From Burkholderia multivorans ATCC BAA-247 (lineage in GTDB: Bacteria > Pseudomonadota > Gammaproteobacteria > Burkholderiales > Burkholderiaceae), in assembly GCF_000959525.1 (NCBI RefSeq), contig NZ_CP009831.1:558001-622000 (forward strand): a stretch of 64,000 nt of DNA, given 5' to 3'. Shown piece by piece: positions 1 through 64,000 of the stretch. Numbering within the stretch: the first letter of the stretch is position 1; each line of letters starts with the position of its first letter. Under the pieces are notes generated by a model that was given only the letters and a program-made list of their open reading frames with translations, had not been told where the DNA came from and did no database searches. The translations under genes and the position numbers were made by a program.

Positions 1-1
1 C

Positions 2-865
2 GCCGCCGATGCGATCGGGCTGCGCGGTATCCGCCGCTTCATGCCCGATCAGCACCGTACGTTCTTTGCGCAGCTGCCGTTCTTCGTGGTCGGCGGCGTC
101 GATGCGGACGGTCAGCCGTGGGCGACGCTGCGCGTCGGCGAGCCGGGCTTCGTGTCGTCGCCCGACGCGCGCACGCTGACGATCGCGGGCGGCACGCTGC
201 CGGACGATCCGCTGGCCGGTACGTGGTACGCCGGCGCGCTGCTCGGCGGACTCGGCATCGAGTTCGCGACGCGGCGGCGCAATCGCGTGAACGGCGTCGT
301 GCAGGCGGTGGACGGCGACGCGCTGACGATCGCGGTCGAGCAGAGTTTCGGCAACTGCGCGAAGTACATCCAGGCGCGCACGCCGACCGCCGCGCCGCAC
401 GACGGGCACGCGCGGCCCGCGACGCAGCGGTCCGACCGTCTCGGCGACGACGATCGCACGCTGCTCGCGCAAGCCGATACGTTCTTCGTCGCGAGCGCGA
501 ACGCGTCGGCCGAGGCGGGCGTCGCGCGCGGCGCGGACGTGTCGCATCGCGGCGGAATGCCGGGCTTCGTGCGCGTCGAAGATGCGCGGACGCTGGCGAC
601 GCCCGATTTCAGCGGCAACCGGCTGTTCAATACGCTCGGCAACCTGCAGCACGACCCGCGCGCCGGGCTGCTGTTCGTCGACTTCGGGCGCGGCGATCTG
701 CTGTACGTGGCCGCACGCGCCGAGATCGTCTGGGACGGGCCGCTCGTCGCGTCGTTCGACGGCGCGCAACGCGTCGTGCGCTTTCATGTGACGGACGTGC
801 GGCGTACTGCGGCCGTGCTGCCGTTCCGCTGGTCGCCGGTCGAGCGCGCGCCGCAGTTCAAGTAG
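2..865 (+). CDS. PPOX-type FMN-binding (pyridoxamine 5'-phosphate oxidase-related) protein, 5' partial
   Basis: The reading frame is open from the left edge, so the true start lies outside the window. The ATG at 41 is probably internal, because the residues before it read as continuous protein. Two split-barrel-like halves are visible: one early (around FFVVGGVDADGQPWATL) and one later (around MPGFVRV and GLLFVDF). This matches the family of flavin-nucleotide-binding proteins related to pyridoxamine 5'-phosphate oxidase, which are often fused to or next to ferredoxin-reductase modules. The substrate is unknown. The fold is inferred from sequence resemblance only. Confidence 0.75.
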   Translation, partial: AADAIGLRGIRRFMPDQHRTFFAQLPFFVVGGVDADGQPWATLRVGEPGFVSSPDARTLTIAGGTLPDDPLAGTWYAGALLGGLGIEFATRRRNRVNGVVQAVDGDALTIAVEQSFGNCAKYIQARTPTAAPHDGHARPATQRSDRLGDDDRTLLAQADTFFVASANASAEAGVARGADVSHRGGMPGFVRVEDARTLATPDFSGNRLFNTLGNLQHDPRAGLLFVDFGRGDLLYVAARAEIVWDGPLVASFDGAQRVVRFHVTDVRRTAAVLPFRWSPVERAPQFK

Positions 866-992
866 CGCGCTAGTACCCTGCGGCATGCGGCCGCAGCGCG
901 CGTGCTGCGCAAAAATCGCGCGCAACTGCTTCTTTTTCCGCAGGCCTGTCGGACCGACGATAGCGTCAACCGATAGACGAAAGGAGCACACC

Positions 993-1196
993 ATGAAGCT
1001 GTTCAGCATGATCCGCCTCGTTCTGTGGAGTTTCTTCGGCGTACGCAACAGCAAGGCGCACGCGTCCGATCTCGCGAACGTCAACTTCACGCTGCTGCCG
1101 TTCGTCGCGATCGTGCTCGCGCTGCTCGTCGGCGCGGCGATTTACGGCGTCGTGCACCTGGTCGTCGATCCGACCGTGACGACGCAGGGGTTTTGA
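993..1196 (+). CDS. DUF2970 family small membrane protein
   Basis: A 67-residue protein. The start at 993 is chosen because AAGGAG at 981-986 sits at ideal spacing; a longer in-frame extension to 885 has no ribosome site. It begins with a short amphipathic stretch containing WSFFGVR, typical of DUF2970, and has one hydrophobic membrane segment near residues 34-55. The family is common in Burkholderiales and has no known function. It stands alone between the flavoprotein and the long leader of the TonB receptor operon. Confidence 0.75.
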   Translation: MKLFSMIRLVLWSFFGVRNSKAHASDLANVNFTLLPFVAIVLALLVGAAIYGVVHLVVDPTVTTQGF

Positions 1197-1638
1197 GCGC
1201 GGCACGCTATCGCGCCGCCCGCCGCGCCCGCTGTCGCTCGCGCTCGACCGTCAGCCGTCCGTCCTCCCTCCGCCGCCGCCGATTTCCCGGCCCCGCGCCG
1301 CGCGCGCGGTAAAATGCGCGCCACGCCGCGATGCCGCGCGCCATGCGCATGCCCCGTTGCCTAAACGGCGCTTCTGCCCGCATCGCTCGCCCATCGCGGC
1401 ATCGAAGCGTTCCCCGCATGCCCGACCGCGCAATTGCGCCGGCCGCCGCCCGTCCGACGAACGGATCGACGGCGGCGCCGGCGTTGCGCGTCGCGCGCAT
1501 CCGATGTCCGATCCCGCGTTTTCCCGACCGAGCGGCGCGTACGCGTGCGCATCGTCCGGCTCGTCCCGCGAACGGCGCACGGAGGCGCACTCGGCGGGGC
1601 GCGCCGTGCAGCTTCGTAACGTGTTTCGACAGGATCGA
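1197..1638. other. 442-bp leader upstream of the TonB receptor operon
   Basis: No gene is supported here. A possible -10 hexamer, TAAAAT, lies at 1310-1315. A small CCGTT/AACGG inverted repeat occurs shortly downstream, near 1354. I looked for thiamine (THI-box) and cobalamin riboswitch core motifs because of the downstream genes and found none. The in-frame open extension upstream of 1639 is most likely chance in GC-rich DNA. Confidence 0.3.
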
Positions 1639-3918
1639 ATGGCGAGTGCGCCATCCATAACCATGACGGTAAGCAAAACAACCGCGCGGCGTACGCCACG
1701 GCGCCGCGCGAATGCGGGCCTCTGCGCCGGCCTCGGCATCACGCTTTTCGCGGCGCAGGCCGTCGCGGCACCGGGCGACGCGCCCGCATCGGGCGCCGAA
1801 GCGACGCCCGCAGCGGCCGCCACGGCGGCACCCGATGCGACGCTGCCGGCGATCACGGTCAGCGGCGCACGCGGCCATACCTATCGCGCGCGCGAAGCAT
1901 CGGTCGCCGGCTTCGACGACGCGCCGCTGCTCGACACGCCCGCGTCGGTCAACGTCGTCACGCGCGCGCAGCTCGACGATCAGCAGGCGAAGCGCTTGAG
2001 CGACGTCGTGCGCAACGACGCGTCGGTCGTCAACGACTACGCGCCGGTCGGCTACTTTGAAGGCTTCGCGATCCGCGGCTTTCCGGTCGACCTGGCGAGC
2101 GCGATCCGGATCGACGGGCTGACGGTGTCCGGCGAGCAGAACGTGCCGCTCGAGAACAAGGAACGCGTCGAGATCCTGAAAGGGCTGGCCGGCATCGACA
2201 GCGGCGTCGTCGCGCCGGGCGGCGTGATCAACTTCGTGACCAAGCGCTCCGCGAACGTCGCGAGCGTGACGGCCGGTGTCGACAGCCGCGGCTCGACATC
2301 GGCGGCCGTGGACGTCGGCCGGCGCTTCGGGCCCGACAACCAGTTCGGCTTCCGCGTGAACGCCGCGAAGGAAAACATGCACTCGTATATCGACGGCACG
2401 AACGGACGCCGCACGTTCGGTTCGATCGCCGCCGACTGGGACATCAGCCCGCGTGCGAGCCTGCAGCTGAACGCCGAGTTCCAGCAGTGGATCCAGCGTT
2501 CCGCACCCGGCTATCAACTGCTCGGCGGCACCGTCGTACCGTCGGTTCATACGACGTCGAAGGCGCTCGGCACGCAGCCGTGGGCGAAGCCCGTCACGAC
2601 CGATGCGCTGAACCTGAACGCGCGCTTCGACTATCAGTTCAACGACGACTGGAAAGCGTATATCGCCGCCGGCCGCAGCCGCACGATGATCGACGACAAC
2701 AGCGCGTTCGCATACGGCTGCTACTACGCGGCGAGCTGCGCGGCCGGCACGACGTCGCCGTTCTTCTTCGGCGCGAATGGCGACTACGACGTGTACGACT
2801 TCCGCAGCCCCGGCGAATATCGCCGCAACGACGACGTGCGCGCGGTGACGACGGGCAAGTTCGCAACCGGGCCGCTGCGGCACGAGCTGACGCTTGGCGT
2901 GAGCGTGCAGCGTCGCGTCGTGCACATGGCCGAGGCCGTGTACAAAGACGTGGGCAGCGAAAACATCTATGGGCCGGACATGACGTTCTCGCCATCGCCC
3001 GATGTGCCGGGCCCGTCGTATCCCCAGCTCGACGCATGGCAGTACGGAGTGTTCGGGCTCGACCGCATCAGCATCGGCGAACACTGGCAGGTGCTCGCGG
3101 GGGGCAAGGAAGTGCTGCTGCGTCAACGCAGCTGGGACAGCATCGACGGCCCGGCCACGCGCACCGATCGTTCCGTGTTCTTGCCGCAGGTCGCGCTCGT
3201 GTACAAGCCGGTGCGTGCGTTGTCGCTCTATGCGTCGTACAGCAAGGCGCTGTCGCTCGGCGATCAGGCGCCCGTGCGCGCGACCAATGCGTATGCGTTC
3301 CTGCCGCCGGTCGAATCGCATCAGGTCGAAGTCGGCGCGAAGTACGACTGGCTCGACCGGCTGAGCCTGACGGCCGCGCTGTTCACGATCAGCAAGCCGT
3401 TCCAGTTCGCCGATCCCGATGCGTCGGGCAGCAGCTACACGTTCGTGCAGCGCGGCACGCAGCGGCATCAGGGGATCGAGCTCGGCGCGGCCGGGCGGCT
3501 CACCGAGCGTCTGTCGCTGACCGCGAGCGTGGCGGCGATTCGCGCCCGCGCGTACGATTCGGGCAGCGCCGCGTACGAGGGACACCAGATCATCAACGTG
3601 CCGGCGCTGCGCGCGTCGCTGTATGCCGACTACGCGGTGCCGGGCGTCACGGGGCTCGACGTGCTCGGCGGCGTCGAGTACAGCGCGAGCCGCAACGCGA
3701 ACGAAGAAGGCACCGCGCGCGTGCCGTCGTGGTTCGTGTTCAATCTCGGCGCGCGCTATACGACGAAGATCGCCGGTCATCGCACCGTGTTGCGCGTGTC
3801 GGTGGACAATCTGTTCAACAAGTTCTACTGGCGCGATGCGGGCGAGCAGCAGGGCGACGCGTATCTGTTCCCCGGCGCGCCGCGCACCGCCCGCGTGTCG
3901 TTGACCTATGATTTCTGA
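1639..3918 (+). CDS. TonB-dependent siderophore-type outer-membrane receptor
   Basis: About 759 residues. An arginine-rich N-terminus and hydrophobic signal segment (around GLCAGLGITLFAAQAVAA) precede a plug domain with the usual features (LLDTPASVNVVTR, RGFP, KERVEILKG, GGVINFVTKR). A 22-strand-type barrel follows, ending with the aromatic C-terminal signature LTYDF. It should import a bulky or scarce ligand across the outer membrane using TonB energy. It is immediately followed by pnuC and a small-molecule kinase gene, so the ligand may be a vitamin or nucleoside rather than an iron chelate. The start could also be the ATG at 1663; AGGA at 1631 favours 1639. Confidence 0.85.
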   Translation: MASAPSITMTVSKTTARRTPRRRANAGLCAGLGITLFAAQAVAAPGDAPASGAEATPAAAATAAPDATLPAITVSGARGHTYRAREASVAGFDDAPLLDTPASVNVVTRAQLDDQQAKRLSDVVRNDASVVNDYAPVGYFEGFAIRGFPVDLASAIRIDGLTVSGEQNVPLENKERVEILKGLAGIDSGVVAPGGVINFVTKRSANVASVTAGVDSRGSTSAAVDVGRRFGPDNQFGFRVNAAKENMHSYIDGTNGRRTFGSIAADWDISPRASLQLNAEFQQWIQRSAPGYQLLGGTVVPSVHTTSKALGTQPWAKPVTTDALNLNARFDYQFNDDWKAYIAAGRSRTMIDDNSAFAYGCYYAASCAAGTTSPFFFGANGDYDVYDFRSPGEYRRNDDVRAVTTGKFATGPLRHELTLGVSVQRRVVHMAEAVYKDVGSENIYGPDMTFSPSPDVPGPSYPQLDAWQYGVFGLDRISIGEHWQVLAGGKEVLLRQRSWDSIDGPATRTDRSVFLPQVALVYKPVRALSLYASYSKALSLGDQAPVRATNAYAFLPPVESHQVEVGAKYDWLDRLSLTAALFTISKPFQFADPDASGSSYTFVQRGTQRHQGIELGAAGRLTERLSLTASVAAIRARAYDSGSAAYEGHQIINVPALRASLYADYAVPGVTGLDVLGGVEYSASRNANEEGTARVPSWFVFNLGARYTTKIAGHRTVLRVSVDNLFNKFYWRDAGEQQGDAYLFPGAPRTARVSLTYDF

Positions 3919-3951
3919 TCGCCGCGCAGCGGCTACCCAGGAGCCCATACG

Positions 3952-4563
3952 ATGTCCTCCCTCGAAATCGTCGGCGTGATCGTCAGCGCGCTGGCGATCT
4001 GGCTGACCGCGAAGCGGCGGATGCTGTGCTGGCCGGTCGGACTCGCGTCGGTCGCGCTGTACGGCTGGATCTTCTTCGACGCGAAGCTGTATTCCGACAT
4101 GCTGCTGCAAGGTGCGTTCGCGGTGCTGCAGGTATACGGCTGGCGCCGCTGGCTCGCGCAGCGTACGCTCGAGGCGAGCGGCCACGCGGCGCCGGCCGGC
4201 GACGTCGCGCCCGTCACCGGCGTGCGGCCGCGGCAAATGCTGCCCGACCTGATCGCGGCCGTGATCGGCAGCGCGCTGCTCGGCGGCATGATGGCGCGCT
4301 GGACCGATGCGGCGCTGCCGTTCGTCGATGCGTCGCTGACGGCGTTCAGCCTCGTCGCGCAATACTGGACCGCGCGGCGCTATATCGCGTCGTGGGGCCT
4401 GTGGATCGTCGTGAACGTCGTGTACGTCGGGATGTTCGTGTTCAAGGCGCTGTATCTGACGGCCGGGCTCTATGCGCTGTTCATCGCGCTCGCCGTCATC
4501 GGCTGGCGCGACTGGAGCCGCACCGCCGATGCGCTGCGCGCCGACGCGCGCGCGGCACACTGA
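3952..4563 (+). CDS. pnuC: PnuC-family vitamin/nucleoside transporter
   Basis: A 203-residue integral membrane protein with about seven hydrophobic segments. The PnuC signature regions are recognisable: WLTAKRRMLCWPVGLASV near the N-terminus, YGWRRW, and the C-terminal WRDWSR. PnuC and PnuT proteins move uncharged nicotinamide riboside, thiamine or related compounds by facilitated diffusion. Trapping depends on phosphorylation by a cytoplasmic kinase, which fits the adjacent APH-fold kinase gene. An RBS-like AGGAG lies at 3940-3944. The specificity cannot be read from the sequence. Confidence 0.85.
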   Translation: MSSLEIVGVIVSALAIWLTAKRRMLCWPVGLASVALYGWIFFDAKLYSDMLLQGAFAVLQVYGWRRWLAQRTLEASGHAAPAGDVAPVTGVRPRQMLPDLIAAVIGSALLGGMMARWTDAALPFVDASLTAFSLVAQYWTARRYIASWGLWIVVNVVYVGMFVFKALYLTAGLYALFIALAVIGWRDWSRTADALRADARAAH

Positions 4564-4596
4564 TCCACGCGATTCAATTACGGAGCGACGTCGTTC

Positions 4597-5772
4597 ATGT
4601 CATTTCCCCTCGAGCCGGACGGTCCTGCCGCACGCGAGGTCGCACCGCCGCAGTTCGGCGTCGACGGCGAACAGGCCGAGCGCGACTGGCCGCTGATCAC
4701 GCACGACGAAGTCGCGGCCGTGCTCGCGCGGATCGACGGCGCGGGCGTGCCCGCGCGCCTGACCTGGCACAGTCCGCGGCCGTTCTCGGCGGCGGTGCTG
4801 GTGCGCACGGACGACGAGCGCGCGTTGTTCGTCAAGCGTCACCACGCGAGCCTGCGCGACGTCGAAGGGCTCGCCGAAGAGCACCGCTTCATCGCGCATC
4901 TGCGCGCACACGGCTGCCCGGTGCCCGACGTGCTCGCCGGCCGCGACGGCGCGACCGCGTTTGCATTGGGCGACTGGACGTACGAAGTGCATGTCGTCGC
5001 GCCCGGTGTCGATGCGTATCGCGGCGTGATGTCGTGGAAGCCGTTCGCGCATCCGTCGCATGCCTATGCGGCCGGCCGCGCGCTCGCGCAACTGCATCGC
5101 GCGTCGGCCGGCTACGATGCGCCGGCGCGGCCGATTCGCACGCTGCTGTCGAGTTTTCGCGTGCTGTCGAGCGCGGATCTGGCCGGCGCGCTCGAACGCT
5201 GGGTCGAGGCGCAGCCGCTGCTCGTGCGTGCGCTCGGCACGCGCGACTGGCGCGCGGACGTCGCCGCGACGATCGGGCCGTATCACGCACGCATCGTGCC
5301 GCTGTTGCCCGCGCTGGCGCCGTTATGGACGCACGGCGACTGGCATGCGTCGAACCTGCTGTGGACCGATGCGATGCCCGGCGCGCAGGTGTGCACCGTG
5401 CTCGATTTCGGATTGTCGGACCGCACGTGCGCGGTGATGGACGTCGCGCTCGCGATCGAGCGCAACATGATCGACTGGCTCGCGCCGGCCGACGCACGGC
5501 GCGTCGAGTACGAGCAGATCGATGCGCTGCTCGACGGCTACGAGTCGCTCGATCCGCTCGGCGACGACGCCTATGCGGCGCTCGTCGCGCTGCTGCCGAT
5601 CGTACATACGGAATTCGCGCTGTCGGAAGTCGCGTATTTCGGCTGCATCGTGAACGCGCCGGACATCGTCGACGTCGCGTACGACGGCTATCTGCTCGGC
5701 CACGCGCGATGGTTCGGCGGCCGCGACGGCCGGCAGCTGCTCGACTGGCTCGAGCAGCGCCGGCGCGGCTAA
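4597..5772 (+). CDS. APH-fold small-molecule kinase (phosphotransferase enzyme family)
   Basis: A 391-residue protein with the catalytic loop HGDWHASNL at residues 246-254 (Asp248 as base, Asn253) and the metal-binding LDFG at 269-272. These are the hallmarks of aminoglycoside phosphotransferase/choline kinase/ThiK-like enzymes. Nothing marks it as a resistance enzyme. Its position 33 bases behind pnuC suggests it phosphorylates and traps the imported vitamin (thiamine or nicotinamide riboside being the leading guesses). A weak GGAG at 4581-4584 precedes the start. Confidence 0.8.
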   Translation: MSFPLEPDGPAAREVAPPQFGVDGEQAERDWPLITHDEVAAVLARIDGAGVPARLTWHSPRPFSAAVLVRTDDERALFVKRHHASLRDVEGLAEEHRFIAHLRAHGCPVPDVLAGRDGATAFALGDWTYEVHVVAPGVDAYRGVMSWKPFAHPSHAYAAGRALAQLHRASAGYDAPARPIRTLLSSFRVLSSADLAGALERWVEAQPLLVRALGTRDWRADVAATIGPYHARIVPLLPALAPLWTHGDWHASNLLWTDAMPGAQVCTVLDFGLSDRTCAVMDVALAIERNMIDWLAPADARRVEYEQIDALLDGYESLDPLGDDAYAALVALLPIVHTEFALSEVAYFGCIVNAPDIVDVAYDGYLLGHARWFGGRDGRQLLDWLEQRRRG

Positions 5773-5827
5773 CGCGGCCGCGCGTGATGCGCGCCGGCTG
5801 CGGCGCGTCTCGCGCGCGGCGGCCCGA

Positions 5828-7123
5828 TCAGACCTGTGCGAGCGCCTGATCGAGATCGGCGATCAGATCGTCGATATGCTCGATGCCGATCGACAGCCGC
5901 ACCGTTTCCTCCTTCACGCCGGCCTTCGCGAGTTCGGCCGGCGACAGCTGCCGATGCGTGGTCGATGCCGGATGCGTCGCGAGCGATTTCGTGTCGCCGA
6001 TGTTGACGAGCCGCGTGAACAGCTTCAGCGCATCCTGGAACTTCGCGCCACCTGCGCGGCCGCCTTTCACGCCGAACGTCAGCAGGCCCGGCGCACGTCC
6101 CGACAGATAGCGCGCGACGAGCGGATGATCGGGATGGTCGGGCAGCCCCGCATAGTTGACCCACTCGACGCGTTCGTGACGCGCAAGATGCTGCGCGATC
6201 TTCAGCGCGTTGTCGCTGATGCGCTCGATGCGCAGTGCGAGCGTCTCGATCCCTTGCAGAATCTGGAACGCGTTGAACGGCGAGATCGCGGCGCCCATGT
6301 TGCGCAGCGGCACGACGCGCGCGCGGCCGATATACGCGGCCGGCCCGAACGCTTCCGTATAGACGACGCCGTGATAGCTGACGTCCGGTTCGTTGAGCCG
6401 CTTGAAGCGGTCCGCATGGTCGGCCCACGGGAACCTGCCCGAATCGACGATCGCGCCGCCGAGGCTCGTGCCGTGACCGCCGAGATACTTCGTCAGCGAA
6501 TGCACGACGATGTCGGCGCCGTGCTCGAACGGGCGCAGCAGATACGGCGACGGCACCGTGTTGTCGACGATGAGCGGAATGCCGTGGCGATGCGCGATGT
6601 CGGCGAGCGCCGCGATGTCGGCGATGTTGCCGAGCGGATTGCCGACCGATTCCGCGAAGATCGCCTTCGTGTGCGCGTCGATCAGCGGTGCGAACGATGC
6701 GGGGTCGCGCGGATCGGCGAAGCGCGTCGTAATCCCGTATTGCGGCAGCGTATGCGCGAACAGGTTGTAGGTGCCGCCGTAGAGCGAACTGGCCGCGACG
6801 ATGTTGTCGCCCGCTTCCGCGATCGTCTGGATTGCATACGTGACGGCTGCCTGACCCGACGCCAGCGCGAGCGCGCCGACGCCGCTCTCGAGCGCGGCGA
6901 GCCGCTGTTCGAGCACGTCGGTCGTCGGGTTCATGATGCGCGTATAGATGTTGCCCTGGACTTTCAGGTCGAACAGGTCGGCGCCGTGCTGCGTGTCGTC
7001 GAATGCATACGCGACCGTCTGGTAGATCGGTACCGCGACAGCGCGCGTCGTCGGATCGGGGCGGTAGCCGCCATGGACGGCGAGCGTTTCGAGCCGCCAC
7101 TTCGAAGAGGCCTGATCGGTCAT
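5828..7123 (-). CDS. metY: O-acetylhomoserine aminocarboxypropyltransferase (sulfhydrylase)
   Basis: About 431 residues of a Cys/Met-metabolism PLP enzyme. It converts O-acetylhomoserine plus sulfide to homocysteine. Family signatures include ALASGQAAVTYAI, the substrate-phosphate region GGTYNLF, and the PLP-lysine motif VHSLTKYLGGHG. The length of about 430 residues, longer than MetB or MetC, fits MetY. The start is placed at MTDQASSKW, position 7123, behind a GGAG on the minus strand; a 16-residue upstream extension is not expected in this family. Confidence 0.92.
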   Translation of the reverse strand: MTDQASSKWRLETLAVHGGYRPDPTTRAVAVPIYQTVAYAFDDTQHGADLFDLKVQGNIYTRIMNPTTDVLEQRLAALESGVGALALASGQAAVTYAIQTIAEAGDNIVAASSLYGGTYNLFAHTLPQYGITTRFADPRDPASFAPLIDAHTKAIFAESVGNPLGNIADIAALADIAHRHGIPLIVDNTVPSPYLLRPFEHGADIVVHSLTKYLGGHGTSLGGAIVDSGRFPWADHADRFKRLNEPDVSYHGVVYTEAFGPAAYIGRARVVPLRNMGAAISPFNAFQILQGIETLALRIERISDNALKIAQHLARHERVEWVNYAGLPDHPDHPLVARYLSGRAPGLLTFGVKGGRAGGAKFQDALKLFTRLVNIGDTKSLATHPASTTHRQLSPAELAKAGVKEETVRLSIGIEHIDDLIADLDQALAQV

Positions 7124-7256
7124 GCGTGCTCCGTCTGTTGTTGTGATGATCGGGCGATTATAGGAGCGCACCGGGCGCGAAGCTTAGAACGAATGGTGCG
7201 TTGCTTATCCGCGCAGCGCGCATAGAATGCGTTTTTCCGCAGACGAAAGGTGTGCG

Positions 7257-7925
7257 ATGGATCAGGATCAGTGGAACCGTGTGGACGCGTATTTCTCGGC
7301 GACGCTCGTGCCGTCCGACGATGTGCTCGATGCCGCGCTGGCGGCGAGCGAGGCGGCCGGGCTGCCGGCGATCAACGTCGCGCCGAATCAGGGCAAGCTG
7401 CTGCAACTGCTCGCGACGATCCGCGGCGCGCGGCGCATTCTCGAGGTCGGCACGCTCGGCGGCTACAGCACGATCTGGCTGGCGCGCGCGTTGCCGCCCG
7501 GCGGCCGGCTCGTGACGCTCGAGCTCGATCCGGCGCACGCGGCGGTCGCGACGCAGAACATCGCGCGCGCGGGCTTCGCGGATGTCGTATCGGTCGTCGT
7601 CGGCAGCGCGAAGGACAGTCTCGCGCGGCTCATCGCCGACGGTGAGGCACCGTTCGATTTCATCTTCATCGACGCGGACAAGGACAACAACCACGTTTAT
7701 CTCGATGCGGCGCTGAAGTTGTCGCGGCCGGGCACGGTGATTGTCGTGGACAACGTCGTGCGGCGCGGGCGCGTGGCCGATCCGGACAATCGCGATCCGG
7801 ATGTCGTCGGCGTGCGGGAAGGGTTCGCGCGCATCGTCGCCGAGCCGAAGCTGACGACGACGGCCGTGCAGACGGTCGGGCAGAAGGGGTGGGACGGGTT
7901 TTCGATTTCGATTGTGGGCGAGTGA
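7257..7925 (+). CDS. SAM-dependent O-methyltransferase (caffeoyl-CoA O-methyltransferase-like)
   Basis: A 222-residue class I methyltransferase of the methyltransf_3/COMT type. The SAM-binding motif ILEVGTLGGYSTIWLA lies near residue 62 and the metal-binding acidic region FIFIDADKDNN near residue 137. Such enzymes methylate catechol-like hydroxyls; the natural substrate here is unknown. It is transcribed divergently from metY, which hints at a link to sulfur/methyl metabolism but proves nothing. Start chosen at 7257 with GAAAGG at 7245-7250. Confidence 0.85.
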   Translation: MDQDQWNRVDAYFSATLVPSDDVLDAALAASEAAGLPAINVAPNQGKLLQLLATIRGARRILEVGTLGGYSTIWLARALPPGGRLVTLELDPAHAAVATQNIARAGFADVVSVVVGSAKDSLARLIADGEAPFDFIFIDADKDNNHVYLDAALKLSRPGTVIVVDNVVRRGRVADPDNRDPDVVGVREGFARIVAEPKLTTTAVQTVGQKGWDGFSISIVGE

Positions 7926-7967
7926 TGCGATCGCAGCGTGCCCGCCCGGCGCGCATCGCGCGGCCGT

Positions 7968-8735
7968 TCACACGCGACAAATCGCGATGATCTCCGCACT
8001 CGTCGCGTCGTCGAACGGCGCGCCTTGCCAATCGCCGTACCAGTCGACCGCCGAGAAGCCGGCGGCCGCCACGCGCTCCTGCAGCTCGCGCTGCGCGATG
8101 AACCGCAATCGGCTCGCATGCGTGACGCGCGTGTCGTCGCGCACGAAACGATAGTGCGTATCGAACGAGACGATCGGCCCTTCGACCGCATGCGACACGT
8201 GCTGCAGCTCGACCGCGCCGAACGTCGGCGAATCGACGCGGCGCGCCGACTGCTGCGGCGTCCACGCGCGCCAGGGTTCGAGGCGGGGGTTGCGCGTCTC
8301 GAACAGGAAGCGCCCGTCCGGCGCAAGCACGCGGCGTACGCCGCGCAGCATGGCGTCGATCGCGTCGTCGGTCAGCAGGCACTGGAACGCGTGCCCCGTC
8401 ATCGCGGCCGCATCGAACGGCGCGCCGGGCGGCAGGTCGTGCAGGTCGCAGGCGGTCCAGCGCACCGCGTCGGCGCCCGGCTGACGTCGCGCGTAGTCGA
8501 TCATCGCGGGCGCCGGATCGATCGCGACGACGTCGTGCCCGGCCGCCGCGAGCCGGCGGGCAAACGTGCCGGTCCCGCAGCCGACGTCGAGGATGCGCTG
8601 CGGTGCGGCGCCGATGCGCGCGGCGTAGAACATGAAATCGTGATCGCCCGCGTTGAACAGGTCGTAGACCGCGACGAGACGCGCATCCGTGTACAGCGTT
8701 TCATCGGCGGGCGCGACGGCCGTGCGGCGCGTCAC
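7968..8735 (-). CDS. class I SAM-dependent methyltransferase
   Basis: A 255-residue protein with motif I ILDVGCGTGTFARRL, an acidic residue ending motif II (VVAIDPAP), and the Methyltransf_25-like layout. The best start is a GTG at 8735. It overlaps the TGA stop of the upstream LysE gene (GTGA), which implies translational coupling. Longer extensions would run through the LysE gene and are rejected. The substrate is unknown; coupling to an exporter suggests the two act on the same or a related small molecule. Confidence 0.8.
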   Translation of the reverse strand: MTRRTAVAPADETLYTDARLVAVYDLFNAGDHDFMFYAARIGAAPQRILDVGCGTGTFARRLAAAGHDVVAIDPAPAMIDYARRQPGADAVRWTACDLHDLPPGAPFDAAAMTGHAFQCLLTDDAIDAMLRGVRRVLAPDGRFLFETRNPRLEPWRAWTPQQSARRVDSPTFGAVELQHVSHAVEGPIVSFDTHYRFVRDDTRVTHASRLRFIAQRELQERVAAAGFSAVDWYGDWQGAPFDDATSAEIIAICRV

Positions 8736-9358
8736 CGCTGCTGCACCGCGACGCGCAGACCGAGCGCGATGAAGATCGAGCCGATGATCTTGCCCTGCCA
8801 GCGCGTGAGCCACGTGAGCCGCTTCACGATGCGGCCGAGCGGACGGATCGAGCACGCGATCAGCGTCGTGTAGAGCGAGCTGAGCACGACGAAGATCAGC
8901 CCGAGCACCGCGAACTGCACGAACGTCGAGCCACGTTCCGGGTGCACGAACTGCGGCATGAACGCGAGAAAGAACAGCGCCGTCTTCGGGTTCAGCACTT
9001 CGGCGGGAATCGCCTGCAGATACGCCTTCAGCGGCGTGACCGGCGACACCTTCGGCAGCGACGGATCGGACGGCTTGTCGAGCAGCGCGCGCACGCCGAG
9101 ATAGATCAGATACACGGCGCCGACCCATTTGACGACGTTGAAGGCCAGCGCGGACGTCATCAGCAGCGCGGACAGCCCGACCGCCGCGAACAGCGTATGC
9201 ACGAAGTCGCCGCTCGCGACGCCGAGGCCCGTCATGATGCCGGTGCGGCGGCCGCCCTGCACGGTTCGGCTCAGCACGAGCAGCACCGCGGGACCGGGAA
9301 TCAGGAAGAGACCGAGGACGACGGCGGTGAAGGTGGTCAGCGTGGTCAGGTCGAACAT
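8732..9358 (-). CDS. LysE/RhtB family amino-acid exporter
   Basis: A 208-residue membrane protein with six hydrophobic segments. The family's N-terminal signature is present (FLIPGPAVLLVLSRTVQGG) as is the central PAEVLNPKTALFFLAFMPQF. LysE/RhtB proteins export amino acids or related metabolites by proton exchange. It overlaps the downstream methyltransferase start by four bases, so the two are one operon. The start at 9358 follows the family's usual N-terminus. Confidence 0.88.
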   Translation of the reverse strand: MFDLTTLTTFTAVVLGLFLIPGPAVLLVLSRTVQGGRRTGIMTGLGVASGDFVHTLFAAVGLSALLMTSALAFNVVKWVGAVYLIYLGVRALLDKPSDPSLPKVSPVTPLKAYLQAIPAEVLNPKTALFFLAFMPQFVHPERGSTFVQFAVLGLIFVVLSSLYTTLIACSIRPLGRIVKRLTWLTRWQGKIIGSIFIALGLRVAVQQR

Positions 9359-9492
9359 GGCGGCTCCGGGAAGGGGTGCTGCGGTGCGATTCCGCGCATT
9401 GTATTCGGTTCGGCGCGACGCTGCCGAAGCCCGGCCTGAGCCGCGCCGGCGTGGCGATGGGCGAACCGTGCGACGCGCGGACGACGATCCTG

Positions 9493-10401
9493 TCAGCCGC
9501 CCAGCTCTGCCGCGAGAAAATCGACGAACGCGCGGATCCGCGTCGACATCTGATGGCGCTGGGCATACACCGCATAGACGTCCGCGCTCGGCGTTTCGTA
9601 GTCCTGCAGCACGACGACGAGACGCCCGTCGGCCAGATAGTCGCGGATGTCCCACTCGGCACGCATCAGGATGCCGTGCCCGTCGAGTGCCCACTTCACT
9701 GCGATCTCGCCGTCGTTCGTCGTCAGATTGCCGTTGATTCGCACGGCTTCGGTATGACGGGCCGCGCCGCGGCCCGTCGTCAGCCGCCAGATTCCGTAGC
9801 CTTCGTCGCCTTGCCGGATGCCGATGCAGTTGTGCCGTGTCAGTTCATGCGGCGTGCCCGGTGTGCCGTGCCGTGCCAGATACGCGGGCGCCGCGCACAG
9901 CAGCCGGCGGTTCGGCGCAAGCCGCCGCGCGACGACACGCGTGTCGGGCGGCTCGCCGAAGCGGATGCAGACGTCGAATGCGTCGTCGGTGAGTGGCGGC
10001 GGCATCACCGACAGTTGCAGTTGTACCGACACCTCCGGATAGCGCGCGACGAACCGCGAGATCGCCGGACCCACATGGCTGCGCCCGAAGCCGAGCGTCG
10101 CGTTCACGCGCAGCAGCCCCTTCGGCCGCTGCTTCGCGCTGCCGAGCAGTTCGCCGAGCTCGTCCATCTGATCGAGGATGCGGCGCGCGTAGTCGAGATA
10201 CACGTCGCCTTCGGGCGTCAGCATCATGCGACGCGTCGTCCGGTTGACGAGCGTGACGCCCGCGCGCCGCTCCATCTGCGTGAGCCGCTTGCTGACGGCC
10301 GCCGCCGTCAGTCCGAGTTCGCGCGCGGCCGCACTGAGGCTGCCCGACGCGGCCAGCGTCGAGAAGAAGGCGAGATCGGCCGGCTGCACGGTGTCCGTCA
10401 T
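9493..10401 (-). CDS. LysR-family regulator, likely of the divergent tartrate/D-malate genes
   Basis: A 302-residue LTTR. The N-terminal winged helix spans about residues 8-67 (ASGSLSAAARELGLTAAAVSKRL), followed by a LysR substrate-binding domain. It belongs to the CrgA/DmlR-like branch (FGEPPDTRVVARRLAP is typical). It is divergent from the dehydrogenase starting at 10510 with a 108-base gap. This is the standard arrangement for an LTTR activating its neighbour and repressing itself. Confidence 0.9.
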   Translation of the reverse strand: MTDTVQPADLAFFSTLAASGSLSAAARELGLTAAAVSKRLTQMERRAGVTLVNRTTRRMMLTPEGDVYLDYARRILDQMDELGELLGSAKQRPKGLLRVNATLGFGRSHVGPAISRFVARYPEVSVQLQLSVMPPPLTDDAFDVCIRFGEPPDTRVVARRLAPNRRLLCAAPAYLARHGTPGTPHELTRHNCIGIRQGDEGYGIWRLTTGRGAARHTEAVRINGNLTTNDGEIAVKWALDGHGILMRAEWDIRDYLADGRLVVVLQDYETPSADVYAVYAQRHQMSTRIRAFVDFLAAELGG

Positions 10402-10509
10402 GACGCGATTCGTGAACTGAAGTTAAAGATGCTTTGAGTCTAGCACCGGTTCCTGCACTGCCGGTTCGGTAAAGTGGCCGCACGCTCACGATCAAATCGA
10501 GGTATTCGC

Positions 10510-11592
10510 ATGAAGACGTACCGTATCGCGACCATTCCCGGCGACGGCATCGGGAAGGAAGTCGTGCCGGCCGGCAAGCAGGTGCTCGAGGCGCTGGCCC
10601 GCGGCGGCGACCGCTTTGCGTTCGAGTTCGAGGATTTCGACTGGGGCGCGGACTACTACCGCCGGCACGGCGCGATGATGCCGGCCGACGGCCTCGACGC
10701 GCTGCGCGGCAAGGACGCGATCCTGTTCGGCTCGGCCGGCGACCCGGATGTGCCGGACCACGTGACGCTGTGGGGGCTGCGGCTGAAGATTTGCCAGGGC
10801 TTCGATCAGTACGCGAACGTGCGGCCGACGCGCATCCTGCCCGGCATCGATGCACCGCTGAAACGCTGCGGCCCGGACGACCTGAACTGGGTGATCGTGC
10901 GGGAGAACTCGGAAGGCGAGTACGCGGGTGTCGGCGGCCGCGTGCATCAGGGCCATCCGATCGAGGCCGCGACCGACGTGTCGATCCTCACGCGTGTCGG
11001 CGTCGAGCGAATCATGCGCTTTGCGTTCCGGCTTGCGCAATCGCGTCCGCGCAAGCTGCTGACGGTCATCACGAAGAGCAACGCGCAGCGTCACGCGATG
11101 GTGATGTGGGACGAGATCGCGAAGCAGGTCGCGCAGGAGTTTCCGGACGTCACATGGGACAAGGAACTCGTCGATGCGGCGACGGCGCGGATGGTCAATC
11201 GTCCTGCCTCGCTCGACACGATCGTCGCGACGAACCTGCATGCGGACATCCTCAGCGATCTCGCGGCCGCGCTCGCCGGCAGCCTCGGCATCGCGCCGAC
11301 CGGCAACATCGATCCCGAGCGCCGCTATCCGTCGATGTTCGAGCCGATCCACGGCTCCGCGTTCGACATCATGGGCAAGGGGCTCGCGAATCCGGTCGGC
11401 ACGTTCTGGTCGGTCGTGATGCTGCTCGAGCATCTCGGCGAGACCGAAGCGGCCGCGCGCGTGATGCGCGCGATCGAAGCCGTGACGGCCGATCCGTCGC
11501 TGCATACGCGCGACCTCGGCGGCCATGCGACGACCGCGCAGGTGACGGCGGCTGTCTGCGAGCACGTCGCGCACGCGGCCGTGACGGCCTGA
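10510..11592 (+). CDS. tartrate dehydrogenase/decarboxylase (D-malate dehydrogenase type)
   Basis: A 360-residue isocitrate/isopropylmalate dehydrogenase superfamily enzyme. It uses NAD and a divalent metal to oxidise and decarboxylate tartrate or D-malate. Seen: the N-terminal PGDGIGKEVVPAG, the VRENSEGEYAG substrate loop, the catalytic TKSNAQRH region, and the metal-binding NLHADILSDLAAAL. The features fit TtuC/DmlA better than LeuB. The next gene is a TtuB-like permease, supporting a tartrate role. It is divergent from a LysR gene. Confidence 0.88.
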   Translation: MKTYRIATIPGDGIGKEVVPAGKQVLEALARGGDRFAFEFEDFDWGADYYRRHGAMMPADGLDALRGKDAILFGSAGDPDVPDHVTLWGLRLKICQGFDQYANVRPTRILPGIDAPLKRCGPDDLNWVIVRENSEGEYAGVGGRVHQGHPIEAATDVSILTRVGVERIMRFAFRLAQSRPRKLLTVITKSNAQRHAMVMWDEIAKQVAQEFPDVTWDKELVDAATARMVNRPASLDTIVATNLHADILSDLAAALAGSLGIAPTGNIDPERRYPSMFEPIHGSAFDIMGKGLANPVGTFWSVVMLLEHLGETEAAARVMRAIEAVTADPSLHTRDLGGHATTAQVTAAVCEHVAHAAVTA

Positions 11593-11745
11593 CGGCGGGC
11601 GCCCTCCGCGGGCGCGCCGTTTCGTGCCAATCGACTCGATCTGCCCGCGACTCGCGCAAGCGACGCGAGCGGGGCGCCGATCCGCACCGCGGATCGGCCG
11701 GCATTCCTATCACAGAGCACGGCTCGACCTCGAAGGAGGAGACAC

Positions 11746-13056
11746 ATGCAAGCGGATCCGGAAACCCGCGTCGCGCGGAAACTGATGTGGCGCATCATTC
11801 CGTTCGTGATGCTGCTGTATTTCGTCAGCTTTCTCGATCGCGTCAACGTCGGCTTCGCCGCGATGACGATGAACAAGGCGATCGGCCTGTCGCCTACTGC
11901 GTTCGGACTCGGCGGCGGCTTGTTCTTCATCGGCTACTTCCTGTTCGAGGTGCCGTCGAACCTGATTCTTCACCGGGTCGGCGCGCGGATCTGGATCGCG
12001 CGCGTGATGATCACGTGGGGCATCGTGTCGGCCGTGTCCGCGTTCGCGGTCGGACCGACGAGCTTCTACGTGCTGCGCTTCCTGCTCGGCGTGGCGGAGG
12101 CCGGGTTTTTCCCCGGCATCATCCTGTACCTGAGCCTGTGGTTTCCGGCGCGGCAGCGCGCGGTGGCCGCCGCGTGGTTCATGGCGGCCGCGCCGATCTC
12201 GACTGCGATCGGCTCGCCGCTATCCGGCGCCATCATGCAGATGCCGCCGATGTTCGGCCTCGCGGACTGGCAGATGCTGTACATCGTCGAAGCGTTGCCG
12301 GCGATCGTGCTCGGCTTCGTCGTGCTGAAGTGCCTGACCGATGCGCCGTCGAAGGCCGCGTGGCTGCAACCGGACGAGCGCGACTGGCTGATCGCGAAGC
12401 TGAAGTCCGAAGCCGACGCGCGGCACGGGCGCAGCGGCCATGCGGCCGGCGCGTGGCAGGCGCTGCGCGACCCGCGCGTGCTCGCGCTCGCACTGATCTA
12501 CTTCGGCACGTCGGCGGGGCTCTATACGCTCGGCTTGTGGGCGCCGCTGATGGTGAAGCAGTTCGGCTTCAGCGCGCTGCAGACAGGCCTGCTGACCGGC
12601 ATTCCGAGCGTCGCGGCGGTCGTCGCGATGATCGTGTGGGCGCGTCATTCGGACCGCACCGGCGAGCGCACGTGGCACGTCGTGATTCCTTGCGTACTCG
12701 CGTGCATCGGTTTCGTGTTCGCCGGCGGGGCGAGCACGGCGCTGCTGACGGTGCTCGCGCTGATTGTGGTCAACGTCGGGATCAGCGCTGCGAAGGCGCC
12801 GCTGTGGGCGATGCCGAGCGCGTTTCTGTCGGGTGCCGGTGCGGCCGCGGGGATCGCGATGATCAACTCGATCGGCAATCTCGGCGGCTTCGTCGGCCCG
12901 TTCGCGATCGGCTGGCTGAAGCAGGCGACGGGCGGCTATGCGGCGGGGCTCTACGTGGTGGCGGCGACGCTCGCGGTGTCGGCGATCGTCACGCTGATGC
13001 TGAGCCGCAAGGGGGGACGTGAGCGGGTCGCGTCACGCGTGCAGCACCATCACTGA
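11746..13056 (+). CDS. MFS transporter, anion:cation symporter family (tartrate permease TtuB-like)
   Basis: A 436-residue MFS protein with 12 predicted membrane segments. It carries the ACS-family signature near the N-terminus (SFLDRVNVGFAAMTMNKAIG) and LFEVPSNLILHRVGARIWIA. AGGAGG at 11734-11739 gives the start. It follows the tartrate dehydrogenase by 153 bases in the same direction and probably brings in that enzyme's substrate. Phthalate or glucarate cannot be excluded from sequence. Confidence 0.88.
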   Translation: MQADPETRVARKLMWRIIPFVMLLYFVSFLDRVNVGFAAMTMNKAIGLSPTAFGLGGGLFFIGYFLFEVPSNLILHRVGARIWIARVMITWGIVSAVSAFAVGPTSFYVLRFLLGVAEAGFFPGIILYLSLWFPARQRAVAAAWFMAAAPISTAIGSPLSGAIMQMPPMFGLADWQMLYIVEALPAIVLGFVVLKCLTDAPSKAAWLQPDERDWLIAKLKSEADARHGRSGHAAGAWQALRDPRVLALALIYFGTSAGLYTLGLWAPLMVKQFGFSALQTGLLTGIPSVAAVVAMIVWARHSDRTGERTWHVVIPCVLACIGFVFAGGASTALLTVLALIVVNVGISAAKAPLWAMPSAFLSGAGAAAGIAMINSIGNLGGFVGPFAIGWLKQATGGYAAGLYVVAATLAVSAIVTLMLSRKGGRERVASRVQHHH

Positions 13057-13295
13057 ATGCGGCGGGCGATGTCGGCTGCGCATGCGGCGACCGATGCGGT
13101 CGACGTGTCGACGAAGCAGTCGCTGAACGCGCGCGACGCATAGCCTTTGCGATACATCTCGGCGACGCGCTGCCGTTCCCATTCCGTCAGCGTGCGCGCG
13201 CCGCGGTGGGACGCCGCGATCGCCTGCGGCGGCGCGAGTGTTGCGTTCCTATGCCAGTGCCAGTGCGCATGCCGCAGGAATAGTGATTGAGTCAT
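13050..13295 (-). CDS. hypothetical protein, doubtful
   Basis: An 81-codon frame convergent with and overlapping the 3' end of the MFS gene by seven bases. The C-terminal half (from TLTEWERQRVAEMYRKG) reads like a small helical protein. The N-terminus is histidine-rich and looks unnatural, so any real start would be later. I do not recognise a family. It could be a relic at the border of the accessory island. Confidence 0.3.
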   Translation of the reverse strand: MTQSLFLRHAHWHWHRNATLAPPQAIAASHRGARTLTEWERQRVAEMYRKGYASRAFSDCFVDTSTASVAACAADIARRIQ

Positions 13296-13316
13296 GGGAA
13301 AGTAGCGTGGTGGCCG

Positions 13317-13610
13317 AAGGGCTGATGACTACAATTGATGCGGTGATTGGCGTTGCAGGGACGATCAGCATTGCGTCTGCAGCTTCGCAAGAGTCAGGGT
13401 TTTATCGTGAGCCGCGTTCGTGTCGGGGCGACGACCGACAACAGATCCGAAGCGAAAACGCCAGCCGGTTTGCCAAGAAGCGACTCTGCGTCGGTATATG
13501 GATGAAAGAGCGGTTATGTTGTGGTGAACGACCGTACCGGCGAAGTCGTGCAGGTAAGTGGTAAGAACGATCCCGGTTGGATTCCCGACAGTCGAATCAA
13601 GTGGAAATGA
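13317..13610 (+). pseudogene. decayed CdiA C-terminus with colicin E5-like ribonuclease tail
   Basis: In one frame (codons ending at the TGA at 13608) the text reads SDSASVYG, a stop at 13503-13505, then KSGYVVVNDRTGEVVQVS and ending PGWIPDSRIKWK. This matches the C-terminal half of the colicin E5 RNase domain, which cuts anticodons of Tyr/His/Asn/Asp tRNAs, as used by some Burkholderia CdiA toxins. Upstream of about 13400 another frame carries a hydrophobic pre-toxin-like stretch (IDAVIGVAGTISIAS). So at least one frameshift and one in-frame stop are present. The segment that should carry the catalytic Lys/Arg appears lost. An apparently intact immunity gene follows after six bases. Confidence 0.7.
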
Positions 13611-13616
13611 GGCACG

Positions 13617-13946
13617 ATGAAATTCGATCTTCAACGGCGTTACGAATCAGCGGACGATTTCTTCGCGCTGGAAGGAAGTGTTGTGATGAAATTGTCAGCC
13701 GGCGCGGCAATTGAGATTTGCGAACGTGCAGCCGAGCAAGGTTTGGTTGTGTCTCGCGTGGAAGGCGGGATTTGGCATTTTCCTGGGTTCGAAGCCAGAC
13801 TTGATTGCATTTGGGATGGAGCTGATCCGCCCGTTGATTCCACTGCAGCAAACCAGAACAATCTTGCTGCGGCGGACTTCATTCGCGCAGAGAGCAATGT
13901 GCACGATGTGTTCGTGGTTACCGCACCGCATATGGCGGGCTGGTGA
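13617..13946 (+). CDS. CdiI-like immunity protein against a colicin E5-type toxin
   Basis: A 109-residue acidic soluble protein beginning six bases after the toxin remnant, behind GAGGCACG. The position, size and order (toxin tail then small gene) are those of cdiI. The assignment rests on the colicin E5-like partner rather than on a recognised domain. The reading frame is intact although the toxin is broken, so it may be kept to protect against siblings that deliver the matching toxin. Base composition is clearly lower in GC than the flanking chromosome. Confidence 0.65.
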   Translation: MKFDLQRRYESADDFFALEGSVVMKLSAGAAIEICERAAEQGLVVSRVEGGIWHFPGFEARLDCIWDGADPPVDSTAANQNNLAAADFIRAESNVHDVFVVTAPHMAGW

Positions 13947-14093
13947 CTTTAAACAAACTTCCATATAGCACCGGTCGCCGCGCCCCAGGGTTCAAATCGT
14001 ACGCCCATGCTCACCACAGGCATGGAGAAGTGAAATGTCAGTTAACGACACGAATGTTGTCGACGACATCGGAATCGTCCTCGACAGAAATTT

Positions 14094-15429
14094 GTGGTCT
14101 TGTCGGCAGCGATTGCCGGATTCACTTCGAGTGCCGCCAGCCAGTTTGTCGGTACGGGCAAGATTGCGCTCAGCAGTGCTTTTGAAGCGGCGGCCGTTGC
14201 TGCGTTCACGGCCGGTTTGACGAACGGCATTACCTACAACGCACAGTCCGGGCTTGGCTTTACGACACAGCCGATTGCGCTGGGAACCGGGGACGCAAAG
14301 CCTTGCCAGTTTGGCGGGGGTGAAGCCCGGGATCGGTAACACGGCAAGTCAGGCGATGGCGCCGACGACGACGCTCGAAGTTCGCGGTCTGGCCATGCTG
14401 GCCGACGCTGGAATTTCTGCGGGCTTGCACACGGCGATCGAAGGCGGCAGCTTTGGCTCTGCCCTCAAGAGTGGGCTAGTCAGCGACTTGGCCGCAGCTG
14501 GGGCGTTCGCCATTGGCGATCAGGCGAATCCTCTGACGCTGACGAACATCGTCGGACACATGACGCTGGGCTGTGTCGCGAGCGCAGTCAGCGGCTCTGG
14601 ATGCGGTGGTGGGGCGATTGGCGGAGCCGTGTCGGCGATGACAGCGAACGGCATCGCGACGGCTGTCACGGGCGGGCAGGGCATCACCGATCAGGGACAG
14701 CTTGCGGCGATCGTGACGGCGACGTCACTGCTCGGTGGCGCAGCGGCTGGTTTGCTGGGCCAGAACGTGCAGGGCGCGATGACGGCGGCTCAGAATGAGA
14801 CGCTGAACAACACGTGTGCGCCGGGCCATAACTGCGGCACGTTGACGAGCGCGATTAAAGATACGGGTCGCGCGGCATGGAATACGGCGGTTGGGACCGT
14901 TGAGGCCATTCCGAACTTCGTGAATGGAGCGCTGCCGGGCTATCCGGATTACGTGCCGTTCCTCAACGGTGCGATGCTGCCATATGACGATCCGGATTTC
15001 GGGAGTCTGGTATCGCTGGTAGGAGCAGCCGGGGCGGCTTCACTTATTGGTAGCGGCAGGTTTGCTGCCGGTAGTGACGTTGCTTCCCTTGCCACAGCAG
15101 ACTCACGAAAATTCTCTGACTACATATTTGCCACGGGCGCTGATCACGGTAAGAACGCCGTCTTTGAATCATTGGGATACTCCGGCGCTGACTCTGCTTC
15201 ACTGACGCAGATGTGGGAACAGCAAGCCGCGCAGAAATACGCCCAGGGTCAATATACGCTTGGTAAACTGGATCAATACGGCCAGCGCATTAACATCGAA
15301 ATTGCGTTGCCTGGGAAGGGGGCGGCAGCTGGTCAAACGAGCTATCTGCGTTCAGGCTGGATGATTCAAGGTGATGGTTCCATCAAGTTGAATACGCCAT
15401 TCTCTGGATTTACACGGAGCCCAAAATGA
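14094..15429 (+). pseudogene. CdiA/filamentous-haemagglutinin C-terminal fragment with DUF6883-like toxin domain
   Basis: A promoterless, 5'-truncated fragment of a large CdiA-type exoprotein. The first part (LSAAIAGFTSSAASQFVGTG) is read in one frame. Near 14290 an extra G in CCGGGGA shifts it to the frame of the 14254-15429 ORF, which continues through GNTASQAMA and the alanine/glycine-rich pre-toxin region. NETLNN (14794-14811) sits where Burkholderia CdiA has its (E/Q)LYN border motif. The last 110 residues (KFSDYIFATGADHGKNAVFE, LGKLDQYGQRINIEI) resemble the DUF6883 toxin domain. The ATG of the next gene overlaps the stop. The toxin domain itself is intact, but secretion signals are missing. 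Confidence 0.7.
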
Positions 15430-15629
15430 CGATTCATATTTATGACAGAGTGCGGTTCGTTGGACCGAGAGGTCTAGTTTCCTCGCTGAGACCGGGGGAT
15501 ATCGGCTACGTCATTGAGGACTACGGCGATGGTAACTACGAGGTCGAATTCTCAAATGCAGATGGTACGACTCGAGTGCAAGAAGTGATTGCAGTCGAAC
15601 ATTTACAGAATGCACCGCTGACGCCCTGA
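15426..15629 (+). CDS. DUF4926-like immunity protein
   Basis: A 67-residue protein whose ATG overlaps the toxin stop codon by four bases (ATGA). The sequence (YDRVRFVGPRGLVSSLRPGD, GYVIEDYGDGNYEVEF) is that of the small SH3-like DUF4926 family. Members of this family lie directly behind DUF6883-type toxins in polymorphic toxin systems. Likely binds and neutralises the toxin domain encoded by the last 330 bases of the preceding frame. A terminator hairpin follows at 15684. Confidence 0.75.
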   Translation: MTIHIYDRVRFVGPRGLVSSLRPGDIGYVIEDYGDGNYEVEFSNADGTTRVQEVIAVEHLQNAPLTP

Positions 15630-15683
15630 GTTACGGAAGAGTGGGCGAACGCCGGTTATTGCCCGGACAGCAGCAATGAGACG

Positions 15684-15710
15684 AACCCGGCCTTGGCCGG
15701 GTTTGTCGTT
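15684..15710 (+). terminator. rho-independent terminator after the toxin-immunity module
   Basis: Perfect 9-bp stem AACCCGGCC/GGCCGGGTT (15684-15692 and 15695-15703) followed by TGTCGTTTG. It closes the immunity gene transcript and lies just left of the IS element. Confidence 0.7.
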
Positions 15711-15764
15711 TGTGGCGTCGACGAGTGCGACGGCGCTATCGTCCGATTTATGTCGATCGCGGGT

Positions 15765-15772
15765 CGTCCGCG
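15765..15772. repeat. left copy of the 8-bp target-site duplication of the IS
   Basis: CGTCCGCG abuts the left inverted repeat. The second copy is at 17128-17135. Confidence 0.65.
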
Positions 15773-17127
15773 GAGCCTATCCGAACTTTTGTGTGTGAGG
15801 CATAAACTGATGGCCAAGGAGCCACGTTATGCCACGCAAACGCAAGGAAGAAGTGCCGGTAGAACCGGGCAAGGGCTTGAACCTGGACCCGGAACTCATC
15901 AAGCAACTGGTGCCCGGAACGCTGGATCGGGCTTCGATCAACGAGCAATTCGCGGCCCTGAAGAAGGCGATATTCGAGCGCGCGCTGGGCGGCGAACTGA
16001 CCCACCACCTGGGCTACGAGAAGGGCGAAGCCAAGCCGGTAGGCCGCACGAACCATCGCAACGGCACCAGCCGCAAGCGCATCGCAACCGACAATGACCT
16101 GCTCGACGTCGAGATTCCGCGCGACCGCGAAGGCACGTTCGATCCGGTGCTGATCGCCAAGGGCGAGCGACGCTTCACAGGCTTCGACGACAAGATCATC
16201 GCGATGTATGCCCGCGGCATGAGCGTGCGGGAGATTCAGGGCTTCCTGCTGGAGATGTATGGCATCGAGGTGTCGCCGGACTTCATCAGCACGGTGACTG
16301 ATGCCGTGATCGACGAAGTGCGCGAATGGCAGCAGCGACCGCTCGAGCCGATGTACCCGGTCGTGTTCTTCGATGCCTTGCGAGTCAAGATCCGCGACGA
16401 AGGCGTGGTGCGCAACAAGGCGATCTACCTGGCGCTGGGCGTGCGCCGCGACGGCACGCGTGACGTGCTCGGCCTTTGGATCGAGCAGACCGAGGGCGCC
16501 AAGTTCTGGCTGCGGGTGGTGAACGACCTGAAGCTGCGCGGCGTGCAGGACATTCTGATCGCCGTGGTCGACGGCCTGAAGGGCTTCCCTGAAGCGATCA
16601 ACACGGTGTTCCCGGAAACGACGGTCCAGACCTGCATCGTGCATCTGATCCGGAACTCGCTGGACTTTGCCAGCTGGAAAGACAGGAAATCGGTCGCAGC
16701 GGCGCTCAAGGAGGTCTATCGGGCACCGTCGGCCGAAGCGGCCGCCGTGGCGCTGGACGCGTTCGATACGAGCCCGTGGGGTACGAAATACCCTCCGATT
16801 GCCGCGCTCTGGCGCCGGGCCTGGGATCAGGTGATTCCGTTCTACGCCTTCGCGCCTGACATCCGGAAAATTGTATATACGACCAACGCGATCGAGTCGC
16901 TGCATATGCAGCTTCGAAAGATCATCAAGGCGCGCGGCCACTTCCCGTCGGACGAGGCCGCGCTCAAACTGATCTGGCTGGCGCTGCGCAACGTCGTGGC
17001 CAAGTGGACCGGCTCTCGGCACGATTGGAAGAGCGCGATGACCCAGTTCGCGCTGCTTTACCCGGAACGATTCAACATTGGAATCTGAATCTCAACCCGC
17101 CTCACACACGGAATTCCGGATACCTCC
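15773..17127 (+). mobile_element. IS256-family insertion sequence, complete
   Basis: A 1355-bp element with one transposase gene. The ends are imperfect inverted repeats: both carry TATCCG followed after seven bases by GTGTGTGAGGC (left about 15773-15801, right complement about 17099-17127). The 8-mer CGTCCGCG occurs on both flanks (15765-15772 and 17128-17135), the size expected for an IS256-family target duplication. This implies a fairly recent insertion and a potentially active element. The exact ends are my reading and could be off by a few bases. Confidence 0.8.
15829..17088 (+). CDS. IS256-family transposase (mutator type)
   Basis: A full-length 419-residue transposase. The DDE residues are visible at Asp182 (VVFFDALRVKI), Asp248 (LIAVVDGLKGF) and Glu356 (TTNAIESLHMQLRK). 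The family's C-x2-H motif, CIVHLIR, is at 269-275. The protein is uninterrupted, and together with matching ends suggests it can still transpose. The long opposite-strand frame here is a shadow. Confidence 0.95.
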   Translation: MPRKRKEEVPVEPGKGLNLDPELIKQLVPGTLDRASINEQFAALKKAIFERALGGELTHHLGYEKGEAKPVGRTNHRNGTSRKRIATDNDLLDVEIPRDREGTFDPVLIAKGERRFTGFDDKIIAMYARGMSVREIQGFLLEMYGIEVSPDFISTVTDAVIDEVREWQQRPLEPMYPVVFFDALRVKIRDEGVVRNKAIYLALGVRRDGTRDVLGLWIEQTEGAKFWLRVVNDLKLRGVQDILIAVVDGLKGFPEAINTVFPETTVQTCIVHLIRNSLDFASWKDRKSVAAALKEVYRAPSAEAAAVALDAFDTSPWGTKYPPIAALWRRAWDQVIPFYAFAPDIRKIVYTTNAIESLHMQLRKIIKARGHFPSDEAALKLIWLALRNVVAKWTGSRHDWKSAMTQFALLYPERFNIGI

Positions 17128-17135
17128 CGTCCGCG
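17128..17135. repeat. right copy of the 8-bp target-site duplication of the IS
   Basis: CGTCCGCG directly after the right end of the IS; identical to 15765-15772. Confidence 0.65.
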
Positions 17136-17248
17136 AGCCGACCCCGAACCGCTAGAAAATCCCCCTCGCCACCTCGCGGTGCACGTCCTTGTCGACGTGC
17201 ATTTGCCGAATTCCGTCGATCGCGCGCTGGAGCCACGCATCGGCAATT

Positions 17249-17486
17249 GCACGATGTTCGTCGTGCGCTACATCCAGGCGATGCTGGGCCACGCGGACAT
17301 CAAGACGACGCAGGTGTACACGCGGGTGAGCATCCATGCGCTGAAGGACATCCACACGGCGACGCATCCGGCGCGGCTCGCGCGCACGGTGCGGAACCCG
17401 ACCGACCCGACGGGCCGCCGGCGACGGCGGCCGATCTACTGGCCGAGCTTGACGACGAGGCCGACGCCGAATCCCGCGGCCTGTAA
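17249..17486 (+). pseudogene. C-terminal remnant of a tyrosine recombinase/integrase
   Basis: The frame around 17254-17410 reads FVVRYIQAMLGHADIKTTQV then YTRVSIHALKDIH. This is the active-site tail of XerC/integron-type tyrosine recombinases, including the nucleophilic Tyr in QVYTRVS. Near 17415 the frame must shift to give the natural ending ATAADLLAELDDEADAESRG with stop at 17486. The N-terminal two-thirds are absent. A relic of an integrative element or plasmid-type integrase beside the toxin island. Confidence 0.7.
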
Positions 17487-18015
17487 AACGGGCGCGCCGT
17501 GCGCCTGAGCCGACAGGGCGAGAATCGATTAGAAAAATCATTCGACGATTCCGCTAAAGAACGCGAAAAACCTGCCGATATCTTTCCTCGAGATCGCCCA
17601 AAGTACCAAGACGACCGAACAACAAGACCAACCGACGAGGGGCACACGGCCGGCGAAGCCGTGTACTTGACCAGAACATGAGACGCACCGATTCCACACG
17701 GCGCGCAGGCAAGGGGGCCGGCGCGTCGCTTTCCTGTGCGCCGGCGCAGCGGCTCTGCTGCCGCCTTGCGCCGTCATCGCCGCGAGTGCCGCCTCGCGCG
17801 ACCGCGCATCCACGCCTGTATGCGCCACACCGCTCACCGCGCATCAACCGCCCGCCCACCTTCGCATCCTCGATCGTCGAAATATCACAACGCCCATTCA
17901 CGACCACCAAAGGAGGTCCGCCCAAAAACCCGAACAACAAGCGATTCCAACTCAACGCAACACAAACAGATCCGAATCTTAACGACCAAAAACGCATCAA
18001 AAAACGGGGGTTGAA
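17487..18015. other. 529-bp non-coding stretch holding a sigma-28-like promoter
   Basis: No gene is supported. It contains a sigma-28 promoter match (17555-17581) and an 18-base sequence repeated at 34980. A segment becomes A-rich towards 17860-18010 and probably carries the leader of the lipoprotein gene. GC content falls relative to the surrounding chromosome. Confidence 0.4.
17555..17581 (+). promoter_or_regulatory. candidate sigma-28 (FliA) promoter
   Basis: TAAAGAAC, an 11-base spacer, then GCCGATAT. The flagellar sigma-28 consensus is TAAAGTTT-N11-GCCGATAA, so both elements and the spacing agree. The nearest downstream gene on this strand is the lipoprotein at 18016, about 435 bases away, so the true transcript is uncertain. 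Confidence 0.55.
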
Positions 18016-18948
18016 TTGAAGAAGCAGTCTCTTTGTTTGCTGGCAGCAACCGCGATCTCGGCATTCATCGTCGCGGGCTGCGGCGGTGGCGACGACTCGT
18101 CGAACGCAAGCAGCGGAGCACCGGCCAACACTGGCGGCGCCAATAACGCAGCCAGCGCACCGGCCGTTGCATCGACGCCGCTCGCGGCCGCGCCCGCAAG
18201 CGCACCGGTCGCCTCCTCGCAGCCGGCGATGGTGGGCGAGGCGTTGCCGAGCCTGACGAATCCGCAAGCCGGTTCGACCGCCGCAACGGCGAGCGGCCCG
18301 ACCGGGATCTGGACGCAATCGGGCAACCTCGGCTACTCGACCATTGCCCTGGTGGACCCGAACAACAACGTCAGCACGCTGAACCTGCTCAGCTCGTTCG
18401 TGATGTCCAACGATTTCACGAGCCTGACGATCAACGGCGCGACGTGGTCGCTCAGCTCGGGCTTCAACTTCGCGGGCATGACGGGCATCGTCAAGAAGAT
18501 CGACTCGGGATCGGGCGCGTACAGCGCGAAGCAGACGCTGTCCGGCACGATCAGCCGCGACGGTACGGCCTCGGACTTCACGTGGACCTACAACGCGGAA
18601 AACGCGCTGAGCGTTACGCAAGACAGCGTCACCGGCGCATGGGCGACGACGAACGCATCGTTCACGATCGCATCGGGCGGCTCGGTCACCGGCACGCTGA
18701 GCGGTTGCAACATGACCGGCACGCTGCTGCTCGCGACGCCGAACTCCAACCAGAACATGTACGACATGACGCTGACGGCCTCGACATCGTCCGGCTGCAA
18801 GCTGCCGGCCGGCGTGCCGCTGTCGGGCAGCGCCGCGATCATGTTCGTGCCGATCCGCGGCAGCAACGGCTTCCAGCGGTCGATCCTGTACGTGCTGCGC
18901 GCGGCTGATTACAGCTTCGTCGCATACGGTCAGGTCATCAAGCAATAA
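18016..18948 (+). CDS. hypothetical lipoprotein
   Basis: A 310-residue protein starting at a TTG with GGGGG just upstream. The N-terminus is a lipoprotein signal peptide ending in the lipobox FIVAGC (Cys22). A Gly/Ser/Ala-rich linker follows to about residue 90. The rest is a beta-rich extracytoplasmic domain rich in Thr, Ser and Asn (SGTISRDGTASDFTWTYN). I do not recognise the family. Function unknown; membrane anchoring is well supported. It may form a unit with the lipoprotein at 19039. Confidence 0.8.
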   Translation: MKKQSLCLLAATAISAFIVAGCGGGDDSSNASSGAPANTGGANNAASAPAVASTPLAAAPASAPVASSQPAMVGEALPSLTNPQAGSTAATASGPTGIWTQSGNLGYSTIALVDPNNNVSTLNLLSSFVMSNDFTSLTINGATWSLSSGFNFAGMTGIVKKIDSGSGAYSAKQTLSGTISRDGTASDFTWTYNAENALSVTQDSVTGAWATTNASFTIASGGSVTGTLSGCNMTGTLLLATPNSNQNMYDMTLTASTSSGCKLPAGVPLSGSAAIMFVPIRGSNGFQRSILYVLRAADYSFVAYGQVIKQ

Positions 18949-19038
18949 ACGCACGGCCGTCGCACGCGGTGTCTTCACGCGCCCCGTGCGACGGCCCGAC
19001 GAAAACGTTCCGTCAACAACCAAAGCCCTTTCGACTCA

Positions 19039-19842
19039 ATGAAGAACTGCTCCGAGGTAACGCTGTTCGCGTGCGGCCTGCTCGTCACGCTGCTGTCCGG
19101 TTGCGTGACGGCGCCGAAGACCGATATGAACGCGCAAGCGCGCGAAAAGCTGCATTCGATCGCGCTCCTCGAAGTTGCCGAGCCGAGGCAGGTCGGCGTC
19201 ATCAATCTGGGCGGCGCCGCCGGCGGCTTCGGCCTGATCGGCGCACTCGCGCAAGTCGCCGTCAACACAAGCCATACGAACACCTACACCGAGCGCGTGA
19301 CGGCCAACAAGATCGTATTCGTACCGGACATCGTCGACGGCGTCACCGGCCGTCTTGCCGACAACGGCTATCAGATCGTGAAGCTGAACCAGAAGCCGAA
19401 GCGGGCGGCGGACGGCAAGTCGGACGACTATTCCGACATCCAGACCGACGCGGACGCGATCATGAACGTATGGTTCACGTCGTTCGGCTACATTTCGCCG
19501 CCCAGTCGGCCCGATTACATTCCTGCGGTCGTCGTCCGCGCACGCATCATCGACGCAAAGACGAAGCAGGATCTCTATTTCAAGACGTTCGCGTGCGGCT
19601 ACGACATCAAGGCGAACAGCGTGCACGTCGAGAGCGACGTAGCGTACACGTACGGAAGCTTCAGCGATCTCGAGAAGAACTTCGACAAGTCGGTGGAAGG
19701 GATCAAGGCGTGCGAGAAGTCGATCGCGGAGCTGATCGGCCAGGATCTCGCGCGCACGCCGAAGACGCCGGCATCGACCGCGGTGGCGGCCGCTACGACG
19801 ATGATGACCACGAGCACGACGACGGCCGCCGCGCCGAAATGA
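19039..19842 (+). CDS. hypothetical lipoprotein
   Basis: A 267-residue protein with signal peptide and lipobox LLSGC (Cys22). The mature part has a Gly-rich stretch (GGAAGGFGLIGALAQ) near residues 56-72 and a C-terminal Thr/Ala-rich tail. Only two to three cysteines are present in the mature region (FACGYD, KACEKS). No family is recognised. It lies 90 bases downstream of another lipoprotein gene in the same direction. Confidence 0.8.
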   Translation: MKNCSEVTLFACGLLVTLLSGCVTAPKTDMNAQAREKLHSIALLEVAEPRQVGVINLGGAAGGFGLIGALAQVAVNTSHTNTYTERVTANKIVFVPDIVDGVTGRLADNGYQIVKLNQKPKRAADGKSDDYSDIQTDADAIMNVWFTSFGYISPPSRPDYIPAVVVRARIIDAKTKQDLYFKTFACGYDIKANSVHVESDVAYTYGSFSDLEKNFDKSVEGIKACEKSIAELIGQDLARTPKTPASTAVAAATTMMTTSTTTAAAPK

Positions 19843-19969
19843 CTTCCGCAGCGGGCCCAGGTTCGCCGTCGTACCGATTGCGGACCGGCACTGGCAGCGC
19901 GTGCACTGCACGGGAGGGAGCGGAAGGGGGAGGGGAAGGCGAGGGGAAACGCAGATTCGACAGGCAACC

Positions 19970-19998
19970 GGCCGGGCGGCTTTGCCGCCACCCGGCCG
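19970..19998. terminator. GC-rich hairpin between convergent genes
   Basis: GGCCGGGCGGC/GCCGCCACCCGGCC forms a strong hairpin with a TTT loop and a small bulge. It sits between the converging lipoprotein gene and argG and may end both transcripts. There is no clear T tract on either strand. Confidence 0.4.
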
Positions 19999-20012
19999 CA
20001 GGCAAGCGCGGT

Positions 20013-22674
<2,662 letters not shown>

Positions 22675-22781
22675 CGGGCGGAAGTCGTTGGCTGGAACGC
22701 GCGGCGTTGCGCCGCACGAGCACCCGTAACGCTAGCGGAACGGGCGCAGGCTGTCCACGAAGAACGCGCGCATGCCGTGCA

Positions 22782-24314
22782 TCATGCGCCGGCGGCGCTG
22801 CGCTCGGCGTATTCGACGCGGTTGCGGCCGCCGTATTTCGCGCGGTACAGCGCGTCGTCGGCGAGCTGCAGCAGCGTCGCCGCGTCCATCCGGCCGTATG
22901 CGTCGGTCGCGGTGCCGATGCTGGCTGTCACGTGTCCGTAAGGGCTTTTCACGTGCTCGATGCCGAGCGCCGCGATCGCGCGCCGGATCCCTTCGGCGAC
23001 GGTCGCCGCGCCTTGCGCGTCGGTGTCGGGCAGTGTGACGACGAATTCCTCGCCGCCGTAGCGCGCGATATGGTCGGTCGCGCGGCGCAGGCAGCCCGAC
23101 GCGCATTGGGCGACGCGGCGCAGCACGTCGTCGCCGGCCAGGTGCCCGTAATAGTCGTTGTACGCCTTGAAGTGATCGACGTCGACGAACAGCACCGACA
23201 GCGGCCGGCCGCTGCGCGCCGCGCGGCGTGCCTCCTGCGCGAGCGCCGCGTCGAACGCGCCGCGGTTGTCGAGGCCGGTCAGCGAGTCGGTGCGCGCGAG
23301 CCGGTACAGCTTCGCTTCCGCCACCTGTCGCCGCCGCAGCTCGCGCGACAGCAGCAGCGAGCCCCATGCGACGAACCCGGTAAACAGGCTCATCAGCACG
23401 ATGATCGACGCCGCGCGGTGGCGCCACGGCCGGTACACGTCGGCTTCGGCCGGCGCGACGTCGACGATGAGCGGCAGCCCGGCCAGCTGCCGGTATACAT
23501 AAATGCGCCGCACGCCGTCCACCGCGCCGGTGCCGGTCAGCACGCCGTCACCGGCGCGCCGCGCCTGGATGAACAGCGGCGAGTCGTGCAGATCGAGGCC
23601 GACGACGCGCGCGTCGAACGGTAGCCGGCTCACGAGCGTGCCGTTGTCCTCGACGATCGCCGCGCTGCCGTGCCGGCCGACGGCGAGGCCGTCGAGCAGC
23701 GCGCGGAAGTAGTCGATGCTCAGCGTGCCGACCACGACGCCGCCGAAGCTGCCGTCCGGGCGGTTGATGCGGCGGCTGAGCGCGATCGTCAGTGCGCCGC
23801 CGCGCAGCCGCGACGCATAAGGGCGGCTGATGTACAGCCCTTTCACCTGTGCGTCGCGATGCGCGACGAAATAATCGCGCTCGGAGAAATTGCCGGTGCG
23901 GGCGGGAATCGTGCCGGAATCGATCGTGATATTGCCGTGCGCGTCGAGCACGAAAATCGATCCGAGATAGGTGCCGGTCGCCGCGCGGTCGAACAGCACG
24001 CGATGCCGCTGCGGCGGCGGCAAGCGCATCAATTCCGGATCGGCAATGCCGTCGACGACGTTTTGCAGCGACAAATCGTAAAGCTCGATATTGCGCGCGA
24101 CGTCGCGTTCGATCAGCAGCATCAGATTGCGCGCATTTTCGATGGCGTGATCGCGCGCATCGCGCCGCGCATCGATCAGCAGCGACACGGAAAGCGCCCA
24201 GCTGAACAGCAGCAGCATGATGCCGGCGACGAGCACGCCGCGTGGCGACAGCACGCGCGAGACGACGGATGCGGTATGGCGACGCAATGCTGCGAACGGC
24301 AGGAGCAAGTTCAT
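22782..24314 (-). CDS. membrane diguanylate cyclase with Cache sensor
   Basis: A 510-residue protein: membrane segment at about 28-48, periplasmic dCache sensor at about 50-295, second membrane segment at about 302-324, then a GGDEF domain. The active site is GGEEF at 420-424. The inhibitory I-site RATD (RxxD) is at 411-414, exactly five residues upstream, so an active, feedback-inhibited c-di-GMP synthase is expected. The periplasmic ligand is unknown. It stands alone between a FUSC gene and the divergent lysP gene. Confidence 0.92.
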   Translation of the reverse strand: MNLLLPFAALRRHTASVVSRVLSPRGVLVAGIMLLLFSWALSVSLLIDARRDARDHAIENARNLMLLIERDVARNIELYDLSLQNVVDGIADPELMRLPPPQRHRVLFDRAATGTYLGSIFVLDAHGNITIDSGTIPARTGNFSERDYFVAHRDAQVKGLYISRPYASRLRGGALTIALSRRINRPDGSFGGVVVGTLSIDYFRALLDGLAVGRHGSAAIVEDNGTLVSRLPFDARVVGLDLHDSPLFIQARRAGDGVLTGTGAVDGVRRIYVYRQLAGLPLIVDVAPAEADVYRPWRHRAASIIVLMSLFTGFVAWGSLLLSRELRRRQVAEAKLYRLARTDSLTGLDNRGAFDAALAQEARRAARSGRPLSVLFVDVDHFKAYNDYYGHLAGDDVLRRVAQCASGCLRRATDHIARYGGEEFVVTLPDTDAQGAATVAEGIRRAIAALGIEHVKSPYGHVTASIGTATDAYGRMDAATLLQLADDALYRAKYGGRNRVEYAERSAAGA

Positions 24315-24822
24315 CCTCGGTCGGGGCGAAACGTTCGCGTCGTGCGCGATTTCTGATGATGGTTATTTCAAATCGGGCCGTATTATCCCCCGAATCGGTA
24401 AACGATGCCGATCGCGGGGCAAAATGGTCGCGCAAAAAATGGCGCCAGTTCGTTTACCCGCGATTACTGACTGCGCGAAATGAACCCAAATCACGAAAAC
24501 GCGCACGATTTGAATCGCGCGGATTTCGATTTATTCGTCTGAATATTGCTCCAATTGCGCCCCGCTTTCCTGAACGATTTAATCGGTGCCGGATCGATGC
24601 GCCGCGACGCGCATGCAACTCGTTGATTCCGTTAGGCGTGTGCATGACGCGGCGCTGCCGGACCCGAACTGTCCCTGCGACGAATCAGGTAGAATCCGCG
24701 CTTCGCCGCAGGCGGCCAGGCGCGACGCGCATCGGGGCCGCATCGCAGGCCGCGCATCGCACCTCCCGGTTCCGTATGCGCCGCTCCGGCTCCCGCCGGT
24801 CCGCTCAACGTTCGTCTCGTTT
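24315..24822. other. 508-bp divergent intergenic region (diguanylate cyclase / lysP)
   Basis: No gene is supported. The left half is relatively AT-rich and probably holds the cyclase promoter. A possible -10, TAGAAT, for lysP lies at 24690-24695. I saw no lysine-riboswitch core motifs. Confidence 0.3.
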
Positions 24823-26367
24823 ATGTCCGCACTTCCGAATTCCGACCGACCCGGTTCGTCCGAGAACCCACCCAAGCTTCACCGCGCGCTGAAGGCGCGC
24901 CACCTGACGATGATCGCGATCGGCGGCTCGATCGGCACGGGCCTGTTCGTCGCGTCCGGCGCGTCGATCTCGCAGGCCGGCCCCGGCGGCGCGATGATCG
25001 CCTACATGCTGATCGGGCTGATGGTGTACTTCCTGATGACGAGTCTCGGCGAGATGGCCGCGTTCATGCCGGTGTCGGGCTCGTTCGCCACGTACGGCGC
25101 GAAATACGTGGACGAAGGCTTCGGCTTCGCGCTCGGCTGGAACTACTGGTACAACTGGGCCGTGACGATCGCGGTCGAGCTGGTCGCCGCGCAGCTCGTG
25201 ATGCACTACTGGTTCCCGGACGTACCGGGCGTCTGGTGGAGCGCCGCGTTCCTCGGCGTGATGTTCCTGCTGAACGCACTGACCGTGCGCGGCTTCGGCG
25301 AGGCCGAGTACTGGTTCGCGCTGATCAAGGTCGTCACCGTGGTCGCCTTCATCGGCGTCGGCCTGCTGATGATCTTCGGCATTCTGAAGGGCGCGCCGCA
25401 CGGCGGCTGGAGCAACCTGACGATCGGCGACGCGCCGTTCGCGGGCGGCCTGCCGGCGATGATGGGCGTCGCGATGATCGCCGGCTTCTCGTTCCAGGGC
25501 ACCGAGCTGATCGGTGTCGCGGCCGGCGAATCGGAAAACCCGCGCACGACGATTCCGCGCGCAGTGCGTCAGGTGTTCTGGCGGATCCTGCTGTTCTACG
25601 TGCTCGCGATCTTCGTGATCGGCGTGCTGATTCCGTACACCGACCCGAACCTGCTGAAGACCGACGTGACCGACATCGGCGTCAGCCCGTTCACGCTCGT
25701 GTTCCGTCACGCAGGCCTCGCATTCGCGGCCGGCGTGATGAACGCCGTGATCCTGACGGCGGTGCTGTCGGCCGGCAACTCGGGCATGTATGCGTCGACG
25801 CGCATGCTCTACAACCTCGCCACCGAAGGCCGCGCGCCGAAGCTGTTCGCGAAGCTGTCGCCGGGCGGCGTGCCGCGCAATGCGCTCTACGCGACGACGG
25901 CCGTCGGCGCGCTCTGCTTCTTCACGTCGCTCTACGGCGACAAGACCGTCTACATGTGGCTGCTCAACACGTCGGGGATGACGGGCTTCATCGCATGGCT
26001 CGGCATCGCGGTCAGCCACTACCGGTTCCGCAAGGGCTACGTGAAGCAGGGCTACCGTCTCGATCAACTGCCGTACGAGTCGAAGTGGTTCCCGTTCGGC
26101 CCGCTGTTCGCGTTCGTGCTCTGCATCGTGATCGCGCTCGGTCAGGACTATCAGGCGTTTCTCGCGAACCGGATCGACTGGGCGGGCGTCGTCGCGACCT
26201 ATGTCGGCGTCCCGCTGTTCCTCGCGGTATGGCTCGGCTATCGGCTCGTGAAGAAAAGCCGTTTCGTCCGCTACGAAGACATGGAAATCGCGCCGTGGGT
26301 CGCCGCGAACCGCGACGGGCAGCGCGGCGCACAGGCGCAGCCGGTCTCGCAGCACGAAACCGCATAA
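24823..26367 (+). CDS. lysP: lysine-specific permease
   Basis: A 514-residue APC-superfamily transporter with 12 membrane segments. The sequence follows E. coli LysP almost motif for motif: KARHLTMIAIGGSIGTGLFV, PVSGSFATYGAKYVDEGFG, FALGWNYWYNWAVTIAVEL, MNAVILTAVLSAGNSGMYAS, and RFRKGYVKQGY. It imports L-lysine by proton symport. The start at 24823 gives a short cytoplasmic N-terminus as in the family. A terminator follows at 26412. No cadC-type regulator is nearby. Confidence 0.92.
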   Translation: MSALPNSDRPGSSENPPKLHRALKARHLTMIAIGGSIGTGLFVASGASISQAGPGGAMIAYMLIGLMVYFLMTSLGEMAAFMPVSGSFATYGAKYVDEGFGFALGWNYWYNWAVTIAVELVAAQLVMHYWFPDVPGVWWSAAFLGVMFLLNALTVRGFGEAEYWFALIKVVTVVAFIGVGLLMIFGILKGAPHGGWSNLTIGDAPFAGGLPAMMGVAMIAGFSFQGTELIGVAAGESENPRTTIPRAVRQVFWRILLFYVLAIFVIGVLIPYTDPNLLKTDVTDIGVSPFTLVFRHAGLAFAAGVMNAVILTAVLSAGNSGMYASTRMLYNLATEGRAPKLFAKLSPGGVPRNALYATTAVGALCFFTSLYGDKTVYMWLLNTSGMTGFIAWLGIAVSHYRFRKGYVKQGYRLDQLPYESKWFPFGPLFAFVLCIVIALGQDYQAFLANRIDWAGVVATYVGVPLFLAVWLGYRLVKKSRFVRYEDMEIAPWVAANRDGQRGAQAQPVSQHETA

Positions 26368-26411
26368 CGACGTGCGCGGCGCGCGGCGGCGGACGCCGTG
26401 CGGGACGACGA

Positions 26412-26442
26412 AACGGGAAGCGCCAGGCTTCCCGTTTTTTTT
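26412..26442 (+). terminator. rho-independent terminator after lysP
   Basis: Stem AACGGGAAG/CTTCCCGTT (26412-26420 and 26428-26436) followed by a run of eight Ts. A near-identical stem recurs at 26860. Confidence 0.85.
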
Positions 26443-26570
26443 GCTCGGATTTTCTCTATGCAGGGTCAAAGCCGGTTATATTTCCGACCCTGCCGGGCCG
26501 GCGCGGCCCGGTGTCTTCATCGTTCCGTCGGGCCGCCGCGGCCCGCGGAGCGCGCAACCCAGAGGAAGTC

Positions 26571-26816
26571 ATGAGCGCATCACCCGCCGAGCGGAAGACC
26601 GAACCCGTTTCCATCGTGCGAATCGAAGCCGCGATCAATGCGTGGCGCACCGTGTATCCGCCGGCGCCGGACGGCGAGGACGGCTACGCACTCGACGCCG
26701 GCAGCAACTGCCTGGCCGAGCTGTACGGCACGATGATCTGCTATCGGCTGCCCGACGTGCCGCTCGACTCGCTGAGCGACGCGCAGCGCGACGCGCTGTA
26801 CGCGACCGAGGTCTAG
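26571..26816 (+). CDS. DUF3717 domain protein
   Basis: An 81-residue protein with GAGGAAG just upstream of the ATG. The sequence fits the DUF3717 family: VSIVRIEAAINAWRTVYP near the start, then a central LAELYGTMICYR helix. The family is widespread in Burkholderiales and uncharacterised. It is bracketed by two terminators with the same stem sequence, so it is transcribed alone. Confidence 0.82.
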   Translation: MSASPAERKTEPVSIVRIEAAINAWRTVYPPAPDGEDGYALDAGSNCLAELYGTMICYRLPDVPLDSLSDAQRDALYATEV

Positions 26817-26859
26817 CGCGAGCGTGCCGCGGTGCCGCGCGGTGCGTCGACGGGCAACG

Positions 26860-26892
26860 AACGGGAAGCGCTGCGCTTCCCGTTTCGTTTTG
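26860..26892 (+). terminator. rho-independent terminator after the DUF3717 gene
   Basis: Stem AACGGGAAGC/GCTTCCCGTT (26860-26869 and 26875-26884) followed by TCGTTTTGG. It shares its stem with the terminator at 26412. Confidence 0.7.
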
Positions 26893-27000
26893 GCGCGCGC
26901 GGTGCTGCGCTTGACGCGACGGGCGCCGGCAGGCCACCATCGAACGCGATTCGATCCGGCCGCCCGCGCGCGGCCGCCTCACCCGCACATCGACCGACAC

Positions 27001-27867
27001 ATGACCGATATCGTCACCGAGGAGACTTATGTCGAGACGCCGCATGGGCGTCTGTTCGCGAAGCGCTGGCGTGCCGGGCGGGAAGAGGCTGGGTCGCCGC
27101 TCGCCGCAGGGGAGCCGGCCGCGCCTCAGCCGGCCGCACCTCAGCCGGCCACGCCTATGCCGGCCGCGCCCATCCTCCTGCTTCACGATTCGCTCGGCTG
27201 CGTCGAGCTGTGGCGCGACTTTCCCGAACGCCTCGCGGCCGCGACGCAACGCGACGTGATCGCATACGACCGTCTCGGCTTCGGCCGCTCGGACCCACAC
27301 CGCGGCACGCTCGCGACGACCTTCGTGCGCGACGAGGCCCACCACGCGTTTCGCGCGGTGCTCGAGCAGTTCGGCGTCGACGCGTTCGTCGCGTTCGGAC
27401 ACAGCGTCGGCGGCGGGATGGCGGTCGGCTGCGCGGCCGCGTATCCGGAGCGCTGCCGCGCGCTCGTGACGGTCGCCGCGCAGGCCTTCGTCGAAACGCG
27501 CACGCTGAACGGCATTCGCGATGCGGGGCGCCAGTTCGACGAACCGGGCCAGCTCGACCGGCTCGCGCGCTATCACGGCGACAAGGCCGAATGGGTGCTG
27601 CGCGCGTGGGTCGACACGTGGCTGTCGCCGGCGTTTCGCGACTGGAGCCTCGACGAGGATCTGCCGCGCGTGCGCTGCGCGACGCTCGCGATTCACGGCG
27701 AGCAGGACGAATACGGCTCCGATGCGCACCCGAAGCGGATCGCCGCGCGCGTCGCGGGCCCGTCGTCGTACCTGATGCTCGGCGCGTGCGGGCACATGCC
27801 GCACCGCGAACGCACGGACGACGTGCTGGCCGCCGTCGCGACGCTGCTGCGCGACGCGCGCGCCTAA
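27001..27867 (+). CDS. alpha/beta-fold hydrolase
   Basis: A 288-residue protein with the alpha/beta hydrolase layout. An oxyanion-type motif LLLHDSLGCVELW precedes the nucleophile elbow GHSVGG. A late acidic residue (HGEQDEYGS) and catalytic His (GACGHMPHRE) complete the triad. The substrate is unknown. A proline/alanine insertion near residues 38-58 is encoded by a 15-bp tandem repeat and is unusual between the first strands of this fold. Confidence 0.82.
   Translation: MTDIVTEETYVETPHGRLFAKRWRAGREEAGSPLAAGEPAAPQPAAPQPATPMPAAPILLLHDSLGCVELWRDFPERLAAATQRDVIAYDRLGFGRSDPHRGTLATTFVRDEAHHAFRAVLEQFGVDAFVAFGHSVGGGMAVGCAAAYPERCRALVTVAAQAFVETRTLNGIRDAGRQFDEPGQLDRLARYHGDKAEWVLRAWVDTWLSPAFRDWSLDEDLPRVRCATLAIHGEQDEYGSDAHPKRIAARVAGPSSYLMLGACGHMPHRERTDDVLAAVATLLRDARA
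27114..27173 (+). repeat. four 15-bp tandem repeats inside the hydrolase gene
   Basis: Units at 27114, 27129, 27144 and 27159, each close to GCCGGCCGCGCCTCA. They encode a Pro/Ala-rich loop (PAAPQ-like units). Copy number may vary between strains by slippage, adding five residues per unit. Confidence 0.75.
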
Positions 27868-27895
27868 GCGCACGGGCGGGCGAGGCCCGCCCGAA

Positions 27896-28249
27896 TCAGA
27901 ACGCGAGCTGGATCGCGAGATCGATCGCGAGCAGCGCGATCGAGCAGCCGATCCCGAGAATCACGTTCGGTACGCGGTGTTCGAAGTCGCGATGATCCTT
28001 GCGCATCGCGGCACCGAGCAGAAAGATCGCCTCGACGACGATCTGCAGTCCGACGAACAGCAGCATCAGCAGAAACTCGTAGCCCATCTGCTTGAACGCG
28101 GCGAACTGCATCCCGTGATCGCGAATCCACTGGCCGACCCGCAGCAGTTCGTACACGAAGAGCAGCGCGGGGAACAGGTAGCTGATGAAATAGGTCGGCG
28201 CAGTGGCGTGCCGTAGTTCGAGGTGGAAATGCTGATGCGTGGTAGCCAT
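27896..28249 (-). CDS. conserved membrane protein of unknown function
   Basis: A 117-residue protein. The start at 28249 is preferred over a GTG three bases upstream because GGAGGG lies seven bases before it. Three hydrophobic segments are visible (YFISYLFPALLFVYELL, FLLMLLFVGLQIVVEAIFLL, VILGIGCSIALLAIDLAI). The N-terminus is His-rich (THQHFHLELRH). I do not recognise the family. It is convergent with the hydrolase gene. Confidence 0.65.
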   Translation of the reverse strand: MATTHQHFHLELRHATAPTYFISYLFPALLFVYELLRVGQWIRDHGMQFAAFKQMGYEFLLMLLFVGLQIVVEAIFLLGAAMRKDHRDFEHRVPNVILGIGCSIALLAIDLAIQLAF

Positions 28250-28431
28250 CACGAATCCCTCCTTGCGACGCAGGATTGCGGTCGTGACGGCGGCACGAGA
28301 ACGCGCGATACGGAGGGAGCCCGACGCGCGCCGTGCAGCCGTACGTCGTCAGCATACTGCGGCGCGGCGCTTTTCGCATCGGTCCTGTGTCGCGACCGAT
28401 ACAGCGGGCGCGCGCGGCCCGCGACGCCCGC

Positions 28432-29079
28432 TCATCGCGCCGGGGCGGCGCGCGAGGCGCGCGGCGCGGTCTGAGCGCCTTCCACGAACAGCCTCGCGAT
28501 CGCGCGGAATTCCTGCTTCAGCGACAGCCCCGGCACCGTCAGCCAGCGCAGCATCGCGCCGAGATAGAGATGATGGAACCACGTCGCGAGCTGCTCGGCC
28601 GGTAGCGACCGGTTCAGTTCGCCTGCGCGCTGCGCGTCGGCGATCAGTCGATGCCAGACGGGCGCGATGTCGCCGCCGCCCGGATCGCCGCCTTCGGGCG
28701 CGGTCGCACCGATGCTCAGGAACCGATGGCGCAGATACGCGAGCAGATGCGCGGGATGCTGCTCGCACCAGGCGGCCGACGCATCGAGCACGCAGGCGAT
28801 CCGCGACGCGAACGTCCTGCGCCGCGCGACGTCGCGCTGCAGATGCGCGAGATCGCGCGCGAGCTCGCGTTCGAGCCAGTGCGCGAGCACGGCCTCCTTC
28901 GTCGCAAAGTGGTTGTAGAGCGTGCGCTTCGCGACGTCCGCTTCGTCGGCGATCTGCTCCATCGTCACCGCGTCGTAGCCGTGCGCGTCGAACAGGCGCG
29001 CGGCGGTGTCGGCGAGATGCGCGAGCATCTGGATGCGCTTGCGTGCGCGGCGGCCGGAATCGGCGGGCGGTGGCGTCAT
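28432..29079 (-). CDS. TetR-family transcriptional repressor
   Basis: A 215-residue protein. The N-terminal HTH is typical of TetR (AARLFDAHGYDAVTMEQIAD, VAKRTLYNHFATKEAVL). A C-terminal ligand-binding domain follows. It is divergent from the glycosyltransferase gene with a 91-base gap that contains an inverted repeat. It most likely represses that gene and itself. The inducer is probably a small lipophilic compound that the glycosyltransferase modifies. Confidence 0.9.
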   Translation of the reverse strand: MTPPPADSGRRARKRIQMLAHLADTAARLFDAHGYDAVTMEQIADEADVAKRTLYNHFATKEAVLAHWLERELARDLAHLQRDVARRRTFASRIACVLDASAAWCEQHPAHLLAYLRHRFLSIGATAPEGGDPGGGDIAPVWHRLIADAQRAGELNRSLPAEQLATWFHHLYLGAMLRWLTVPGLSLKQEFRAIARLFVEGAQTAPRASRAAPAR

Positions 29080-29096
29080 GGCGGAGCGTTTCGCTG

Positions 29097-29134
29097 AAAG
29101 TGTACGAATTGCATTAGTATACGACGTGCACTTT
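29097..29134. promoter_or_regulatory. candidate TetR operator in the divergent promoter region
   Basis: Inverted repeat AAAGTGTAC (29097-29105) and GTGCACTTT (29126-29134), eight of nine positions complementary. It is separated by an AT-rich core containing TAGTATAC. The arms lie between the divergent TetR and glycosyltransferase genes. Confidence 0.45.
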
Positions 29135-29170
29135 TCTGAAACCATTCGTGCCGATGCACGAGGAGCGCCG

Positions 29171-30394
29171 ATGAAGCTCGTGATTGCAACCTATGGCACC
29201 GAAGGCGACACGCGTCCGCTCGCGGCGCTCGGTCGCGCGCTGCTCGATGCCGGCCATGACGTGCGGCTGCTTGCCGATGCCTCGACGCTCGCGAGCGCCG
29301 AGGCGCTCGGCGTGCCCTCTGCCGCGCTGTCCGGCGACATTCGCGGCGCGTTGTCCGACGCGGTGCTCGGGCAGGGCGGATTCCGCGACACGTCGAAGGC
29401 GCTCGCAGCAATCGCGAACGCGAACACGGCTGCGTGGATGCGCGAGCTCGCGCAGGCCTCGGCCGGCTGTGATGCGATCGTCGTGTCGGGGCTTGCCGCG
29501 TTCGTCGGTCTGTCGGTTGCGGAATACCGGAACGTGCCGGCGATCGGCGCCGGAATGATCCCGATTACGCCGACCGCGGCGTTCGGCTCGCCGTTCCTGC
29601 CGCCGCGCCGCGTGCCGCGCTGGCTGAACCGTGCGAGCCACCGGCTCGTGAACGCGCTGCTGTGGCACGCGTTCCGGCGCGCGACGAACGCTGCGCGCGC
29701 AAGCGTCTGCGGGCTGCCGCCGCGCGGGCGCGTCTGGACCGACCATCCGATGCTGTACGGTGTGTCGCCGGCGCTGCTGTCCACGCCGGCGGACTGGCCC
29801 GACCATGTGCGCGCGGTCGGGCAGTGGCGCGCCGATACGCGCGAATGGACGCCGCCGCGGGCGCTCGCGTCGTTCCTCGATGCGGGCGAGCGGCCGATCT
29901 ATATCGGCTTCGGCAGCATGACGGGCTTCGATCGTGCGGCGATGGCCGCTGCGCTGACGGCGGCGCTCGACGGCCGGCGTGCGCTGTTCTATCCGGGCTG
30001 GAGCGCGATCGACGCGTCGATGCTGCCGCCCAACGTTCAGGTGATAGGCGACACGCCGCACGACTGGCTGCTGCCGCGCACGTCGATGGCGATTCATCAC
30101 GGCGGGTCGGGCACTACGCATTCGGCCGCGCGCGCCGGCATTCCGTCGGTCGTCGTGCCGTTCGCGGGCGATCAGTTTTTCTGGGCGGACCGGCTGCAGC
30201 GGCTCGGCGTCGCGGCCGGCGCCGTGCCGGGCGGCCGCGTGCAGGCGGCCGCACTCGCGCATGCGATCGCGTTCGCGGTGCGCGAGGACACGCGCTCGCG
30301 CGCGGCAGCGCTCGGCGCGCGCATCGCCAACGAGGACGGGCTCACCCGCGCGGTCGAGGCGATCGAACGCTGGACGCGTGCGCGCAGGCGTTGA
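29171..30394 (+). CDS. MGT/UGT-type glycosyltransferase (GT1)
   Basis: A 407-residue GT-B fold enzyme. The N-terminus reads MKLVIATYGTEGDTRPLAAL, the classic acceptor-domain start of sterol/macrolide glycosyltransferases. The donor-binding signature HHGGSGTTHSAARAGIPSVV begins at residue 309, with FAGDQFFWA following. It would transfer a sugar from an NDP-sugar to a small hydrophobic acceptor. AGGAG ends at 29164. Control by the divergent TetR gene suggests a detoxification role. The acceptor is unknown. Confidence 0.85.
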   Translation: MKLVIATYGTEGDTRPLAALGRALLDAGHDVRLLADASTLASAEALGVPSAALSGDIRGALSDAVLGQGGFRDTSKALAAIANANTAAWMRELAQASAGCDAIVVSGLAAFVGLSVAEYRNVPAIGAGMIPITPTAAFGSPFLPPRRVPRWLNRASHRLVNALLWHAFRRATNAARASVCGLPPRGRVWTDHPMLYGVSPALLSTPADWPDHVRAVGQWRADTREWTPPRALASFLDAGERPIYIGFGSMTGFDRAAMAAALTAALDGRRALFYPGWSAIDASMLPPNVQVIGDTPHDWLLPRTSMAIHHGGSGTTHSAARAGIPSVVVPFAGDQFFWADRLQRLGVAAGAVPGGRVQAAALAHAIAFAVREDTRSRAAALGARIANEDGLTRAVEAIERWTRARRR

Positions 30395-30419
30395 TGCCCG
30401 GCGCGCGCCGCGCGCTCGC

Positions 30420-31115
30420 TCAGAAATGTCCGGTGAACCGATAGCGGCTGCCCGGATGCCAGAGATTCGCGACCGACGCGACCATCCCCTGCGACCACGT
30501 GCGCCGATGCAGCATCAGGCACGGCTCGCGGTCGTCCATCGCGAGCCGGCGGCGCGTTTCCGCGCCGGGCATGGCGGCTTCGATCCGGTATTCGACGCGC
30601 TGCAGCGGCGCAACGCGCGTCAGGTACTGGTTCGGCGTGGTCGTCGTGAAGTCCTGCAGCGCGTACTCGGGCGCGCAGGCCGGATTGACCCAGCGCTCCT
30701 CGAGCTGCACGGGCGTGTCGTTCTCGAAGTGCAGCACGCGCGAGTGGAAGATCGGGCTGCCTGCGTCGAGCTGCAGTTCGTCGGCGAGCTTGGCGTCGGC
30801 GACGGCCGCGCCGACTTCGAGCACCTCGGCGCGATACGCGTGGCCGCGCGCGGCGATTTCGTCGGAGATGCTGCGGATCGCGACGAGCGTCGACTCGTAT
30901 TTCGGCGACGCGACATACGTGCCGGAACCGCGCGTGCGCGTGAGCACCTGCTCGGCCGTCAGCTCGCGCAGCGCGCGGTTCACGGTCATGCGCGCGACGT
31001 TGAACTCGCGCGCGAGCTCGTTCTCCGACGGCACCTGGTCGCCCTCCGCCCATTCGCCGGCATGAATGCGCGCGAGGATGAAGTCCTTGATTTCCTGATA
31101 GATCGGTGTGGTCAT
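30420..31115 (-). CDS. hutC: GntR/HutC-family histidine-utilisation repressor
   Basis: A 231-residue regulator: winged helix at about 1-70 (VPSENELAREFNVARMTVNR) and a UTRA effector domain. The C-terminal half matches HutC closely (LEERWVNPACAPEYALQDFT, LHRRTWSQG, LWHPGSRYRFTG). HutC proteins sense urocanate. It is divergent from a histidine-type ABC transporter and a HutC-like box lies between them, so it should control histidine uptake. Start at 31115 (MTTPIYQEIK); the 20-residue extension lacks support. Confidence 0.88.
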   Translation of the reverse strand: MTTPIYQEIKDFILARIHAGEWAEGDQVPSENELAREFNVARMTVNRALRELTAEQVLTRTRGSGTYVASPKYESTLVAIRSISDEIAARGHAYRAEVLEVGAAVADAKLADELQLDAGSPIFHSRVLHFENDTPVQLEERWVNPACAPEYALQDFTTTTPNQYLTRVAPLQRVEYRIEAAMPGAETRRRLAMDDREPCLMLHRRTWSQGMVASVANLWHPGSRYRFTGHF

Positions 31116-31162
31116 TGCGTCGTTGTTCAAGAGGCGGCGGAAGGCGCTGCGCGCCGCGCCGT

Positions 31163-31176
31163 CAAGTATAGACAAG
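31163..31176. promoter_or_regulatory. weak HutC-like operator near the hutC promoter
   Basis: On the minus strand the text reads CTTGTCTATACTTG, nine of twelve core matches to TTGTATATACAA. About 50 bases upstream of hutC, where autoregulation would be expected. Confidence 0.35.
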
Positions 31177-31232
31177 CTTCGAATCGCCTTGCGTACCTGA
31201 AAGGGACATAGCGGTGGGTCGGCGGTGAAACA

Positions 31233-31242
31233 TGTCTAGACA
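31233..31242. promoter_or_regulatory. perfect 10-bp palindrome TGTCTAGACA
   Basis: TGTCTAGACA is self-complementary and resembles operators of HutC-subfamily GntR regulators. It lies between the two candidate HutC sites of this intergenic region. Confidence 0.35.
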
Positions 31243-31405
31243 GAAAACTCAAGCGTGCTCGATCTGCCTATTCTTCCGACAAGCGGCGGCGAGCGTGCGT
31301 CACGCATCCGTATCATTTTGAAATAAAAGGAAATTCATTCGAAAGGCGCATCTGTTCGGCGACTAGAGATAAACACGGATTGCGCGGGCGAGCCGCCAAA
31401 AGGCA

Positions 31406-31423
31406 AAGTTGTATGTACAACTT
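31406..31423. promoter_or_regulatory. HutC operator upstream of the histidine transporter
   Basis: AAGTTGTA-TG-TACAACTT, eight-base arms that are perfectly complementary. It contains the HutC core TTGTATGTACAA. It ends 78 bases before the start of the binding-protein gene. Confidence 0.75.
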
Positions 31424-31501
31424 CGGCGCCGCGACGAACGCGCCGCGGGTTGGGGCAGATGCCGCGCGCATCTGCGGGGCTCGGCCACTTACAGGAACGC
31501 C

Positions 31502-32275
31502 ATGAAAAAACTCGTGCTCAGTGTCGCTCTCGCGTGCATCGCCGTCGGCGCGCATGCGAAGGATTGGTCGACGATCCGCTTCGGCGTCGACGCCAGCTAT
31601 CCGCCGTTCGAATCGAAGGACGCGAGCGGCAAGGTCGTCGGCTTCGACGTCGATCTCGGCAACGAAATCTGCGCGCGGCTGAAGGCGAAATGCGTGTGGG
31701 TCGAAAACGACTTCGACGGGATGATCCCCGCGCTGAAGGCGAAGAAGTTCGACGGCGTGCTGTCGTCGATGTCGATGACGCCCGCGCGTGCCGAGCAGAT
31801 CGCGTTCTCCGACAAGCTGTTCAACACGCCGACGCGGCTCGTCGCGAAGAAGGGTGCCGGGCTGCAGCCGAGCGCCGAGTCGCTGAAGGGCAAGTCGGTC
31901 GGCGTCGAGCAGGGGACGATCCAGGAGACGTACGCGAAGGCGTACTGGGCGCCGAAGGGCGTGCAGGTCGTCCCGTATCAGAACCAGGACGGCGTCTATC
32001 AGGACTTGATGTCGGGCCGCCTCGACGCGGCGCTGCAGGACGCCGTGCAGGCCGATCTCGGTTTCCTGAAGACACCGCGCGGCGCGAACTTCGCGTTCGC
32101 GGGCGGCAACCTCGACGATCCGAAGACGCTCGGCAACGGCGCGGGCATCGGGCTGCGCAAGGAAGACGCCGACCTGAAAGCGAAGATCGACGCGGCGATC
32201 GCCGCGATGCTGAAGGACGGCACGTACAGGAAGCTCGAGAAGAAGTACTTCGCGTTCGACGTCTACGGCGGCTGA
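31502..32275 (+). CDS. periplasmic histidine/basic amino acid binding protein (HisJ-like)
   Basis: A 257-residue protein with a signal peptide cut after AVGAHA. The mature part is a family 3 solute-binding domain: FGVDASYPPFESKD, VVGFDVDLGNEICARL, SSMSMTPARAEQIAFS. It delivers histidine, or a related cationic amino acid, to the permease encoded by the next genes. A HutC operator lies upstream. Substrate choice is inferred from the HutC context and HisJ/ArgT resemblance. Confidence 0.9.
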   Translation: MKKLVLSVALACIAVGAHAKDWSTIRFGVDASYPPFESKDASGKVVGFDVDLGNEICARLKAKCVWVENDFDGMIPALKAKKFDGVLSSMSMTPARAEQIAFSDKLFNTPTRLVAKKGAGLQPSAESLKGKSVGVEQGTIQETYAKAYWAPKGVQVVPYQNQDGVYQDLMSGRLDAALQDAVQADLGFLKTPRGANFAFAGGNLDDPKTLGNGAGIGLRKEDADLKAKIDAAIAAMLKDGTYRKLEKKYFAFDVYGG

Positions 32276-32338
32276 CGCCGCGGCGGCGCGCGCGGCATAC
32301 GGCCTCGCGCGCCGCATGTCTTTCCGGATGGAACCGAC

Positions 32339-33028
32339 ATGATTTTCCAGGGATTTGGCCCGCTGCTGTGGGCCGGTACGGTCGAGACCGTGAAGCTCGC
32401 GGTGCTGTCGCTCGCCGCTTCGCTGCTGCTCGGCCTCGCGGGCGCGGCCGCCAAACTGTCGACGAACCGCGTGCTGCGCGCAGTCGGCACGTTCTATACG
32501 ACGCTGATCCGCGCGGTGCCCGACCTCGTGCTGATGCTGCTGCTGTTCTACGGGATCCAGATCCTGCTGAACAACGTGACCGACCTGCTCGGCTGGCAAC
32601 AGATCGACATCGATCCGTTCTTCGCCGGCGTCGTGACGCTCGGCTTCATCTACGGCGCCTACTTCACCGAAACGTTCCGCGGCGCGTTCCTCGCGGTGCC
32701 GCGCGGTCAGCTCGAAGCGGGTTTCGCGTACGGAATGGGCGGCTGGCGCGTGTTTCGCCGCATCCTGTTTCCGCAGATGATGCGCTTTGCGCTGCCGGGC
32801 ATCGGCAACAACTGGCAGGTGCTCGTGAAGGCGACCGCGCTCGTATCGATCATCGGCCTCGCGGACGTCGTGAAGGCGTCGCAGGACGCCGGCAAGAGCA
32901 CGCTCGATTTCTTCTTCTTCACGCTCGCGGCCGGTGCGATCTACCTCGCGATCACGACGGTGTCGAACGTCGTGCTGCACCACCTCGAGAAGCGTTATTC
33001 GGTCGGCGTCCGGAGGCTTGCACTGTGA
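32339..33028 (+). CDS. histidine ABC transporter permease (HisQ-like)
   Basis: A 229-residue membrane protein of the His/Glu/Gln permease family. It has about five hydrophobic segments, TLIRAVPDLVLMLLLFYG, and the EAA loop region LEAGFAYGMGGWRVFRRILF. It pairs with the downstream permease to form the channel. The stop overlaps the next gene's GTG start by four bases. Confidence 0.9.
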   Translation: MIFQGFGPLLWAGTVETVKLAVLSLAASLLLGLAGAAAKLSTNRVLRAVGTFYTTLIRAVPDLVLMLLLFYGIQILLNNVTDLLGWQQIDIDPFFAGVVTLGFIYGAYFTETFRGAFLAVPRGQLEAGFAYGMGGWRVFRRILFPQMMRFALPGIGNNWQVLVKATALVSIIGLADVVKASQDAGKSTLDFFFFTLAAGAIYLAITTVSNVVLHHLEKRYSVGVRRLAL

Positions 33029-33738
33029 TCGAACTCGTCAGCCAGTACTGGCAGAACTATCTTTATACCGACGGCTACCGCTTCAGCGGCCTTGCAATCA
33101 CGCTGTGGCTGCTCGTCGTGTCGATCGTGCTCGGCTTCGCGCTCGCGGTGCCGCTCGCGATCGCCCGCGCCTCGTCGAATCGCTGGATCGCCGGGCCCGT
33201 GTGGCTCTACACCTACGTGTTCCGCGGCACGCCGCTCTACGTGCAGCTGCTGATGTGCTACACCGGGATCTACAGCCTGCAGGTCGTGCACGACCACGTG
33301 CTGCTCGATGCGTTCTTCCGCAACGCGATGAACTGCACGCTGCTCGCGTTCGTGCTGAACGAAGCCGCGTACGCGACCGAGATCTTCGCGGGCGCGATCA
33401 AGGCGACGCCGTCCGGCGAGATCGAGGCCGGCATGGCGTACGGCATGTCGCGCTTCAAGCTCTATACGCGCGTGATCCTGCCGTCCGCGCTGCGCCGTTC
33501 GCTGCCGAGCTACAGCAACGAAGTGATCCTGATGCTGCATGCGACGACGCTCGCGTTCACCGCGACCGTGCCCGACATCCTGAAAGTCACGCGCGACGTG
33601 AACTCGGCGACCTACATGTCGTTCCAGGCGTACGGGATCGCGGCCGTGATCTATGCCGTGGTCGTGTTCGCGCTGATCTGGGCATTCCGCAAGCTCGAGG
33701 CGCGCTGGCTCGCGTATCTGTCGCCGCGCAGCCATTGA
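33025..33738 (+). CDS. histidine ABC transporter permease (HisM-like)
   Basis: A 237-residue permease starting at a GTG that overlaps the previous TGA (GTGA). Seen: [20 protein letters not shown] and the EAA loop [20 protein letters not shown]. The sequence closely follows E. coli HisM. It completes the transmembrane heterodimer. Confidence 0.9.
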
Positions 33739-33769
33739 CACGTTCACGCATTCGAAAGGAAACACACGC

Positions 33770-34537
33770 ATGTACAAGCTCATCGTCGAGGACCTGCACA
33801 AGAAGTTCGGCGACAACGAAGTCCTGAAGGGCGTCACGATGAAGGCGAAGGCCGGCGACGTGATCAGCATCATCGGCTCGAGCGGCTCCGGCAAGAGCAC
33901 GTTTCTTCGCTGCATCAACTTTCTCGAGCAGCCGTGCTCGGGGCAGATCACGATCGGCACCGAGCCGATCCGCACCGTGCGCGACAGCAGCGGTTCGCTG
34001 CGCGTCGCCGATCCGAAGCAGCTGCAGCGCATGCGCACGAAGCTCGCGATGGTGTTCCAGCACTTCAATCTGTGGGCGCACATGACGGTGCTCGAGAACG
34101 TGATCGAAGCGCCGATCGCGGTGCTCGGGATCGCAAGGGACGAAGCGGTCGCGCGCGCCCGCAAGTATCTCGAGCAGGTCGGCCTGCCCGCGCGCGTCGA
34201 AGGCATGTACCCGTCGCATCTGTCCGGCGGCCAGCAGCAGCGCGTCGCCATTGCGCGCGCGCTCGCGATGGAGCCCGAGGTGATGCTGTTCGACGAGCCG
34301 ACGTCGGCGCTCGACCCGGAGCTCGTCGGCGAAGTGCTGAAGGTGATGCAGGCGCTAGCCGAAGAAGGCCGCACGATGGTCGTCGTTACGCACGAGATGG
34401 GCTTCGCGCGCAACGTGTCGAATCACGTGATCTTCCTGCATCAGGGCAAGATCGAGGAACAGGGCGATCCGCAGCAGATTCTCGTCAACCCGAAAAGCGA
34501 ACGGCTCGGGCAATTCCTGTCGGGACGTCTCAAGTAA
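33770..34537 (+). CDS. histidine ABC transporter ATP-binding protein (HisP-like)
   Basis: A 255-residue ATPase with Walker [10 protein letters not shown] at 36-44, Q-loop FQHFNLW, signature LSGGQQQR near 151, Walker [16 protein letters not shown] and the H-loop THEMGFAR. The insertion after the first strand (residues 66-80) is typical of HisP/ArtP. It energises uptake. RBS GAAAGGA lies at 33754-33760. Last gene of the transporter operon. Confidence 0.92.
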
Positions 34538-34669
34538 GCGCGGCGAAAGCTTGTGTCGCCCGCCGTCGCATGGCGTCGATCGCGGGCGGCGGCGGTGCAC
34601 CGACTGCACGCTTGCCGCGTTAACCGGACAGCAGCCGGATCGCCCGGCTGACTCGATCGGGAGACGACC

Positions 34670-34810
34670 ATGAAACGCATCGCGAAGATCCTCACCGCCG
34701 CCGCAGTCGCCTGTGCCGTGCTCGCGCCGGCACTTGCCGAAGCTCACGCGCACCGCGTGTGCCATTTCGATCACCACCACCATCATCGGATGTGCCGCTG
34801 GGTGCATTGA
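34670..34810 (+). CDS. small histidine-rich secreted protein
   Basis: A 46-residue protein behind GGGAG at 34659-34663. It has a clean Sec signal peptide (KRIAKILTAAAVACAVLAP) and a mature peptide of about 22 residues with ten histidines, including HHHHH, and two cysteines (CHFD, MCRW). That composition suggests a periplasmic metal (Ni, Zn, Cu) or proton-buffering peptide. It lies 133 bases after the histidine transporter ATPase. Its small size is easily missed by gene callers. Confidence 0.65.
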   Translation: MKRIAKILTAAAVACAVLAPALAEAHAHRVCHFDHHHHHRMCRWVH

Positions 34811-34816
34811 CGACGC

Positions 34817-34840
34817 ACGGCCCGGTGCACACCGGGCCGT
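34817..34840 (+). terminator. strong hairpin after the His-rich peptide gene
   Basis: ACGGCCCGGTG/CACCGGGCCGT (34817-34827, 34830-34840), 11 perfect pairs. No T tract follows, so it may be rho-assisted or a stability hairpin. Confidence 0.5.
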
Positions 34841-35042
34841 CGCGCGCGAGGCGCGCAGTCGCGTGACGGCGCGCGCTTTCCCTGCCGCAACCGACACCGG
34901 GCTTTCAACGTCGCGCCGCACGTTGCACGCTGCCGGCCGCGCAAACGTTTGATGTCGAGATCTCGCCGAATCGCGCGCAATTCCGCTAAAGAACGCGCGC
35001 GCCGATGACGTAAACGGGGCCACGGGGACGACTGACGATCGA

Positions 35043-35056
35043 CGTGTCTGAACACG
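35043..35056. promoter_or_regulatory. FNR/CRP-type inverted repeat CGTGT-N4-ACACG
   Basis: Five-base arms with a four-base spacer, the geometry of Crp/Fnr operators. It lies 43 bases before the start of a gene that itself encodes a cyclic-nucleotide-binding, winged-helix-like protein. Autoregulation is possible. Confidence 0.35.
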
Positions 35057-35099
35057 CGACGTGCGGCCGACAACAATCAGCGCAGCAGGGGAATCAGAC

Positions 35100-36341
35100 T
35101 TGAATCGTCAGCAATCGTGGACGCGTACGGCCGCGCCCGGCGAAATCATTTACGCAGAGGGTTACGCCGGCGAACCCGTCATCTTCTTGATCGCCGACGG
35201 CAAGGTCGAGCTATCCACGCGCTGCGACGACCAGCGCGTCGTGCTCGCGACGCTCGGGCGCGGCGAATTCTTCGGCGAAGCCGCGCTGCTCGCGGTCGAG
35301 CCGCGCGCGCATACCGCGAAGGCGCTGTCGTTCTGCCAGCTCACCGTCGTGCCGACGAGCGTGCTCGACGAAGAGATCGAGCGCGTATCGGCGCTGCTGC
35401 GCCATATCGTGCGCACGTCGATTCGCCGCGTGAAGCGCAAGGACGATCAGCTCGCGACCTACACGCATGCCGACTTCATGCCGGGCGTGCTGTCGTATGC
35501 GCACGTGCTCGCGCTGATGGGCGACGGCACCGCGCGCGAGACGGGCGACACGTGGGCGCGCCGGCCGCTGCACGTGCAGGCGGAGCAGGCCTCGGTGCCG
35601 CTCGTCGACGTGATCCGCAAATGCCGGGCGATTGCCGGCCATTCGCGTCCGCACGTGATGGCGATGCTGCGCCGCATGGAAAAGCTGAACCTCGTGACGA
35701 TCGAAGCCGCGTCCGTCGAAGCGGGCGGCGTCGCGCTCGAGCATTCGGCGTCGGCCGACGCGCGTCAGGTCGTCACGTTCGACGCGGCGCGCATCGTCGA
35801 TCGCGCGCAGCAGGTCGCCGATCACGATCTCGACCTGTCGATCAACAGCGAACTGGAGCTGATCGAGCTCGCCGATCTCGAATCGCTGATCGGCGTCGAC
35901 CGCAAGCTGCTGCTGAACAAGCTCGCGCACGGCGAAATCGCCGACGACGTGTTCGCGTTCCGCAAGTCGAAGGTGCTGAGCTTCGTCGAACGCAAAGGCG
36001 TCGCATATTTTTCGCGGCGCGATGCGCGGCGCTCGGCCGACGTGCGTGCACTCGAAGATCTCGTGTGGGTCGATCAGCGCACGCTGTTCGAGATCGTCAG
36101 CGCATTCGATACGTACGACCTCGCGAAGCTGATCGCGAATGTCGACGATCGCGCCGTGGCCGACCGGCTGTTTTCGGTGATGACCGAAGTGCGGCGCAAC
36201 GAGGTGTCGTGGGTGATGCGCCGCGACCTGAAGGTCGATCCGGTCGAAGTCGACGACATCGAGCGGCGTCTGCTCGACGCGGTGCGCGCGGCGAAGGCGC
36301 CGGCCGCCGGCGCGGTGCCGACGCCGGAATCGGGCGCCTGA
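35100..36341 (+). CDS. cyclic-nucleotide-binding protein with FliG-like C-terminal domain
   Basis: A 413-residue protein from a TTG start (AGGGGA seven bases upstream). Residues 8-110 are a cNMP-binding beta-roll with phosphate-binding cassette FFGEAALLAVEPRAHTA at 57-73. Residues 160-205 could be a Crp-like winged helix (VIRKCRAIAGHSRPHVMAML). Residues 315-397 resemble the C-terminal, stator-contacting domain of FliG (LEDLVWVDQRTLFEIVSAFD, DLAKLIANV). MotA and MotB genes follow directly. I infer a ligand-responsive protein that touches, or substitutes for, a rotor component. Ordinary Crp regulators are half this size. Confidence 0.7.
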   Translation: MNRQQSWTRTAAPGEIIYAEGYAGEPVIFLIADGKVELSTRCDDQRVVLATLGRGEFFGEAALLAVEPRAHTAKALSFCQLTVVPTSVLDEEIERVSALLRHIVRTSIRRVKRKDDQLATYTHADFMPGVLSYAHVLALMGDGTARETGDTWARRPLHVQAEQASVPLVDVIRKCRAIAGHSRPHVMAMLRRMEKLNLVTIEAASVEAGGVALEHSASADARQVVTFDAARIVDRAQQVADHDLDLSINSELELIELADLESLIGVDRKLLLNKLAHGEIADDVFAFRKSKVLSFVERKGVAYFSRRDARRSADVRALEDLVWVDQRTLFEIVSAFDTYDLAKLIANVDDRAVADRLFSVMTEVRRNEVSWVMRRDLKVDPVEVDDIERRLLDAVRAAKAPAAGAVPTPESGA

Positions 36342-36367
36342 CGCGCATCGGAACAGGGAGAAACGAC

Positions 36368-37132
36368 ATGGATCTGTTGACCTTGGCCGGTGTGCTGCTC
36401 GGCGGCGCGGCCATCGTATTCGGCTTCACGCTCGAAGGCGGACATCTGGCGACGCTGTTTCAGCTCGAAGCGTTCGTGATCGTACTGGGCGGCACGCTCG
36501 GCGCGGTGATGATCCAGAACACGTGGGCGCGCTTCGTCGATGCGGTGAAGCAGCTGCGGCTCGCGTTCGTGCGCGCGACGGCCGCCGATCGCAAGCATCT
36601 GTCCGATCTGCTCGAATGGGGCGACCGCGCGAAGCTCGAGGGGCTGCTCGCCTTCGAATCGATGGACGTGACCGGCATTCATCCGTTCGCGCGGCGCGGG
36701 CTCGAACTGCTCGCGAACGGCATGTCGACGGCCGTGATCGAGGATGCGCTGCAACGCGAACTCGATGCGTACGAGCGCAGCCACCTCGCGGCCGCACGCG
36801 TCTGGCAGCAGGCGGGCGGCTATGCGCCGACGTTCGGGATTCTCGGCTCGGTGCTCGGGCTCGTCCAGGTCACGGGCCACATTCTCGAACCCGCGCAGCT
36901 CGGGCCCGGCATCGCGGTCGCATTCGTCGCGACGCTGTACGGCCTGGCGTTCGCGAATCTGGTGTTTCTGCCGCTGTACGGGAAACTGCGTGCGCACGTC
37001 GACAGCGAGCTGCGGTTTCGCAAGCTGTATCTCGACGGGCTGCTCGCGATCTCGCGCAAGGAGTCGCCGCATACGATCGAAACGCGGCTGACCGGCGACG
37101 TGCGGACGCGCGCCGCGGAGTCGCTCGCATGA
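36368..37132 (+). CDS. MotA-like stator/proton-channel subunit
   Basis: A 254-residue protein in the MotA/TolQ/ExbB family and of MotA length. Four hydrophobic segments are seen: about 5-22, 33-51, 151-171 and 180-204. The conserved proline region APTFGILGSVLGL is at 153-165, with GPGIAVAFVATLYGLAFAN at 179-197. The cytoplasmic loop between segments 2 and 3 has the charged RAKLEGLLAFE stretch that in MotA contacts FliG. Paired with a MotB-like gene. No other flagellar genes are nearby, so this looks like an accessory stator. Confidence 0.88.
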   Translation: MDLLTLAGVLLGGAAIVFGFTLEGGHLATLFQLEAFVIVLGGTLGAVMIQNTWARFVDAVKQLRLAFVRATAADRKHLSDLLEWGDRAKLEGLLAFESMDVTGIHPFARRGLELLANGMSTAVIEDALQRELDAYERSHLAAARVWQQAGGYAPTFGILGSVLGLVQVTGHILEPAQLGPGIAVAFVATLYGLAFANLVFLPLYGKLRAHVDSELRFRKLYLDGLLAISRKESPHTIETRLTGDVRTRAAESLA

Positions 37133-37172
37133 CGCGCGCAATCGCGATGGCGTGCGCACCGGGAGCGCGGCG

Positions 37173-37829
37173 ATGAACGCACGAACCGACGCCGAGCGCG
37201 ACGACGACGACGCCGAAGGCACGCAGTCAGGACGCTGGCTGATCTCGTACGCCGATCTGATCACGACGCTGATGGTGCTGTTTCTCGCGCTGTACGTGCT
37301 GCAGCTCGCGAAAGTCAACGCGCTCGACGCGCGCGAGCGGACGCGCGCGCGGCTTGACGATGCGGTCGCGCGCACGGCCGAGCCGCAGGCGCCTGCGCGT
37401 GTGCCGGCATGGGTCGCGCAGCTCGAGGCGCTGAAGGCTGGCGGCCGCATCTCGCTCGTGCAAGCGCCGCACGGGATCGAGATCGGCATCGACGCCGGGA
37501 TACTGTTTCATGTCGGCGATGCGCACCTGCTGCCGGATGCGCTGCCCGTGCTCGAGCGGATCGCGCAGGCGCTCGGTCCGCACGCGACCGGCGACATCCT
37601 CGTCGAAGGGCACACCGACAGCGTGCCGATCGCGAACGCGAAGTACGAATCGAACTGGGAATTGTCGTCCGCGCGTGCGGGGGCGGTCGTCCGCTATTTC
37701 GCCGAGCGGGGCATCGCGCCGCATCGGCTCGCGGCCGTCGGCCGCGCCGATACGCAGCCGCTCGTCGCGGGCGACGACGCGTCGTCGCGCGCACGCAATC
37801 GCCGCGTGACGATCTTCGTCGCGTACTGA
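37173..37829 (+). CDS. MotB-like stator subunit with OmpA-type peptidoglycan-binding domain
   Basis: A 218-residue protein: acidic cytoplasmic N-terminus (residues 6-15), one membrane helix with the proton-carrying Asp28 in ISYADLITTLMVLF, and an OmpA-like domain with VEGHTDSVPI, SNWELSSARAGAVVRYFAE and SRARNRRVTI. Much shorter than E. coli MotB (308), closer to MotD/MotB2-type accessory stators. It anchors the MotA-like protein to the wall. The gene lies 40 bases after motA-like. Confidence 0.88.
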   Translation: MNARTDAERDDDDAEGTQSGRWLISYADLITTLMVLFLALYVLQLAKVNALDARERTRARLDDAVARTAEPQAPARVPAWVAQLEALKAGGRISLVQAPHGIEIGIDAGILFHVGDAHLLPDALPVLERIAQALGPHATGDILVEGHTDSVPIANAKYESNWELSSARAGAVVRYFAERGIAPHRLAAVGRADTQPLVAGDDASSRARNRRVTIFVAY

Positions 37830-37892
37830 TGCCGGCACCGGCATGTCGACGACATAAGCGATCCGATATGACGAACATCGAAATTCAGCAAT

Positions 37893-37919
37893 GAGGTTCG
37901 GCGCCCGCATGCCGATAAC
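37893..37919 (+). promoter_or_regulatory. sigma-28 (FliA) promoter of the chemoreceptor gene
   Basis: TGAGGTTC, an 11-base spacer, then GCCGATAA. The -10 is a perfect match to the sigma-28 consensus and the spacing is exact. It lies 40 bases before the chemoreceptor ATG. It places that gene in the flagellar late regulon. Confidence 0.8.
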
Positions 37920-37958
37920 CCGAACTGGCTCATACGAGCGGTTCATCGAGGGTTTTTC

Positions 37959-39821
37959 ATGCATTTCTGGCGCAAGCTGTCCATTCAGAACAAGCTGATT
38001 CTCAGCATGACGAGCTGCCTGCTCGTCTTCGTCGCGATCTCGAGCGGGCTCAGCATCCGTCTGATCGGCGATGCCGTGCGCGATCGCGTCGTCCATCAGG
38101 AGCTGCCGACGGCCGTCAACGGCATTCGCGCGGACGTGCAGCGGCAGCTGGCCGGGCCGATCGCGGCGTCGCGCATCCTCGCGCGCGATGCGTTCCTGCT
38201 GCAGTGGGAAGCCGACGGCGAGCCCGACGCGGGCACGCGCAACTGGATTCAGCTCGCGCGCAACGTGAAGGACGAGCAGAAGGCCGCATCGGTGCAATGG
38301 GTGTCGGTGAAGAGCGGCAACTACTACAACGAAGCCGGCCTGCAGCGCAAGGTGACCGACCAGGATCAGTGGCTCACGCGCTTCCTGCAGTCCGGCGCGC
38401 CGTTCGAAGTGCACATGGACCACGAGGTGACGGTCGGCGGCTACATGATGTTCATCAACAGCCGCATCGAACTCGACGGCACGCCGATCGGCGCCGCGTG
38501 CATGAGCCTGTCCGTCGACGCGCTCGCGAAAGGGATCGCCACGTACCGGATCGGCGAAACGGGTTTCGCGTATCTGGTGCGGCCGGACGGCGCGATCATG
38601 ATGCATCGCGATACGTCGCTGATCGACGGCAAGCATTTCATGAAGGACACGCCGGGCCTGCCCGACGGCGCAGCGTCGGTACTGCTCGCCGGCAAGCCGT
38701 ATGCTTACCTGAGCTACGCCGGCGACGGCGGCGAGCGATTCATCGCGACGTCGTTCGTGCCCGAGCTGAACGCGTACGTGGTCGTCGAAGTGCCGGAGGC
38801 GGAACTGCTCGGGCCCGTCACGCGCGCGATCCACAGTGCGGCGCTCGTCGCGGCCGTCGTCGGGCTCGGCGTCGCGCTCGTCGTGATCTGGTTCGTCGGC
38901 CGCGCGATCGCGGCCCCGATTCGTCGTGCGGCGACGCTGCTGTCGGAAATCGCGAGCGGCCAGGGCGACCTCACGCGCCGGATGACGGTCGAGAGCGCCG
39001 ACGAGATCGGACAGCTGTCGGATGCGTTCAACCGCTTCGTGTCGTCGCTGTCGACGCTCGTGCACAGAATTCGCGCGGCATCGGCGTCGATCGCGACGGG
39101 CTCCGCGCAGATCGCGTCCGGCAACGCCGATCTCAGCGAACGGACCGAAGGACAGTCGAGCAATCTCGAACGTACGGCGTCGTCGATGGAGGAGATCACG
39201 GCCGTCGTGCGCAACAACACGGAGACGGCGACGACCGCCGCGAAGATGATCAACGGCGCATCGGAGACGGCCGCGCGCGGCGGGCAGGTCGTCGGCGAAG
39301 TGGTCAGCACGATGCAGCAGATCAGCGATGCGTCGCAGCGGATCTCCGAGATCATCGTCATGATCGACAGCATCTCGTTCCAGACCAACATTCTCGCGCT
39401 CAACGCGGCCGTCGAGGCGGCGCGCGCAGGCGAGCAGGGGCGCGGCTTCGCGGTCGTCGCGTCGGAGGTGCGCAACCTTGCACAGCGCAGCGCGCAGGCC
39501 GCGAAGGAAATCAAGGCGCTGATCGAGCACAGCGCGGGCACGGTCGACGTCGGATCGAAGCTCGTGACCGAAGCGGGCCGCGTGATGAGCGATGTCGTCG
39601 CGCAAGTGCAGGGCGTGAGCGCGATGATGAGCGAGATCGCGGAGGCGAGCCTCGAGCAGAGCGCGGGCATCGATCAGATCGGCGACGCGGTGCAGTCGCT
39701 CGATCAGATGACGCAGCAGAACGCGGCGCTGGTCGAGGAAAGTGCGGCGGCGGCCGAAAGCCTGCGGCAGCAGGCGGCGGAGCTGACGACGCTGGTTTCG
39801 GCGTTCAAGGTGGAGGAATGA
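37959..39821 (+). CDS. methyl-accepting chemotaxis protein with Cache-type sensor
   Basis: A 620-residue chemoreceptor: membrane helix at about 11-33 ([19 protein letters not shown]), periplasmic Cache-like sensor at about 40-285, second helix at about 292-315, HAMP at about 316-368 ([15 protein letters not shown]), then the signalling domain. The hairpin tip reads [20 protein letters not shown]. The C-terminus (AFKVEE) lacks a CheR/CheB-tethering pentapeptide. A sigma-28 promoter precedes it. The ligand is unknown. Confidence 0.93.
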
Positions 39822-39860
39822 GCGGCGCGCGACGGCCCGACGTCGCGCGTTTCCGGAGAG

Positions 39861-39890
39861 CGGCCGCCGTGGCATCACGGCGGCCGTTTT
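39861..39890 (+). terminator. rho-independent terminator after the chemoreceptor gene
   Basis: CGGCCGCCGTG/CACGGCGGCCG (39861-39871 and 39876-39886), an 11-bp perfect stem with a GCAT loop, followed by TTTT. Confidence 0.85.
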
Positions 39891-40050
39891 ACATCACGGC
39901 GTATGAAAGCGGGCGTATTCCTGGCTGCGCGGTTCCAGCGCGATGCGCATGGCCGATCGCGGATTGACTGCGGTTGAGCCGGTCGGCGGCCGCCGTCAGC
40001 GAGCCGAGTTCGACTACGGCGGCGAGCGCCTGCAACTGGGCGAGCGTCAT
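39889..40050 (-). pseudogene. truncated LysR-family regulator (HTH only)
   Basis: A 53-residue frame beginning MTLAQLQALAAVVELGSLTA and continuing AADRLNRSQSAIGHA, a textbook LysR N-terminal helix-turn-helix. It loses homology at the recognition helix and ends at a stop within 20 residues. The remaining 240 residues of an LTTR are not found in any frame downstream. It overlaps the chemoreceptor terminator. A relic left by deletion or rearrangement. Confidence 0.7.
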
Positions 40051-40219
40051 CTGAATCCCTTCGATCGATGCATGTGGGCCGCGCATGAGATGGCGGCACG
40101 TCATGAATTGTATTGAAGGGACGCGACGACGCGGGAAGCGACCGTAGCGCGGCGAGGGATGTCGCGTGCGTGTGCGGTTCAGGTGGCTCGAACGGCCGAA
40201 TGCTGCCGCGAACGACGCA

Positions 40220-41461
40220 TTAACGGCTGCCGTCGCGCGTCTTCACGAGCATCCCGCGCTGAAGCACGCAGGCGATATGCTCGCCTTCGCCCGCCACGAC
40301 GCCGATATCGTCGAGCGGATTGCCGTCGAGTACGACGAGGTCGGCAATGGCACCGGCGGCCACGACGCCGAGTTGTCCCACCATATTGACGATCTCCGCT
40401 GCCACGGTCGTTGCCGATCTGAGCGCTTCAAGATTCCCGAGCACTTCCGCCCGAATCCGAAACTCGCCCGACTGAAACGCGTGCATTTCGCCGAGCAGGT
40501 CCGAGCCGAACCCCATTTTCACGCCGGCCTTCGCATAGATTTCGAGCGACTCGCGTCCTTTCTGCTGCACGGATGCCACCTTTGCAACGGAGTCGGCGGG
40601 CAGCCCGAACGCCGCGCCATGTTTGGCAAGCGCATCATAAGTCACGAGCGTCGGCACCACGAACGCGCCGTGCTCGTGCATGAGCTGCGCGGCCGCCTCG
40701 TCGACGAGATTCCCGTGCTCGATCGTCCGCACGCCGCATCGCACGGCACGGGCAATCGCGCGCCCCGTGTACGCATGCGCCATCACGTAAGTATTCGCGG
40801 CCTCGGCTTCGTCGACGATGGCGCGAATCTCGTCCTCGGAATATTGCGTGTTGGCGATCGGATCGGTCGGCGACGCAACGCCGCCGGAAGCCATGATCTT
40901 GATCTGTGTTGCGCCTTTCTGGATCTCTTCGCGCACGGCGAGCCGCACGCTTTCGACGCCGTCCACGACACGTGCAATCGCCCCGGTGCGAAAGCAGCAG
41001 GAACAGGGCTCGAGCAAATCGCCGCGAGGCCGAAAATCCCCGTGCCCGCCCGTCTGCGACAACGCTTTCCCCGACGGAAAAATCCTCGGTCCCGCAACGA
41101 GTCCGGTGTCGACCGCCTGCATCAATCCCCAGTCCGCGCCCCCGGCATCGCGCACGCTGGTAAACCCGCGCGACAACATCGCATCGAGAATCGGCAACGA
41201 TCGAATCGCTGCGAGAATATTCGGCTGCGTCGCATTGGCGCCGAGATTCGCATTCGAAGCCAGCACGTGCACGTGGCAATCGATGAATCCCGGCATGACG
41301 GTCTTCCCGCGCACATCGATCACCTGCGCATTCGGAAAGTCCACCGCCCGATCGGTCACTTCGACGATTCGTTCGCCCTCGATCACGACATGATGATGTT
41401 CGAGCAACACGCCTCGTTCGAGGTCGAGCACGTTGCCGCCCTGAAGCACGGTAATGGTCAT
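40220..41461 (-). CDS. amidohydrolase (imidazolonepropionase/prolidase-like metal-dependent hydrolase)
   Basis: A 413-residue TIM-barrel hydrolase. Metal ligands are visible: HxH in GFIDCHVHV, the probable carboxylated Lys in QIKIMASGGV, His residues in MAHAYTGRAI and TIEHGNLVDE, and the Asp in MGFGSDLLGE. The layout fits Xaa-Pro dipeptidase/Sgx9260-type enzymes that cut N-acyl or N-carbamoyl dipeptides. It lies 12 bases behind an MHS permease, so that permease probably imports the substrate. Confidence 0.87.
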   Translation of the reverse strand: MTITVLQGGNVLDLERGVLLEHHHVVIEGERIVEVTDRAVDFPNAQVIDVRGKTVMPGFIDCHVHVLASNANLGANATQPNILAAIRSLPILDAMLSRGFTSVRDAGGADWGLMQAVDTGLVAGPRIFPSGKALSQTGGHGDFRPRGDLLEPCSCCFRTGAIARVVDGVESVRLAVREEIQKGATQIKIMASGGVASPTDPIANTQYSEDEIRAIVDEAEAANTYVMAHAYTGRAIARAVRCGVRTIEHGNLVDEAAAQLMHEHGAFVVPTLVTYDALAKHGAAFGLPADSVAKVASVQQKGRESLEIYAKAGVKMGFGSDLLGEMHAFQSGEFRIRAEVLGNLEALRSATTVAAEIVNMVGQLGVVAAGAIADLVVLDGNPLDDIGVVAGEGEHIACVLQRGMLVKTRDGSR

Positions 41462-41473
41462 GGAGAAAGATCC

Positions 41474-42790
41474 TTATCGATTGACGAAAGCGGTTCGCTT
41501 CGTGTCCTTCACGAAGCGCGTGCCGATGAAACTGATCGCGGCCGCGACGATCACGTAGAGGGCGGGCGCCATGTTGCTGCCCGTGCGGGCGATCAGCCAG
41601 GTCATGAGAAACGGCGCGAAGCCGCCGAAGATCGTCACCGCGAAGTTGTACGCAACGGAAAGGCCGGTCGACAGCACCTTGGTCGGAAACAGCTCGGCGA
41701 ACGCGGCAAGAATCGGCCCCGTATAAGCGGCGATCAGCAAACCGAACACGGCCTGAAACGCGATCAACGAGACGAACCCCGGCGCATGATTGATCCACGC
41801 GAACATCGGCCACGCGAGCGCGAGGATGGCGAGCGCCGCACCGGAGAGAAACACGCGGCGCCCCCACAGATCGGCGAGCCTGCCGACAAGCGGCGAGCAG
41901 CACATGATCATCGAGCCGCCGACCATCCCGGCCGCAAACCCTGTCGACTGCGGCAGATGTAGCGTGCGCACCGAATAGGTCGGCATATAGAACAGCAGCA
42001 CATACGTACAGACGGTCCACAGGATGACCATCGCAAAACTCGCGAACGTCTCGCGCGGATAGGTCGACAGCACGGCCTTCAGCGGCGAACTCTCCTTCGC
42101 CTGCGCCTCGACCGCGCTGAAGGCAGGCGTCTCGTCGAGATGGCTGCGGATGAAATACCCGACCGGCCCGACGACGATCCCGAGCAGGAACGGCAGCCGC
42201 CAGCCCCAGCTATGGAGCGCCTGCGTATCGAGCGACGTGGTCACGAACGTGCCGGTCGCCGCGCCGAGCAAGACGGCGAAGCCGATACTCGACTGGATCC
42301 AGCTCGAGTAATACGCGCGCTTTTCCGGCGGCGCGTATTCGGTGAGGAACGCGGTAGCGCCGCCCATTTCGCCGCCGGCGGAAAACCCTTGCAGCAGGCG
42401 CGCGACGACGATCAGCATCGGCGCGGCGATGCCGGCCTGTTCGTAGGTCGGCGCGAGCCCGATCAGCGCGGTGCCGAACGCCATCAGCAGGATGGTGAGC
42501 GACAGCGCGGCCTTGCGCCCGACCTTGTCCGCGTAGACGCCCAGCACGATGCCGCCGACCGGCCGCATGAAGAACCCGACGCCGAATGTCGCGACGGTCA
42601 GCAGCACGGATGTCAGTTCATTGCCGGTCGGAAAGAACAGCTTCGCGATGATCACCGCGAAGAAGCTGTAGACGGTGAAGTCGAACCATTCGAGACCGTT
42701 GCCGATCACGGTCGCGATGATGGCGCGGCGGCGCTGCTGCACGGCCGCGTCGACGGACGGCGCGGCGCGCGGGGAAAGCGTTCCTTGCAT
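41474..42790 (-). CDS. MFS transporter, metabolite:H+ symporter (MHS) family
   Basis: A 438-residue 12-TM permease. MHS features: IATVIGNGLEWFDFTVYSFF near the N-terminus, GVGFFMRPVGGIVLGVYADK, and [20 protein letters not shown]. Family members import small carboxylates, proline/betaine or shikimate with protons. It sits upstream of, and in an operon with, the amidohydrolase; the LysR gene behind it (42924) is transcribed the same way and probably regulates both. Confidence 0.9.
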   Translation of the reverse strand: MQGTLSPRAAPSVDAAVQQRRRAIIATVIGNGLEWFDFTVYSFFAVIIAKLFFPTGNELTSVLLTVATFGVGFFMRPVGGIVLGVYADKVGRKAALSLTILLMAFGTALIGLAPTYEQAGIAAPMLIVVARLLQGFSAGGEMGGATAFLTEYAPPEKRAYYSSWIQSSIGFAVLLGAATGTFVTTSLDTQALHSWGWRLPFLLGIVVGPVGYFIRSHLDETPAFSAVEAQAKESSPLKAVLSTYPRETFASFAMVILWTVCTYVLLFYMPTYSVRTLHLPQSTGFAAGMVGGSMIMCCSPLVGRLADLWGRRVFLSGAALAILALAWPMFAWINHAPGFVSLIAFQAVFGLLIAAYTGPILAAFAELFPTKVLSTGLSVAYNFAVTIFGGFAPFLMTWLIARTGSNMAPALYVIVAAAISFIGTRFVKDTKRTAFVNR

Positions 42791-42923
42791 GGTCTCTTCC
42801 TCAGTCAGAAGACGGGACGGGCGCCCCGCGTGAACCTCATGCTAAGGACAGCGCGATTTTTTTCTGAAACGAAAGATTCGCATGCACGCATGCGCTGGAC
42901 GCATGCATCGCGCTCATGCCGGC

Positions 42924-43868
42924 TCAGGCCGCGATTTGCCGCTCCGCCTGTTCGAACAGCCAGCGCGAGAACAGGCGCGCGGCCTGGTTCTGCGCGCGGT
43001 CGTTCGGCGAGATCACGTAATAGCCGCCGCCGTGGCTCGCCGATGCGTCGGTGACGCGCACGAGCAGCCCGGCCTCGATGCAGGCGTCGATCATGTAGCG
43101 CCAGCCGAGCGACACGCCTTGACCGAGTATCGTCATCTGCACGATCTGCGGATACGAGTTGATCGTGATGTCTTGCGGCTGCGCCTTCGGCCGGTCGATG
43201 TCGTTCTGATCGAACCATTCGGACCACGACATCCACTGACGCTGACCGTCCTCGAGGCGCAGCAGCGTTTCGTTCGCGAGATCGGCCGCGTCGAGCGTGC
43301 GTCCGGCCAGATAGCGCGGTGCGCAGACGGGAAACACTTCCTCGTCGAACAGGCGGCGCGCGGTGTATTCGGCGGGCGCCTGCTGACGTACGTAGTAGAC
43401 GCCCACATCGAACTCCGCCGGCGACATCGACGCGAGCCCGTCGCGCACGATCAGCCGCAGCTTGATGTTCGGATACGCGGCGCGAAAGTCGGGTAGCCGC
43501 GGCGTGAGCCACAGCAGCGCCACACCGGACGAGCAGGCGATCGTCAGCTCGAGGTCGCCGTACGGCTTCATCACGTCGTGCGTCGCTTCCGCGCATTGCG
43601 TGAGCAGGTGATGCACCTGCGCCGCGTATTGCTCGCCGGCGATCGTCAGCCGCAGCGAACGGTGTTCGCGGACGAACAGCGAGCGGCCGAGGAATTCCTC
43701 GAGCTGCTGGATCTGACGGCTGATCGCGCTTTGGGTCAGGTGCAGTTCGGCGGCCGCGCGCGTGAAGCTCGCGTGCCGCACGGCGGCTTCGAACGCGACG
43801 AGACATTGCAGGGGCGGCAGGGGCGTGATGCGCATGGCGGGCAGGGGAATCGGTGACAGTGCCGACAT
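42924..43868 (-). CDS. LysR-family regulator (GcvA-like)
   Basis: A 314-residue LTTR of the GcvA subgroup: LVAFEAAVRHASFTRAAAEL, HLTQSAISRQIQQLEEFLG, and effector-domain DVGVYYVRQQAP. The start at 43868 is the longest credible one; the ATG of MRITPLPPL (43832) is an alternative. It lies between the MHS/amidohydrolase pair and the transketolase genes, all on the same strand, so its target is ambiguous. Confidence 0.88.
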   Translation of the reverse strand: MSALSPIPLPAMRITPLPPLQCLVAFEAAVRHASFTRAAAELHLTQSAISRQIQQLEEFLGRSLFVREHRSLRLTIAGEQYAAQVHHLLTQCAEATHDVMKPYGDLELTIACSSGVALLWLTPRLPDFRAAYPNIKLRLIVRDGLASMSPAEFDVGVYYVRQQAPAEYTARRLFDEEVFPVCAPRYLAGRTLDAADLANETLLRLEDGQRQWMSWSEWFDQNDIDRPKAQPQDITINSYPQIVQMTILGQGVSLGWRYMIDACIEAGLLVRVTDASASHGGGYYVISPNDRAQNQAARLFSRWLFEQAERQIAA

Positions 43869-43995
43869 GATACGGGGACGATCCTCGGAGCAAACCGGCC
43901 GCGCCCCGTTCCCCCACGAGTAAGCCGCGCGTCGGGTGCGCGCTGCGGCGCAGGCGGACGGCCGCCCGGCGCCGCAACCGCGGCCCGCTGCGCGA

Positions 43996-44994
43996 TCAGC
44001 CGAGCCAGCGCTTGATCGACGCGACCATCGTGGCGGTCGAAATGCCGTAGCGATCGTGCAGCGTCGGCAGCGCGCCCGCGTCGAGGAACGCATCGGGCAG
44101 CGCGATCTGCCGGAACGTCGGCGCGACGCCTTCGGCAAGCAGCGTGCGCGCGACCGCTTCGCCGAGCCCGCCGATTACCGTGTGGTTTTCCGCGACGACG
44201 ACCATGCGGCCCGGGCGCTTCGCTTCGCGCACGATCGTCGCGGTATCGAGCGGCTTGATCGTCGGCACATGAAGCACCGCGACGCCGATGCGATCGGCCT
44301 CCAGCGCGTTCGCCACTTCGAGCGCGCGCATCGTCATGATGCCGGACGAGATCAGCAGTACGTCGTTGCCGTCGCGCAGCCGTTTCGCCTTGCCGAGCTC
44401 GAACGTGTAGTCGTATTCGTCGAGCACGACCGGCACGTTGCCGCGTAGCAGCCGCGCATACACCGGGCCATCGTGCGCCGCGATCGCGGGCACCATCTGC
44501 TCGATGTCGAGCGCGTCGCACGGATCGATCACGGTCATGTTCGGCATCGCGCGCATCAGCGCGAGATCTTCCGCCGCCTGGTGGCTCGGGCCGTAGCCCG
44601 TCGTCAGTCCCGGCAGCGCGGCGACGATCTTCACGTCGAGATTGTCCTCGGCGATCGTCTGATGGATGAAGTCGTACGCGCGGCGCGTCGCGAACACCGC
44701 ATAGGTCGTCACGAACGGCTGCGCACCCTCGTGCGCGAAGCCGGCCGCGGCCCCCATCAGCAGCTGCTCGGCCATCCCCATCTGGTAGTAGCGCTCGGGA
44801 AACGCCTTCGCGAATACGTGCAGGTCCGTGTACTTGCCGAGATCCGCCGTCATGCCGATCACGTCCGGCTTCGTGCGCGCGAGCTCGACGAGCGCATGAC
44901 CGAACGGTGCGGCGCGCGTCGGCTGTCCTTCGGCCGCGATCGACGCGATCATCGCGGAGGTTTTCAGACGCGGCTTCTGGGCGGCGGTACTCAT
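43996..44994 (-). CDS. transketolase C-terminal subunit (split type)
   Basis: A 332-residue protein equal to the pyrimidine-binding plus C-terminal domains of transketolase. It includes the catalytic Glu region YYQMGMAEQLLMGAAAGFA and GLTTGYGPSHQAAEDLALM. It needs the N-terminal subunit, whose stop codon overlaps this start by four bases. Together they transfer two-carbon units between sugars using thiamine diphosphate. The cluster's MFS and SDR genes suggest use in catabolism of an unusual sugar or sugar acid. Confidence 0.9.
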   Translation of the reverse strand: MSTAAQKPRLKTSAMIASIAAEGQPTRAAPFGHALVELARTKPDVIGMTADLGKYTDLHVFAKAFPERYYQMGMAEQLLMGAAAGFAHEGAQPFVTTYAVFATRRAYDFIHQTIAEDNLDVKIVAALPGLTTGYGPSHQAAEDLALMRAMPNMTVIDPCDALDIEQMVPAIAAHDGPVYARLLRGNVPVVLDEYDYTFELGKAKRLRDGNDVLLISSGIMTMRALEVANALEADRIGVAVLHVPTIKPLDTATIVREAKRPGRMVVVAENHTVIGGLGEAVARTLLAEGVAPTFRQIALPDAFLDAGALPTLHDRYGISTATMVASIKRWLG

Positions 44995-45836
44995 GCTTGT
45001 CTCCCGGCTTCGAGTGCGTCGAGCGCGAGCTGCCACTCGTGCGCGTCGACGCGGATGAAATGGTTTTTCTCGCGTTGTTCGAGGAACGGCACGCCGCACC
45101 CCATCTTCGTATCGCAGACGATGATGCGCGGCTGCGGCCGATCGTGGCGGCGTGCGTTGTCGAACGCATGCTTGACCGCGTCGATGTCGTTGCCGTTCAC
45201 GCGCTGCACGTACCAGCCGAACGCTTCGAGCTTGTCGACGAGCGGCTCGAACGCCATGATCTGCGTCGACGGGCCGTCGGCCTGCTGATTGTTCACGTCG
45301 ACGATCGCGATCAGGTTGTCGAGCCGCCAGTGCGCGGCCGACATCAGTCCTTCCCAGATCGCGCCCTCGTCGAGCTCGCCGTCGGAGAACAGCGTGTACA
45401 CGAAGGCGTCCGATCCCTTGCGTTTGAGGCCGAGACAGCGGCCGACGGCGATCGTCAGTCCCTGCCCGAGCGAGCCGCCCGACATCTCCATCCCGGGCGT
45501 GTAGCTCGCCATCCCGGACATCGGCAGGCGGCTGTCGTCGCTGCCGTACGTCTCGAGCTCGTCGGCGGGCAGCACGCCCGCTTCGAACAGCGCCGCGTAG
45601 AGCGCGATCGCGTAATGCCCGTTCGACAGCAGAAAGCGGTCGCGCGCTTCCCAGTCCGGGTCCTGCGGGCGGTAGCGCATCGCGCCGAAGTATGCGACGG
45701 CGAGCACGTCGGCGATGTCGAGCGCCTGGCCGATATAGCCCTGACCCTGCACTTCGCCCATCCGCAGCGCGTTTCTCCTGATCCGGTACGCGCGCTCGGC
45801 GAGCGCGACGTCTTCGGTAATGACTTCGCTATCCAT
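44991..45836 (-). CDS. transketolase N-terminal subunit (split type)
   Basis: A 281-residue thiamine-diphosphate-binding half. The diphosphate/metal motif is LFSDGELDEGAIWE at 149-162 ending in VDVNNQQ at 180-186. The first Gly of the usual GDG is Ser151. The SNGHYAIALYAAL and TPGMEMSGGSLGQGL regions are typical. It overlaps the C-terminal subunit gene by four bases. In this family the split form often serves specialised pathways rather than the pentose phosphate cycle. Confidence 0.9.
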   Translation of the reverse strand: MDSEVITEDVALAERAYRIRRNALRMGEVQGQGYIGQALDIADVLAVAYFGAMRYRPQDPDWEARDRFLLSNGHYAIALYAALFEAGVLPADELETYGSDDSRLPMSGMASYTPGMEMSGGSLGQGLTIAVGRCLGLKRKGSDAFVYTLFSDGELDEGAIWEGLMSAAHWRLDNLIAIVDVNNQQADGPSTQIMAFEPLVDKLEAFGWYVQRVNGNDIDAVKHAFDNARRHDRPQPRIIVCDTKMGCGVPFLEQREKNHFIRVDAHEWQLALDALEAGRQA

Positions 45837-45872
45837 CTGTTGCTCCTGTGAGGTCGAAAGTGGGCCGGCGCG

Positions 45873-47201
45873 TCAGCGGTTCACGGACCGGGCCGGCACG
45901 GCGAATACGAGCGCGGCGCCCAGCGTGACCGCGGCCGAGATGAAGATCAGCCCGGCGGTCGACTTGCCGGTCAGATCGTTGAGCCAGCCGACGATCGCGG
46001 GCGAGAAGAAGCCCGCGAGATTCGCGAAGCAGTTCACGGCGGCGATGCCCGCGGCGGCCGATACGCCGCCGAGCAGCGCGGTCGGCAGCGACCAGAACTG
46101 CGACGACGACGCCAGAATCCCGGCTGCCGCGATGCTCAGGCACAGGATCGACGCGGTGACGCTGCCGAGTGCGGGCAGCGCGGCAAAGCCCGCGGCGGCG
46201 ACGAGCATCGGCACCGCGAGATGCAGCCGACGTTCGCGGCGTCGGTCGGCGCTCATGCCGATCAGCGGCAGCGCGACGATGGCGCACAGATACGGAATCG
46301 CGGTGAACACGCCGACCCAGAGTGGGTCCGACACGCCCGCCTTGCGGATGATCGTCGGCAGCCAGAACGTGAGCCCGTACTGACCGAGCACGACGCAGAA
46401 GTAGATCGCGGCCATCAGCCACAGCCGGCGATCGCCGACGAATGCGCGGATCGACAGGTGCGCCGTCTTGTGCGCCTCGTCGCCGGCGACGTTGCGCGCG
46501 AGCAGCGCCTTCTCCGGATCGGAGAGCCACCTGGCCTGCGCGATGCCGTCGTCGAGATAGCGGAGGATCGCGACGCCGAGCACGAGCGACGGCAAGGCTT
46601 CGAGCAGGAACAGCCATTTCCAGCCGGCCATCGACATCGCGCCGTGCAGCGTGTGCATGATCGCGCCGGATAGCGGCCCGCCGACGATGCCCGCGAGCGG
46701 AATCGCCATGAAGAACAGCGACAGCGCCTTGGCGCGACGCGCGGACGGATACCAGTAGGTCAGGTAAAGGATCACGCCGGGCGCGAAGCCGGCTTCGGCG
46801 ACGCCGAGCAGAAACCGCAGCACGTAGAACGCGGCGGGCGACTTCACGAACACGAAGCTCGCCGAAATGACGGCCCACGTGAGCATGATCCGCGCGAGCC
46901 ACCGCCGTGCGCCGACGCGGTGCAGGATCAGATTGCTCGGCACCTCGAACAGGAAGTAGCCGAGAAAGAAGATGCCGGCGCCCATCCCGTACACGGTTTC
47001 GCTGAAGCGCAGATCGTTGAGCATCTGCAGCTTCGCGAAGCCGACGTTGACGCGATCGAGGTACGCGCCGAGATAGCAGAGCATCAGGAACGGAATCAGC
47101 CGGCGGCTGACTTTCGCATACGTGCGCGCCTCGAAGGTCGGCGGATCGGTGAGCGGAATCGCGTCGCCGGCGAGCGGCGGCGCACTGTATCGGGATTTCA
47201 T
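45873..47201 (-). CDS. MFS transporter, anion:cation symporter family
   Basis: A 442-residue 12-TM permease. Seen: GAYLDRVNVGFAKLQMLNDL and LFEVPSNLILHRVGARRWLA, the same ACS-family signatures as the tartrate-type permease at 11746. AGGAG lies eight bases before the ATG at 47201. Members carry sugar acids, phthalate or hexuronates. Position between SDR and transketolase genes points to import of the substrate of that pathway. Confidence 0.9.
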   Translation of the reverse strand: MKSRYSAPPLAGDAIPLTDPPTFEARTYAKVSRRLIPFLMLCYLGAYLDRVNVGFAKLQMLNDLRFSETVYGMGAGIFFLGYFLFEVPSNLILHRVGARRWLARIMLTWAVISASFVFVKSPAAFYVLRFLLGVAEAGFAPGVILYLTYWYPSARRAKALSLFFMAIPLAGIVGGPLSGAIMHTLHGAMSMAGWKWLFLLEALPSLVLGVAILRYLDDGIAQARWLSDPEKALLARNVAGDEAHKTAHLSIRAFVGDRRLWLMAAIYFCVVLGQYGLTFWLPTIIRKAGVSDPLWVGVFTAIPYLCAIVALPLIGMSADRRRERRLHLAVPMLVAAAGFAALPALGSVTASILCLSIAAAGILASSSQFWSLPTALLGGVSAAAGIAAVNCFANLAGFFSPAIVGWLNDLTGKSTAGLIFISAAVTLGAALVFAVPARSVNR

Positions 47202-47266
47202 CGTCGTGTCTCCTGCCATGTCGCCCGGTCGTGTCCGGGCGTTTTGGGAACGGTCGTCGGACGCGC

Positions 47267-48016
47267 TCAGTGAATCAGCATGCCGCCGTTCACGTCGAGC
47301 GTGATGCCGGTCAGATAGGTCGAGAGGTCGCTGACGAGGAACAGGCATGCATTCGCGACGTCGGCGGCGTCGCCGAGCCGCCCGAGCGGGATGCCCTTGA
47401 CGATGTCGGCGCGCATGTCGGGCGTCAGCTTGTCGCCGGTGATGTCGGTCTGGATCAGGCCGGGCGCGATCGCGTTGACGCGGATGCGGTCAGGGCCGAA
47501 TTCGCGTGCCATCGCCTTCGCGAGGCCGAGTACGCCGGCCTTCGCGGCGCTGTAGTGCGGGCCGCCGAAGATGCCGCCGCCGCGCTGCGCGGACACCGAC
47601 GACATGCAGACGATGCTGCCGCCTTGCTGTTCCTTCATCGCGGGAATCACGGCCTGCGACATGTAGAGCGTGCCGCGCAGGTTCACGTCGACGATCGCGT
47701 CGAAGTCCTTCGCGCCGATGTCGAGCGTGCGCACCGGCTGCGTGATGCCGGCGTTGTTGACGAGGCCGTCGATGCGGCCGTAGCGTTCGAGCGTCGCGCG
47801 GGCCGCGGCGACGCATGCGGCTTTGTCGGCCACGTCGCAGGCGAGCCCGAGATGGCCGCTGCCGAGATCGGCGGCGGCCGCGCGCGCGTCTTCCTCGCGC
47901 AAATCGAGGATCGCGATGCGCGCGCCCTGGGCGGCGAGCGCCTGCGCGGTGGCCTTGCCGATGCCGCGCGGCGAGGCCGCGCCCGTCACGACGATGATCC
48001 GGTTCTCGAGCAACAT
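47267..48016 (-). CDS. short-chain dehydrogenase/reductase
   Basis: A 249-residue classical SDR: cofactor motif TGAASPRGIGKA at 11-22, NNAG at 87-90, catalytic Ser142, Tyr155 and Lys159 (YSAAK), and C-terminal INVNGG-like ending LDVNGGMLIH. An acidic residue at position 38 (ILDLR) suggests NAD preference. It probably oxidises or reduces a polyol/sugar-acid carbonyl in the pathway encoded with the transketolase. Confidence 0.9.
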   Translation of the reverse strand: MLLENRIIVVTGAASPRGIGKATAQALAAQGARIAILDLREEDARAAAADLGSGHLGLACDVADKAACVAAARATLERYGRIDGLVNNAGITQPVRTLDIGAKDFDAIVDVNLRGTLYMSQAVIPAMKEQQGGSIVCMSSVSAQRGGGIFGGPHYSAAKAGVLGLAKAMAREFGPDRIRVNAIAPGLIQTDITGDKLTPDMRADIVKGIPLGRLGDAADVANACLFLVSDLSTYLTGITLDVNGGMLIH

Positions 48017-48109
48017 CGTTTGTCTCCTGGGTATCGATGAGTGCCTGTAGTGTCGGGGGACGACGCGGCACCATCAACGCGGAAACGCTCAACCATTGCT
48101 GAGAAAAAT

Positions 48110-48997
48110 TCAGGTGGAGGCGGCCGCCTCCCGTTCGATCCATGCGAGGAAGCGCTGGATGCGCGGCAGCGCCGCATTCTGGCTCGGGTAAACCAGATGA
48201 TGCGCGCCGACCTCGACGGCATAGCTGTGGTCGAAAACGGGCACGAGCAGCCCGTCGCGGATCTTCACCGACGCCAGCGTGAGGCTTTCGAGCGCGATGC
48301 CGAGGCCGAGCGCGGCTGTCTCGATCGACATGTACGAGCGGTCGAACGAGAAGTCGAAGGTCTTCTGCTTGGCCGACACGCCGGTTCGGCCGAACCATTG
48401 CTTCCACTGCACGAGCGGCGTCTCCGAATAGATCAGACGATGCGCGAGCAGATCCTCGGGCGTGCGGACCGGATGCCGCTCCAGATAGGCGGGCGACGCG
48501 AGCGGCGCGATGTATTCGCCGCGCACGGTCTTCACTTCGAGGTTGTCCCAGTTGCCGTAGCCGTGCCGGATATCGATGTCGTAGTAGCCGTTCGAGAACG
48601 ACACGTTTTCATAGGAGCAGGCGAGATTAAGCTGCAGATCGCCGTTGGCCTCCTGAAACGACGACAGCCGCGGCAGCAGCCACATGAGCCCGAAACTCGG
48701 GCTCGAATGCACGCGCAGGATGTCGACGTCGGTGCGGCTCGACGCGCGTTCGGTCGCGCGGCTCAGGTCGGCGAGCGAGCCCGTCACGTCGGCCAGATAG
48801 CGTTCGCCGGTCGGTGTCAGCACGAGGCCGCGGCCCGAGCGCTGAAACAGTGGCCGGCCGATCAGCGCTTCGAGATTGCTCAACTGATGGCTGACGGCCG
48901 ACGCGGTCAGCCCGAGTTCCTCCGCCGCGCGGTTCACGCTTTTGGTGCGCGCGACGCTCTCGAACGCGATGATGGATTTCAGCGGAGGGATACGCAT
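48110..48997 (-). CDS. LysR-family regulator (GcvA-like)
   Basis: A 295-residue LTTR: IIAFESVARTKSVNRAAEEL, LTASAVSHQLSNLEALIG, and a GcvA-type effector domain (DIDIRHGYGNWDNLEVKTVR). Directly upstream of, and in line with, the SDR/MFS/transketolase genes, which makes it the best candidate regulator of that cluster. Confidence 0.88.
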   Translation of the reverse strand: MRIPPLKSIIAFESVARTKSVNRAAEELGLTASAVSHQLSNLEALIGRPLFQRSGRGLVLTPTGERYLADVTGSLADLSRATERASSRTDVDILRVHSSPSFGLMWLLPRLSSFQEANGDLQLNLACSYENVSFSNGYYDIDIRHGYGNWDNLEVKTVRGEYIAPLASPAYLERHPVRTPEDLLAHRLIYSETPLVQWKQWFGRTGVSAKQKTFDFSFDRSYMSIETAALGLGIALESLTLASVKIRDGLLVPVFDHSYAVEVGAHHLVYPSQNAALPRIQRFLAWIEREAAAST

Positions 48998-49156
48998 CGT
49001 GACGTCTTTTCGGTGGCGGTTGATCGGAATCGCGTCGGGCGCGCGGCGATGTCGCGTGCATCCGGTGCAATGCGTTGCACAACGTTCGCCGCGGATCGCA
49101 ACGCATTATGCGTTTTTTCGCGGCCCGCGCGCGAGCGCGGTGTCGACGCCTGCGCG

Positions 49157-50071
49157 CTAGCGAAACGCGCTCATCTGCGACGACATCATCTGCAGCATGC
49201 GGTTCGAGGCGACCGACAGCGTGCGGCCGACGCGCGTGACGAGATGCGCTTCGGCGTTCTGCAGAATCGGGTGTTCGATCGGAATCGCCTTCAGTTCGCC
49301 GGCTTTCAGCTCGCTGGCGACGGCGAACGCCGGTAGGACGACGATCCCGAGTTCCGAGCGCGCGAACTGCTTCATGATGTTGATCGAGTTCGTCGTGATC
49401 GCCGGTTCGAGGCTGATCTTTTCCGCGAATTCGACGGCCTGCAGCATCTGCCGCGTGCCGTACGACGGATGCGTCGCGGCGAGCGGATACGACGCGAGCT
49501 CCTGCACGGTCAGGCTCTTGCGCCGGATCGTGCGCGCCATCCGGGCGCCGACGATCGCCATCATCGGCTGCCGGTGCGCGGCGCGCGAGACGATGCGCGG
49601 CTCTCGCGGCGGGTTGTAGACGAGGCCGATTTCGCCGTCGTCCTCCGCGATTTTCGTCATCACGTCGTTGGTACTGCCGAGATCGAGATTGACGCGAATC
49701 TTCGGGTACTGCGTGCAGAACTGCTGCATCGGCCCGGACAGCAGGTCCGACACGAAGCCTTCGCCGAGCACGACGCGCACGTGCCCGGTGCGCAGCCCGC
49801 GCAGATCCTGCAGACGCGACAGCAGATCGTCGCGATGCGCGCGCTGCTCGCGGTAGTACTGGATCACGAACCTGCCCGCTTCGGTCGGTGTGACGCCGCG
49901 CGCGTGGCGTTCGATCAGCGGGGCATCGAGTTCCGCTTCGAGCAGCGCGATCTGGCGGCTCACCGCGGACGGCGCGACATCGAGCCAGTCGGCCGCCGCG
50001 CGGATCGTGCCGCAGCGCACCGCCTCGAAGAAGTACGCGATCCGGCTTTCGGTCAGGCTGCTGGTCGACAT
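49157..50071 (-). CDS. LysR-family regulator of the divergent dehydrogenase cluster
   Basis: A 304-residue LTTR: RIAYFFEAVRCGTIRAAADW, LDVAPSAVSRQIALLEAEL. A long effector domain with GIVVLPAFAVASELKAGELK follows. It is divergent, with a 161-base gap, from the hydroxyacid dehydrogenase at 50233, and is expected to control that gene together with the ALDH and DUF3100 genes. Confidence 0.88.
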   Translation of the reverse strand: MSTSSLTESRIAYFFEAVRCGTIRAAADWLDVAPSAVSRQIALLEAELDAPLIERHARGVTPTEAGRFVIQYYREQRAHRDDLLSRLQDLRGLRTGHVRVVLGEGFVSDLLSGPMQQFCTQYPKIRVNLDLGSTNDVMTKIAEDDGEIGLVYNPPREPRIVSRAAHRQPMMAIVGARMARTIRRKSLTVQELASYPLAATHPSYGTRQMLQAVEFAEKISLEPAITTNSINIMKQFARSELGIVVLPAFAVASELKAGELKAIPIEHPILQNAEAHLVTRVGRTLSVASNRMLQMMSSQMSAFR

Positions 50072-50232
50072 GGCGAGCGTTCGAATAAATAGAACAATCT
50101 CAATATTGGCACTTATTGGTTGAACGGGTCAAACGGGCCGAAGATCGTCGACGACGGCAGCGGAACCGGCGCGAAACGCAAGCGCGACACGGCTTCCGCG
50201 CGAACCTTCGAATGCAACGATCGGGAGCGGCA

Positions 50233-51102
50233 ATGAAGACGGTAGGCGTGATCGGACTGGGAAACATGGGGCGCGGCATCGCGTTGTCGCTGAAGCGGGC
50301 CGGCTTCGACGTGCTGGGGTTCGACGCGAACGCAGAGAGCGTGCGGCAACTGGCTGACGAAGGCGTGCGGCCCTGCGCGTCGATTGCGGAGATTGCGTCG
50401 GCGGTCGACGTGCTGATCCTGTCGCTGCCGACCTCGGCGATCGTCGAAGCGGTCGTGCTCGGCGACGGCGGCGTCGCGTCGCATGCGAAGCGCGGGCTGA
50501 TCGTGATCGACACGACGACCGCCGATCCGAACAGCACGCGCAAGGTCGCGGCCGCGCTGGATGCGCATGGCGTCGCCTTTGTCGACGGGCCCGTCAGCGG
50601 CGGCCCGAAGGGCGCGGCAACCGCGACGATGACGATGGTGCTCGGCGGCGCCGATGAGCACATCGCGGCCGTGCAGCCGGTGCTGTCGGCGATCAGCGCG
50701 AAGCAGGTGCACGTCGGCCCCGCGGGCGCGGGCCATGTGACGAAGCTGCTGAACAACCTGCTGACGGGCGTGCATCTGCTCGTCACGAGCGAAGCGGTCA
50801 GAGCCGCGGAGGCAGCGGGCGTCGACAAGGCACGGCTGATCGAAGCGCTGAGCGGCGGCTCCGGGCGCAACAGCGCGACGCTGACGAATTACCCGACGTG
50901 GATCCTGAACGAGCGTTTCGATTCGGGCTTCACGATGAAACTGATGCGCAAGGACATGCGCCTCGCGCTCGAACTGCTGCAGCGCGCACACGTGAGTGCG
51001 CCGATCGCAAGCGAAGCGGGCCGCCTGTGGGCCGCGAGCGCGGAATCGATCGGCGACGCGGAAGACTTCAACCGCATCGTCGAATTCGTCGACGCGCGCT
51101 GA
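50233..51102 (+). CDS. NAD(P)-dependent beta-hydroxyacid dehydrogenase (3-hydroxyisobutyrate dehydrogenase family)
   Basis: A 289-residue enzyme: Rossmann motif GLGNMG at 8-13, substrate motif GPVSGG at 119-124, and catalytic Lys171 in GHVTKLLNNLL. It oxidises a beta-hydroxyacid to a semialdehyde, which the next gene's ALDH could oxidise further. GGGAG precedes the ATG. The true substrate (3-hydroxyisobutyrate, tartronate, sulfolactate-like) is not evident. Confidence 0.9.
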   Translation: MKTVGVIGLGNMGRGIALSLKRAGFDVLGFDANAESVRQLADEGVRPCASIAEIASAVDVLILSLPTSAIVEAVVLGDGGVASHAKRGLIVIDTTTADPNSTRKVAAALDAHGVAFVDGPVSGGPKGAATATMTMVLGGADEHIAAVQPVLSAISAKQVHVGPAGAGHVTKLLNNLLTGVHLLVTSEAVRAAEAAGVDKARLIEALSGGSGRNSATLTNYPTWILNERFDSGFTMKLMRKDMRLALELLQRAHVSAPIASEAGRLWAASAESIGDAEDFNRIVEFVDAR

Positions 51103-51131
51103 GCACTGATCCATCACCACGAGGAAACGAT

Positions 51132-52643
51132 ATGGCATCCCCCATCGGACAGGCGCTGCTCGACGCATTTCGACAGTTCTTTCCCGGCGCGCAGAGCGTC
51201 GGCTCATACGTGAACGGCGAACTCGTCGAAGGGCGCGGCGATACGATCGAGCTGTTCGACGCGGCGACCGGCGAGCCGAGCCTCGCCTATCGCGACGGCG
51301 GCGCGGAGATCGTCGCGCTTGCGGCGGCGGCCGCGCAGGCCGCGCAACGGCAGTGGTGGGCGCTCACGCATGCGGCGCGCGGCCGCACGATGTTCGACGT
51401 CGCGCGCGAAGTGCGCAGTCACGCGGAAGCGCTCGCGCGCCTCGAATCGCTCGGTTCGGGCAAACCGATCCGCGATTGCCGCGGCGAGGTCGCGAAAGTC
51501 GCCGAGATGTTCGAGTACTACGGCGGCTGGGCCGACAAGTTCTACGGCGATGTGATTCCGGTGCCGACGTCGCATCTGAACTACACGCGCCGCGAGCCGG
51601 CCGGCACCGTGCTGCAGATCACGCCGTGGAACGCGCCGGTGTTTACGTGCGGCTGGCAGCTTGCGCCGGCGATCGCGATGGGCAACGCGGTGCTGCTGAA
51701 GCCGTCCGAGCTCACGCCGTTCAGTTCGCTCGCGATCGCGCGGCTTGCCGAGCGTGCGGGTGTGCCGAACGGGCTGATCAACGTGCTCGCGGGCTACGGG
51801 CACACCATCGCGCAGGCGGCGATCGCGCACAAGGCCGTGAAGAAAGTCGTGTTCGTCGGCTCGCCCGCGACCGGCGCGCGGATTGCCGAGGCGGCCGCGA
51901 AGCGCGTCCTGCCGTGCGTGCTCGAGCTGGGCGGCAAGTCCGCGAATATCGTCTTCGACGATGCGGACCTGAATCGCGCAGCGCTCACGGCGCAGGCCGC
52001 GATCTTCGCGGGCGCGGGGCAGAGCTGCGTCGCCGGCTCGCGTCTACTCGTGCAGCGCTCGATCTACGACCGCTTCGTCGCGATGGTCGCGACGGGCGCG
52101 AAGAAGATCCGCGTCGGCGCGCCGACCGACGACGCCACCGAGGTCGGCCCGATCTGCCATCGCGCGCAGTACGAGCATGTGATGAAGATGATCGCGAGCG
52201 GTGTCGAGTCCGGCGCGACGCTCGCGGCCGGCTCGACCGAGCGGAGCGCGCGCGGCTACTTCGTCGCGCCGACCGTGCTCGCGAACGTGCACAATCGGAT
52301 GGACGTCGCGCGCACGGAGATCTTCGGGCCCGTCGTCGTCGCGATTCCGTTCGACACCGAGGAAGAAGCGATCGAGATCGCGAACGATACCGACTTCGGG
52401 CTGGCCGGCGCGGTATGGACAAACGACGTCGCGCGGGCGCATCGCGTGGCCGCGCAGATCGACGCCGGCACGTTCTGGGTGAACGGCTACAAGACGATCA
52501 ATGTCGCGTCGCCGTTCGGCGGCTACGGGATGAGCGGTTACGGCCGCTCGAGCGGCGTCGAGGCGTTGTACGAATATACGCAGACGAAAAGCGTGTGGGT
52601 CGAAACGGCGAAGCATCCCGCGAGCGCATTCGGCTATTTGTAA
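51132..52643 (+). CDS. NAD-dependent aldehyde dehydrogenase
   Basis: A 503-residue ALDH. Catalytic Cys299 (AGAGQSCVAGSR) and Glu265 (LELGGKSANIVF) are present, with the cofactor region FVGSPATGARIAEAAAK. It lies 29 bases behind the hydroxyacid dehydrogenase (GAGGAAACG RBS), so a two-step alcohol-to-acid oxidation is likely. It resembles betaine/gamma-aminobutyraldehyde-type ALDHs rather than CoA-acylating methylmalonate-semialdehyde dehydrogenase. Confidence 0.92.
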   Translation: MASPIGQALLDAFRQFFPGAQSVGSYVNGELVEGRGDTIELFDAATGEPSLAYRDGGAEIVALAAAAAQAAQRQWWALTHAARGRTMFDVAREVRSHAEALARLESLGSGKPIRDCRGEVAKVAEMFEYYGGWADKFYGDVIPVPTSHLNYTRREPAGTVLQITPWNAPVFTCGWQLAPAIAMGNAVLLKPSELTPFSSLAIARLAERAGVPNGLINVLAGYGHTIAQAAIAHKAVKKVVFVGSPATGARIAEAAAKRVLPCVLELGGKSANIVFDDADLNRAALTAQAAIFAGAGQSCVAGSRLLVQRSIYDRFVAMVATGAKKIRVGAPTDDATEVGPICHRAQYEHVMKMIASGVESGATLAAGSTERSARGYFVAPTVLANVHNRMDVARTEIFGPVVVAIPFDTEEEAIEIANDTDFGLAGAVWTNDVARAHRVAAQIDAGTFWVNGYKTINVASPFGGYGMSGYGRSSGVEALYEYTQTKSVWVETAKHPASAFGYL

Positions 52644-52768
52644 GTTTGTAAGGCGGCGCGACGCGGCACGTGCGCCGCGTCATTCGGCGCACGCGTCGCG
52701 GCAGCACGGTACGAGACCAGTCGACACAACCTGATACGAGGCCGACGAGCCTTCGAGCGGAGATCAGC

Positions 52769-54115
52769 ATGGAACATACGATGACGGCGGACGGCGCGGG
52801 AAGCGACGGTTTCAGAGGCGCGAAGCTGCTGGTCTATGCGGCGGCGATATTGCTGATCGCGCAATCGATCGGCGCGTTCACGTTCAATGTCGGGCCCGGC
52901 AAGGTCGTGCTGCTGCCGATGATCTGGGCGCTGCTGATGGGCGGCACGTTGGGGCTGCTGTCCGAGCGCTGGCGCAGCAGCATGCGGCTCGACGTGAAGA
53001 CGCAGTTTCTCGCGGCGGCGGTGCTGCAGCCGGCGCTGCTGCTGTTCGTCGCGAAGCTCGGGCTGATGGTCGGCAGCGCGTTGCCGAAGCTCGCCGCGGC
53101 CGGCTGGGCGCTCGCGTTCCAGGAGCTCGGGCACTTCGTCGGCACGATCCTGCTCGGCCTGCCGCTCGCGCTGCTGCTCGGGATCAAGCGCGAAGCGATC
53201 GGCGCGACGTTCTCGGTCGGACGCGAGCCGAGTCTCGCGATCATCGGCGAGAAGTACGGGATGAATTCGGCCGAAGGGCGCGGCGTGCTCGCCGAGTATC
53301 TGACGGGTACCGTGTTCGGCGCGGTGTTCATCGCGATCTTCGCGGGCTTTGTCGCGAGCCTGAACATTTTTCATCCGCTCGCGCTCGCGATGGGCGCGGG
53401 CGTCGGCTCGGGCAGCATGATGGCGGCCGCGTCCGGCGCGATCGCCGCCGCGCAGCAGTCGCCGGAAGTCGCGAAGAACGTATTGACGTTCGCCGCCGCG
53501 AGCAACCTGATCACGACGACCATCGGCACGTATTTCACGCTGTTCATCTCGCTGCCGCTCGCGGTGTTCGGCTATCGCGTGCTCGAACCGCTGATCGGGC
53601 GCACGACGAAGGCGTCGTCCGCGTCGGCATCCGTCGAGGCTGCGCGTCCGTCGCTCGGCGACGTGCAGACCGAGGCGCCGGCGCTCAGCTACTCGGGGAA
53701 GGTCGCGGCCTGGCTGCTGACGGCCGTGTTCTCGCTCGTGTGCGACTGGATCACGCACGGCACGTCGCCGCTCTTCGGGTTACCCGGCATGGCGTTCATG
53801 GTGCTCGCAACGGTGATCGGCGATGCGCTGTCGACGGTCACGCGCCGCAAGATTCCCGCCGTGTGCTGGGTGTCGGTCGTCGCGATGTTCATGACTTCGC
53901 CGCTGTGTCCGTGGGCGCCGGCCATCGCCGCGATGAGCGCGAAGAACGATTTCCTCGGCGTCGTCACGCCGATGCTGACGTTCGCGGGCCTCTCGATCGC
54001 GAAGGACATTCCCGCGTTTCGCCGCCTCGGCTGGCGGATCGTGCTCGTGTCGTTCGTCGCGAATGCCGGCACGTTCCTCGGTGCCGCGCTGGTCGCGCAG
54101 ATCTTTCATATCTGA
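52769..54115 (+). CDS. DUF3100 family membrane transporter
   Basis: A 448-residue protein with about ten to eleven hydrophobic segments. It has a Gly/Ser-rich core (MGAGVGSGSMMAAASGAIAA) and a polar loop near residues 280-310. I recognise it as DUF3100, an uncharacterised family that resembles secondary carriers. It follows ALDH in the same direction and closes the LysR-dehydrogenase-ALDH unit, so it likely imports that pathway's substrate. Confidence 0.8.
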   Translation: MEHTMTADGAGSDGFRGAKLLVYAAAILLIAQSIGAFTFNVGPGKVVLLPMIWALLMGGTLGLLSERWRSSMRLDVKTQFLAAAVLQPALLLFVAKLGLMVGSALPKLAAAGWALAFQELGHFVGTILLGLPLALLLGIKREAIGATFSVGREPSLAIIGEKYGMNSAEGRGVLAEYLTGTVFGAVFIAIFAGFVASLNIFHPLALAMGAGVGSGSMMAAASGAIAAAQQSPEVAKNVLTFAAASNLITTTIGTYFTLFISLPLAVFGYRVLEPLIGRTTKASSASASVEAARPSLGDVQTEAPALSYSGKVAAWLLTAVFSLVCDWITHGTSPLFGLPGMAFMVLATVIGDALSTVTRRKIPAVCWVSVVAMFMTSPLCPWAPAIAAMSAKNDFLGVVTPMLTFAGLSIAKDIPAFRRLGWRIVLVSFVANAGTFLGAALVAQIFHI

Positions 54116-54264
54116 GCGAGGGGCGGCATGCAGCGGCGCGCGGTGGCGTGCGTGCCCATATGCCGGCTGTCCGCCGTTTGCCCCTGCCCTACCGATAACG
54201 TCGCGGGATTTCGGAGTCAGGAGGTCGGCATCAAACCACTGCGCCCGTCGGGCGGCGTTGAAGT

Positions 54265-54738
54265 CTACCCGAAGAGCCGCGGATCCAATTTGAACGGCTC
54301 TTTGCTGATCACCTTCACCATCGCGGCGAAATCGGGGTGCAGCGGGTTCAGCAGCAAATTGAAGTCCGTGGGACAGACGACGGATGGAACCCGCATCGCG
54401 AGCCGCGCACCCTTTTCCAACCATTCCCGGCCGATCCGCGCTGTCGACGCAGGGTCTTCCGTTAGCGTCGCCCAATCGGGCGGTAGTTCTGGTTCGAACG
54501 CCCCTTCGTATACCGCATCAGGCACTTCGAGTGTCACCAAGAAAAGGCCGCCGGCCGGCAGTATCCCTGACATATGGACGAGCGCTTCGAGCAGGGACGT
54601 GGAAGCGTGACAGCACGTGTACAGCACTCGCATTCCGCGCGGATTCCAGCGGCCCCCTGCGATCGCAGCACCATTGCCGCTGAGATCGTCCGCCATGTAG
54701 TGGCCCTTTCGTTCTTTTGCGAGGCGATACAGCTTCAC
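54265..54738 (-). CDS. RES-domain toxin
   Basis: A 157-residue RES protein. Diagnostic parts: YRLAKERKGHYMADDLSGNG, GGRWNPRGMRVLYTCCHAS with Arg30, conserved Glu51 (LLEALVH), and the ending FNLLLNPLHPDFAAM. RES toxins degrade or modify NAD+. Its ATG overlaps the stop of the upstream antitoxin gene (ATGA), the usual order for Xre-RES operons. Confidence 0.92.
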   Translation of the reverse strand: MKLYRLAKERKGHYMADDLSGNGAAIAGGRWNPRGMRVLYTCCHASTSLLEALVHMSGILPAGGLFLVTLEVPDAVYEGAFEPELPPDWATLTEDPASTARIGREWLEKGARLAMRVPSVVCPTDFNLLLNPLHPDFAAMVKVISKEPFKLDPRLFG

Positions 54739-55229
54739 GCGGTGACCCCGAACAATGCACGGTTGAGAATGTCGCGCACACGGTCGTAGCCGGGCTGTAC
54801 ATCGAGAACTTCTATCGGCTTAAGACCATCAAGCTCGGCATTGCCGCGCGTCATCCATTCCGCTGCACGGTCCTTGTCCTCGAAAAGCTCGACCGCAAGA
54901 TCGAGGACGTAGAGAACGCGCGCAATACGATCGGACTCGCTTTGCGACAGGCGATCCTCGTTCGCGATCTTTCGAAGGATTGTCGAGCTCGGCAAGCTTA
55001 GCGCGGACAGCAGCGATTGCACCGGGATTCGGAGAAGCTCGCGAGCGACACGTTCGACGATCACTGCCTTGAATCCATCGGCGATCGTACGCCGCTGCTC
55101 CAGCGGCGTCATCCTGCGGAACGTATCGAAGTCGTGCTCGTGTGCGCCGAGGCCATTCGACCCAACGGAGGCTTTCCCGGCGCTTGCGCGCTTAGCCGGC
55201 TGCCGGCTGGTTGGTGCGGGGGTACGCAT
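54735..55229 (-). CDS. Xre/MbcA/ParS-like antitoxin of the RES toxin
   Basis: A 164-residue protein with a basic N-terminus, a helical Xre-like DNA-binding region (RIPVQSLLSALSLPSSTILR) and a C-terminal MbcA/ParS toxin-binding domain (ARVLYVLDLAVELFEDKDRA, GLKPIEVLDVQPGYDRVRDI). The start at 55229 has GGGAG six bases upstream. It should neutralise the RES toxin and repress its own promoter through the repeats at 55259-55308. Confidence 0.9.
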   Translation of the reverse strand: MRTPAPTSRQPAKRASAGKASVGSNGLGAHEHDFDTFRRMTPLEQRRTIADGFKAVIVERVARELLRIPVQSLLSALSLPSSTILRKIANEDRLSQSESDRIARVLYVLDLAVELFEDKDRAAEWMTRGNAELDGLKPIEVLDVQPGYDRVRDILNRALFGVTA

Positions 55230-55258
55230 GGCAAACTCCCAAATGCGTGAAGTAACAA

Positions 55259-55308
55259 TCCCATTATAGATATATATCAAATGGGAGTCAATCATGTATC
55301 AAATGGGA
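55259..55308. promoter_or_regulatory. repeated operator sites at the toxin-antitoxin promoter
   Basis: TATCAAATGGGA occurs twice as direct repeats (55275-55286 and 55297-55308), 22 bases apart, about two helical turns. A partly inverted copy, TCCCATTATAGATA, starts at 55259. The AT-rich TATAGATATAT between them is a likely promoter core. A typical binding site for an autoregulating antitoxin. Confidence 0.65.
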
Positions 55309-55533
55309 TTTGTGCCGGCGCAACCCAATGGTCATCGCTTTTCTGCATCTCGTTCACAGAGCTTGCCGACGTGGACAATGTCGATCGGGCAGGTCGCACA
55401 GCACGGCAACGGCGAACGCTTCGTGCCGATGCTGCGGGCCTACCGATCGACGCCCACCGTCAAACCGCCGCGCGCCCACTTGCGTCCTCCGCTTCATGCA
55501 CAATACCGGGCATTGAAATGCGGAGGCTGTCCC

Positions 55534-56457
55534 GTGGGGATCAATTTCGACTTGACCGACTTGCAGGCGTTTCGCGCGGTGGTGGAGCTGGGCAGCTTCC
55601 GCAAGGCTGCCGACGCGCTCAGCATTTCGCAGCCCGCGTTGAGCCGCCGCATCGACAAGCTCGAGGATGCGCTCGGCGTGCGGCTGTTCGAGCGCACGAC
55701 GCGCAGCGTCACGCTGACGACCGTCGGCCGCGTGTTCGCGCCGAGCGCCGAGCAACTGCTCGACGATCTCGATGCGGCGCTGCTCGGCATTCGCGACGTG
55801 TCGTCGAGCCGCCTCGGTCACGTGACGATCGCGTGCGTGCCGTCCGTCGCGTATTACTTCCTGCCGAACGTGATTGCCGAGTATCACCGCCGCTTCCCGC
55901 GCATCCGCGTGAAGCTGCTCGATTCGGGCGCGAACGAGGTGCTCGGTGCGGTGATCAGCGGCGAGGCCGATTTCGGCGTGAGCTTCCTCGGCAGCCAGGA
56001 GCCCGAGATCGACTTCAAGGTGCTGCTGCAGGAGCGCTTCGTCGCCGCGTGCCGCCGCGATCATCCGCTCGCGCGCAAGAAGCGCGTGACGTGGGACGAG
56101 TTGTACGCGCACGAGTACGTCTCGGTGGACAAGACGTCCGGCAACCGGCTGCTGCTCGACCAGGCGCTGTCGGGCGTCGCACCGCCGGTGCCGAGCGTGT
56201 GCGAGACGCGTCACGTGACGACGCTGCTCGGTCTGATCGAGGCGGGGCTCGGCGTCGCCGCGGTGCCGTCGATGGCGATGCCCGGACGCGACCATCCGAT
56301 CCTCACGAGCGTGCCGCTCGTCGACCCCGTCGTGAAGCGGCGGGTCGGCATCGTAAAGCGGCGCGGACGGCAGCTGACGCCGGCCGCGCAGGCATTTCAC
56401 GAGATGGTCGTCGACGCAAAGCGCGCGAGCCGCGCGTCGGGCGCGGCCGCATCGTGA
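55534..56457 (+). CDS. LysR-family regulator
   Basis: A 307-residue LTTR starting at GTG 55534, chosen because CGGAGG lies seven bases upstream and the HTH then starts at the usual place (LTDLQAFRAVVELGSFRKAA, LSISQPALSRRIDKLEDAL). The effector domain is CysB/CbbR-like. It is convergent with the binding-protein gene at 56531 and probably regulates the binding-protein/permease pair. Confidence 0.88.
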   Translation: MGINFDLTDLQAFRAVVELGSFRKAADALSISQPALSRRIDKLEDALGVRLFERTTRSVTLTTVGRVFAPSAEQLLDDLDAALLGIRDVSSSRLGHVTIACVPSVAYYFLPNVIAEYHRRFPRIRVKLLDSGANEVLGAVISGEADFGVSFLGSQEPEIDFKVLLQERFVAACRRDHPLARKKRVTWDELYAHEYVSVDKTSGNRLLLDQALSGVAPPVPSVCETRHVTTLLGLIEAGLGVAAVPSMAMPGRDHPILTSVPLVDPVVKRRVGIVKRRGRQLTPAAQAFHEMVVDAKRASRASGAAAS

Positions 56458-56530
56458 TACGCGGCCGGCCTGCCACGCGGCTTGCCGGCAGGCGCGCGAC
56501 CGCACGCGCGCACGCGGCGGTTGGTTTGCG

Positions 56531-57319
56531 TCAGCGGGCCGACACGGGGTCGAGCCCGGTCGCCTTCACGTCCGGCTGCACGCCGGGCGATGCGAGATAG
56601 TCGAGGAGCGCCTTCGCTTCCTGCGGATGCCGTGCGCCGACCGGGATGCCGCCGGCGAAGCGCGTGACCGACTGCAGCGACTCCGGAATCCGGCCGACGA
56701 ACGTGACGCCCGGCACCGGGAGCAGTTCGCTCACCTGCTGGAAGCCGATTTCATAGTCGCCGTTCGCGACGACGGACGCGACCGGAATGCGCGGAATCAT
56801 CGTCGCCTTCGGCTTCACCTGCGCTTCGATGCCGAGCTTCCTGAACAACTCGCGCTCGATGTAGACGCCGCTCGCGCTGTCCGAGTACGCGATCGACTTC
56901 GCGTGCAGCAGCGCTTGCCGAAGCCCGTCGGCTGTGCCGATATCGGGCTTCGCGGCGCCTTCGCGCACGACCATGCCGATTCGCGAATCGGCCAGCTCGA
57001 CGCGCGAGCCGGGCACGACCTTGCCTTGCCGGATCAACTCGTCGAGCGCGTAGCCGACCATGATCACGACGTCGGCAGGCTCGCCGCGCGCGAGCCGGTT
57101 CGGAATCGCTTCGGGCGACTTGCCCATCGACGGGCCGAGCGTCGTGTCGAGCGTGTTGCCGGTGTCGGCGGCGAAGCGCGGGCCGAGCGCCTTGTACGCG
57201 GCGGTGAAGCCGCCCGAGCTCATCACGTGCAGCTCGGCGGCCTGCACGGGGGCGGTGGCGACCGAGGTAGCGACGAGCGCGGTCGCGCAAAGTTTCAGCA
57301 GCAGATTTTTCATCGTCAT
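56531..57319 (-). CDS. ModA-like periplasmic substrate-binding protein
   Basis: A 262-residue protein with a signal peptide ending APVQAA and a type II periplasmic fold like ModA (ELHVMSSGGFTAAYKALGPR, ARGEPADVVIMVGYALDELI). There are no molybdate permease or ATPase genes beside it; instead an MHS permease gene lies directly upstream on the same strand. The ligand is probably an organic anion. Start may be 57319 or 57313. Confidence 0.82.
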   Translation of the reverse strand: MTMKNLLLKLCATALVATSVATAPVQAAELHVMSSGGFTAAYKALGPRFAADTGNTLDTTLGPSMGKSPEAIPNRLARGEPADVVIMVGYALDELIRQGKVVPGSRVELADSRIGMVVREGAAKPDIGTADGLRQALLHAKSIAYSDSASGVYIERELFRKLGIEAQVKPKATMIPRIPVASVVANGDYEIGFQQVSELLPVPGVTFVGRIPESLQSVTRFAGGIPVGARHPQEAKALLDYLASPGVQPDVKATGLDPVSAR

Positions 57320-57367
57320 GGTCGTGCGAACGGGAAGGTCAGGTGAGCATGGGGGACGAGCGGACCG

Positions 57368-58663
57368 TCAATGCGCGGGCGTCAGCGTCGCGGCCTGGCG
57401 GCGATACAGTGCGAACGTCGCGAGCAGCGCACACACGGCGGCGAAGCTCATCCAGTAGCCGGGCGCGGCCTTGTCGCCCGTCATGTGGATCAGCGCGGTC
57501 GAGATCGCCGGCGTGAAGCCGCCGAACACGGCCGTGGCGAGGCTGTACGCGAGCGAGAAGCCGGCCACGCGCACCTGCACGGGCATCACTTCGGTGAGCG
57601 CGACGATCATCGCGCCGTTGTAGAGGCCGTACATGAACGACAGCCACAGCAGCACGAGCAGCATGTTCGTGAACGTCGGCGCATGGGCGAGCAGCGACAG
57701 CGCCGGATAGGCGGTCGCGATCGCGAGCACCGTCATCGCGACGAGCAGCGGGCGGCGGCCGATGCGGTCGGACAGCGCACCGCCGATCGGCAGCCACACG
57801 AAGTTCGAGACGCCCACGCACAGCGTCACGAGCAGGCTGTCGGCGGTGCTCAGATGCAGGACGGTCTTGCCGAACGTCGGCGCATACACGGTGATCAGAT
57901 AGAAGCTCGCGGTGGTCATCGCGACCAGCATCATGCCGGCCACGACGACGGCCCAGTTCTGAGCCAGCGTGCCGAATACTTCCTTCATCGTCGGACGATG
58001 GCGGCGCGCGCTGAATTCCTGCGTTTCCTCGAGCTTGCGACGCAGCATGAAGATGAACGGCACGATCATGCAGCCGACGAAGAACGGCACGCGCCAGCCC
58101 CACGCGGCGATGTCGGCCGCGCTCAGCCAGCGATTCAGCGCGAAGCCGAGCGCCGCGGCGACGACGATCGCGACCTGTTGGCTCGCGGACTGCCAGCTCG
58201 TGAAGAAGCCCTTGCGGCCCGGCGTGGCCATTTCGGCCAGATAGACGGATACGCCGCCGAGCTCCGCGCCGGCCGAGAAGCCCTGCAGCAGCCGCCCGAG
58301 CAGCACGAGCGCGGGCGCGAGCAGGCCGATCGTCGCGTAGCCGGGCACGAACGCGATCAGGATCGTGCCGCTCGCCATGATCGACAGCGTGACGATCAGG
58401 CCCTTGCGACGGCCGACGTCGTCGATATACGCGCCGAGCACGATCGCGCCGAGCGGCCGCATCAGGAAGCCGGCGCCGAACACCGCGAACGTCATCATCA
58501 GCGACGCGAACTCGCTGGCGGCGGGAAAGAACACGTTGGCGATCTGCGTGGCGTAGAAGCCGAACAGAAAGAAATCGAACTGCTCGAGAAAATTCCCGGC
58601 CGTGACGCGGAAGACCGCAGCGGCCTTCGAGCGCCCGGTCGAGAGACTGGACGAGGGATGCAT
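57368..58663 (-). CDS. MFS transporter, MHS family (citrate/tricarballylate-type symporter)
   Basis: A 431-residue 12-TM permease. Seen: [60 protein letters not shown], and the basic loop [10 protein letters not shown]. The N-terminus strongly resembles CitA/TcuC-type citrate symporters. GGAG precedes the ATG at 58663. Paired with the ModA-like binding protein; the combination is unusual because MFS carriers normally work without one. Confidence 0.88.
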
Positions 58664-58808
58664 CGGGATGTCTCCGGAAAATGCGGGGAGGGAGGGCGGC
58701 GATTGTTGTTTTCGCGAATGTTCGCGCGATGCCGCAGAAACGATAAGTGCAATTTTCTGAACGATTGATGTTCGCCGGTTATCAATCGATGCGCGGCCGC
58801 CTCGGCGA

Positions 58809-59348
58809 ATGCTGTGGCGGCGCGCGGCGTTCGCGCACCTATGCGAAGATGGAGCGCTATCGCTCAGCCACTTCGACGAGGACGACGTGATCCGACCGAA
58901 CGCCACCGACCATCCGCACGGCACGCTCGTGCCGTGGATGGCCGTCGCACTCGCCGAGCGCGGCGTGCGCCGGTTTCCGCCTGGCCGCGTGAATCCGCGC
59001 ATCGTCGAATACAACGGGCACACGCACCTCGTCGGCTACGACGACAAGATTTCGTGGTGCTCGTCGTTCGTCAACTGGTGCATGGCGCGCGCCGGCATGC
59101 GCGGCACCGGCTCGGCGCTCGCGCGCTCGTGGCTCGAGTGGGGGCGGCCGCTCGCGCAGCCGGTGTACGGCTGCATCGCGGTGCTGACGCGTGAGGACCC
59201 GACGAGCTGGAAGGGCCATGTCGGCTTCTATCTGCGTCACGACGATGCGCACGTGCATCTGTTCGGCGGCAACCAGCTCGGCGCGGTGCGCGAGCTCGCG
59301 TATCCGGTCGCGTCGGTGATCGCCTATCGCTGGCCGCACGTCGAGTGA
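58809..59348 (+). CDS. TIGR02594-type (CHAP/NlpC-like) protein
   Basis: Up to 179 residues. The central region ([20 protein letters not shown]) carries the catalytic Cys context, and [20 protein letters not shown] the His, as in TIGR02594 amidase-like proteins. These are found in phage and effector loci as well as chromosomes. The N-terminus is uncertain: a GTG at 58887 with GAGGA upstream would give a 153-residue protein that fits better. Confidence 0.78.
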
Positions 59349-59460
59349 ACGCGCCGCACGCGGGCGAGCGCGGCGTCGGCACGGCGCGGCACGTCGTGCT
59401 ACAGTCGGTCGATTCGTCCGTTTTCCCTGGACATTTCGACCCGTACCGATCCGAACCGTC

Positions 59461-60084
59461 ATGAGCTACGTTCCCCAACTTGCCGCGGTCGGCGGCGTGA
59501 TGCTGCTGGCCTGCGTGAGCCCCGGCCCCGACCTCATCGCCGTGTCTTCCCATGCGCTCGGCAACCGCCGCGCCGGCTTGCTGGCCGCGCTCGGCATCGC
59601 GTCGTCGCACGCGGTATGGGCCGCGATGGCGATCTTCGGGCTCGGCCTGATCGTCGCGAAGCTCGCGTGGCTGTACGAGGCGATCCGGATCGCCGGCGCC
59701 GCGTATCTGATCTACCTCGGCATCAAGTCGTTGTCGGGGCTGCGCCAGTCGGCGCAGCCGGCCGACGCCATGCGCGCGCCTGCCGTGCGCGGCGGCGCGC
59801 ATGCATACCGCAAAGGGTTGCTGGTCGGCCTGACGAATCCGAAAGCCGCCGCGTTCTTCGGCAGTCTGTTCGTCACGCTGCTGCCCGCGCATGCGCCCGC
59901 GTGGGTGCATGGTGCGACGCTGGCGGTCGTCGTCGCCGTGTCGCTGTCGTGGTTCTGCACGGTCGCGCTGCTGTTCTCGACGAACCGCGTGCAGACCGGC
60001 TACGCGAAACTGCGCAAGCCGATCGATGCGGTGATGGGCACGATCCTGCTCGGCCTCGGCGCGAAGCTCGCGCTCGATCGCTAA
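59461..60084 (+). CDS. LysE/RhtB family amino-acid exporter
   Basis: A 207-residue membrane protein with six hydrophobic segments. Signature regions: LLACVSPGPDLIAVSSHALG at the N-terminus, the loop carrying KGLLVGLTNPKAAAFFGSLF, and the C-terminal DAVMGTILLGLGAKLAL. Exports an amino acid or homoserine-lactone-like metabolite. A second, only distantly similar member of this family is at 8732. Confidence 0.88.
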   Translation: MSYVPQLAAVGGVMLLACVSPGPDLIAVSSHALGNRRAGLLAALGIASSHAVWAAMAIFGLGLIVAKLAWLYEAIRIAGAAYLIYLGIKSLSGLRQSAQPADAMRAPAVRGGAHAYRKGLLVGLTNPKAAAFFGSLFVTLLPAHAPAWVHGATLAVVVAVSLSWFCTVALLFSTNRVQTGYAKLRKPIDAVMGTILLGLGAKLALDR

Positions 60085-60187
60085 GCGTATCGCCGTCAGT
60101 CATGGCCGCCGCATGCGGCCATGATCGCCATGATTGCCTTCTCGCCGCTTCGGCGACGTTCTCCCACGCAGCGCATCGCGTTCGCGC

Positions 60188-61618
60188 TCATTGGCTCGCG
60201 ACAGCCTCGGCCGCCTGCCCCGCATCGTTCCTGCTCCATCCGCCGCCGAGCGATCGATACAGCGCGATCGCCGCGAGCGCATGCTCGCGTGCGGCCTGAT
60301 TCAGCGAATCGGAGTCGCGCAGATACGCCTCCTGCGCGGTCAACACGTCGAGAAAATCCGTCGCGCCGCCCTTGTACAGTCGCGTCGCGAGCGCGAGCGC
60401 ACGGTCGGACGCGGCGAGCGCGCCGCCGAGCTGCTGCGACGCCGCGTCGGTCGCGACGAGGCTCGCGCGCGCATCCTCGACTTCGCGCAAGGCCTGCAGC
60501 ATCGTCTGCCGCAGCGCGAGTTCGGATTCGCGCAACCGGCTTTCGCTTTGTGCGATGTCGGCCGCGATGCGGCCGGCATCGAAGATCGGGCTCGTCGCGC
60601 TCAGCGCGGCGCTGAACAGATTGTCGGTGAGCGTCGGCAGCCCGAGATACGACGCGGCGAGCACGCCGTCCGCCAGATTCAGCGAGAACTTCGGATACCG
60701 CTCGGCTTTCGCGACGCCGACTTGCGCCGCCCGCCGTTCGACCTGCGCGTAGGCGGTCAGCACGTCGGGGCGGCGCAGCAGCGCCTGCGACGGCAGCGTG
60801 ACCGGTGCGCCGGCCGGCGGCGCGGGAATCGGCGCGGACTCGGCGAGCACGAGCCGATCGATCGATTCCGGCGTGCGGCCCGAATACACGGCGATCAGGT
60901 TCAGCTGATGCGCGATCTGCGCACGCGTCGGCGCGATCCGCGCTTCGAGCGCGTCGAGCTGATTCTTCGCGCGCGTGACGTCGAGCTCCGTCGACAGCCC
61001 GAACGCCTGCCGCTTGCGTGTCAGTTCGAGCGCACGCTGCCGGATCGCCGCGTTGTCCTGCAGCAGCTTCAGTTCCTGCTGCGCCCAGCGCAGATCGACG
61101 TACGCGGATGCCGCGTCGGCCGCCAGCGCGAGTCGCATCGCATCTTCCGCGTGCGTCTGCCCGACGAGTTCCGCGCGCGCGGCGAGCAGGTCGAGCCGTT
61201 CGCCGCCGAACACGTCGGGCGACCAGCTCAGTGCGAGCCCGGCGCCGGCCTGCCGCACGTAGCCGAGCGGCGGCGGAACGTTCTGGCGCGCGTCGGATGC
61301 ATGCGCCGTGGCGTCGAGTTGGGGCAGCAGCGCCGCGCGCTTGCTTGCGGTCAGCGCTTGCGCCTGCTTCACGCGTTCGGCGGCGGCCTGCAGATCGAGG
61401 TTGGCGTCGAGCACGGTCGCGATCAGCCGGTCGAGCGTCGGGTCGCGGAACTGTGCCCACCACGTCGCCGCGTCGCTCGTGGCGGCTGGAACGGCGGTGT
61501 CCCACGTAGCAGGCGCGAGCGCGCCGACCGCGTCGGGCAGCGTCGCGTGCTGCGCCGGCTGTACCGCACAACCGGCGGCGAACGCGCTGACGGCGAGCGC
61601 GACAATGAGCTGTTTCAT
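60188..61618 (-). CDS. outer-membrane efflux lipoprotein (NodT/TolC family)
   Basis: A 476-residue protein with signal peptide and lipobox FAAGC (Cys17). Two TolC-like repeats follow (LDLQAAAERVKQAQALTAS, ALREVEDARASLVATDAASQ). Typical RALLRRPDV-type motif: QALLRRPDVLTAYAQVE. It forms the outer-membrane duct for the MFS pump and adaptor encoded upstream on the same strand. Last gene of the efflux operon. Confidence 0.92.
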   Translation of the reverse strand: MKQLIVALAVSAFAAGCAVQPAQHATLPDAVGALAPATWDTAVPAATSDAATWWAQFRDPTLDRLIATVLDANLDLQAAAERVKQAQALTASKRAALLPQLDATAHASDARQNVPPPLGYVRQAGAGLALSWSPDVFGGERLDLLAARAELVGQTHAEDAMRLALAADAASAYVDLRWAQQELKLLQDNAAIRQRALELTRKRQAFGLSTELDVTRAKNQLDALEARIAPTRAQIAHQLNLIAVYSGRTPESIDRLVLAESAPIPAPPAGAPVTLPSQALLRRPDVLTAYAQVERRAAQVGVAKAERYPKFSLNLADGVLAASYLGLPTLTDNLFSAALSATSPIFDAGRIAADIAQSESRLRESELALRQTMLQALREVEDARASLVATDAASQQLGGALAASDRALALATRLYKGGATDFLDVLTAQEAYLRDSDSLNQAAREHALAAIALYRSLGGGWSRNDAGQAAEAVASQ

Positions 61619-61628
61619 GATGACGACC

Positions 61629-63203
61629 TCAGTGCGCATCCGGCGGCGGCGCGTTCAGCGAGATGGGTTGAGAGAAGACGACCGCGACCAGCGCGACGAC
61701 GAAACAGAGCGACAGTGCGTAGTACGCATCGGCATACGTGAGCGTCAGCGCTTCGCGGTAGATCAGCCGATGCAGGTTGGCGAGCGCGGCCTGCGCGGCA
61801 TCGACCGTGTTGCCGGCGACCGACGCCCAGTACGCGGTGCGCCCGTCGAGCAGCGACGCGACCTGCGGCACGCCCGCGCTCACGTGCTCGTTGAGCCGCA
61901 GGTAATGGAAGTTCAGCCGGTCGTTGAGCATCGTCGCGCTGACCGCGATGCCGATCGCACCGCCGAGATTGCGCATCAGGTTGAACAGCCCGCTGGCGGA
62001 CTTCAGCCGCGACGGCGGCAGCGAGCCGAGCGCCATCGTCACGATCGGCGGCACGCTGAACTGCTGACCGATGCCGCGCAGCGCCTGCGGCAGCAGCAGT
62101 TCCTGCCAGCCCCAGTCGTGCGTGATCGGCGTGTACAGATAGCAGCCGATGCCGAAACACACGAGTCCGAACACGAGCAGCGAGCGCAGGCTGAAGTAGC
62201 GGGCCGCGAACGCGTATGCGCAGAGCGCGAGCAGCTGGAACGCGCCGACCGACAGCAGCGCGATGCCGATCTGCAGCGAGCTGAATGCGCGCACCTGGGC
62301 GAGAAACAGCGGCGTCAGGAATACGGTCACGAAGATGCCGATGCCCGTGACGAACGAGAGCAGGCTGCCGATGCCGAAGTTGCGCACGGCAAGCGCACGC
62401 AGGTCGACGACCGGATCCTCGGCGGTCAGCGCGTGCACGACGAACAGGAAGCCGCAGATGCCGGCGATCCATGCGCATGCAACGATGACGTGATCGCCGA
62501 ACCAGTTCTTGCGCGGCCCTTCCTCGAGCACGTATTCGAGGCAGCCGAGAAAGCCCGACATCAGCACGATCCCGAGATAGTCGCCGCGCTTGACGAGACC
62601 GGGATCGGGCTCGTCGATGCGCACGTAGCGCGGCACCAGCACCGCGACCAGGATCCCCGGCACGAGGTTCAGATAGAACAGCCAGTGCCACGACCATCGA
62701 TCGGTGATCCAGCCGCCGATCACGGGGCCGATCGCCGGTGCGAGCGACGCGAGCGCGCCGATCGTCGTCGACGCGATCAGCCGCTGCCTGCCGGGAAACA
62801 GCACGAACGCGGTCGTGAACACGGTCGGAATCATTGCGGCGCCGAGCGCGCCCTGCAGCCCGCGAAACAGGATCATCGAATTGATGTCCCACGCGAGCCC
62901 GCACAGCATGCTCGTGATCGTGAAGCCGACGGCAGACGCGACGAACAGCCAGCGTGTCGACATCACCTTCGACAGCCAGCCCGACATCGGGATCACGATG
63001 ATTTCGGCGATCAGATAGGCCGTCTGCACCCACGACAGTTCGTCCTGGCTGGCCGACAGTCCGCCGCCGATGTCGCGCAGCGACGACGCGACGATCTGGA
63101 TGTCGAGCGTCGCCATGAAGAAGCCGACGCACATCAGCGCGAATGCGAACACGCGCTGCTTCGTCGGTTGCGACGCGGGGTCGCCGGAAAACGCGGTGGT
63201 CAT
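61629..63203 (-). CDS. EmrB/QacA-type drug efflux permease (DHA2 MFS)
   Basis: A 524-residue 14-TM permease: GFFMATLDIQIVASSLRDIG, the motif WVQTAYLIAEIIVIPMSGWL, and motif C-like GPVIGGWITDRWSWHWLFYL. It matches EmrB/FarB pumps that expel hydrophobic drugs or fatty acids by proton antiport. The stop is ten bases before the outer-membrane gene and the start 13 bases after the adaptor stop. A tightly packed tripartite operon. Confidence 0.93.
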   Translation of the reverse strand: MTTAFSGDPASQPTKQRVFAFALMCVGFFMATLDIQIVASSLRDIGGGLSASQDELSWVQTAYLIAEIIVIPMSGWLSKVMSTRWLFVASAVGFTITSMLCGLAWDINSMILFRGLQGALGAAMIPTVFTTAFVLFPGRQRLIASTTIGALASLAPAIGPVIGGWITDRWSWHWLFYLNLVPGILVAVLVPRYVRIDEPDPGLVKRGDYLGIVLMSGFLGCLEYVLEEGPRKNWFGDHVIVACAWIAGICGFLFVVHALTAEDPVVDLRALAVRNFGIGSLLSFVTGIGIFVTVFLTPLFLAQVRAFSSLQIGIALLSVGAFQLLALCAYAFAARYFSLRSLLVFGLVCFGIGCYLYTPITHDWGWQELLLPQALRGIGQQFSVPPIVTMALGSLPPSRLKSASGLFNLMRNLGGAIGIAVSATMLNDRLNFHYLRLNEHVSAGVPQVASLLDGRTAYWASVAGNTVDAAQAALANLHRLIYREALTLTYADAYYALSLCFVVALVAVVFSQPISLNAPPPDAH

Positions 63204-63216
63204 CGTCGTCTCCCGT

Positions 63217-64000
63217 TCAGTGCGCGTGGTCGGTGTGCACGGTCACGACCGCGGACAGCCCCGGACGCAGCACCTGCTCGAGCCCGGGCTGCGGATCGAG
63301 ATGGACGCGCACCGGCACGCGCTGCACGATCTTCGTGAAGTTGCCGGTCGCATTCTCGGGCGGCAGCACGCTGAACGTCGCGCCGGTCGCGGGCGCGACG
63401 CTGTCGACGCGCCCGTGCAGCCGCGCGCCCGACGCATCGAGCGACACGTCGACGCGATCGCCCGCGCGCATCTTGCGCAGCTGGTCCTCCTTGAAGTTCG
63501 CGTCGATCCACAAGCCGGACGCAGGGACGATCGTCAGCAGCGGCACGCCGACGTTCGCCAGCATTCCGACGCGGCCGGTGCGGTTGCCGACGTAGCCGTC
63601 GACCGGTGCACGGATCGTCGTGTATTCGACGTTCAATGCGGCAACGCGCTGCGCGGCGAGCGCCGTGTTCACGCGGGCGCGCGCATCGGCCAGCTGTGCG
63701 CCGAGCACGTCGAGCTCGCGCTTCGACGCGAGCAGCGCCGCATCGCTGCGTTCGACGGCCGCGTGCGCTTTCGCGTAATCGGCGTCGGCGCGCTCGACGA
63801 GCTGATTCGACACCGCGTCGGCCTTCACGAGTTCGCGATAGCGGACGCGATCGGCCGCGGCGCGCGTCAGCTCGGCCGAGGATGCGTTCTTGTCCGCCGC
63901 ATGCTGGACGATCACCGCGTCTTGCAGCTGCTGCTTCGCTTCGAGCTCGGCCACGGCCGAGCGCGCCGCGTCGACTTCGGCGCTCGCCTGCGCGAGCTTC
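63217..64000 (-). CDS. EmrA/HlyD-type membrane-fusion adaptor, 5' end outside the window
   Basis: At least 260 residues, open through the right edge; the true start lies beyond 64000. Visible: coiled-coil hairpin region (AELEAKQQLQDAVIVQHAAD), lipoyl/barrel parts (YTTIRAPVDGYVGNRTGRVG) and the C-terminal VQRVPVRVHLDPQPGLEQVL. It bridges the EmrB-like pump to the outer-membrane lipoprotein. An internal GTG at 63954 is not the start, because the frame continues upstream as coiled coil. Confidence 0.92.
   Translation of the reverse strand, partial: KLAQASAEVDAARSAVAELEAKQQLQDAVIVQHAADKNASSAELTRAAADRVRYRELVKADAVSNQLVERADADYAKAHAAVERSDAALLASKRELDVLGAQLADARARVNTALAAQRVAALNVEYTTIRAPVDGYVGNRTGRVGMLANVGVPLLTIVPASGLWIDANFKEDQLRKMRAGDRVDVSLDASGARLHGRVDSVAPATGATFSVLPPENATGNFTKIVQRVPVRVHLDPQPGLEQVLRPGLSAVVTVHTDHAH

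Follow-up and report, generated by a model that had tools for sequence, protein, structure and literature searches.

A three-gene cassette in Burkholderia multivorans ATCC BAA-247 encodes a protein that joins a Crp-type nucleotide sensor to the torque domain of FliG, followed directly by genes for a MotA/MotB stator. Our preferred, tentative reading, with a probability of roughly 0.48, is that the fusion protein is a second-messenger-gated ligand of its own MotCD-like stator, i.e., a brake or clutch like YcgR. The host genome of 6.3 Mb comprises three contigs, and the cassette lies on contig C2 in the stretch of 64,000 bp analysed here (C2:558001-622000; "the window"). On the + strand, the gene for the fusion protein (35100..36341; 413 aa; 80 related loci) is followed by the MotA-like gene (36368..37132; 254 aa) and the MotB-like gene (37173..37829; 218 aa), with intergenic gaps of 26 and 40 bp. 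The canonical FliG gene is on another contig (C3:3409943), away from the fusion gene and its motAB neighbours. This gene order confirms an initial annotation, made from the letters of the window, which had reported the fusion gene together with MotA/MotB-like genes.

The N-terminal cyclic-nucleotide-binding domain that had been proposed was borne out by Pfam, residues 9-94 (35124..35381) matching cNMP_binding with E 3.1e-18. The phosphate-cassette residues Glu60 and Arg69 were identical in 80 of 80 rows, these rows (here and below) being the window and 79 related loci, with L085 left out; both residues were also invariant in alignments A1 and A3. A Crp-like winged helix, earlier considered only possible, was found at about residues 123-235 (35466..35804), completing the CRP/FNR-type pairing of nucleotide-binding domain and winged helix. 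H181, R183 and H185 of the recognition helix were invariant in A1 and, given this conservation, DNA binding by the fusion protein is possible. In a comparison of the full-length profile with the PDB, the best 60 matches listed all fell in the sensor domain. The first bacterial match for that domain was Bd1971 of Bdellovibrio (6hq3, E 3.2e-14), ranked below kinases of eukaryotic origin. In a full-length A1 search of 300 genomes of the order, the listed matches beyond the host and one congener likewise covered the sensor region, and for this reason C-terminal alignments were used for the searches reported below. Of seven longer open frames that were scanned, six encode sensor-EAL proteins and one the sensor domain alone. 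Proteins of about 400-470 aa with a cyclic-nucleotide-binding domain, an EAL domain and similar sensors were observed at loci L090, L091, L092, L093, L094 and L099 of the same order.

The C-terminus, which the initial annotation had likened to the stator-contacting domain of FliG, indeed has that fold: profile, Pfam and structure comparisons place a FliG C1-6 (torque) domain at residues 316-402 (36045..36305). The C-terminal profile search returned FliG only (the hhalign comparison with FliG rests on FliG set A6), and a reverse search recovered FliG-like frames in two genomes. The window's own protein scored at the Pfam FliG_C cut-off (21.7 or 23.9 vs 23.3), and relatives exceeded it. By VIA-align, which can give helical models a high score by chance, the AlphaFold model fitted FliG over 85-87 residues at 1.6-2.0 A. 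Foldseek gave a best E of 2.3e-3 for the model, with Bd2879 of Bdellovibrio at rank 3 (E 0.011). Outside residues 311-400 the model was poor (mean pLDDT 52.5, pTM 0.30, with block values of 26-42 over residues 1-130), and our structural statements are therefore confined to about 311-400. One might suppose that a helical bundle resembles FliG by chance, since single-sequence phmmer with the window's C-terminus found no FliG, the window's Pfam score is at the cut-off, the Foldseek value is only 2.3e-3 and the VIA-align warning applies; but the FliG-only profile result, the relatives above the Pfam cut-off, the reverse search and the model fit speak against this, and largely refute a chance likeness, which we regard as very improbable.

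Pfam on the window protein gave only cNMP_binding and FliG_C, with no FliG_N or FliG_M, the domains that bind FliF and FliM, and the relatives scanned likewise lacked both. The torque helix itself has been altered. With E. coli numbers set on an ungapped alignment, the charged residues R281, D288, D289 and R297 of E. coli FliG were replaced in the Burkholderia-type rows by A/T/V, W, V/L/I and D, respectively; by hand reading of the alignment, the Arg at the 281 position was kept in four relatives from other orders. Torque-helix residues R365, E368, S370, W371, R374, R375, D380 and E383 were identical in all 80 Burkholderia-type rows. Because these residues differ from the E. coli charges, any contact with MotA would be a remodelled one.

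The stator looks intact from its sequence, with rotor-contact residues kept. The MotA-like protein scored above the cut-off of NCBIfam PRK09109, which we take to be the MotC model (254 vs 237 bits), and the MotB-like protein was below the MotD cut-off. K89, E97, P154 and P202 of MotA and D28 of MotB were identical in 80/80 rows. Features of a flagellar-type stator were present, namely MotA family membership, the transmembrane prolines, the transmembrane Asp of MotB (Asp28), and a peptidoglycan-binding OmpA domain. The cassette stator is most likely an extra one, because the host has a separate MotA-like gene (L007), which grouped with longer MotA forms, and because motB Bmul_0163 of strain ATCC 17616 is listed beside cheY Bmul_0164 in the part of PMC8231446 available to us. 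In the portions seen of Burkholderia transcript studies, the mot genes named were only that motB (PMC8231446) and motA BCAL0126, and the excerpt on Burkholderia terrae BS001 gives three motA/motB pairs and no MotCD (PMC5462819).

To survey the neighbourhood, 176 pattern matches were reduced to 85 that encode a relative, and 80 loci were kept, from Burkholderia, Paraburkholderia and one Caballeronia MAG. In 79 of the 80, the fusion gene was followed by motA and motB in the same orientation; in the remaining locus (L085, from the Caballeronia MAG; 46% identity), the contig stops at the fusion gene. All three genes were also present in 16 of 16 further loci, some of which may be of the same species as the 80; in one of the 16 (L130), the fusion gene matched in two frames and motB was in pieces. 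A laboratory soil strain, Paraburkholderia xenovorans LB400, also carries the cassette (L071). Linkage to motAB, whose absence would have counted against the initial annotation, is thus conserved in other genomes and extends outside Burkholderiales. The C-terminal region was found in 58/249 genomes of the family, and at least five genomes of the same genus were without it in the family search. A diverged relative in the host's own family (G704, locus L142) had no Pfam FliG_C match and no mot genes alongside. In the record of Paraburkholderia PGU19, the three products are named 'cyclic nucleotide-binding domain-containing protein', 'flagellar motor protein' and 'OmpA family protein', and a chemoreceptor gene lies directly upstream of the cassette.

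A search of the class gave matches at E up to 0.01 in 8 of 369 genomes: the host, four strong (E 8e-30 to 1e-34) and three weak (E 4e-4 to 0.01). Among the four strongly matching genomes, which all lie outside Burkholderiales, G414 (L138) had a class III cyclase gene (cyclase domain 31.8 bits vs cut-off 21.9), the fusion gene, motA and motB, all on one strand; G403 (L141) had the fusion gene, motA and motB; and G529 (L139) had the fusion gene, a gene for a sensor-domain protein, motA and motB. The additional gene of G529 (L139:5849-6322) encodes a stand-alone 157-aa cyclic-nucleotide-binding-domain protein. In G530 (L140) the fusion gene was without mot genes alongside, and a Yip1-domain membrane protein (L140:2670-3335) was encoded 3 bp behind it, where motAB would be expected. 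Identity to the window's proteins was 25-30% for the fusion proteins of the four genomes and 23-24% for the MotA proteins. The MotA proteins of these distant cassettes had an uncharged residue where the window's has K89, but kept E97.

In MotA trees, with types named partly after NCBIfam, the Burkholderia-type cassette proteins grouped with MotC-type rows, the window's own protein joining two PRK09109-type rows of other genomes, and the distant cassette proteins grouped with PomA-type rows. A tree constrained to unite the ten cassette rows among the 14 was rejected with p-AU 0.00095, a value from few rows with long branches and from a test run after the first tree was seen, with the group set by gene order. 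If the trees are right, one sensor-FliG type has been paired with two kinds of stator, which would argue for a working partnership between sensor-FliG protein and stator.

Structural work, in the part of it seen, has FliG_C held between MotA subunits with the torque helix in the cleft (PMC11302681), and YcgR is described in an excerpt as inhibiting by binding the MotA residues that touch the FliG torque helix (PMC12713396). We propose that the FliG torque domain is the output of the Crp-type sensor and would hold on to the cytoplasmic side of MotA in the cassette's stator, at the docking place of C-ring FliG. Depending on the ligand state, the domain would either occupy this site, so that the auxiliary stator could neither engage the flagellar rotor nor push it, or release the stator. 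The fusion protein would then act as YcgR does, with a real FliG fold in place of the PilZ domain. A gated ligand of the MotA cleft is the best reading because the protein is a soluble sensor with the FliG_C fold and without the ring-building domains; we infer MotA binding, nucleotide control and the inhibitory direction from these features. Counted against it are the loss of the torque charges in Burkholderia-type rows, the uncharged residue at the K89 place of distant MotA proteins, the two relatives (L140 and L142) without motAB alongside, the cyclase result for the host genome given below, and the conserved recognition helix, by which the protein may bind DNA.

The initial annotation had offered a coupling protein, a stator brake or a regulator with a borrowed FliG fold. 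Of these, a protein that regulates or couples the stator is favoured over simple borrowing of a fold, because stators of two MotA lineages are encoded next to the fusion gene. Loading or activating is a serious alternative to inhibition, although we think it a good deal less likely than not to be correct: with nucleotide bound, the fusion protein might recruit or open its stator unit or, e.g., hold the stator near the C-ring or keep it assembled, so that it is used only under the right condition. The domain and linkage evidence is the same as for the brake, the stator looks fully active (D28, P154 and P202 in 80/80), and a dedicated stator must be engaged, not only blocked; nevertheless, the sequence carries no sign of activation, and a domain shaped like the rotor surface would more naturally compete with the rotor. 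For a stator chaperone there is the precedent of FlgX in Campylobacter, from a source available in part (PMC6686046). Alternatively, the cassette may form a separate motor in which the stator drives not the flagellum but the fusion protein, the latter serving as rotor or receiving the force. This is suggested by gene sets with a stator and a FliG-type torque domain but no other flagellar gene alongside, and by the canonical FliG elsewhere in these genomes. However, the ring-building FliG_M domain is absent, FliM was found in 7 of 8 genomes tested, including all five with a relative (G414, G529, G530, G403 and G704) and two of the three weakly matching ones, and canonical FliG was found in 6 of 6 (the same five and the host). 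In none of the tested genomes with a relative, then, is the cassette known to work in the absence of a flagellum, and we consider a separate motor unlikely.

A further candidate is a transcription regulator of the Crp type whose FliG fold is simply borrowed (e.g., for dimerisation) and whose linkage to motAB comes from regulating them. Linkage of a regulator gene to its target genes is common, and the winged helix, with R183 and H185 invariant in A1, fits such a role. Bd2879, moreover, is presented in an excerpt as a putative transcription factor whose sensor domain is followed by two winged helices (PMC12750041). Against this, the borrowed domain would be precisely the one that touches stators, and it is a stator that neighbours the gene in two MotA lineages; we hold this regulator to be improbable. 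Also improbable, and the more speculative, is a stator that serves as a sensor powered by force or ion flow: MotA would grip a Crp-like DNA-binding protein by its FliG domain, and this membrane-held transcription factor would be released or reshaped by rotation of the stator, by the energy state of the membrane or by binding of the nucleotide. If true, a rotary motor would be wired directly to gene control, independently of the flagellar C-ring.

As to the ligand of the proposed brake, the Glu and Arg pattern of the phosphate cassette is that of cAMP-type pockets, and Bd1971, the first bacterial PDB match of the sensor domain, is cAMP-sensing. cAMP may, however, not be the ligand, since neither a class III nor a class I cyclase was found in the host genome. 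A search of the 80 related loci with the L138 cyclase, whose gene adjoins the fusion gene, found none. c-di-GMP is possible; Bcam1349, a Burkholderia CRP/FNR protein, is reportedly a c-di-GMP receptor. The pocket residues of Bd1971 are given as E58 and R67 in the part of PMC12750041 consulted.

The fusion protein shares with FliG the C1-6 torque-domain fold, but differs in lacking FliG_N and FliG_M, in being joined to a Crp-type sensor, in the replaced torque charges of Burkholderia-type members, and in a gene apart from that of canonical FliG. As with YcgR/FlgZ, a second-messenger-type sensor is expected at the FliG-contacting face of MotA (excerpts of PMC12713396 and PMC13432727); YcgR, however, is a PilZ domain with a C-terminal helix, whereas the cassette protein is a Crp-type sensor with a true FliG fold and its own stator, and Pfam found no PilZ domain in it. 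The stator resembles MotCD of Pseudomonas in being a second stator with a MotA-like protein above the PRK09109 cut-off, but is encoded behind a sensor-FliG fusion and has a MotB-like protein under the MotD cut-off. Bd1971 is alike in its sensor domain and differs in its output, an EAL enzyme; Bd2879 is alike in sensor and winged helices and differs in its putative DNA-binding outputs, and the term FliG has 0 occurrences in the Bd2879 paper as far as its text was available (PMC12750041). Among the best matches listed in open-licence PMC, none described a fusion or cassette of this kind. YcgR, the best-known second-messenger brake, reaches the stator via an unrelated fold. In the cassette, the domain by which the rotor itself grips the stator has been transferred to a nucleotide sensor, and both in Burkholderiales and in other orders it has stayed next to a dedicated stator. 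This points to a chemical switch with direct action on a part of the motor, and suggests that motors could respond to cyclic-nucleotide-type signals without any transcription. For work on the MotA-rotor contact, the protein also provides a FliG torque domain that occurs naturally in soluble form, and it gives a context for the extra stator of many Burkholderia and Paraburkholderia.

Behind the cassette is a gene for a methyl-accepting chemotaxis protein (37959..39821, + strand), which is probably not part of it. A close chemoreceptor homologue was present within the flanks covered in 23/80 related loci, so this neighbourhood is less stable than the cassette. Just upstream of the chemoreceptor gene is a sigma28-like site (37892-37918, two mismatches from the consensus), and a scan of the window found no such site close upstream of the fusion gene; across the window there were 18 sites vs 14.7 expected, which is not above chance. 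Some further genes of G530 bear on the same protein families. Two of its proteins that are not FliG carry FliG_C, one of 534 aa (L149:1486-3090; 57.9 bits) and one in a 957-aa open frame on C77 (L153) with two FliG_C matches, and a chemoreceptor-like gene (L190:23-2885) lies directly before motA- and motB-like genes.
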